Of a stretch of DNA of 38,214 nucleotides, positions 1 to 38,214 are shown one piece after another; positions within the stretch are counted from its first letter, which is position 1, and every line of letters begins with the position of its first letter. The notes beneath the pieces are model-generated. The model saw only the letters and a list, made by a program, of their open reading frames with translations, was not told the DNA's origin and did not search any database. Source of the stretch: a bacterium (lineage in GTDB: Bacteria > Zixibacteria > MSB-5A5 > GN15 > FEB-12). Location of the stretch: positions 1 through 38,214 of the forward strand of contig JARGFS010000013.1 of assembly GCA_029211095.1 (NCBI GenBank). Direction: 5' to 3'. Made by a program: the position numbers and the translations under genes.

Positions 1-311
1 GTGGTCGTTGGTTCTGAAAACTCATCAAAGACTTTCTGGTTTTCGTCCACAAAGTCGATCAGGTTGATCACATCTCTGCTGACCCGCCCCTGAATGTTGA
101 TCAGGTCTATTCCGAACTCAGCTCTTGCCAGCATGGCCGGGTTGTACATCATCGCGCTCATGTCGGACATAGTGGTAATACCGGGACCGCCCATGCCGAG
201 AGCTCTGATGTCATTAAATCTGACATTTGGTGTTCTGGCTGTTGAAGTCAGGGCAAAGGCCATAACCAGAATCAGAACTATCAATAGAGACTTTGCATTA
301 AGATATTTCAT
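1..311 (-). CDS. Outer-membrane protein, PorV/TraF-like N-terminus; truncated by window edge
   Basis: Minus strand from ATG at 311 reads MKYLNAKSLLIVLILVMAFALTSTARTPNVRFNDIRALGMGGPGITTMSDMSAMMYNPAMLARAEFGIDLINIQG..., a signal peptide then an 'ALGMGG...YNPA' motif. It is open to the window edge and absent from the ORF track. Confidence 0.75.
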   Translation of the reverse strand, partial: MKYLNAKSLLIVLILVMAFALTSTARTPNVRFNDIRALGMGGPGITTMSDMSAMMYNPAMLARAEFGIDLINIQGRVSRDVINLIDFVDENQKVFDEFSEPTT

Positions 312-329
312 ATTGGCAATTCCTTTTTG

Positions 330-1292
330 TTAATAGCCAGCGCAAGAACCCCAGTATCCGTCTTCGTCAATGTAACCGTCCCCATCATCATCGGTGAGGT
401 TGATGATTTCCTCGGTCTTATCGCTGTTGCCATCTCCATCATTGTCAGCCGGATCATTGATTTTCCAGTTTCTGGCCAGTAGAATCACATCGGCCAGCAG
501 GGCATCAATATCATCCGGGCTCAATTCTGTTTCTTCGGTAAGGATGTCGTTGATGACCGTCCGGGAATCATTGATAACCACTTCAATGCTGTCCAGCAGC
601 ATGTTGAAAGCCGCAATGGCAGCGCAGGTATCATCATGGGCATCGGTCGCACCGACAGCTTTGGCGGCTCCAAGATTATTGGTTATGTAGTTCATAAGAT
701 CGTTGGCGCCAAAGGCAAAGCCCAGCGTATCCACCTGGGTAATGTTAAAATCGATATCGCCGCCATTGATCAGGCCGTCAAGATTGACATCCTGGAAAAA
801 GAGGATACCTCTGATTCCGGTGACAATGGCAAAATCCAGGTCAATATCTTCTTTTGAGAAGCTGCCGGTAGTCTTACCATCGTAGATTGGCTTGAGGTCG
901 GTAAAGACGGTCGCCATAGCCGTGTAGAGCCTGTCCGCCTCATCGTTGGGCCAGGCGCTGCCGGTGAAGGGGAGGGCGTCTCCATCTTTGTGATTGCTTT
1001 CCGCCATGTCAACGCCAAGATTGAAGGCGTTAAAACCGGAGGCAGACATGGTTGCCTTGGCGTGGTAGTAGCGTGCCTCGGAACTGTTGGGATCTTCGGC
1101 CATGGCTTTCGTGAATTCAGCCAGAGCGCCCTGGTAATCGCCGTCACGCATTTTCTGAATGCCTTCATCAATCAGGGACTCGGTGTCCTCGCCGGAGGTC
1201 CAACTAAAGAGATTACAGCCACCAAGTGCGAAAGAGAAGCCAATCAGAAGTACGGAAGCAAGCAATAGCTTTCGGTTCATAGAAAACTCCAT
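330..1292 (-). CDS. Lipoprotein with TPR-like segment and Asp-rich Ca-binding-like motifs
   Basis: Lipobox-like FALGGC; TPR-like 'DGDYQGALAEFTKAMAEDPNSSEARYYHAKA'; 'DVNLDGLINGGDIDF' (dockerin-like) and 'DNDGDGNSD...DDDGDGYIDEDG'. Confidence 0.8.
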   Translation of the reverse strand: MEFSMNRKLLLASVLLIGFSFALGGCNLFSWTSGEDTESLIDEGIQKMRDGDYQGALAEFTKAMAEDPNSSEARYYHAKATMSASGFNAFNLGVDMAESNHKDGDALPFTGSAWPNDEADRLYTAMATVFTDLKPIYDGKTTGSFSKEDIDLDFAIVTGIRGILFFQDVNLDGLINGGDIDFNITQVDTLGFAFGANDLMNYITNNLGAAKAVGATDAHDDTCAAIAAFNMLLDSIEVVINDSRTVINDILTEETELSPDDIDALLADVILLARNWKINDPADNDGDGNSDKTEEIINLTDDDGDGYIDEDGYWGSCAGY

Positions 1293-1464
1293 CAGTTTAG
1301 GTATGTGTTTTAATTACTTTTGGCTATACAGGAATAACAGCCTATTTCAATTCGCTTAGTATCCTCCCGTAGCCATATAATAGCGGCTATTACGGCTCAA
1401 GTCAATATGTTAAGAAAATTCTTGCCCTGAGTAAAAAGAGTGCCCTTATTCTGAATGTAGTTCA

Positions 1465-1544
1465 TCCGTTGGGGGTGGCGTAAAACACCGCCTGAGATTA
1501 TACCCCCTTGCCTGATCCGGGTAATGCCGGCGTAGGTAAACGGA
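1465..1544 (+). ncRNA. TPP (THI-box) riboswitch
   Basis: THI-box core CTGAGATTATACCCCC...CCTGATCCGGGTAATGCCGGCGTAGGTAAACGGA; P1 closing stem TCCGTT (1465-1470) pairs with AACGGA (1539-1544). Lies about 95 nt upstream of a TonB receptor start. Confidence 0.93.
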
Positions 1545-1639
1545 GATGTTAGTCGCATCCCCTGGTCCTAATCGGATCGCCTATTGTGTCAGGACGGAGT
1601 CTTACCGTAACGTTAACCGTTTAGTGTGAGGTTTCTGTC

Positions 1640-4087
1640 ATGAAAACCGTAACCATCCTGCTCGCGACCTTCCTATTCGCAGCCTTTGTCGGCGCCAATG
1701 CCGCCCCGGTGCTGGTAGGAAAAATCACCGATACCGAGGGGCACTCGTTGCCTGCGGTATCAATCACGACCAATCTTCGCGGAATTGGTTCCGTCTCCGA
1801 CAGTAACGGAGAGTTTCTTCTTACCACAGATGATCAGGTCACCCGTGTGACCTTTTCTTCGGTCGGCTTCAAGCCGCGCCAGTTTCTGATTGGCGAAGTT
1901 CCCAAGGTGGTAATTCTGTCACCGATGTTTATCCGGGGGGAGGATATAATTGTAACGGCGGATCGAGCCCAGACCGGTATTAGCTCAGTCGCATTTGAGA
2001 ACCTGTCATCAGATGAACTGGAGCGAGACTACTCGGTCGGTGAGTTGCCGCTGTTGCTGGAGTCAACTCCAAATCTGTACGCTTATTCCGATGCCGGGAA
2101 CTCTCTGGGCTACAGCTATATGCGGATAAGAGGATTCGATGACAAGCGCGTCAGTACTTATATAAATGGCGTTCCGCTCAATGATCCCGAAGATCACGCG
2201 ACCTACTTTGTCGATTTGCCGGACTTTGCGGCCAACGTAGATGACATCCAGGTTCAGCGCGGGATTGGCAATTCTCTTTATGGGGATGCTTCCTTTGGCG
2301 GTTCGGTCAATATTGTGACTTCGCTGTTCAGCCGCCCGCGCCAGACAGTACTGACCACAGGCTACGGCGAGTATACTTCCGATGGAAAATCTATTAGTGA
2401 TATGTACAAGCAGTCGGTGGAGTATGCTTCCGGCCTAATTGATGGACGTTGGTCGTTCGCGGGACGTTTCTCAAAGCAGAAGAGCGGCGGGTATCGTTAC
2501 GGAAGCTGGTACGAGGGTTGGTCATACTATTTTGCGATGGGAAGAGTGGACCCGAAAATGACCACTGAACTGTATGTCTACGGCGGTCCGATGCGGATGC
2601 ATCTGGCTTTCTATGGCGCCGGAAGAGATGCTATCGATGCTGACCGGAGAGCGAATCCATACCTGACCTATGATAATGAAACAGATAATTTCAACCAGCC
2701 GCATTATCATCTGCACAACAGCTACCGACTGAGTGAAACGATGACCCTTTCCAATACGCTTTACTATATCCGAGGCAAAGGGTATTACGAACAGTTCAAG
2801 TCCAAGGCTGACTTTTTTGATTACAATCTCAGTAACCTCAGCGACAGTGCCAGTGGTAATTTGGTACGACAGCAATGGGTGGAAAAGAACCAGTACGGAT
2901 GGAATCCTTCGCTGGTGATAGAACATGATCGGGGAAGTCATTCGTTGGGCGGATCATTTTACTATTTCAATTCCGAACACTGGGGGGCGGTCCCCCGAGC
3001 CGAGTACCTTGATAATCTGAACAACGGTTCCGTCAAATACTATGAATACTTTGGGACCAAGCAGGTTGGTTCCGTACATGTTCAGGAGTATTACCGACTG
3101 AGCGAGCGACTCTCAACTCAGATTACCGCGCAGTTGAGATGGCAGGACTATCAGTTTGATCAGACCAGGATGGGAGCGTTTGCCGGTTATAGCTATGATC
3201 TCAATAACCTCTTTTTCTCTCCCCGCCTTGGTCTTAATTATGATCTGTCGGAAGCGGCGGACCTCTATCTCAATCTCTCCCTCTCCTCTCGCACACCAAC
3301 CGATGGGGCTATTTATGACGCCAACAATCCCAACCGGTTGCCTTCGCTGGAGATTCTGGATCAGACAATTTCCGCCTCGGGAGAGACAGTCACAACTTTT
3401 GGTGACCCATTGGTGAAACCGGAACGAGTGCACAGTTATGAAATGGGGATTTCCCTGGCTGGAGAGAACCGAAGGGGGACGATCAATCTTTTCTATATGG
3501 ACTTCCGTGATGAGATTGTCTCCTACGCCTACATTGACTACCTGATTCACTCTTACAATATTGAACGTTCGGTTCATTCCGGGATAGAGCTGAGCGGTAG
3601 TTACCGAGCTAATGTCGGCTTGACCCTGAGCGGTAATTTTGCATACAATCGCAATAGGGTCATTCGTCACAGCCGGTTGGTGGATGGCATCAACGTCGAT
3701 TTTGCTGACAAGCAGATTGCCGGTTTTCCCGATTATCTGGGAAGTTTGATCGCTGACTACCAGTTGTCGGACTTCCGCCTGACTTACCGATTCCGGTTTG
3801 TTGGTCAGCAGTACATGGAAATGTACAATATTGATGACATCGCGGTTGAAAGCTACAATCTCTCTTCGCTCTCTGTTTCTTACCAATTCGGAGATGTTGC
3901 TGGAATTGGGAAGTTGACCCTGTCCGGACGTATAGACAATCTGTTTGATACCAAGTATGAGTCGTTTGGCTATGGTGACAACTACGCCTACAACGATGGA
4001 TCAAAAGATGTTGTTGAGGGCTGGGCGGAGTATTTTGTTGGAGCCGAGCGATCATTCTGGGGTCAACTGAAAATAGAACTGTTTTAA
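1640..4087 (+). CDS. TonB-dependent outer-membrane receptor with N-terminal carboxypeptidase-regulatory-like domain; predicted thiamine or thiamine-precursor uptake
   Basis: 815 aa, signal peptide, CarboxypepD_reg-like 'GKITDTEGHSLPAVSITTNLRGIGSVSDSNGEF', plug motif 'YMRIRGFDDKRVSTYINGVPLNDPE', beta-barrel C-terminus. Directly downstream of the TPP riboswitch. Confidence 0.9.
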   Translation: MKTVTILLATFLFAAFVGANAAPVLVGKITDTEGHSLPAVSITTNLRGIGSVSDSNGEFLLTTDDQVTRVTFSSVGFKPRQFLIGEVPKVVILSPMFIRGEDIIVTADRAQTGISSVAFENLSSDELERDYSVGELPLLLESTPNLYAYSDAGNSLGYSYMRIRGFDDKRVSTYINGVPLNDPEDHATYFVDLPDFAANVDDIQVQRGIGNSLYGDASFGGSVNIVTSLFSRPRQTVLTTGYGEYTSDGKSISDMYKQSVEYASGLIDGRWSFAGRFSKQKSGGYRYGSWYEGWSYYFAMGRVDPKMTTELYVYGGPMRMHLAFYGAGRDAIDADRRANPYLTYDNETDNFNQPHYHLHNSYRLSETMTLSNTLYYIRGKGYYEQFKSKADFFDYNLSNLSDSASGNLVRQQWVEKNQYGWNPSLVIEHDRGSHSLGGSFYYFNSEHWGAVPRAEYLDNLNNGSVKYYEYFGTKQVGSVHVQEYYRLSERLSTQITAQLRWQDYQFDQTRMGAFAGYSYDLNNLFFSPRLGLNYDLSEAADLYLNLSLSSRTPTDGAIYDANNPNRLPSLEILDQTISASGETVTTFGDPLVKPERVHSYEMGISLAGENRRGTINLFYMDFRDEIVSYAYIDYLIHSYNIERSVHSGIELSGSYRANVGLTLSGNFAYNRNRVIRHSRLVDGINVDFADKQIAGFPDYLGSLIADYQLSDFRLTYRFRFVGQQYMEMYNIDDIAVESYNLSSLSVSYQFGDVAGIGKLTLSGRIDNLFDTKYESFGYGDNYAYNDGSKDVVEGWAEYFVGAERSFWGQLKIELF

Positions 4088-4090
4088 GAA

Positions 4091-5464
4091 GTGCAGTTTC
4101 TTGATTACAGTATTGTTTTTGTCTACCTGATCGCGATTCTCCTGATCGGGTTTTATGGACGCCTCAGGAAAGATGCCTCCACTTCGGAGATGATCCTGGG
4201 TGGGCGGATGCTGACCCTGCCCGCCTTTGTCGCTTCGCTGGTCTCTACCTGGTACGGTGGAATTCTGGGGGTGGGGGAGTATTCCTATCGGTTCGGAATC
4301 TCCAACTGGCTTGTCTTTGGTCTGCCTTATTATCTGGCCGCTCTCTTTTTTGCTCTCTTCCTGGCTAAAAAGGCACGAGAGTCCGGACTTCTTACCATTC
4401 CGGAAAGACTGTCCCAGACCTATGACAGGCGGACAGCCCTCACGGGTTCGCTGATCATTTTTCTGATGACCATTCCGGCGGCGTATATTCTCATGCTGGG
4501 TGTACTGGGGGAACAGCTGTTAGGTCTTTCCTTTTCAACCGGAGTATTGTTGGGTTCGCTCTTTTCGGTTGTCTATGTCTTTGCGGGGGGGTTCCGTTCG
4601 GTAGTACGAACCGACATTGTGCAGTTCGGGCTGATGTTTGTTGGCTTTGCTGTTCTGTTAGTTATTCTGGTCTCCCGGTATGGGGGGGCAGATTTTCTGT
4701 CTGCGAACCTTCCCGCCGAGCATCTCACCTGGCATGGCGGGAATAGCGGCTGGTATATTGCGGTCTGGTACGTAATTGCTCTGGCTACGCTGGTGGAGCC
4801 ATCCTTTTATCAGAGATGCTATGCGGCCAAAAGTCCCGCGGTTGCGCGCAAGGGGATATTCATCTCCATCGGCTGCTGGGCCCTCTTTGATTTTATGACC
4901 ACAACCAGCGGATTGTACGCAAGAGTCCTGCTTCCGAATCTGACCGATCCGGTCTCTTCCTTTCCGGCCCTGGCTCAAATGGTTTTGCCCGTTGGGCTGC
5001 TCGGCCTCTTTGCCCTGACACTTCTGGCCACTGTTATGTCGACCGTAGACTCCTATGCCTTCCTGGCGGCCTCGACTTTTGGAAATGACATTCTGGGACA
5101 ACTGTTCAAAGGGGACAATAAGAGCATCCGGCGGTATACCAATGTCGGCCTTCTGCTCGCGACATCTCTGGCCGCTCTCTTTGCAATCTTCTTTAGGTCA
5201 GCGGTTGATATCTGGCATGCCTTTGGATCAATTGGCACTCCGGCCCTGTTGGTGCCGTTGTTTTTCTCATTTGTCGGCAAGCGAAAGCTTCCGGCCGGGC
5301 ATGCATTTTTCTCTATGGTCTCTGTGCTTGTGCTTTCTTTGGTCTGGTATCTATCACCAAATTTCACCGCCGGAGGTGAGTACTGGCTTTCGCTTGAGCC
5401 AATCTTCCCCGGTTTGTTCGTCTCGTTGGTTATCTATTTTCTGTACGCCCGGCAAGAGTCTTAA
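4091..5464 (+). CDS. Sodium/solute symporter (SSS family), probable inner-membrane partner of the TonB receptor
   Basis: 457 aa polytopic membrane protein with SSS-type motifs; GTG start 3 nt after the receptor stop, suggesting an operon. Confidence 0.85.
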   Translation: MQFLDYSIVFVYLIAILLIGFYGRLRKDASTSEMILGGRMLTLPAFVASLVSTWYGGILGVGEYSYRFGISNWLVFGLPYYLAALFFALFLAKKARESGLLTIPERLSQTYDRRTALTGSLIIFLMTIPAAYILMLGVLGEQLLGLSFSTGVLLGSLFSVVYVFAGGFRSVVRTDIVQFGLMFVGFAVLLVILVSRYGGADFLSANLPAEHLTWHGGNSGWYIAVWYVIALATLVEPSFYQRCYAAKSPAVARKGIFISIGCWALFDFMTTTSGLYARVLLPNLTDPVSSFPALAQMVLPVGLLGLFALTLLATVMSTVDSYAFLAASTFGNDILGQLFKGDNKSIRRYTNVGLLLATSLAALFAIFFRSAVDIWHAFGSIGTPALLVPLFFSFVGKRKLPAGHAFFSMVSVLVLSLVWYLSPNFTAGGEYWLSLEPIFPGLFVSLVIYFLYARQES

Positions 5465-5506
5465 TGAGGTTGCCCCGGCAGCAGTTTTCGATTATACTGG
5501 AGCAAT

Positions 5507-5983
5507 ATGAGCGATCCAATATATATGTCACGTGAAGGCATCCTTAAGCTGGAAGCCGAATTGAAGCGCCTAAAATTCACCGAGCGCCCCAAAATAGTTG
5601 CGGAAATCAAAAGAACTATGGAGTTGGGCGACCTCTCTGAGAATGCTGAGTATCATGCCGCCAAAGAGGCACAGCGACATATGGAGAGGAAACTGGCCGA
5701 TCTGGAACTCAAGCTATCCCGGGTGCAGTTGATTGATATTGACTCCATACCAAAGGATAAAGCTTACCTTTTTGCCAAGGTTCTGGTCAAGGATCAGTCT
5801 TCGGGGGAGGAGATAGAATATACTCTGACACCACCGGACGAGGCGGATGTCTTTGAGGATAAGATTTCAGTTAAATCACCAATTGGCGCGGCCCTGCTGG
5901 GCAAAGGGGAAGGGGAGAAAGTTGAAGTTCAGGTACCCAAAGGTACTATCAACTATGAGATTTTGAAGATCTCACGAGAATAG
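5507..5983 (+). CDS. greA: Transcription elongation factor GreA
   Basis: 158 aa, 'MSREGILKLEAELKRLKFTERPKIVAEIKRTMELGDLSENAEYHAAKEAQ' is diagnostic of GreA. Confidence 0.97.
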   Translation: MSDPIYMSREGILKLEAELKRLKFTERPKIVAEIKRTMELGDLSENAEYHAAKEAQRHMERKLADLELKLSRVQLIDIDSIPKDKAYLFAKVLVKDQSSGEEIEYTLTPPDEADVFEDKISVKSPIGAALLGKGEGEKVEVQVPKGTINYEILKISRE

Positions 5984-5993
5984 GAGCTCGTCT

Positions 5994-6173
5994 TTAGCTG
6001 TTCTCTTCTTCCTCTTCATAGAGTCCTTCCAGGTCAGACTCATCGTAGTACTCTTCGGCCTCATCACTACCTGCACCTTCGGCGCTATTGGCGCACTCCA
6101 GAGAGCAGAAGTATTCTCCCACCTGCCGGATTGGCTTGCTCAGAATCTCTTCACCACAATATGAACAGACCAC
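5994..6173 (-). CDS. Small zinc-binding protein with acidic C-terminal tail
   Basis: CSYCGEEI...YFCSLECANS zinc knuckle plus acidic tail. A GTG start at 6173 with AGGAG just upstream fits better than the ORF-track ATG at 6227. Confidence 0.6.
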   Translation of the reverse strand: MVCSYCGEEILSKPIRQVGEYFCSLECANSAEGAGSDEAEEYYDESDLEGLYEEEEENS

Positions 6174-6375
6174 TGGACATCTCCTCAAACTCGTTAATCC
6201 TAAGACGCGGAAAACCTGCGCCCACAAACCATCTATAATCCTTCTGATCGACCGATGGCAAAAATATTCTATAATCCTCTCAAAATTTTGTCAATAGATT
6301 TTTTTGAGGCCCTGCTTCTCCGCCGCGTAACCTGCTAATATGGAGCCGGTTAACCTTTGCTATCATAATTAGTTC

Positions 6376-6403
6376 TTGACAAAATCAGGATATTGATTAT
6401 GTT
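6376..6403 (+). promoter_or_regulatory. Predicted sigma-70 promoter of the cysteine leader/transsulfuration operon
   Basis: TTGACA (6376-6381), 16-nt spacer, TATGTT (6398-6403). Expected start near 6410, at or next to the leader ATG (6411). Confidence 0.6.
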
Positions 6404-6410
6404 CAGAATC

Positions 6411-6488
6411 ATGAATCAGACCTCAAAAATATTGAACCCCACCTGCACCTGTTGTTGTTGTAATTCTGAGGGTCGGACTATGCCCTGA
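6411..6488 (+). CDS. Cysteine-rich leader peptide MNQTSKILNPTCTCCCCNSEGRTMP (attenuator uORF)
   Basis: 25-codon ORF with five Cys codons in six (TGC ACC TGT TGT TGT TGT), followed by an intrinsic terminator and then a cysteine-biosynthesis operon. Below the ORF-track length cutoff. Confidence 0.8.
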   Translation: MNQTSKILNPTCTCCCCNSEGRTMP

Positions 6489-6522
6489 TTTGCAACTAAT
6501 GCAATTAGAAGGCTTTTTCGAT

Positions 6523-6551
6523 CCACCTTTGTTTGAAGGTGGTTTTTTTTT
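6523..6551 (+). terminator. Intrinsic terminator (attenuator) in the leader of the CBS/CGL operon
   Basis: CCACCTT-TGTTTG-AAGGTGG perfect 7-bp stem followed by nine T; located just before the first structural gene. Confidence 0.88.
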
Positions 6552-6585
6552 GCAGTAATCTCTTTTTATGGAAGAACAAGTTAAG

Positions 6586-7614
6586 ATGAAAACCAAGGCT
6601 ACAGTTGATCCGGCCGAACAGATACACACCGATTCATTTTATTATGACAACATAACTCAGGCAGTTGGCAACACTCCGCTCGTTCGGCTCAACAGAATGA
6701 CTGCCGAGCGAGGGATCAAAGCTACCATACTGGTCAAGCCGGAGTTTATGAATCCGACCGGCTCGGTCAAGGACAGGATGGCCATCTACATTCTAAAGCA
6801 GGCGGTTGCCGCCGGCGAACTCAAGCCGGGCGGTATGATTATCGAGGCTACTTCGGGAAACACCGGGGCAGCGGTAGCTATGTTTGGCGCCGTCTATGGA
6901 CACCCGGTCATTCTGACTATCCCGGATAAGATGTCTTCTGAAAAAGTGGATGCTCTCAAAGCGTTTGGGGCCGAAGTACACGTTTGCCCGACCGCTGTGC
7001 CGGCCGAAGCCCCGGAGAGTTATTATGAGACGGCCAAGCGATTGCAACGGGAGAATCCGGGGAGCTATTTTATTGGCCAGTATTTTAATCTCAACAATAT
7101 TGAAGCTCACTACAAATTGACCGGACCGGAAATTTGGAAACAGACTTCCGGTGAAATTGATGTTTTTGTAGGCGGTATCGGAACCGGCGGAACGGTCTCC
7201 GGAACCGCCCGATTCCTGAAAGAGCAAAACCCAAAGATGCAGGTAGTGGCGGCTGACCCGATTGGTTCTGTCTATTATAACTATCACAAGGATCAGGAGC
7301 TTATAGAACCAAACACCTATTTTGTTGAGGGGATTGGCGAAGATATGCTTTGCCCAACGATCGATTTTTCCGTAATTGACAAAGTGTACCAGGTTAGCGA
7401 TGAAGAGTGCTTTTTGGCCGCTCGCGAATTGACCCGCAAAGAGGGGATCTTCGGTGGTGGCTCTTCGGGCGCCGCGGTGCATGCCGCACTGCTGCATGCC
7501 CGGACACTTGACGCGGATAAAACTATGGTGGTGCTTCTTCCGGATGGTGGCGGCAAATATATGAGTAAGATTTTTAATGACCTCTGGATGAAGGAAAAAG
7601 GATTCCTCAAGTAG
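6586..7614 (+). CDS. Cystathionine beta-synthase-like / cysteine synthase-family PLP enzyme
   Basis: NPTGSVKDRM, TSGNTG, GTGGTVSG, GGGSSG motifs; 'PDKMSSEKVDALKAFGAEV' and C-terminus 'GGGKYMSKIFNDLWMKEKGFL' resemble CBS rather than CysK. No Bateman domains. ATG at 6586 (GGAAG upstream) is an alternative to the track start at 6568. Confidence 0.85.
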   Translation: MKTKATVDPAEQIHTDSFYYDNITQAVGNTPLVRLNRMTAERGIKATILVKPEFMNPTGSVKDRMAIYILKQAVAAGELKPGGMIIEATSGNTGAAVAMFGAVYGHPVILTIPDKMSSEKVDALKAFGAEVHVCPTAVPAEAPESYYETAKRLQRENPGSYFIGQYFNLNNIEAHYKLTGPEIWKQTSGEIDVFVGGIGTGGTVSGTARFLKEQNPKMQVVAADPIGSVYYNYHKDQELIEPNTYFVEGIGEDMLCPTIDFSVIDKVYQVSDEECFLAARELTRKEGIFGGGSSGAAVHAALLHARTLDADKTMVVLLPDGGGKYMSKIFNDLWMKEKGFLK

Positions 7615-7629
7615 CAGACAGGTTTTACT

Positions 7630-8808
7630 ATGACTGATGAAAACAAAAAAGCCTCCAGGAAATTCGAGACACGTACGGTTCAGACCGGTCAGGTAGGCGG
7701 AGATGAGACCGGAGCGGTCAGCAGTCCGATCTTCCCCAGTTCCACCTATAGAGTGAAATATCCGGGGGATGAATCCGGGTATGTTTATTCGCGTTGGTCC
7801 AACCCGACCCGCCAGGCGGTAGAGGAGGGACTGGCCAATCTGGAAGAGGGTTCCCATGCCTACGCTTTTGCATCCGGGCTGGCCGCGCTCAATGGCGTTA
7901 TGCATCTGTTGAAATCAGGTGACCACCTGGTAGCGGTAGATGACCTGTATGGCGGCAGTCACCGCCAGTTTGAACATCTGCGTCGGCAATACGGAATTGA
8001 GATCACTTATATTGACGGACAGACGCCTGAAAATTTTACCCACGCTATCAAGCCCAACACGAGATTGTTCTGGCTGGAAACACCCACCAACCCGCTCCTG
8101 AGACTGGTAGATATTGAAGCGGTAGTCGCAATTGCGCGCGAGAAGAAGATTCTGGTGGGGGTCGACAACACCTTTGCCACTCCTTATCTTCAGAAACCGC
8201 TCAACCTCGGGGCGGATATCGTCCTGCACTCACTGTCCAAGTATCTGGGTGGTCATTGTGACCTGATCGGTGGCGCTCTGATTACCAACGACAGCGAGCT
8301 GGCGGAAAAACTGCGTTTCTCTCAGTACGCGGTCGGTGGTGCCCTGGGTCCGTTTGAGTCCTGGCTGGTTCTGCGCGGGATGAAAACTCTTCATGTGCGG
8401 ATGGACCGACACTGCGAGAATGCCGCAAAGGTAGCTGACTTTCTGAAACAGTCTGATCTGGTGGAACATGTTTACTACCCCGGTCTTGATGGAACGCCTC
8501 TGCCTAATGCAATGAAGCAGGGGGGCGGGATGGTCTCTTTTGATCTGAAGGCGGAGATTGAAATTGTCAAACAGTTTACGATGGCTACCGAAGTTTTTGT
8601 TCTGGCGGAATCATTGGGCGGGGTAGAATCCCTGGTCAATCATCCGGCCCTTATGACTCATGCCTCTATCCCGAAAGAAATCCGACTGGCCAATGGAATA
8701 ACCGATGGCCTCATCCGGCTTTCGGTTGGACTGGAGCATATTGATGATCTCCTGGCCGACCTCCGGCAGGCGCTCGAAAAAATCCGATGTACAGTAAGGA
8801 CGGCGTAG
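7630..8808 (+). CDS. Cystathionine gamma-lyase/gamma-synthase family PLP enzyme
   Basis: Cys/Met-metabolism PLP family: 'YSRWSNPTRQAVEEGLANLEEGSHAYAFASGLAA', 'DNTFATPYLQKPLNLGADIVLHSLSKYLGGHCDLIGG'. 15 nt downstream of the CBS-like gene. Confidence 0.9.
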   Translation: MTDENKKASRKFETRTVQTGQVGGDETGAVSSPIFPSSTYRVKYPGDESGYVYSRWSNPTRQAVEEGLANLEEGSHAYAFASGLAALNGVMHLLKSGDHLVAVDDLYGGSHRQFEHLRRQYGIEITYIDGQTPENFTHAIKPNTRLFWLETPTNPLLRLVDIEAVVAIAREKKILVGVDNTFATPYLQKPLNLGADIVLHSLSKYLGGHCDLIGGALITNDSELAEKLRFSQYAVGGALGPFESWLVLRGMKTLHVRMDRHCENAAKVADFLKQSDLVEHVYYPGLDGTPLPNAMKQGGGMVSFDLKAEIEIVKQFTMATEVFVLAESLGGVESLVNHPALMTHASIPKEIRLANGITDGLIRLSVGLEHIDDLLADLRQALEKIRCTVRTA

Positions 8809-8959
8809 AGCTGTCCACCCCCGGTTTTGTAATTCTAATTACTTTTCTTCAGCAATAAGCTGATTCGATACAAGCAAAATAAAACTCTCCGTTCCTGATT
8901 CTAAAGCGGAGATTATGCATCGCAATAGACTACAACAAATATAGAGAAGGAGTTTTCAA

Positions 8960-9769
8960 ATGAAAATCACCAGCTTTGACCTGGTCGCATCAGACTACAC
9001 GACCAGAGTTTCCCCCAGTCGCTTCAGTCAGTTTCTTGCTCTCATTCATGAGATAGGCATCAACGGATCAGAGCGAGTTCTGGACATCGGGGCCGGCCCC
9101 GGAATCCTCTCTTTGGAGATCGCCCGTCGGCTTGACCGGGGAGGTTCCCTGCTCGGTATTGATCTGGCTCCCAATATGGTTCACTTGGCTCGCACCAACG
9201 CGGCCAACAGCAATTTCACCAACACCGCTTTTGAAATCGGGGATGCGCTTGGATTGCAGTTTGAAGATAACAGTTTCGATGTTATTGTCTCTTCGAACGC
9301 TTTTCCCTGGGTACCGGACCGGAAGAAGTTCTTATCCGAAGTTCTCCGGGTACTCAAGCCGAGCGGTCGGTTTGGATTGGTGGCTCTGTCTGACAAATGT
9401 TACAATGAATTCAGTTCAACCATTTCTAATATCGGGCGTGAACATCCGGACCTCTTCCCGCGTATGGAGCCGTTTGCCATGATGGGAGCAAAGCTGCACA
9501 GCCTGACCGAACTTGACCATGTGGTCCGCGGAGCCGGTTTTGATATCCAGCGCAATTTTGTTCTCTCAACGGAGGAGAAGATCACTCCCGGCGACTATCT
9601 CCAGAGAATCAATGCGATTGTTAACGAGAACTATCTGGACCATCTGGATTCCGACGGCAAGCGGGAGAAGGTGCGTAATCTGATCTTTCAGAGTCTTCTG
9701 GCTCGTAACGGAAGTCTGAACATCACTGAGTCTTCGGTCTTTGTGATTGCGCGCAAACAGGCCGCTTAG
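8960..9769 (+). CDS. Class I SAM-dependent methyltransferase
   Basis: 'VLDIGAGPGILSLEIARRL', 'LLGIDLAPNMVHLAR', 'NSFDVIVSSNAFPWV'. Confidence 0.88.
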   Translation: MKITSFDLVASDYTTRVSPSRFSQFLALIHEIGINGSERVLDIGAGPGILSLEIARRLDRGGSLLGIDLAPNMVHLARTNAANSNFTNTAFEIGDALGLQFEDNSFDVIVSSNAFPWVPDRKKFLSEVLRVLKPSGRFGLVALSDKCYNEFSSTISNIGREHPDLFPRMEPFAMMGAKLHSLTELDHVVRGAGFDIQRNFVLSTEEKITPGDYLQRINAIVNENYLDHLDSDGKREKVRNLIFQSLLARNGSLNITESSVFVIARKQAA

Positions 9770-10485
9770 TGTTCATCACAGATGGCCAACGTCATAATAT
9801 CGCCCACCAGGACCGGCTCAACGGCCACAAAGCCCTGACCGTAGAGGCAGCGGGCCATAGAACCAAACGACCGTGACATGGAAGTCAGGTGTTCAATGTA
9901 GTCCTTTGATTTGGCCGGATTGAGAAACTGGGACTTATGCGCTGAGAGCGCCGCGATCCACTGATCAAAGTGCGGCGTTATGTCGACCACAAAATTGGGC
10001 AGCACCTGTGGGGGGAGGAAGTAATGGAAGACTCTTTCAACCAGGTGCGGCTCACCGGGCACATCAGCCTTTTTCAGGGCGGCCAGGTTGGCAGCATTGA
10101 TCGTTATGATTCCGGAGGCAACATGATCCGGATGTGACTGCCTTCGGCCGTGACCAACATGCGGGTAGGGGCAGAGGATGATCCGGGGACGGGTGCGTCG
10201 GATGATTGCGGCCAGGTCCAGACGATGTTGATAGTTATCCTCTAATTTTGTATCCCCCCAGTCGAAAGTTTTGATGACGTCGGCCCCGAGAATCTCGGCC
10301 GCCTCGGCTACTTCCTGCTGCCTGATCTCCGGAGTTCCACCGGTCCCCATCTCTCCCTGGGTCATAATGACAAGTCCGCAGCGGTAACCGCGTTTGTTAA
10401 GATCAATCAGAACACCGCCGGTGCCGACCTCGACATCATCCGGGTGGGCTCCAATCGACAACAGGTCATATCTCTGTTCTGCCAT
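9766..10485 (-). CDS. BshB1-like (PIG-L/LmbE family) N-acetylglucosaminyl deacetylase, putative bacillithiol biosynthesis
   Basis: 'LLSIGAHPDDVEVGTGG', 'CPYPHVGHGRRQSHPDHVASG' metal-site motifs; BshB1-like length and layout. Confidence 0.82.
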   Translation of the reverse strand: MAEQRYDLLSIGAHPDDVEVGTGGVLIDLNKRGYRCGLVIMTQGEMGTGGTPEIRQQEVAEAAEILGADVIKTFDWGDTKLEDNYQHRLDLAAIIRRTRPRIILCPYPHVGHGRRQSHPDHVASGIITINAANLAALKKADVPGEPHLVERVFHYFLPPQVLPNFVVDITPHFDQWIAALSAHKSQFLNPAKSKDYIEHLTSMSRSFGSMARCLYGQGFVAVEPVLVGDIMTLAICDEH

Positions 10486-10500
10486 AACTCCTCACAAATC

Positions 10501-10535
10501 AAAAAAAACCCGGAAGAGTCTTAACTCTCCCGGGT
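10501..10535 (-). terminator. Intrinsic terminator for the minus-strand esterase gene
   Basis: Minus strand AACCCGGGAGAGTTAAGACTCTTCCGGGTTTTTTTT: long stem plus T-run downstream of the stop at 10555. Confidence 0.8.
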
Positions 10536-10554
10536 TATTATCTTCAACAGAATG

Positions 10555-11847
10555 CTACTTTACTTTTCCAAAATTATTGGAATGGAAAATCAACATTTCA
10601 CGCATCAACTCATAAAGATACTGGTCATGAGTGGCAGGGTTGCCATCTGAGCCCATATACTCTTTTGTCTGAACATCGAAACTGTACGGCGGATTCTTGA
10701 GTGTCTCAACAAAGGACTGGGTCTGCTCATTAAAACCAAGACGAGCCTCCTTGGAGGAGAAGACCATTATATCGGCTTCAGAAAGTGGCGTAGCGCCGTA
10801 CGTTGAGCGGAAGTACTCCATGATGTTTTCCAGGTTGTTATCAAGCCAGATATTCCAGACGGGCGGGTAGGCGTTACCATTCCCATCGAACGGAAGATGG
10901 AAACCGATATCGAGATTCTTGTGCTGATATTTGTTCTGGATCAGAGTCACCGTATCCGAATTTATGAAGACGGAATCGATCTGAGTCTGGAAGCCAATCG
11001 GGTCCGGGAAGCCAGGTGCGAAGATGTTAATCCGTGTCCACCAAACGTCAGTGATGTGTGGTGTAAAGGCCATAGCGCCGCCAATGAAGAGGCGAGAAAC
11101 ATTCCAGACTCCGGATGAATCAAAGCTGCGATAGGTGCTGGCATCCAGTCCCTGCTCGGTGAGAGCGTCATCAAACAGGCTCATCAGTCCGCTGTTTCCA
11201 AAAGGACCATCAAAGTCCAGCGGTCCATCACCAACTGCTATTGATGTAAATGTATTCGGATTCAGGATAGCCGCTCTCATAGCGCCATAAGCGCCCTGAC
11301 CAAAACCACCAATGGCGCGTTTGGCCGGTGAATCCAGGAGTGGGAACTGAGTGTTCAGATAGTCAATCAGTGAGCCCCCGATTATACCATCGTAATCTCC
11401 GGCAAACGGGGACGACCCGGCAAAAAAGTAGCCGCCAAACACTTTGTCATTGCTGAGACAGGTGATGATCATCGGCCGGATAATGCCTTCGGCAATCATT
11501 TCATCAGCCAGTTCCTGCAGACCATGATTGAAATAATAGTACTGGTTCCTATCCTGCGGAGGGAGAAGCACCAGCAACGGTACGGCTTCGGCAGTTCCGT
11601 ACGGCGGAGGCACGGAAGCTTCGGGAATATAAGTAGCCATTTCCTGCAGGCGGAACTCGTTCCGAATCTGGAAAGTGAGTTCCGGATAGAAGTCATGCAC
11701 CGAAGGAACAATTCTGAAATCCTGCGGAGTACGAATGAAGTCACTATCGGCAGTGACGGGAACATTGGTTCCCCGATCCGAGCAACCGGCCAGTAGAAGC
11801 AGCGCCAGACCAAAAGTTATGAACAGATATTTTAGAGACCTATACAT
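10555..11847 (-). CDS. Putative esterase-like lipoprotein (alpha/beta hydrolase)
   Basis: Lipobox LLAGC; 'PLLVLLPP', 'RAIGGFGQGAYGAMRAA' (G-x-G-x-G near-nucleophile motif), 'MITCLSNDK'. Confidence 0.72.
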   Translation of the reverse strand: MYRSLKYLFITFGLALLLLAGCSDRGTNVPVTADSDFIRTPQDFRIVPSVHDFYPELTFQIRNEFRLQEMATYIPEASVPPPYGTAEAVPLLVLLPPQDRNQYYYFNHGLQELADEMIAEGIIRPMIITCLSNDKVFGGYFFAGSSPFAGDYDGIIGGSLIDYLNTQFPLLDSPAKRAIGGFGQGAYGAMRAAILNPNTFTSIAVGDGPLDFDGPFGNSGLMSLFDDALTEQGLDASTYRSFDSSGVWNVSRLFIGGAMAFTPHITDVWWTRINIFAPGFPDPIGFQTQIDSVFINSDTVTLIQNKYQHKNLDIGFHLPFDGNGNAYPPVWNIWLDNNLENIMEYFRSTYGATPLSEADIMVFSSKEARLGFNEQTQSFVETLKNPPYSFDVQTKEYMGSDGNPATHDQYLYELMREMLIFHSNNFGKVK

Positions 11848-11858
11848 GTCTGCACTCC

Positions 11859-13355
11859 TTAGAACCGGTAATTGATCGATAAAACGGTTTCGTAGGTTTC
11901 GGCTTTATAAGTGCCGGCGAAGTTATCAAAGCTTCCGTCATCATCCAAGTCAGTCAATTGACTTACGGTTAGGTCGGAGCCCTTGACATAACTGCTGGCA
12001 AATCCGAGATCCCACTGCTGGATATGGAAGGTGAATCCTCCGCTAAAGCCGACTTTGGTGCCGGTATCAACCAGCTGAGGTGAAATCATATCATTGGCCC
12101 GCGCCGGTGACTGATCAATGGAGGCACCCCCCATGAGAGTCACGAGGCTTGACACTTCGTAAGTGACTCCACCCATAAGTTTGATGGCATCACTCCAGTC
12201 AACCGGGCGACTGATATCGGCCAGCAGGAACTGGCGGGCGGCGTCCGATGAATCTACCGAAGTTGACAGTCCGTGGTGGTTGGTGTACTCAAACTGTAAT
12301 CCTTCGTAATCGGACCAGAAAGTGTACTCAGCATCCAACGCCAGCAGCAACTTGTCATTGTGCTGGTATGCAACACCTGCGCCGATTGAAGGGGGAAGGT
12401 CCAGGGTAGCTTCAAAGTCCGCGGTGTCCGCCACTCTGGAGCCGTTGGTGAAGACCCACATCGGCTGTCCGATGTTGAATTCAATCGCGCCGTAAGGCAG
12501 ATAAGGAAGGAACGGCATATCATAGTTCAGAACCGCTGTACCACTCACATTGATATTGAAAGGAACATTAGCGGTCAGGGCCAGGCGGGTTTTTTCGTTT
12601 AATTGATAAAGCGCACCGGTCCTGATTCCAAACCCGTATCCGTTGCCATCATTTGATGCCAGCTCAGTAATCTTCTCAATATTCTGAGTCTGGAGACCAA
12701 ACTCAGCCAGCCGATCCCAAAAGGGATTGCGACGGAATAGTATATCGTTGTACAGAAGATCTGCTCTGAGCAGCTGGAGGCCAACGCCGACCGAGAGTTT
12801 CTCTTCCATAAATTTGCGGGCGGCCGTTGCCTGGAATGCGACAACATCAAGATTGTTGCGGTACTGATCACCGGCGGCATTGAGAGTGTTGTTGTAAGCG
12901 TCCGGATGCTGGTACAGTTCCCAGGTTATGTTGTAGTCGAAGGGTTGGTAGACAGAGAGTCCGAAAACAGTTTCGCCCCAGACCGGCAAACGGAAAACCG
13001 CGCCCAATGACGGATTTGAGAGAACTTCGTGGAAGTTGTTAATGTCGTGCCCGTTGAAGATTCCGGGCTGGCTCCAGCCTGAACCACCGGGGTAAGTGTA
13101 GTCGGGGTTCAACTGATTGCGATGGTGCACAAAGGCGGCGTTGAAACCAAGCTGGTTGTCATAGACATCAGCATATCCAGCCGGATTATAGTAGGCTGCC
13201 GACCAGTCGTTTGCGATGGCGCGAAATGCCCCGGATGTTGCCCGAGCCGTGGTACCGACAGCAGTGTTTTCAAAGCCGCTGGCCAATATCCCCGGTACAA
13301 TAAGGGACGAAACAATCAAGACAAAGGCCGAGAATCTCAAAATCCTCATTCTCAT
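11859..13355 (-). CDS. OmpP1/FadL/TodX-family outer-membrane transport protein
   Basis: Signal peptide, 'GFENTAVGTTARATSGAFRAIANDWSAAYYNPAGYA', beta-barrel pattern, terminal aromatic residue (YRF). Confidence 0.85.
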   Translation of the reverse strand: MRMRILRFSAFVLIVSSLIVPGILASGFENTAVGTTARATSGAFRAIANDWSAAYYNPAGYADVYDNQLGFNAAFVHHRNQLNPDYTYPGGSGWSQPGIFNGHDINNFHEVLSNPSLGAVFRLPVWGETVFGLSVYQPFDYNITWELYQHPDAYNNTLNAAGDQYRNNLDVVAFQATAARKFMEEKLSVGVGLQLLRADLLYNDILFRRNPFWDRLAEFGLQTQNIEKITELASNDGNGYGFGIRTGALYQLNEKTRLALTANVPFNINVSGTAVLNYDMPFLPYLPYGAIEFNIGQPMWVFTNGSRVADTADFEATLDLPPSIGAGVAYQHNDKLLLALDAEYTFWSDYEGLQFEYTNHHGLSTSVDSSDAARQFLLADISRPVDWSDAIKLMGGVTYEVSSLVTLMGGASIDQSPARANDMISPQLVDTGTKVGFSGGFTFHIQQWDLGFASSYVKGSDLTVSQLTDLDDDGSFDNFAGTYKAETYETVLSINYRF

Positions 13356-13848
13356 CTCCGTATCTTAAACAATTAACTCTAAATCATCTCCATGATGCAG
13401 CTATTTTGACTCCAAAGTTCGGTTATGACCAGGTTGGGAGTTCCCGCACCTATCAATCCCTGTGTGAGCCGAAAAAGGCAACATCGGGTCGTTTCAAACA
13501 GGCAGTAAAATTACCAAATGGCCATAATAATGTCAAGCGATAACCCCTTATAATACAAAGTCCTTTCCGCAACGGCGGGGTTCGTTTGCAGCCATTTCGG
13601 CCTTCACTTGTGCCGTGATATAGACGGATCAGAATTCCCAGTGTGAAATGGAAAAGCAATCCAATTTTGGCACCAATTTGGGGGTAATTGACGGTCGCAT
13701 TGCTTCCAATTCCCGGCCATGATTTTGGAAAATAATTCCCATAGCTCTGGAATCTGTTTCTTTTTGAAACAGTCAGAAGCTCGGTTTGAGGCTTCGCCCG
13801 CATCCTTAGTTGCTTGTATGACAGGGTGTTAGGACAATTTTGGGGAGT

Positions 13849-13864
13849 TGGCATCATCCTTGCA
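13849..13864 (+). promoter_or_regulatory. Predicted sigma-54 promoter upstream of the polysaccharide export gene
   Basis: TGGCATCATCCTTGCA: exact -24 GG / -12 GC spacing against TGGCACG-N4-TTGCW; 69 nt upstream of the start codon. Confidence 0.72.
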
Positions 13865-13932
13865 AAAGAAGAGAGCGGAAGTAACAGTGAATCTGTCCGG
13901 CGCTGATATCGGGCAAACTCAGGAAGGTAAAT

Positions 13933-16239
13933 ATGGTTCGCAAGATTTCGATCATAACGATTCTGGTTATTGTGCTGGTCTCGTTAAACTGGTTTCGTGA
14001 GTTAATGGCGGCTGATCTGAGTACCATTTCTCCCGCCGAGCGGGCAAGAATTCAGGAACAATGGGATCAGGCAAAAGAATTGGAAGCGGATCAGGAGAGC
14101 CGGTACCAGACTCCGGATATCTTTGGGTCTAACGAGAAACCGGGCACTCAATTGGCTTCCAGTCAGAACACACCGGAATCCGGATCTTCTGCAGGCAGCA
14201 GGACGGCTGTTCTTCTGCCGTTTGGCAGAGAGCTGTTTCGCGGAGCGAGGCCGGACGAACCACCCATGGAAGTGGCTTCGGCCTCCGACTATGTGCTTGG
14301 CCCCGGTGACAACCTGATCATATATCTGTGGGGCCGAGTAGAAAAGCAATACGATCTGACTCTCGACCGTGAAGGAAAGCTGTTTATCCCGCAGGTGGGG
14401 GAGATACTTGGCTGGGGACTGACTTTGGAAGAATTTTCAAGGAACGCCAAACGGAGCTTCTCGAAAGTTTTTTCAGAATTTGAGCTTACGGTCTCACTGG
14501 GCAAGATTCGCTCCATCCGGGTTTATTTGACCGGCGAAGTTGAGCGGCCCGGTGCCTACACGGTTAGTTCGCTGACTTCAATGTTCGATGCCATCTATGA
14601 TGCCGGTGGACCAAACGAGCGCGGGTCGATGAGGAACATCCAACTTAAGCGGCAGGGGGAGCTGGTTGCGGAGATCGATCTGTACAAATTGCTGCTTGAA
14701 GGGGACAATAGCTCTGATATCAGACTGAAGACCGGTGATGCTATCTTTGTCCCGGTTGCGGGACCACGTATTGCGGTATCGGGAGAGATTAATCGTCCGG
14801 CTATCTACGAGTTGAAGGGAGAATCAACCGCATCGCAGATTCTTCAGCTGGCTGGTCGTCCGACCGCCCGGGCCCGACTGGACCGGGTTATGCTGGAACG
14901 CATTGGTGAAAAGCGGGAATGGGAGATTCAGGATCTGGACCTGTCCGGAGCAGAGACAACCAGTGAATTCCCGCTAAAAGATGGCGACCGATTAACGGTT
15001 CACTCCATCTTTGAATTTGAACGCAACCGGATCGGAATATTTGGCCATGTCCGGCATCCCGGATATTATGAACAGTCAGATACAACTCGCGTATCCGACC
15101 TGATTCAACAGGGGAAACTTCAGCCGTACGATGTCTTCATGGAACGGGCCGACCTCTTCCGGCGTCATCAGGATTCCCGGACAGAGATCATCCCGATCAG
15201 CCTGTCCGCCCTTTTTGACGGTGATGAAACCCAGGATATCTGCCTTCGCGAGATGGACTCACTCCATATCTACTCCAACCGGAATGTGAAGTGGGAAAAA
15301 TTTGTCTATGTTGAAGGGGAGGTACGTCATCCCGGTCGCTACCCTCTTTATGAGAAGATGTACGTTTCTGATCTGATCTTTTTGGCCGGTTCACTGGTGC
15401 CGCAGGCCACCCGGCAACGGGGCGAGATTGCCCGGTTGGACAGCCTGGGTGAGGTGACTATCCGGTACTTCTCGCTGGACGAAAACGCCGACTACCTGCT
15501 TCAGGAGAACGATCATGTCTACGTGCGCCAGATTCCACAATGGCAACTCCACCCCACGGTCGCAATTGAAGGGGAGGTCAGGTATCCGGGGGAATACATG
15601 TTGTCAGCGCGACGGGAAACCCTTTATGGCCTGTTCACTCGGGCGGGCGGATTTACTGATCGGGCTTTTCCCAAAGGAATAGTTGTCGAGCGGAAATCTA
15701 TTGAACAGAATCTTGAACGAATCAAAATCAATGATCTCATTGGCAATACACAGCCTGTTGTAGTTGATTCTCTGGGAGCGGAAAAAATACAGACCTCCCT
15801 GGTATATAGCGCTACTTCGCTCAATCGTATCATCATTGATACGGAAGAGTTGCTGGGCTCCAAAGGGGAACGCGGCGATATCGTACTCCAGCCTGATGAC
15901 CGCATCTTTGTTCCCACAGTTCCTTCGGGAATCTCTGTTTTGGGAGCGGTGGGAGCCAACGGAACTATAAAGTTTGAATCCAATCGGAATGTGAACAGCT
16001 ATGTTAACCGGGCCGGTGGCTTTACCCGGAGAGCAGACAAAGATGAGGCCAGACTAATCCGTGCGACCGGCGAAGTCATCTCCGGTAAGGATGCGTTGAA
16101 AGCAAAAGCGGAACTGGGGGATATCGTTTTTGTCCCGACCAAAATTGAAAAAGAGAAAAACTGGTTCAAAAATTTCTCAACCACCATGAGTGCGGTAACC
16201 GGAATTCTGACTTCGGTCTATATTGTGAGTAAGATTTAG
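13933..16239 (+). CDS. Polysaccharide biosynthesis/export protein with multiple SLBB domains (Wza-like)
   Basis: 'YVLGPGDNLIIYLWGRVEKQYDLTLDREGKLFIPQVGEI' (Poly_export) and repeated SLBB-type segments: GEVERPGAYTV, GEINRPAIYEL, GHVRHPGYYEQ, GEVRHPGRYPL, GEVRYPGEYML. Confidence 0.92.
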   Translation: MVRKISIITILVIVLVSLNWFRELMAADLSTISPAERARIQEQWDQAKELEADQESRYQTPDIFGSNEKPGTQLASSQNTPESGSSAGSRTAVLLPFGRELFRGARPDEPPMEVASASDYVLGPGDNLIIYLWGRVEKQYDLTLDREGKLFIPQVGEILGWGLTLEEFSRNAKRSFSKVFSEFELTVSLGKIRSIRVYLTGEVERPGAYTVSSLTSMFDAIYDAGGPNERGSMRNIQLKRQGELVAEIDLYKLLLEGDNSSDIRLKTGDAIFVPVAGPRIAVSGEINRPAIYELKGESTASQILQLAGRPTARARLDRVMLERIGEKREWEIQDLDLSGAETTSEFPLKDGDRLTVHSIFEFERNRIGIFGHVRHPGYYEQSDTTRVSDLIQQGKLQPYDVFMERADLFRRHQDSRTEIIPISLSALFDGDETQDICLREMDSLHIYSNRNVKWEKFVYVEGEVRHPGRYPLYEKMYVSDLIFLAGSLVPQATRQRGEIARLDSLGEVTIRYFSLDENADYLLQENDHVYVRQIPQWQLHPTVAIEGEVRYPGEYMLSARRETLYGLFTRAGGFTDRAFPKGIVVERKSIEQNLERIKINDLIGNTQPVVVDSLGAEKIQTSLVYSATSLNRIIIDTEELLGSKGERGDIVLQPDDRIFVPTVPSGISVLGAVGANGTIKFESNRNVNSYVNRAGGFTRRADKDEARLIRATGEVISGKDALKAKAELGDIVFVPTKIEKEKNWFKNFSTTMSAVTGILTSVYIVSKI

Positions 16240-16272
16240 AAAATACCATCTTCACTGGTTACCTTCCTGCGG

Positions 16273-16309
16273 CACCGGGTCAAGTCAGATCCGGTGTCGT
16301 ATTTTTTTT
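16273..16309 (+). terminator. Intrinsic terminator after the Wza-like gene
   Basis: CACCGG...CCGGTG stem followed by a T-run. Confidence 0.65.
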
Positions 16310-16464
16310 ACTTGGAGTAGGAATAATTTTTCGCCAAAACGGGAAGAGGCTGCCCGTTTTTTCTCCCCCTTTCACAGGCAGTGACAATCTAACACGAGCG
16401 AAGCTGTAACTTGCTGTAGTACAATATATTACGGTGACCAGTTTCTCCTGACTTCTCGGCTTGT

Positions 16465-16480
16465 TGGCACTGAAATTGCC
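16465..16480 (+). promoter_or_regulatory. Predicted sigma-54 promoter upstream of the aminotransferase-like gene
   Basis: TGGCACTGAAATTGCC: TGGCAC-N5-TTGC with exact spacing; 28 nt upstream of the next start. Confidence 0.78.
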
Positions 16481-16508
16481 ATAATAAAAGGTAGAATAAC
16501 AGCCAGGC

Positions 16509-17621
16509 ATGAACTTATTGAAAGGACTCAATATGGGCTTCACCGACTCGGGCAACAGACTCAATTTGGATGTTTTTGCTGTCGAAAAAACCGGCAATAC
16601 GAGAGTATCAACTTCTTCCAACGTGGCAGAAGAGCCAAGATTCCCTTTTTCTGACTACACCAATTTTCTGTCCGAACTGTTCAAATGGCAGGATCAACCC
16701 GGAGCGAGAATAATTGCGGCCGGTCCGGTGCGGCCGGACGTTGAGATTGCGGCGGACCGAGCCGAGATAGAACTTAATGAGATAAGCTCTGAGTCGCCGT
16801 TCACGGTTAACATCTCCCAACTGCTAAAAGAACTTCAGGCCGGTTCCGGAATCTTTTTCCTGGCCAATCCGAATCGCGTGACGGGGGCCAACGTCTCATT
16901 GGAAGAGATAGAGGAGATGGTTGCAGCCGCCCGCGGCGGTTTGTGCATAATCGATGAATTCTATTGCGATGGACAGGCGGCCACAGCCCTAAACCTGGCC
17001 CGGCAGACAAATAACCTGTTGGTTCTTCGTCCGGTCGAATCTCCTGTTGGCGGCAGGTCTAATCAACTCGGCCTTGCCGCCGGCAGTTTTGAGACGATAG
17101 AGCAGTTGGGCCGATTCATGAGCAACCACCAGATAAGCGGTTCTCAGCAGCAGATAATGACGGCCGGTCAGTCTGATGAATCAACGATGCGTACCCGGTC
17201 AGATCTGGTTCATTCCGAGTCAATTCGCATCAGCACCACTCTATCAGGAATAGGGATACAGTGTCGTTTAACTCCGGCCGACTTCCTGCTTATTCGAGTT
17301 GCTCAACCAACCCAGGTGGCCAACGCCTTGACGACAGCGGGAGTGGCCATTGAAAACCTGAGCGGTTACCCCGGTCTGGACCAATACCTTCGATATGAAA
17401 TCAAATCCGTTCGGGTCAGTGAAAGATTACTGAATGGATTTGATCGAATGCCGTCTGATCTCTACCGGATTGGGGCAATTGACCCTCGTCCCATAAAGCT
17501 CAGACGTGGTGCCGAATCTGCTCAAACGCACGCAAAGGAGAGACCGGCCGGAAGATTCAGAGGGAAACCGGTTCGGAAGACAACAGGGGCAAAGACAATC
17601 AAGACGAGCACGACGAACTGA
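16509..17621 (+). CDS. HisC/CobD-like aminotransferase-fold protein apparently lacking the PLP lysine (putative pseudoenzyme)
   Basis: 'GIFFLANPNRVTGANVSLEEIEEMV' (NPNxxTG), 'GLCIIDEFYCDG' (vDEaY-like), 'LRPVESPVGGRSNQLGLAAGS' at the SFSKxxGLAGLRxGY position with no Lys, 'FLLIRVAQPTQVANALTTAGVAIENLSGYPGLDQYLRYEI' (HisC-like C-terminus). Confidence 0.65.
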   Translation: MNLLKGLNMGFTDSGNRLNLDVFAVEKTGNTRVSTSSNVAEEPRFPFSDYTNFLSELFKWQDQPGARIIAAGPVRPDVEIAADRAEIELNEISSESPFTVNISQLLKELQAGSGIFFLANPNRVTGANVSLEEIEEMVAAARGGLCIIDEFYCDGQAATALNLARQTNNLLVLRPVESPVGGRSNQLGLAAGSFETIEQLGRFMSNHQISGSQQQIMTAGQSDESTMRTRSDLVHSESIRISTTLSGIGIQCRLTPADFLLIRVAQPTQVANALTTAGVAIENLSGYPGLDQYLRYEIKSVRVSERLLNGFDRMPSDLYRIGAIDPRPIKLRRGAESAQTHAKERPAGRFRGKPVRKTTGAKTIKTSTTN

Positions 17622-19168
17622 TGAAACTGGTCAATCGCATAGCTTCGCAGCAAGCTGATCGGGACACTCAGATTCTCCGCGATTCTTACGGCACAGAGAA
17701 AATTCCGGCCAGCTGCGGGGAGAACGGCAAAGAAAGGCTGTCTCGAGAGCAAGCGAATACTGGCTGGAGGTATCGGCTAAGAAGCTTCCTTATTTTTGTG
17801 GCCGGGCCGGTCAGTTCATTACTGCTGGCAGTCTCTCTTATGGCGATAGCCATCCAGTCCCAACAACTGGAGCTGTCCGCAGGGATTGAACTACTTTCAA
17901 TTCTCGTTTTCACCCGGCTCGGTTTTGTATTGCTTCGTCCGGACCGACCGGTACTCAAGACACCAATCATGCACCGGAAGATGAGTCAGGTTGCTGCCGA
18001 AGAATCAATACAGTTCCTGATTCTGGTGACCGCCTGCTGGCTACTGGAGGCGGGCATTCCGCGACTGGCGGCGGTAGCATTCCTTACTGTAAATTTAACG
18101 GCCCAGATGATGCTGTTACAAGTCACCAAGAGCTTACTTAGCCGGGTCCGCTTCACAGGCGAAAATCAGCCGAGTCACAGGTCCAGGAACCGGGCCATAA
18201 TTGTGGGGACCGGAGAGCGCGCCAAAGAGGTTGCCGACCTCATTCTTGATTGTCCGGAGATGGACACTACTCTGACAGGATTTCTGGACTATGGCCCGCG
18301 CCGACTCTGGAGTTACCGGGATCGGCCAATCGTTGGTCACCCTGATGATCTTGAGAGGTTTGCATCCGAAGAGCACCTTGACACGGTGATTCTGGCTGTC
18401 GATCTGGAAGAGATGCAGCAAACCCACGCTCTTTTTGCGACCGCCGAAAAAATGGGAGTGCCTGTCTGTTTCATGCCGGACATCTACCGGGGAACGATCA
18501 GCCGGGCCAGAACTGCCCATCTCAATGGGTTTCCGGCGATAATTTATCGGGCCGTTCCGGAAGGGAAGCTTTCCCAATTGATCAAGAGTTTTATCGATCG
18601 TCTGGGCGCTCTGGTTGGAATAATTCTTGCAGCTCCTCTAATGTTTGCTGCCGCCATGGCCATTAAAGTCGACAGCCGGGGACCTATCCTGTTCAAGCAG
18701 CGGCGCTCCGGACTCAACGGACGAGTATTTGGCTTCCTGAAATTCCGCACCATGTGCATCGATGCCGAACAGCAGAAATCACAACTGGCTGACCTCAACG
18801 AAATGTCCGGTCCGGTCTTCAAAATCAGGCAGGACCCAAGAATCACCAGAGTTGGTCGGTTTCTCCGGAAGTACTCCATAGATGAATTGCCGCAACTGTT
18901 CAATGTTCTTCGGGGGGAGATGTCCCTGGTCGGACCTCGTCCGCCGCTACCGCGAGAAGTTGCCCAGTATGAACCGTGGCAAAGGCGCAAGCTATCGGTA
19001 AAGCCGGGTGTGACCTGCCTGTGGCAGGTGAACGGCCGGAATCAGATAGATTTTGAAGATTGGATGCGTCTTGACCTGGAGTATATAGATAACTGGTCAC
19101 TGCTGTTGGATGCCAGAATACTGGCCCGGACTCTGCCAGCCGTTCTAAAAGGGGATGGCGCCTCATAA
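17621..19168 (+). CDS. Undecaprenyl-phosphate sugar phosphotransferase (WcaJ/WbaP-like)
   Basis: 'RGPILFKQRRSGLNGRVFGFLKFRTM', 'RVGRFLRKYSIDELPQLFNVLRGEMSLVGPRPPLP', 'KPGVTCLWQVNGRN' are hallmark bacterial sugar transferase motifs; TM helices N-terminal. Confidence 0.93.
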   Translation: MKLVNRIASQQADRDTQILRDSYGTEKIPASCGENGKERLSREQANTGWRYRLRSFLIFVAGPVSSLLLAVSLMAIAIQSQQLELSAGIELLSILVFTRLGFVLLRPDRPVLKTPIMHRKMSQVAAEESIQFLILVTACWLLEAGIPRLAAVAFLTVNLTAQMMLLQVTKSLLSRVRFTGENQPSHRSRNRAIIVGTGERAKEVADLILDCPEMDTTLTGFLDYGPRRLWSYRDRPIVGHPDDLERFASEEHLDTVILAVDLEEMQQTHALFATAEKMGVPVCFMPDIYRGTISRARTAHLNGFPAIIYRAVPEGKLSQLIKSFIDRLGALVGIILAAPLMFAAAMAIKVDSRGPILFKQRRSGLNGRVFGFLKFRTMCIDAEQQKSQLADLNEMSGPVFKIRQDPRITRVGRFLRKYSIDELPQLFNVLRGEMSLVGPRPPLPREVAQYEPWQRRKLSVKPGVTCLWQVNGRNQIDFEDWMRLDLEYIDNWSLLLDARILARTLPAVLKGDGAS

Positions 19169-19187
19169 GGTGCAAGAGGCGTATCAA

Positions 19188-20645
19188 ATGATGAACTCCC
19201 GATTATTCAGATCAGCAGTTTGTGCGTTCTGGCTTGTATTGGCAGTCTCGGTTGCGGCCGAAGTGATTCCACTGGGCTCAGAGCAATCAGACTTTGCTCA
19301 TCAACGAATCGATTTTTTGTCCAACTACGCTGGTGAGCAGAGGGACTATCAGCTTGGGCCGTATGAAATCAACTGGCTCGACTCTGACCTGGGAAAGTTC
19401 AAGAGGCTGAGTCTGCCGGACGAGAATCAGGTCGTGACTTTTTTGTCGCTGCAGGAACTGCTCAACGCGGAGCGGGACCATCGCACCGCCTATCTGGAGA
19501 GTTTCCGCGGCGGCTTTGCCACAACTCCGCATCCTGATCTCTATATCTTTGCCGATTTCAGCCTCAGCGAAAGTAAGGCCAATGATCCGGAGTACCGGGG
19601 AAAGAAATGGCGCGGTCTGGCCGGAAGTGTGGAGAATGCCTTTCTTTCATATCGCTCCGGTCGCTTCCACCTGCTGGTTGGGAGGTATGCCTCTTTCTGG
19701 GGGGGATACCGATCTTTACTTTTCTCTCCCAATCTTCCACTCGATGGTTTTGGGTATCGTTATCATTGGGGAAAAATTACCCTGTCGTATCGACTGGCCC
19801 GGCTCAATTCTATTTTTTCCGAAGATGCTACCACCTTTCAGGAGAATCGATACCTGGCCGGGCATCGACTGGACTGGCGCTTGAATGACAAAGTGCGCCT
19901 TGGTCTGTTTGAGACGGTTCTGTTTGGCGGGGTGGGGAGGCAGGTTGAGTTTTTCTATCTTAACCCGATTGTCTCATTTCACGCAGCCCAGATGAATGAG
20001 AATAGTGATGATAATATTCTGATCGGGTTTGATTTCTCTTACGTTCCAACGCCGGGACAAAAACTGTATGGTCAACTTCTGGTCGATGATTTTCAGATTG
20101 AAAACAAGACGGATGGAGACCAGGAACCAGATCAGTACGGCCTCTTGCTGGGGATATTCTCGGGTAAATTACTGAGCGCCGCTGATCTCAGACTGGAATA
20201 TACAAGAGTTACCAACTGGACTTTTAACCAGCAAAAGCCACGCAACCGCTACCTGTTCAACTTGGCGCCGATAGGGAATCTGGCCGGTAATGATTTTGAT
20301 CAGTATCTGCTGGAGATTTCCCGATGGCTGAAACCAAGTTTACTGCTAACTCTTTCAATTAATCATCGTCGCCAGGGGGAAGGAAGGATTCATAACGACT
20401 GGACTTCCCCCTGGCTTCTCGCATCGGAGAGCTATTCAGAAGAATTCCCCAGCGGTCTGGTGGAGAAAAGCCTGAGTCTTTCGTTTAAGGCGAGCGGGTA
20501 TCTGAACCGGCAGCTTTTTTTTAGCTCCGAGATTGGCTGGCAGCATTTCCGGAACTTTGAGAACCAGCCCTCTCAGGAGCGTGATTTCCCATTTGTCACT
20601 TTGACGCTCTCATCCCTGTTTGATTTTGGTTTCTCAGTCGAGTAA
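19188..20645 (+). CDS. Capsule assembly Wzi-like outer-membrane protein
   Basis: Signal peptide after ATG 19188 (AGAGG upstream; better than 19155). 'FHLLVGRYASFWGGYRSLLFSPNLPLDGFGYRYHWGKITLSYRLARLN' and 'EFFYLNPIVSFHAAQMNENSDDNILIGFDFSYVP' are Wzi-like. Confidence 0.78.
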   Translation: MMNSRLFRSAVCAFWLVLAVSVAAEVIPLGSEQSDFAHQRIDFLSNYAGEQRDYQLGPYEINWLDSDLGKFKRLSLPDENQVVTFLSLQELLNAERDHRTAYLESFRGGFATTPHPDLYIFADFSLSESKANDPEYRGKKWRGLAGSVENAFLSYRSGRFHLLVGRYASFWGGYRSLLFSPNLPLDGFGYRYHWGKITLSYRLARLNSIFSEDATTFQENRYLAGHRLDWRLNDKVRLGLFETVLFGGVGRQVEFFYLNPIVSFHAAQMNENSDDNILIGFDFSYVPTPGQKLYGQLLVDDFQIENKTDGDQEPDQYGLLLGIFSGKLLSAADLRLEYTRVTNWTFNQQKPRNRYLFNLAPIGNLAGNDFDQYLLEISRWLKPSLLLTLSINHRRQGEGRIHNDWTSPWLLASESYSEEFPSGLVEKSLSLSFKASGYLNRQLFFSSEIGWQHFRNFENQPSQERDFPFVTLTLSSLFDFGFSVE

Positions 20646-20846
20646 CCGCCAACAATTCCATATCTGCATTCGGTTTCGGCAGTTAGCTGCATAATCAGCC
20701 CCAAATCGTAGATTGCCGCCAGCGTTATATTGGTGTTAATCAATCAGTTATGTGTAATACAAAAAACCGGTGAACCGGTCTGCTTTTTGCATTAACCAGT
20801 CCGGATGAAATAGTAAACTTAGCAAACTGTTCCGGAAAGGAGGCAC

Positions 20847-21494
20847 ATGACCAAGCGCCTATTACTTCTGACCCTGATTCTGACTCTGGTGGCCTGGGTT
20901 GTTGGCTGTGACAAGGAGACAACTACCACCAGTTCCGAATATCGAGAAATCATTGGACAGGGAGCAGACACGGTTTTCCTCTCTGATACCGTTTTGATTG
21001 ATAATCCGAATGGGACCACCGTCTATGATACCACCATTCTCCATGACACAATTTCATTTTCAGATACGGTCATGGTTTATGATACTGTTATCCAGACAGT
21101 TACGCAGGTAGACACGGTCATCAGCCAGACTAACGGCCCCACGGTGCAAGCTGCCTTTTTGGCTATGCAGGCATACACTGATATTGTTGTGATTGAGGAT
21201 ATTACCGCCACGGTCGGTCTGACCGATGGCTGGGTTTTCTACTTGTCAGCCTACATGTCTTATGTTGATAGTCCCGGAACCGGGGTTTATGATCTGGCCG
21301 GATATATTGATTTCTGGGCCCCCGATTTTTCTGATTTCTATGCCTATGAATATGGCTGGCGGATGACCTATATCTCAGGTGATCCGGGGGACCCTAATAA
21401 CTGGCAGGTGGGGGAGATACCGGGAGCTTCGCCAATAGGCAAACCGGGTCTTAATCGGATCGAAAAAAATGATATTCGTGAGGCACTCAGATAG
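20847..21494 (+). CDS. Lipoprotein with hexapeptide DTVxxx repeat region
   Basis: Lipobox VVGC; region DTVFLSDTVLID...DTTILHDTISFSDTVMVYDTVIQ; globular C-terminal part of unknown family. Confidence 0.75.
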   Translation: MTKRLLLLTLILTLVAWVVGCDKETTTTSSEYREIIGQGADTVFLSDTVLIDNPNGTTVYDTTILHDTISFSDTVMVYDTVIQTVTQVDTVISQTNGPTVQAAFLAMQAYTDIVVIEDITATVGLTDGWVFYLSAYMSYVDSPGTGVYDLAGYIDFWAPDFSDFYAYEYGWRMTYISGDPGDPNNWQVGEIPGASPIGKPGLNRIEKNDIREALR

Positions 21495-21538
21495 ACAATG
21501 AGTGTATAAGAGTCAGAAATTACAAACCATGACTTGAA

Positions 21539-21568
21539 GCGTCCGCCGTTTTGGCGGGCGCTTTTTTT
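21539..21568 (+). terminator. Intrinsic terminator after the DTVxxx lipoprotein gene
   Basis: GCGTCCGCC-GTTTT-? stem pairing with GGCGGGCGC followed by seven T. Confidence 0.88.
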
Positions 21569-21674
21569 GTCCGTTTCCTTATTAATCAAAGAACTGATAA
21601 CTCTGCGGATCATTTTGCCGCGGACTCCGTTATACAGATATGATGAAATACAAAATTCTATCCCGGAGACCAAG

Positions 21675-23810
21675 ATGAAGAAAAGGCTGCTTCTGGCGCT
21701 GATTCTATCTTTTCCAATGAATTCATGCAATGGTGACCCAAAAAAAGAACAGGCTGATAACATGTCGGTAGATACAGAGCATAAACACACTAATCATCTG
21801 ATAGATGAAAACTCCCCCTATCTGCTTTCGCATGCCCATAATCCGGTCAACTGGTATCCCTGGGGGGAAGAGGCGCTTGCAAAGGCGAAGGCAGAAGACA
21901 AGCCGATCTTTCTTTCAATCGGCTATGCCGCCTGCCACTGGTGCCATGTAATGGAGCGGGAGTCGTTTGAAAATGAAGAGATCGCGGCTCTGATGAACGA
22001 AAGTTTTGTTTCCATAAAAGTGGACCGGGAACAGCGCCCCGATCTGGATGAGATTTACATGACGTTCACCCAGGCTATAACCGGGCACGGGGGCTGGCCG
22101 ATGTCTGTTTTTCTTACGCCGGAGCTTAAGCCGTTCTATGCCGGGACCTACTTTCCACCGGAAGATCAGTATGGTCGACCCGGATTCAAAAGCCTGCTCA
22201 GTCAGATTCAGCAGGCTTACGCAAGCGATAAGTCCGGGATAATGGAAGCGGCCAAAAAAATGTTTGTGGAGGTCAGCAGCCGAGTCAATAGTGTCAGTGG
22301 CAGCGCAAGTCTGGATAGAAAGGTGATTGGGCGCGGAGCCGAATCGCTAATGCGCGGATTTGATCACACCTATGGCGGCTTTGGACAGGCGCCAAAATTC
22401 CCGCACACCATGGAACTCTCTCTGTTTCTTCGGTATTACAAAGCTGAAAATGATCCGAGGTTTTTGCAGGCCACCGAGCAAGCTCTCAAAGGGATGGCCT
22501 ACGGCGGTATATATGATCATCTCGGCGGAGGATTCGCGCGCTACTCAACCGATGAACGCTGGCTGGTGCCGCATTTTGAGAAGATGATTTATGACAATGC
22601 CCTCTTGGTGCGGACGTATGCCGAAGCATTCCAGATTACCGGCAACGAACTCTACCGAACCACAATCCGGGAGACGCTCGATTTTATGCTCCGGGAGCTG
22701 CACCATTCCAACGGGGGATTCTATTCCGCTTTAGATGCCGACAGCGAAGGGGAGGAAGGAAAATTCTACGTTTGGTCTCAGGAGGAGATAGAGGCTGTGC
22801 TGGGAAAGCAGGAGGCGGCTGCTTTTATCAGATATTATAATGTCTCATCTACGGGGAATTTTGAAGGGTACAACATTCTGCATTTAACCTCAGCTTCCGA
22901 CCAGGTGCGCCAGGAAGCAGGGGATGGTTTTGACAACTATATCGCCGAGTCAAAACGGAAACTGTTTGAAGCGCGGTCAAAGCGTGTCCGACCACTGACC
23001 GATGACAAGATTCTTACTTCGTGGAACGGCCTGGCCTTAACAGCCCTTTGCCGGGGTTATCAGATAACGGGTGACGACAAATATCTGGAAGCGGCTCGCA
23101 AGAACGCATCTTTTGTCTCGGAAACGATGTTTGAAAATAACCGGCTCACGCATTCCTACCGCGAAGGTCGTCGGTCCGAAGGAGAGTTTCTGGAAGACTA
23201 CGGGTATTATCTATACGGCGTGCTGGACCTTTTTGAATCTGACGGGAACAAGGCCTGGCTTGATTTTGCCGTGACGCTGGCCGACCGGGCCGTTGTGCTG
23301 TTTGCCGATGATGACGGAAAACTGTATCTTCGCCCGGACGGAGAGACAGATTTGATTTATCGACCCAAAGAGCAAACCGATGGCGCCCTGCCAAATTCGA
23401 GTTCATATCTGATTCACAGTCTCTTGCGACTCAATCGAATCACAGAAAATCCTGACTACCTTGAGACTGGCCAAAAATTCCTGAGAGCCCTGTCCGGAAC
23501 TATTAATCAGTATCCTTCGGGGATGACTTCGGCACTCTTTGCCCTGGACTATCATCTGGGGGACAAGCTTGAAATTGTCATCATTGGTTCAGGTCCGGAG
23601 AAGCAGGAAATGCTCAATGAGATTTATCGTCGCTATTTGCCAACAAAGATGGTGGCGTTGAGTGACAGCGGCGATGAGTCGGTGTCCCCTCTTTTCAAGG
23701 GACGCAAGGCCAAGAGCGGCGAGGTTGTGGCTTATGTCTGTGTGAACTCTGCCTGTCAATTACCGGTTAATAATGTCCGGGAGCTAAAAGTGCAATTGAG
23801 CAGGCTATAG
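21675..23810 (+). CDS. Thioredoxin-domain protein of the YyaL/DUF255 (SPATA20-like) family, lipoprotein-type N-terminus
   Basis: '[55 protein letters not shown]'. ORF-track ATG at 21534 lies within the upstream terminator; ATG at 21675 gives [18 protein letters not shown]. Confidence 0.93.
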
Positions 23811-23886
23811 AGCGCTTGCGTTCGAGCGGAGCCGGACTTTATCTTAGCGGCAAAATGAAGAACTCAATTACGGGTAGGAGTGATAA

Positions 23887-24306
23887 GTGGGTAGTTTTGA
23901 TGCAAAAATGAAATGGACCGGGGGATTTAAGTTTGAAGGCATTACCGCCTTTGGTCACAAGATAGTAACTGACGGTGCCAAAAAAGCGGGCGGAGAAGAA
24001 GCAGGCTACAAGCCAACGGAACTACTGTTGTATGGGATTGCAGGCTGCACCGGAATTGATGTGGTACGGGTACTGGAAAAGATGCGCCAAAAAGTAACGT
24101 CTATCGATATCGAAATGACCGCACACCACAATGATGAATATCCCAAACCGATCCACACTATCGATATAAAGTACACTTTTGAAGGGGAAAATCTGGACCC
24201 GTCCAAAGTTGAACAGGCGATCAAGCTTTCCGAAGAAAAATACTGTATGGTCAGTCAGACTGTCCAGCAACCGGGCGAAGTTAAGACCAGTTTTGAGATA
24301 TTGTAG
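23887..24306 (+). CDS. OsmC-family protein
   Basis: 139 aa, 'KPTELLLYGIAGCTGIDVVRVLEKMR' and second Cys in 'EEKYCMVSQTV'; GTG start. Confidence 0.9.
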   Translation: MGSFDAKMKWTGGFKFEGITAFGHKIVTDGAKKAGGEEAGYKPTELLLYGIAGCTGIDVVRVLEKMRQKVTSIDIEMTAHHNDEYPKPIHTIDIKYTFEGENLDPSKVEQAIKLSEEKYCMVSQTVQQPGEVKTSFEIL

Positions 24307-24375
24307 AGCCGAACTTTTTTGAATCATTTAATTCCTACTGGCCTCTAATGTAGTAGTGAAAAGGAGAACGAAATT

Positions 24376-24780
24376 ATGAAAGATTTAGTCATGGAATCAC
24401 TGGGACACAAAGTAGAGTCAAACAAATCATTTGAGCAGATATGCGCCGATCTGGAAACAGCCACAACTGAGAACCAGTTTCGGCTGCTGGCCGTTCATGA
24501 TGTTCAGGAGACTCTGGCCGGAAAAGGGTTTGAGCGGGAGCCGCTGAAAATATTTGAACTGTGCAATGCCGGGTTTGCTCATCAGGCCTTGCAGAAACAT
24601 ATTGATGTTGCCATGTTTATGCCCTGCCGAATCACCATCTACCCCGTAGGGGATAAGACAGTGATGACGCTGGCCAAGCCGACTATGATTTCGCAGATGA
24701 TGCCGGGGATTGGTCTGGATGAACTGGCGCAGGATGTTGAGCAGCGGATGATTAAGATAATGGAGACAGCATCAAAGTAG
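24376..24780 (+). CDS. DUF302-family protein
   Basis: 'FEQICADLETATTENQFRLLAVHDVQETLAGKG', 'ELCNAGFAHQALQKHIDVAMFMPCRITIYPVGDKTVMTLAKP'. Confidence 0.85.
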   Translation: MKDLVMESLGHKVESNKSFEQICADLETATTENQFRLLAVHDVQETLAGKGFEREPLKIFELCNAGFAHQALQKHIDVAMFMPCRITIYPVGDKTVMTLAKPTMISQMMPGIGLDELAQDVEQRMIKIMETASK

Positions 24781-24788
24781 GCAGGCCA

Positions 24789-24992
24789 ATGATCAAAAAC
24801 AGATCGATAAAAATTGCCAGCTATATGGTTCTCGGAGGAGTTGCGGGATTTGCTGTCTCATGGCTCTACGGGGCGCTGGGCTCCACTTGACAGATTATGT
24901 GCAATCCGTACATTACATCTGTGTACGGAGCAGTGACCGGTCTGGTTATGGCAATACCGAGTAAGAAGAGGAACGAAGATGCCACTGTTTGA
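24789..24992 (+). CDS. Candidate selenoprotein: DUF6132-like small membrane protein with in-frame TGA (Sec) at codon 34
   Basis: MIKNRSIKIASYMVLGGVAGFAVSWLYGALGST[TGA]QIMCNPYITSVYGAVTGLVMAIPSKKRNEDATV. TGA at 24888-24890; frame stays open and family-like on both sides; ends overlapping the next gene's start by 14 nt. Confidence 0.6.
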
Positions 24993-25191
24993 ATATATAT
25001 GCGCTGATTGCGGCAACGAGTTTGAAGAACTGGTCAGCAGTTCCGAGCAGATAATCAGCTGTCCCAAATGCAACTCGCATAGTGTGGAACGGAAGCTTTC
25101 TGTATTTGCAGCTTCGAGTTCCGGATCATCTTCGTCCATGCCCTTCGGCGCTCCCAGCGCCGGATCATGCGGTAGCGGCGGCTTTACATGA
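24979..25191 (+). CDS. FmdB-family zinc-ribbon protein
   Basis: 'MPLFEYICADCGNEFEELVSSSEQIISCPKCNSHSVERKLSVFA...GSCGSGGFT'. Confidence 0.92.
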   Translation: MPLFEYICADCGNEFEELVSSSEQIISCPKCNSHSVERKLSVFAASSSGSSSSMPFGAPSAGSCGSGGFT

Positions 25192-25205
25192 GGGTAGCAC
25201 CCTGA

Positions 25206-25222
25206 CCCTGCCGTTGGCAGGG
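25206..25222. repeat. Inverted repeat / hairpin downstream of the FmdB gene
   Basis: CCCTGCC-GTT-GGCAGGG, perfect 7-bp arms, no T-run. Confidence 0.7.
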
Positions 25223-25245
25223 CAAAGACAAACTCCAAAACTAAG

Positions 25246-25286
25246 TCATGCTGACTGGCAGTGCCAGTTGGCCCGTCGAAGCATGA
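25246..25286. repeat. Nested inverted repeats
   Basis: Outer TCATGCT (25246-25252)/AGCATGA (25280-25286) enclosing ACTGGCA-G-TGCCAGT (25254-25268). Confidence 0.7.
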
Positions 25287-25325
25287 TTTCTAACATGCTA
25301 AATGCGCGGCAGGTCTCCCGCTTGT

Positions 25326-25413
25326 CCTGAGCTTGTCGAAGGGGCCCGCGCGATCTCAGATTATGCGGTGCATGATTCCTATCCGGAGCGAATCACCCTT
25401 CGACAAGCTCAGG
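25326..25413. repeat. Inverted pair of 18-bp repeats (CCTGAGCTTGTCGAAGGG / CCCTTCGACAAGCTCAGG)
   Basis: 25326-25343 is the exact reverse complement of 25396-25413, 52-nt spacer. Confidence 0.88.
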
Positions 25414-25647
25414 GTGACTTGGGACCGGAGGGATTAGGTCGCCCACGGCTTGCCGCGGACGCCAAGAGAGACGGCTGCTGTTTGAATAGTGCCGCCGCAA
25501 GCGGTGGACAGCTTCTTTGTACCCCACCCAACGAGTCGGTTTATTTTTCACTGACGTCAATCTAAATATTTAACGCACAATGAATGATGAGATACGAATA
25601 CAAAGTTTTTAATTTCGCACCAGAGTCAAAATCCGGATACTTACCAC

Positions 25648-26028
25648 ATGACCAACTTGTTGATTATAGGTCTTGGTGGATTTATTGGCGCCATTGCACG
25701 CTACGGTATCTCCGGGCTGGTTCAAAGCCGCACCGAATCCCTTTTTCCGTATGGCACGCTGGCGGTAAACCTTCTCGGCTGCCTGATGCTGGGCTGTCTG
25801 CTTTACTTCATCGAAGACCGCGCCATGATTTCTATGAACACCCGTCTGTTTCTGACTGTCGGCGTTATGGGGGCGCTAACGACTTTCTCAACCTTTGGGT
25901 ATGAGACAGTGCAGCTCTTTCAGTATCGTGAGTTCGAAATGGCCATGTTGAATATTGCAGGCAATATTATTCTGGGTGTGGGTGGGTTCTGGTTAGGTCG
26001 GATGATTATGCGGGCGATAAACCTATGA
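25648..26028 (+). CDS. crcB: Fluoride efflux transporter CrcB/FluC
   Basis: 'LLIIGLGGFIGAIARYGISGL', 'PYGTLAVNLLGCLMLGCL', 'GVMGALTTFSTFGYETVQLF'. Confidence 0.95.
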   Translation: MTNLLIIGLGGFIGAIARYGISGLVQSRTESLFPYGTLAVNLLGCLMLGCLLYFIEDRAMISMNTRLFLTVGVMGALTTFSTFGYETVQLFQYREFEMAMLNIAGNIILGVGGFWLGRMIMRAINL

Positions 26029-26037
26029 GGTGTGCTT

Positions 26038-26379
26038 ATGAAAATCGAAGGTGACGGAAAGCTCCTCCGGATTCTGGTTGGAGAGAATGATCGTTGGGAG
26101 GGGAAACCGCTCTGGGAAGCAATAATACTGACAGCGCGGGAACTCGGTCTGGCCGGTGCGACCGCTGTTAGAGGGATCGCCGGATATGGAGCTAACAGCC
26201 GGATTCACACTACCAAAGTGCTGCGGTTGTCAGAAGACCTTCCGGTGCTGATTGAGATTGTCGACAAAGCGGAACGAATTGATACAATTATTCCGCACCT
26301 TGATCGGATGGTGGAAGAGGGATTGATCACGACCGAGAAAGCGCATATCATTGCCTACCGGCACAAGACGGAAGAGTAG
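26038..26379 (+). CDS. DUF190-family protein
   Basis: 'LLRILVGENDRWEGKPLWEAIILTARELGLAGATAVRGIAGYGANSRIHT'; adjacent to crcB. Confidence 0.9.
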   Translation: MKIEGDGKLLRILVGENDRWEGKPLWEAIILTARELGLAGATAVRGIAGYGANSRIHTTKVLRLSEDLPVLIEIVDKAERIDTIIPHLDRMVEEGLITTEKAHIIAYRHKTEE

Positions 26380-26411
26380 GATAGAGCCAGTTGAGATAAT
26401 GGAGATTTGAA

Positions 26412-27032
26412 TTGAATACGACATTAAGTTTGGATGAGCTTGCTCGCCATATTTCAGCAAATATTTTGCAGTCTGTTACAGATGATGTGACTTGGATTTT
26501 TCTCGGGTATAAACGGAGACCTAAGCGAGGAAAACTTTTTAGGCGATTTGTCTCGAAAGAGAAGCTGTGGCTTGAAGATTCGATAAAACGGGAATTGTTC
26601 CTTTCAACTTGGATTGAGTATTGGGATATTTTAGGTAATCTCTTGTCTATTGAAGTACACACTAGAATCAATGCATATATACTGGCAATGTTCATTGAAG
26701 AACATCGATCTGTGGGAAGACTGTATAAGTTTTTCCAAATACCCGACGAGACTACTGCCGTGGATTTTGTATGTCAAGGTTTGGTTCAGTATGCTTGTGC
26801 AGACAAACCAGGTCGCACAAAACTGTTTTTGGAACGAATCTCGGATCGTGTAACGAATAGAGCTACACTGGCGAGACTAGTGACAGGGACAGCCAAATAC
26901 TACACTTATTGGCCACAGTCTATCAGGATAGCACTTGAGAATTATGTATCGGAGAGTTCTTTGACCGGAGATATTGAAGTTATCGACCCTCGATTTATTC
27001 GGTTGATTGAACAAGTGAAGTCTACGATTTAA
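26412..27032 (+). CDS. Hypothetical protein, AT-rich orphan
   Basis: 206-aa ORF with TTG start preceded by GGAGA; lower GC than neighbours; no family recognised. Confidence 0.6.
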   Translation: MNTTLSLDELARHISANILQSVTDDVTWIFLGYKRRPKRGKLFRRFVSKEKLWLEDSIKRELFLSTWIEYWDILGNLLSIEVHTRINAYILAMFIEEHRSVGRLYKFFQIPDETTAVDFVCQGLVQYACADKPGRTKLFLERISDRVTNRATLARLVTGTAKYYTYWPQSIRIALENYVSESSLTGDIEVIDPRFIRLIEQVKSTI

Positions 27033-27114
27033 TAATATACTTTCCGTCCCAAACAAGTTTGAGACGGCCACCCGGTAAAAGAGAAGATCAATCAGGGCGA
27101 ATGCGGGAGATGCC

Positions 27115-27897
27115 TTACCGTTTCTGTACCACCGCGCAAATTCGATATGTGTCGCGCGCCACACTTGCAAATTGATAGCAGCGATAGTATCCCTTGACGG
27201 CAAAACCAACCTCGCGAAGCAGTTTCTTAAGAAGTGGATTTGAGTAAGCCCGCTCAGTATGCACTTCCTCAAACCTCTCCCACTTACCGTTCCTCTGTTC
27301 CTCGAAAAATGTAGCATGGACGTGCGCCCGTTCCTTTTTGGCATCGTACTCGTTGCGCCAGATCCAGGCGATACCTTCTTTTTCTCCGGCGTAGACCTGT
27401 CCATCCCAGAGGGTGCGGAGCGCGATCAGGGTGTTCATGTCGAAAACGAACCAGCCCCCCTCTTTCAGATGTGAGTGAACAGACTTGAATGCGCGCTTTA
27501 GATCACGCTGGGTCAGCAGATAGTTCAAAGAATCGTAGAAGCAGGTAATGAGATCAAAGCGGCACTGTTCTCCACTTTTGGTGTCGAGCAGTTTGAAGTT
27601 TGGAAGTTGCTTGTGGTACAGTTTGATCTTGCGGCCTTTTAGTTTTTTGGCCGCCTGGGCCAGCATGTAGCTGCTCCCATCCAGCCCGGACATCTTGATG
27701 CCAAGTTGAGAGAGGAGATCAATGGCTGTTCCGGTTCCGCAGCAGAGGTCCAGTCCAATCTCCGGTCTGATTCCATGTTTCTTAAAAATCCGATGACAGT
27801 ACTCAACCATCAGTTTGGAGTGCATGTCGGCGTTCATTGCGTCATAGACGGAGGCAAATCGATTATACTGCTCGTGCTTCTGCTTCTCTTTTGGCAA
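27115..27897 (-). CDS. SAM-dependent methyltransferase
   Basis: 'GLDLCCGTGTAIDLLSQLGIKMSGLDGSSYMLAQA', 'FDLITCFYDSLNYLL', 'GGWFVFDMNT'. Confidence 0.88.
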   Translation of the reverse strand: MPKEKQKHEQYNRFASVYDAMNADMHSKLMVEYCHRIFKKHGIRPEIGLDLCCGTGTAIDLLSQLGIKMSGLDGSSYMLAQAAKKLKGRKIKLYHKQLPNFKLLDTKSGEQCRFDLITCFYDSLNYLLTQRDLKRAFKSVHSHLKEGGWFVFDMNTLIALRTLWDGQVYAGEKEGIAWIWRNEYDAKKERAHVHATFFEEQRNGKWERFEEVHTERAYSNPLLKKLLREVGFAVKGYYRCYQFASVARDTYRICAVVQKR

Positions 27898-28069
27898 ATC
27901 AGGCCGCCTTTCAATCTCTAAGCTGTTCTACTGATTTAAGTTGACTTGCAAGCCAATATCGACCTTTCGTGATATTGATTGCAAGCGATTTGAATGAATA
28001 TTCGATTGATTGCCGGGTAATGTATATGAACCGGGCCGAGACTATCCCGGTGATAACCAAGGAGTCACT

Positions 28070-28498
28070 ATGGAAAACATTGTCTGGATATGGCTGGCCG
28101 CGGCTGTGATTTTCTTGATAATTGAGCTGGCCACACCAACGCTGATATTTATCTGCTTTGTGGCGGCAGCTGTTGTCTCTGGCGTATACTCGTTCTTTGC
28201 TCCGGAGTCGTACTATTGGCAGATTGGGATATTTGTAGCGGTTTCCGTAGTACTGCTTCCGCTTACGCGCAAGTTTGCCAAGAGAATCAGCCATGATTCG
28301 CCGCAACTCTCAAATGTCGATGCTCTCCTTGGCACGGTTGCCCTGGTCACCAAAGCGATTGACCCTGATCTTGGGGGACAGGTACGCGTTGAAGGAGAAG
28401 TATGGTGCGCGGTGGCGGGAGAGCCAATTGCTGAAAACTCAAAGGTGAAAGTTGTCTCCGTTTCCGGTACCAAACTATTGGTTGAGAAACTTTCATAG
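28070..28498 (+). CDS. NfeD-like membrane protein
   Basis: Short NfeD type: TM segments then OB-like 'GTVALVTKAIDPDLGGQVRVEGEVWCAVAGEPI'; precedes SPFH gene. ATG 28070 has GGAG upstream. Confidence 0.85.
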   Translation: MENIVWIWLAAAVIFLIIELATPTLIFICFVAAAVVSGVYSFFAPESYYWQIGIFVAVSVVLLPLTRKFAKRISHDSPQLSNVDALLGTVALVTKAIDPDLGGQVRVEGEVWCAVAGEPIAENSKVKVVSVSGTKLLVEKLS

Positions 28499-28511
28499 AA
28501 AGGATATAGAA

Positions 28512-29468
28512 ATGAATTTGGTCTTACTATTTTTGGCTGCGGCGGTTGTGTTTGCTTTCATAATCGTGGCCATGTCGATAAGGATAATCCGGCCATTCGA
28601 AAAAGGGCTGGTCGAACGACTCGGAAAATACCAGCGCCTTCTTGATCCCGGATTGAATCTAATCGCACCGTTTTTTGATACGGTGATAAAGGTCGACATG
28701 CGCGAGGTTGTGCTCGATGTACCACCACAGCTGGTGATTACAAGAGATAATGTTGGGGTCGAAGTTGACGCTATAATCTATGCCCAGGTGACCGACCCGG
28801 TTCGCTCCCGTTATGAAATTGCCAACTACATTATCGCGGCGACAAAACTGGCCCAGACAAATCTTCGTAATGTTATCGGAGAATTGGATCTCGATGCCTG
28901 TCTTTCTTCGCGCGATGAGGTCAACGCTCAGCTTCGCGATGTTCTCGATATCGCCACCGACAAGTGGGGTGTCAAAGTTAATCGTGTTGAGTTGCAGCGG
29001 ATAGACCCGCCGCGCGACATTACCGATGCTATGAGCCGACAGATGAAAGCGGAACGGGAAAAGCGTGCCACGATTCTTGGTGCCGAAGCGGTCAAGCAGT
29101 CTGAGATCACCAAAGCCGAGGGGTACAAGCTGTCGCAGATTCTCGAAGCTGAAGGGGATGCCGAAGCTGTCAAGAAGAAGGCCGATGCTGAGAAGTACCG
29201 TCAGCTTACCGTAGCGCTGGGTGAAGCGGAAGCGATCAACTCTGTCTTTACGGCCATCCACAAGGGGAAACCGGACGACAAACTGATTACGCTGAAGTAT
29301 CTGGAAATGCTGCCACGCCTGGCTGACAACAAGGCGAACAAAATTTTCCTGCCGTATGAAGCCAGCGGAATAATCTCCAGCCTGGCCGCTATGGTGGAAG
29401 GAATCAAGCCGAACGGAACGGCTGAGGAAGAGGCTCCGGCTCCCAAGCCGATGGAATCAATTTCCTGA
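28512..29468 (+). CDS. SPFH/stomatin-like (QmcA-type) protein
   Basis: 'IIRPFEKGLVERLGKYQRLLDPGLNLIAPFFDTVIKVDMREVVLDVPPQLVITRDNV'. Start refined from 28452 to 28512. Confidence 0.93.
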   Translation: MNLVLLFLAAAVVFAFIIVAMSIRIIRPFEKGLVERLGKYQRLLDPGLNLIAPFFDTVIKVDMREVVLDVPPQLVITRDNVGVEVDAIIYAQVTDPVRSRYEIANYIIAATKLAQTNLRNVIGELDLDACLSSRDEVNAQLRDVLDIATDKWGVKVNRVELQRIDPPRDITDAMSRQMKAEREKRATILGAEAVKQSEITKAEGYKLSQILEAEGDAEAVKKKADAEKYRQLTVALGEAEAINSVFTAIHKGKPDDKLITLKYLEMLPRLADNKANKIFLPYEASGIISSLAAMVEGIKPNGTAEEEAPAPKPMESIS

Positions 29469-29508
29469 GCAGAGTTTCTCTTCCACTACAGGGATGTTGA
29501 ACAGAAAG

Positions 29509-29536
29509 GGCGGTTCGCAAGCGCGGACCGCCTTTA
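29509..29536 (+). terminator. Intrinsic terminator after the SPFH gene
   Basis: GGCGGTTCGC-AAGC-GCGGACCGCC 10-bp stem (one G.U) followed by TTT. Confidence 0.7.
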
Positions 29537-29654
29537 TCTGTATAATAGACAGAACCAAAGGGGCCAATCTACGGTTTGACTTATGAGACCATAAGGCGTA
29601 ACATAGCGGTAGAAAGAACGATGGTATCAAGACCGGGAGTAGTAACTTAGAGCA

Positions 29655-31094
29655 ATGTCAGACTCACAGGATCAAATACGCAAACCAGCCGTGGCCGGTC
29701 TCTTCTACCCGGCAGCAGCGGTTGAACTAAGCCGCACAGTGGCCGGATATTATAGCGAAGTCGACAAGGTCCCGGTAGTGGGACATCCGGCCGGGCTGAT
29801 TGTCCCGCACGCCGGTTATCCGTATTCTGGCAAGACAGCTGCCAAAGCTTTTAAGCTGCTCGAAGGACAGGAGTATGATTCGGTCGTAATTGTCTCTCCA
29901 TCGCACGCCGGTCTGTTCAGGGGATCATCAGTTTTTGACGGAAAAGGTTATCAAACTCCTATCGGTGTCGTAGAGATTGACATGGAACTGTCTGAAAAGA
30001 TTGCTGATATCCATCCGCTGGTATATTTATCCAATGTGGGGCATGCCTCCGGCAGTGCCCGGGGAGAACATGCTCTTGAAGTGCAGTTGCCATTTCTCCA
30101 AGTGGTTCTTGGCAATTTCAAAATGGTCGCCATTGTCATGGGGGACCAGGAAGCAGATTCAATCAGCGCGCTGGGGGAGACTCTGGCGGCGGTACTGAAA
30201 AATAGAAACAGCCTGATCATTGCTTCCAGCGACCTCTCGCATTTTCATACTGAGAAAGAGGCCCGCAAGCTGGACATGTCCGTCCAAAGAGCAGTAGAGC
30301 AGTACGACTCGGCCAAGCTGCTCAAGTCATTGGAAAAGGGGGAAGGGGAAGCATGCGGGGGCGGAGTTATGGCTGCAGTTATGATGGCTACCCGGAAACT
30401 TGGGGCGGACAACGTAAAATTTCTGGAATACACAACTTCGGGCGCGACCACCGGCGACTTTGACGAAGTGGTCGGTTACATGTCTGCCGCTATTATGACC
30501 GACAAGAAAATAGAGAAAAAAGATACCGTTTTAGGGCAGCGCCAGGCAGTCATGAAAGGGGAAGAACCTCTGACCGATGAGGCGGGGAAAGAACTCAAGA
30601 AGATTGCCCGCGAAGCTATTGAAGCCAAACTGAAGGATAAAAAGTACACCGTCCCTGAATCCGAGCAGTTGTCCCAGAAAAGAGGCCTCTTTGTCACGAT
30701 CAGTCTCAATGGGGAACTTCGCGGCTGTATCGGTCGTATCCGGGGAGACCGTCCGCTTTATGATGGCGTGGCCGAGATGGCTGTCGCGGCTGCTTTTGAA
30801 GACCCCAGGTTTGAGCAGTTGACCAACGAGGAGTTTGAACAGCTGGAGATTGAGGTTTCAGTCCTGTCCAAGCTTCAGCGAGTGCGTGAGTTTGACCAGA
30901 TCAAAGTTGGAACACACGGTTTGATGATCAAGCTGGACTTCAACTCCGGCCTTTTGCTGCCGCAGGTGGCAACCGAGCATGGTTGGAACAATGTTGAGTT
31001 TATTGAGCAGACCTGCCTCAAGGCGGGGCTTCCCAAGAACAGCTACAAGGACAAGTTTGCCGAAGTCTACACTTTCACCGCGCAGGTGTTTTAG
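29655..31094 (+). CDS. MEMO1-AMMECR1 fusion protein (AmmeMemoRadiSam B+A)
   Basis: N-terminal MEMO: 'RKPAVAGLFYPA...LIVPHAGYPYSGKTAAKAF', 'GARGEHALEVQLPFLQ'-type segment, 'IIASSDLSHF'. C-terminal AMMECR1: 'KRGLFVTISLNGELRGCIGRIRGDRPLYDGVAEMAVAAAFEDPRF'. Confidence 0.93.
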   Translation: MSDSQDQIRKPAVAGLFYPAAAVELSRTVAGYYSEVDKVPVVGHPAGLIVPHAGYPYSGKTAAKAFKLLEGQEYDSVVIVSPSHAGLFRGSSVFDGKGYQTPIGVVEIDMELSEKIADIHPLVYLSNVGHASGSARGEHALEVQLPFLQVVLGNFKMVAIVMGDQEADSISALGETLAAVLKNRNSLIIASSDLSHFHTEKEARKLDMSVQRAVEQYDSAKLLKSLEKGEGEACGGGVMAAVMMATRKLGADNVKFLEYTTSGATTGDFDEVVGYMSAAIMTDKKIEKKDTVLGQRQAVMKGEEPLTDEAGKELKKIAREAIEAKLKDKKYTVPESEQLSQKRGLFVTISLNGELRGCIGRIRGDRPLYDGVAEMAVAAAFEDPRFEQLTNEEFEQLEIEVSVLSKLQRVREFDQIKVGTHGLMIKLDFNSGLLLPQVATEHGWNNVEFIEQTCLKAGLPKNSYKDKFAEVYTFTAQVF

Positions 31095-31174
31095 GGGCGG
31101 GCTTTAGCATTTCAGCTCTGGTTGAGCAAGCAAACAGACTTGTCTGGAGCTTTCACATTCCCTAAATTCCCTTT

Positions 31175-32182
31175 ATGCATGATTCCGGTTCTTCACAAAG
31201 TCAATCTGTGCTCGTCACCGGAGCAAACGGATTTGTCGGCACTCGGCTCTGTCGTCATCTGCACGCCAAGGGCTACCATGTTATAGCCGGTGTGCGGAAA
31301 TCGGCCGATCTATCCCTGCTCAAAGAGACCCCCGTGGAATACCGCTGCGGCGATGTCACTCAGCCTGGCACGCTTGCGGAGATGGTTAAAGACGTTGATT
31401 ATATCTGTCACAGCGCCGGGCTGACCAAAGCAAAAAGGATACAGCAGCTGTACGATGTCAACGAGACAGGCACCCGGAATCTGTTTAAAGCTATCGTTGA
31501 TCATAATCCGAATTTGAAGAAAGTGCTGCTGATCTCTTCGCTGGCCGTGGTCGGCGGCTCCCGGAACGGGGAAAAGATCACGGAAGAAAGTAAACCGCGC
31601 CCAATCACGCACTATGCCAAATCAAAGCTGGCCGGTGAACGGACGGCGCTGGAGTTTAAGGAAAAGTTCCCGTTAGTTGTCATTCGGCCGCACGGTGTTT
31701 ATGGGCCGGGGGACAAAGAGGTGTTCAGCTTTTTTGATACGGTCAACAAGGGGATCAAGCCATATGTGGGGAATCCGGAAAGATTTCTCCAGATGGTCCA
31801 TGTCGATGATCTCTGCAATGCTATCGAGAAAGCATTGACCGCCAAAACCGCAAGCGGCGCTATCTATAGCATTTGTGAAAATCAATCATACAGTATGAAA
31901 GAGATGATTGGACTGCTGGAACAGGCGTCCGGGAAAAAAGCATACGTGGTGCGGATTCCGGGTTGGCTTTTCAGGCTGATCGGGATGATTTCCGGTTCGC
32001 TGTTCAAACTGGTTGGGGCGGCACCGATGTTGACCGGTGACAAAGCGGAGGAACTACTGGCCGCCTGGGAGGTTTCAACAGAAAAGGGTAAGCGGGATCT
32101 GCAGTTTGAAGCAAGAATCCCGTTTGAACGTGGCGCCAAGGAAACTTTTGAATGGTATCGGAAGGAAGGCTGGCTGAAGTGA
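31175..32182 (+). CDS. NAD-dependent epimerase/dehydratase (extended SDR)
   Basis: 'VLVTGANGFVGTRLCRHL', 'YAKSKLAGERTALEF', 'VIRPHGVYGPGDK'. Confidence 0.9.
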   Translation: MHDSGSSQSQSVLVTGANGFVGTRLCRHLHAKGYHVIAGVRKSADLSLLKETPVEYRCGDVTQPGTLAEMVKDVDYICHSAGLTKAKRIQQLYDVNETGTRNLFKAIVDHNPNLKKVLLISSLAVVGGSRNGEKITEESKPRPITHYAKSKLAGERTALEFKEKFPLVVIRPHGVYGPGDKEVFSFFDTVNKGIKPYVGNPERFLQMVHVDDLCNAIEKALTAKTASGAIYSICENQSYSMKEMIGLLEQASGKKAYVVRIPGWLFRLIGMISGSLFKLVGAAPMLTGDKAEELLAAWEVSTEKGKRDLQFEARIPFERGAKETFEWYRKEGWLK

Positions 32183-32598
32183 TGTCTATCCCCCTTATGA
32201 TCTACTGCCTGGTTGTTGCTGGCGTATATCTTCTGTTGACCAGCGCCATCCTGCAGTGGATTGAAAAGAAACTGAAACTGGCCGAGCCTCTCCCACCGGA
32301 ATTACGCGAAGAGACCGGGTTTGGCTGGTTCATGACCAACTATATTATGGAATTTCTTTTCTATGTCACTATCCCCACGATGGCATACGGCTTTTTGTAT
32401 GTTGTTCTTCCACTGGAAGGAATTCGGGCCGGAATTGCGGCCACCCTGGTGGCATTCACGCTTGGGGCGGTCCCATTCACGATGGGGATCACCCTGCGGG
32501 TCAAACTGCCGGTGCCATTGGTGATGTTCTCGCTCCTGTCGCTCTTGATTAAGCTGGGAGGGGCCCTGGCTCTGATAGGTTACCTTTACGCCTTATGA
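32182..32598 (+). CDS. Hypothetical integral membrane protein
   Basis: About 138 aa with several predicted TM stretches; ATG overlaps preceding stop. Confidence 0.7.
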   Translation: MSIPLMIYCLVVAGVYLLLTSAILQWIEKKLKLAEPLPPELREETGFGWFMTNYIMEFLFYVTIPTMAYGFLYVVLPLEGIRAGIAATLVAFTLGAVPFTMGITLRVKLPVPLVMFSLLSLLIKLGGALALIGYLYAL

Positions 32599-32608
32599 AA
32601 GTTATAAG

Positions 32609-33802
32609 ATGAAATCAAAGTCTGAGATAGAGAAAAAATTCCAGGCGGCCCGTCGCCTGTTTCCACACACCAAAAAGGTGACCTATTTCAACGCCGCCTC
32701 GTATGGTCCGTTCTCCACGCTGGTACAGAGAGCAATTGAAGATAATGTCAAACTGAGGCTGCATGTAACCAGAGATGACTCGCACGATGCGTTTGAAACA
32801 GCTGACCAGCTCCGTTCCACGTTCGCCAAATTCATCGGTGCCCGCATGAAGGAAGTAGGCGTGGGGCTCAATACGACCATGGGACTCAACATTGCCGCTT
32901 TTGGATTACCGCTTAAGAAGGGGGACGAGATACTTTTGTCCGATGTGGAATTTCCGGCCGCTGTCTACACCTGGCGGGCGGCCGCTGAAACCAGAGGGCT
33001 GAAACTGAAGATGGTTCCTTCGACTGATCGGAAATTCGATATCGAAAAACTAAACCAGGCAATAACCAAAAAGAGCCGGGTGCTGTGCATTTCTTACGTT
33101 CAATTTTTCAACGGCTACAAGAATGATCTGAAAGTGCTGGCGGAGATTTGTAAAAAGCACAACCTGTATTTTGTTGTCGATGGTATCCAGGGGATGGGGG
33201 TGGAGCCAATCAATGTTCGCAAGTTGGGCATTGATATTTTCTCGTCTGGTTGTCAGAAATGGATGCTTTCGCCGCAAGGGTGCGGCTTTTTCTACCTGTC
33301 CGAGAAGATTCAGAAACAACTGTCCCCGCCGTTTATGAGTTGGCTGGGCGTTGACTGGAAGGTGCAGTTCACGGACCTGTTCCGGTTTGACCTGCCTTAT
33401 TTTGAATCCGCCCGTAAGTATGAGATGGGTTACTACGTGGTTCAGAATCTACTGGCCATGAAAGCATCGGCCACGATATTCTCCGACCTCGGGATTGGTA
33501 ATATCAAAAAACATAACTATGAGCTGATTGACCGTCTGGCCGATTACATAAGCGGTAATAAGTTCTACAGGATAACTTCCTCAATGGAACCCCGGCACCG
33601 TTCAAGCATTTTTACTTTCACTTGCCCCGGTTATAAAGAGCTGCACAGGATGCTTCTGAAAGAGAGAGTGATTCTGGTACAGCGCGAAGGTTCCATTCGG
33701 GTTTCGGTGCACCTGTATAACAATCAGGCCGATGTTGATCGCTTGATCGGTCTGCTTGAGAGTTTTTCAGCCAAAAGCAAAGCAGCTGGCGGAGCGGCAT
33801 GA
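32609..33802 (+). CDS. Class V aminotransferase (cysteine desulfurase/isopenicillin-N-epimerase-like)
   Basis: 'TYFNAASYGPFSTLVQRAIEDN', 'LYFVVDGIQGMGVEPINVRKLGIDIFSSGCQKWMLSPQGCGFFYLSE' with PLP Lys in SGCQKW. Confidence 0.9.
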   Translation: MKSKSEIEKKFQAARRLFPHTKKVTYFNAASYGPFSTLVQRAIEDNVKLRLHVTRDDSHDAFETADQLRSTFAKFIGARMKEVGVGLNTTMGLNIAAFGLPLKKGDEILLSDVEFPAAVYTWRAAAETRGLKLKMVPSTDRKFDIEKLNQAITKKSRVLCISYVQFFNGYKNDLKVLAEICKKHNLYFVVDGIQGMGVEPINVRKLGIDIFSSGCQKWMLSPQGCGFFYLSEKIQKQLSPPFMSWLGVDWKVQFTDLFRFDLPYFESARKYEMGYYVVQNLLAMKASATIFSDLGIGNIKKHNYELIDRLADYISGNKFYRITSSMEPRHRSSIFTFTCPGYKELHRMLLKERVILVQREGSIRVSVHLYNNQADVDRLIGLLESFSAKSKAAGGAA

Positions 33803-34848
33803 ATTTTACGGAACAGAAAATTCTGATAACGGGAGCCTCCGGCTCTCTGGGACGACAGCTGATCTATGAGCTTGACCACCGGGGCTGCGCTCCTATTTGT
33901 CATGTTCGGGACTCATCCGACACCGAATACATTGACAGTCTTGGACTCGAAAAGCGAGCCCTGGACCTTCGCCGGGTAGATCGCTTTCCAGCCTTAATGG
34001 AGGGGATTGATTCAGTTATTCACACCGCTGCCTGGGTAAACTTCCGCAAAGACAGGCTTACCCAGTTCACCGGTATCAATACGATCGGATCGCTGGAACT
34101 GTTCAAAGCGGCGGTGCAGGCGGGGGTGAAGCGATTTGTGCACGTCTCGACGGTAGCTTCGATAGGTGCCGCCGAACGGAAATCAAACGGAGAGGCTGAT
34201 ACGGTATCCGCTCAATTAGATGAATTATCCGATTACAATCTCGGTCATCTTAAGATTCCCTATATCATGACCAAGCGGGCTGCCGAAGACGAGTTGTTTC
34301 AAGTGCAGGAGCGCGGAGATACGGAACTGGTTGTAGTGAACCCGGCTATTATTGTCGCTCCATCACGAACCGAGGATGACCGGAGAGCGGCTTTGAACCG
34401 CTTCTTTAATAGTTTTATTCTGCCTGATTTTGGTAACCTGATAAACCTGGTCGATTTGCGCGATGTTGCTCCCGGTATCCTGGCCGCTCTGGAATCAGGT
34501 CGTCCGGGTGAAAGATACATTCTTGGCGGGGATAACCTTCCGGTCCGGAAACTGATCCTCTCGGCCACAGCGTTGCTATCAAAAGTTCCGCACCTGGTGC
34601 GCATTCCGCGCCCGTTTTTGCGCCTTGCCGCTCGCACCGCTGCTGCACGCGGAGCAGTTTATGGTCATGGTCAGGTAGACTTTTATCCGGAACTTCTGAA
34701 AACTCTCGACTACGATTGGATATACAGTTCCGCCAAAGCGCGCCGGGAATTGAATTATCACACTCGTTCGGTGCAGGCAACTCTTCGCGATCTGCTCGAG
34801 AATAGCTTTTTGGGAACCTGGAAACGGCCGGTCAAGGTCAGTCGCTGA
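33799..34848 (+). CDS. NAD-dependent epimerase/dehydratase (extended SDR)
   Basis: 'ILITGASGSLGRQLIYEL', 'VIHTAAWVNFRKDRLTQFTGINTIGSLELFKAA', 'YIMTKRAAEDE'; overlaps preceding stop. Confidence 0.9.
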   Translation: MNFTEQKILITGASGSLGRQLIYELDHRGCAPICHVRDSSDTEYIDSLGLEKRALDLRRVDRFPALMEGIDSVIHTAAWVNFRKDRLTQFTGINTIGSLELFKAAVQAGVKRFVHVSTVASIGAAERKSNGEADTVSAQLDELSDYNLGHLKIPYIMTKRAAEDELFQVQERGDTELVVVNPAIIVAPSRTEDDRRAALNRFFNSFILPDFGNLINLVDLRDVAPGILAALESGRPGERYILGGDNLPVRKLILSATALLSKVPHLVRIPRPFLRLAARTAAARGAVYGHGQVDFYPELLKTLDYDWIYSSAKARRELNYHTRSVQATLRDLLENSFLGTWKRPVKVSR

Positions 34849-35305
34849 GCGCGGACTTCCAGAGGCTGATTTTCTTCTCAATTCTTACCGCAGCGGCCGG
34901 ACTGGATGAAATCACTTTCCGCACTGTTACCGAGTTGGAGACCCTGCACTCGCTGCTGTAACGATACGCGTCATTCCCGTTGCAGACGATCAATCTCAAA
35001 CCAGAAAACCGGGTGAAACTGTTGAAAGTTGGGCTCTTGATCTTTTTGTCAAGACTTCCTTCCCGTTCGCATTTCTTTATTGTGTCCCAGAGTCCGATTT
35101 TTTTTGACAGCAGGGTCTCTATTCTCTTCTTGTAGCAGATTTGATCCAGGTCTCTTCCTGTGATGGCCGATAGGATCCTCCAGAAATGATTCAGGCGATT
35201 GCCATAGTACTCGCACGATTGCAGAGACTTCTGCGAAGGGAAGGTGCCAACGATGAGGATTGCGGTCTTTTCATCGTAGATCGGATTCAGGCCGCTTTCT
35301 ATCAT
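34838..35305 (-). CDS. DNA-deoxyinosine (hypoxanthine-DNA) glycosylase-like protein, UDG superfamily
   Basis: 'ILIVGTFPSQKSLQSCEYYGNRLNHFWRILSAITG' and 'KIGLWDTIKKCEREGSLDKKIKSPTFNSF' match this family's pattern. Confidence 0.82.
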   Translation of the reverse strand: MIESGLNPIYDEKTAILIVGTFPSQKSLQSCEYYGNRLNHFWRILSAITGRDLDQICYKKRIETLLSKKIGLWDTIKKCEREGSLDKKIKSPTFNSFTRFSGLRLIVCNGNDAYRYSSECRVSNSVTVRKVISSSPAAAVRIEKKISLWKSALSD

Positions 35306-35362
35306 TTTAGTGAATGTTTTCGGGGATATCGGTTGCGACCGGATGAATGTCGTACATGCGCT

Positions 35363-35710
35363 TTAGTCTTTGTACCCGGCAAAACTCGTCTGCCGGAAAT
35401 CCTCGCGCACGGGATGGAAAACATCGACTACCTTGACATCAGTCAGGGCCCGCCCGGAGTGGGGGACATTGGGCGGAAGTACCAATACCATCCCCGGTGT
35501 CAGAACATGCGCTTCCCCCTGAACAGTCAGTTCCAATTCACCTTCCATGACATTGACGATCTGTTCATTGATATGTTTGTGTTCGGCAAGTATAGCATCT
35601 TTTTGTAGCTGCACATGGGCAACGGTCATTGTCTGGGATGTTACCACTCTGGCCGTGATTCCGGGTGCCAGTTGTAACTCCAGCAGACGATCCAGTTCAA
35701 TTGGTTTCAT
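35363..35710 (-). CDS. Cupin-domain protein
   Basis: 'AEHKHINEQIVNVMEGELELTVQGEAHVLTPGMVLVLPPNVPHSGRAL'. Confidence 0.9.
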   Translation of the reverse strand: MKPIELDRLLELQLAPGITARVVTSQTMTVAHVQLQKDAILAEHKHINEQIVNVMEGELELTVQGEAHVLTPGMVLVLPPNVPHSGRALTDVKVVDVFHPVREDFRQTSFAGYKD

Positions 35711-35758
35711 GAGCCTGTCCTCTTTGCTTAATAGAAATGGCGTAACACACTGCTTCCG

Positions 35759-35866
35759 TCAACCTGCCATTATTTGCCAAATAAAATAGAGGCAAAATGC
35801 AGCAAAAACAACCGCTCCCACAAGGGAGCCATAGGCTAACAATCTATCTTTTGCAGATTTATTCAA
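35759..35866 (-). CDS. Possible 35-aa single-pass membrane microprotein
   Basis: Minus-strand TTG start: MNKSAKDRLLAYGSLVGAVVFAAFCLYFIWQIMAG*, a clean TM helix in the gap between two minus-strand genes; no strong RBS. Confidence 0.35.
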   Translation of the reverse strand: MNKSAKDRLLAYGSLVGAVVFAAFCLYFIWQIMAG

Positions 35867-35898
35867 GGCCGCTTTCCACTATCCGGAGGAGTCGTGTC

Positions 35899-36438
35899 CT
35901 ACTTCACAATTCTGATTATCTCTTTGAACTCGTCTCCCTGGGCAACCTTGAGCATTTCAAAGAGGGACATCTCTACCGAAGTCATAGTTGCACCGGCCTC
36001 TTTGATTCTTTCAACGCCGAGGCGGTAGTTGGACTTGATCCGCGAAGAGACTGCATCTTTGACCAGATGCACTTCGTAGCCGTTCTTCAGCAAATCCAGA
36101 CTGGTCTGGTAGACACAGACGTGCGCTTCGATGCCGGTTACCAGAACCTGATTACGTCCCAGTTCCTGCAACCGCTCGTTGAATCCGGGTCCGCCGCAAC
36201 AGGAGAAAGTTGTCTTGGTGAGAAGCGAGTCCGGGTCTAAGTTTTTCTTAATTTCCGGAACGGTTTCACCCAGTTTGTCCGGTATCTGTTCGGTCCAGAC
36301 AATTGGTATATCAAGGACATTTGCCGCTTTGATCATGCGGTTAACATTGGTAAACAGTGACTCATGTTTTTGCATTAGCGCGGCCAGTTTCCCCTGAACA
36401 TCTATTACGGTCAAAACCGCGTTTTCTTTTTCCAGCAT
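35899..36438 (-). CDS. Isochorismatase-family hydrolase
   Basis: 'VLTVIDVQGKLAALM', 'VWTEQIPDKLGETV', 'VLVTGIEAHVCVYQTSLDLLKNGYEVHLVKDAVSSR'. Confidence 0.9.
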   Translation of the reverse strand: MLEKENAVLTVIDVQGKLAALMQKHESLFTNVNRMIKAANVLDIPIVWTEQIPDKLGETVPEIKKNLDPDSLLTKTTFSCCGGPGFNERLQELGRNQVLVTGIEAHVCVYQTSLDLLKNGYEVHLVKDAVSSRIKSNYRLGVERIKEAGATMTSVEMSLFEMLKVAQGDEFKEIIRIVK

Positions 36439-36553
36439 CGTTACTCCACTTTCTACTTTGCAGCTAAACGGTATTGTAAATTAACCAGGCTACGCCTGTG
36501 AATATCTGAAACCTTTCGATAGTATATACGTTAGAATATAGCCACCCGTCAAG

Positions 36554-36653
36554 GGGTCGAGGACCCTGTGGGTCGAGGACCCCGTGGGTCGAGGACCCTG
36601 TGGGTCGAGGACCCCGTGGGTCGAGGACCCTGTTTTTCGGGTCGAGGACCTGT
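36554..36653. repeat. Tandem 16-bp hairpin repeat array
   Basis: Five contiguous GGGTCGAGGACCCYGT units (36554-36633), Y alternating T/C, then TTTTC and a degenerate sixth unit. Each unit contains GGGTC-GAG-GACCC. Confidence 0.95.
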
Positions 36654-36703
36654 TTTAATTGTCTGTCGGGTTCTGGTGGTTCTGGTAGGATCAGAGAGGC
36701 ATG

Positions 36704-36732
36704 TTGCAGAATTGGCAGACAGGTGGTATATT
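36704..36732 (+). promoter_or_regulatory. Predicted sigma-70 promoter for ssrA
   Basis: TTGCAG - 17 nt - TATATT. Confidence 0.55.
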
Positions 36733-36752
36733 GAATTATGATCTTTGAAATC

Positions 36753-36775
36753 TGAAAGAGGTGACACCTCTTTCA
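36753..36775. repeat. Perfect 23-bp palindrome upstream of ssrA
   Basis: TGAAAGAGGTG-A-CACCTCTTTCA. Confidence 0.9.
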
Positions 36776-36806
36776 CCAGATCTGTCCATAAGTTCTCTCA
36801 GATATT

Positions 36807-37182
36807 GGGGGTGACTTGGTTTCGACGGGTTTAGTGGGGGGTTGTCAGCGTGTCGGGGTTGTCTGAGTCCCCGTTAACAAATTGGGCAAAAACAACAATT
36901 GGCGAATCTAATTACGCCATGGCTGCCTAGTATAGTGTAGCCCGTTGCCTGCGATCCGATGCCTTCAGGGTCGCAACGCAGCGCCGTTAAAGAAGGCTCG
37001 GTCTTTAGGTGCCTATACTAAAGACTTAAAATTATTAGGCTGGCCTTGCTGGTTTACTCCGGCTATGCCGGTGGCCTGTTGGTCGGCAGCTTGCGGGGCG
37101 AGAAATTATAGACTAACTACACACGTAGACGGCAACTTGACATTAGATTCGGACGGGGGTTCGATTCCCCCCACCTCCACCA
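36807..37182 (+). ncRNA. ssrA: tmRNA
   Basis: 5' GGGGGUGACUUGGUUUCGACGGG; 3' GGGGGUUCGAUUCCCCCCACCUCCACCA with acceptor pairing GGGGGUG/CACCUCC; tag ORF GCA AAA ACA ACA ATT GGC GAA TCT AAT TAC GCC ATG GCT GCC TAG = AKTTIGESNYAMAA. Confidence 0.97.
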
Positions 37183-37541
37183 ATTTTATTTTTCCCTAAG
37201 TCATTGAGAATCAACGCTAAGTGCCTGAAATAAGGGCACTTTCCCGTCTTGCTCGGTTTGAATAACACCGAATATCGTGCAATAACTTACAACAATTGTG
37301 GTCACAATTTGGTCACCTATGAAAAGGCCGCGGTCAAGGGTTATCTTTCTTCTTTCTGGTCCTTTGGATCCGTGTTCTTTCGTCGGATTGTTCTAGTCAC
37401 CTATTCGAGCTCTTCATTCTGAAGGCTCACGATATTGTTCTTTAGAAGCGGCCGCCCACTCACAAAGCACGGATTCTTCTCGATCCAGCCCAAATTTCCG
37501 GGCTGACCGCTCATATGCAATTCCGACTCTTAATCTTTGGT

Positions 37542-38214
37542 CTACGCAGCCTCGGTCCGAAACGGTTCGTTTCGATTGAGCATGGCATAGATGATGACCG
37601 CTAACTTCCGAGCTATGGCCACTCGTGCCTTCTGCATGTTACTTCGATAGAGGATGCGACAAAACATCCGATTCAACTCCGGTGATTTCCGGACAGCATT
37701 GATTGAGGCTTCGACCAGAACGTGGCGTAGTGGCCGAGAACCCAGATGAGTAATGCCGCCAGTCCAGACCGAATCCCCCGATGATCTGACGGTCGGAGTC
37801 AATCCGGTATAACTGGCTAAGGCTTTGGCGCTGTGGAAGCGGGCTACATCGCCTACTTCGGCGTAGACCACGGCTGAGCGTAGCTTACCAATCCCCGGAA
37901 TGGTCTGGAGTAGCTCTACAGTAGGGTTGTCCTTCACACGCTCCCAGATTCGCTTGCTGATCTCCACGACCTGATCATCGAGCAGGGCGATGATCTTCAA
38001 ACATTGATCAATCGTCTGTCTTGTGACATCAGGCAAACAGAGCTTCCGGATCTCCAGCCTGGCTTTTGGAGAAGATATGTTGAATACCCGGAGGTCGATG
38101 CCGTGTTGAAACAACAGATGGCGAATACGATTCTTGTTCATGACCATACTCTTGACCAGGTGATAACGCTGTCGAATCAGTCCCCGCAGCAGTCGAATCT
38201 CGGCCGGAGGAACC
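37542..38214 (-). mobile_element. IS110-family transposase (C-terminal Transposase_20 part), truncated by window edge
   Basis: 'LLQTIPGIGKLRSAVVYAEVGDVARFHSAKALASYTGLTPTVRSSGDSVWTGGITHLGSRPLRHVLVEAS' is characteristic of IS110; frame stays open upstream of 38147 to the edge (...VPPAEIRLLRGLIRQRYHLVKSMVMNKNRIR). Confidence 0.92.

Follow-up and report, generated by a model that had tools for sequence, protein, structure and literature searches.

Of the 119 selenoprotein families that a 2026 review catalogues for prokaryotes (PMC13188914), none is DUF6132 (PF19628), a family of unknown function, which is absent from Table 1 of the review. NCBIfam (June 2026) gave no match for any of 24 members of the family described here, and the sole match to 'DUF6132' in the open-access literature was a 2011 paper on EamA (DUF6), an absence that is not proof of novelty. 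The selenoprotein family is not listed in current catalogues. It came to light in a window of 38,214 nt (the whole stretch of DNA that was analysed), in which an ORF on the forward strand (24789–24992) contains an in-frame UGA codon (24888–24890). The best explanation overall, and a very probable one judging from comparative sequence evidence, is a DUF6132-like two-helix membrane selenoprotein whose UGA would be decoded by SelA/SelB/SelC/SelD. The window protein resembles DUF6132 in its size, its G-x-C motif and a profile match that is weak but covers almost the full length, but differs in having Sec in place of Cys and, usually, a second Cys at +4. Since it scores 17.2 bits against PF19628, below the gathering cut-off of 23.2, it is filed as DUF6132-like; a Cys relative of the same class with FmdB downstream (G067) reaches 29.1 bits, over that cut-off. 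The DUF6132 label of the initial annotation is right for the family, although the window sequence alone falls short of it.

The frame specifies 67 residues with U34 (MIKNRSIKIASYMVLGGVAGFAVSWLYGALGST-U-QIMCNPYITSVYGAVTGLVMAIPSKKRNEDATV) and ends in a TGA at 24990–24992. Re-reading it confirmed the earlier description of a frame that is open around a single TGA and overlaps the FmdB gene (start at 24979) by 14 nt. When the read-through product was used as a query against 61 relatives, a homologue was found in 39, and the best match had exactly one TGA inside in 39/39. A profile built from 24 members and run against 135 genomes of the phylum gave matches in 63, with exactly one in-frame TGA in 56 and none in 7, which are more distant homologues. 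Codon-by-codon reading (n = 57) showed TGA in 50 sequences, the window and 49 other Sec forms, and TGT or TGC in 7 Cys forms, at the same residue throughout; in the row of G115, the Cys came to lie on the shared position after a shift by two residues. Two stop-free matches (G004:C337 and G036:C29) were rejected as spurious, having neither the motif nor the shared neighbours. The proposal that the TGA occupies a conserved Cys position was thus borne out, with Cys homologues (7 in the same class, together with L042, L133, and L138) aligning C exactly to TGA. No member within the two main families has replaced the UGA. A nearby Cys in a U-x-x-x-C arrangement had also been pointed out; it is usual in Sec forms, but 8/50 of them lack this second Cys at +4, which therefore is not a fixed partner of Sec. 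On the tree, the Sec and Cys states require two changes, and the Sec form of G113 is placed inside the Cys clade (support 98/81), indicating that Sec and Cys were exchanged at least twice, a point made softer by ~9% contamination of the G113 assembly.

The family extends to a second phylum, that of an Armatimonadetes genome, in which two genomes (G389 and G390) possess DUF6132 Sec forms (24.1–24.2 bits, above the Pfam cut-off) with the TGA lying within G-G-G-U-P-M-T-S-N-P. The same apparently recoded stop persists in 56 related species (genomes) and in these two genomes of another phylum. A search for selA returned 550.8 bits in G389 and did not find the gene in G390. Both of these Sec forms (L135 in G389 and L134 in G390) adjoin groES/groEL, and the differences between them before the UGA are mostly synonymous. 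A scan of named genomes for homologues matched only one Armatimonadetes locus, and selA is lacking from the Armatimonadetes genome that carries a Cys form.

The initial annotation had named the sel genes of the same genome as a check on its reading, and all were present. The window's own genome contains tRNA-Sec (70.4 bits; ARAGORN also calls SeC), selA (512.9 bits), selB (325.7 bits, adjoining selA on the same contig) and selD (381.1 bits), and all four matches exceed their cut-offs. The selD gene itself has one TGA inside (L122, G000:C111:4319-5242), followed by the hairpin GCCAGC-GGT-GCTGGC, and is a useful positive control for the SECIS of the window's organism. Among 39 genomes with a Sec form, tRNA-Sec was over cut-off in 34 and selA in 4 of the other 5; in G001, which is about 85% complete, neither was detected.

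On the forward strand, the ORF is preceded by genes for a DUF255/Thioredox_DsbH protein (21534–23810, start codon uncertain; PF03190, 259.7 bits), an OsmC-like protein (23887–24306; PF02566, 70.9 bits) and a DUF302 protein (24376–24780; PF03625, 55.8 bits), and is followed by an FmdB-type zinc-ribbon protein (24979–25191; TIGR02605, 58.1 bits). These include the redox/thiol-type neighbours recognized earlier (OsmC, DUF302, DUF255). In nearly every Sec locus, as far as the available DNA extends, the genes keep the order OsmC-DUF302-(U)-FmdB on one strand, and DUF255 occurs further upstream in many Sec loci where the contig extends far enough. From the ORF stop to the FmdB start the median gap is 8 nt, with the genes overlapping in 7/52 cases. 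Cys-form loci retain FmdB and, in 4/7, DUF302. Elsewhere in the window, CrcB (fluoride channel family) and then DUF190 are encoded just downstream of the selenoprotein operon (25648–26379), and CTTGTCCTGAGCTTGTCGAAGG occurs as a single exact copy at 25321–25342, where none is expected by chance; this element resembles an interspersed repeat that is widespread among bacterial genomes. A TPP riboswitch (1461–1555) lies upstream of a TonB-dependent receptor-like ORF (1640–4087), which suggests that the latter serves in uptake of thiamin or its precursors, and a tmRNA gene is present at 36807–37182 (Rfam RF00023, 183.4 bits).

Downstream of the TGA, synonymous constraint peaks at 46–60 nt (24933–24947), with z values between −9 and −18 for codons +15 to +19 (consensus GTG-NYC-GGK-GCG-GTC). 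This region of the forward strand forms a distal hairpin (24933–24949) with the core stem GACC (24935–24938)/GGTT (24944–24947) and the loop GGTCT (24939–24943), which we propose as the SECIS apical stem-loop from its synonymous constraint, core pairing and covariation. Across Sec forms it consists of a 4-bp core stem (48–51/57–60) and a loop of GGTGC, GGGGC, or GGTCT. All four core pairs are found in 35/49 Sec forms, as compared to 5.3 ± 2.2 expected from synonymous shuffling with the protein held fixed (maximum of 12 in 500 shuffles). In a DNA alignment, 83.7% of cells across six base pairs were paired and 25 cells had changed on both sides vs. 7.3 in shuffles; covariation was above all shuffles, and every slid register was far lower. 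Because part of the 49–59 covariation coincides with amino-acid changes (Thr/Val vs. Ala/Ala), cleaner evidence comes from the purely synonymous pairs 48–60 and 51–57, which are paired in 41/49 and 44/49 sequences vs. 19.2 and 18.3 expected. The distal hairpin is imperfect in 14/49 Sec forms, and the minimum-energy fold uses other pairings in several sequences. It was looked for in Cys forms and found to be absent; G113, the one Sec form that groups with Cys relatives, is also without it and has another hairpin 25 nt from the UGA with G at loop position 2. Pairing of UGACC (1–5) with 57–61 as a closing SECIS stem was rejected, as it showed no covariation, and RNAalifold run on the whole 60 nt of the main group gave no usable consensus.

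Two hairpins had originally been noted just downstream of the TGA. Both are present at the coordinates given, but the better SECIS candidate is the distal one further downstream. The proximal hairpin of the forward strand (24905–24929; TCCGTACA...TGTACGGA), which separates the UGA from the distal hairpin, folds computationally and may be a spacer or compacting element; as the initial annotation observed, its loop is without an early G. The window's distal loop has G within its first two positions (GGTCT) but is situated 48 nt from the UGA, outside the 16–37 nt of the published model. Some bSECIS elements do not fit this model (PMC13188914), so that the spacing is not a strict requirement. We consider that the distal GG-loop hairpin is probably the SelB-binding SECIS apical loop. 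A two-hairpin SECIS is a proposal to which we give about even weight: SelB would read the GG loop lying at 48 nt, which the variable intervening hairpin would draw near the UGA.

In the proposed mechanism, the cell's SelA/SelB/SelC/SelD system would insert selenocysteine at the UGA, with SelB binding the GG-starting loop of the mRNA hairpin at 24933–24949; actual Sec insertion and SelB binding are what we infer from the sequence patterns. The charge of the window protein is +3.4 before helix 1 and about 0 in the turn, and a single-sequence structure model gives two helices at low confidence (pLDDT 69.6, pTM 0.28). Together, the positive residues and the low-confidence model suggest a two-helix membrane hairpin with both ends cytoplasmic and the Sec turn facing outward. 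The Sec would be located in this short turn between two helices in the inner membrane, where it could exchange electrons or sulfane sulfur with OsmC, DUF302, DUF255, or thioredoxin. At L042 (3001–3609), in the second phylum, a Cys form shares a single open frame with a thioredoxin domain (PF00085, 83.5 bits), and an internal ATG has a possible ribosome-binding site ahead of it, so that free thioredoxin may also be made from this locus. A second such frame, at L133 in another genome of that phylum, was read by eye. On the strength of the thiol-type neighbours and thioredoxin fusions, the role that we favour is an inner-membrane redox relay of the selenol/thiol type, put forward tentatively, at somewhat less than even weight.

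Ordinary gene callers stop at the TGA, and FmdB is encoded closely downstream, as might be expected if the TGA were a true stop that yields a 33-residue peptide and leaves the remainder as a pseudogene or untranslated fmdB leader. However, the frame on both sides of the TGA, the residues and the gene order past it are kept in 56 genomes, and the same C-terminal half is stop-free in Cys forms. The identical TGA in 56 genomes also makes a sequencing error untenable. Close relatives, which had been singled out as a place to look for degradation past the TGA, are intact, and their spacing to the gene that follows is conserved. Relative to a same-genus genome, codon changes past the UGA comprise 6 synonymous and 1 non-synonymous, vs. 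11 synonymous and 13 non-synonymous before it, and purifying selection by this measure acts past the TGA. A true stop is thus extremely improbable, and the product is almost certainly, on these comparisons, the full-length Sec-containing one and not one shortened at the stop codon. Read-through alone does not fix which residue enters, and the UGA might be read as another residue, e.g., as Trp, whether through near-cognate suppression or through an altered code. Against this, homologues that lack the UGA invariably have Cys in its place, Sec machinery occurs in nearly all carriers and a covarying GG-loop hairpin lies downstream. In addition, several ORFs of the family themselves end in TGA, and UGA is therefore not generally reassigned. 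We regard insertion of another residue as very improbable. The selenoprotein reading of the TGA, supported by the U/C alignment, the Sec genes and the intact relatives, is highly likely to hold for ORF 24789–24992.

Compatible with that reading is a different placement of the SECIS, in which the proximal hairpin, within 16–37 nt of the UGA, serves as the SECIS and the distal hairpin is otherwise used, e.g., in coupling to fmdB. Proximal hairpins beat synonymous shuffles over the 45 nt past the UGA, with a mean stability z of −1.79 in 50 Sec forms vs. −0.30 in 6 Cys forms and −0.47 upstream, and the G-loop model is satisfied by 32/50 Sec forms vs. 20–28 in shuffles. In contrast, the proximal stem (18–25/35–42) was rejected as a conserved SECIS, having no common register and weak covariation; the window's proximal loop does not have the early G; and synonymous constraint peaks at the distal hairpin. 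We consider the proximal placement rather unlikely and retain the distal hairpin as the SECIS candidate. With regard to function, the protein might be a minimal protein related to the YeeE/YedE sulfur transporters and might move reduced sulfur or selenium species. It resembles them in its short, glycine-rich helices and in the reactive Cys/Sec located at a turn. YeeE/YedE is also a listed selenoprotein family (PMC13188914). However, hhalign against YeeE of related genomes gave a probability of 0.3%, with a YeeE alignment of only three sequences; YeeE/YedE ancestry was rejected on this comparison, and transport of this kind appears very improbable.

If these readings are correct, the prokaryotic selenoproteome gains a membrane family that spans two phyla and is prone to truncated annotation, and a domain of unknown function acquires a strongly reactive residue and, with it, a testable function. 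A spacing of 48 nt between UGA and SECIS loop, if true, would explain why the family was missed by motif-based searches, and a two-hairpin SECIS would widen the rule of SECIS search programs and imply other missed selenoproteins. Like bacterial selenoproteins with Sec/Cys motifs (UxxC and similar), the family has a UGA on a conserved Cys, Sec machinery and a thiol-redox context; unlike them, it is a membrane protein that has two helices and no thioredoxin fold, in which the spacing is U-x-x-x-C and the Cys is optional (PMC13188914). With YeeE/YedE (PF04143) it has in common that it is a membrane protein with Sec at a conserved Cys, whereas YeeE/YedE is far larger and profile similarity to the window family is absent. 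The distal loop agrees with known SECIS elements in its 5 nt and its initial GG, and the window loop GGUCU is presumably that of E. coli fdhF. It departs from them in that it starts 48 nt past the UGA and a further hairpin intervenes, and the selD hairpin of the same genome, with its GGT loop ~20 nt from the UGA, is unlike it in this respect.
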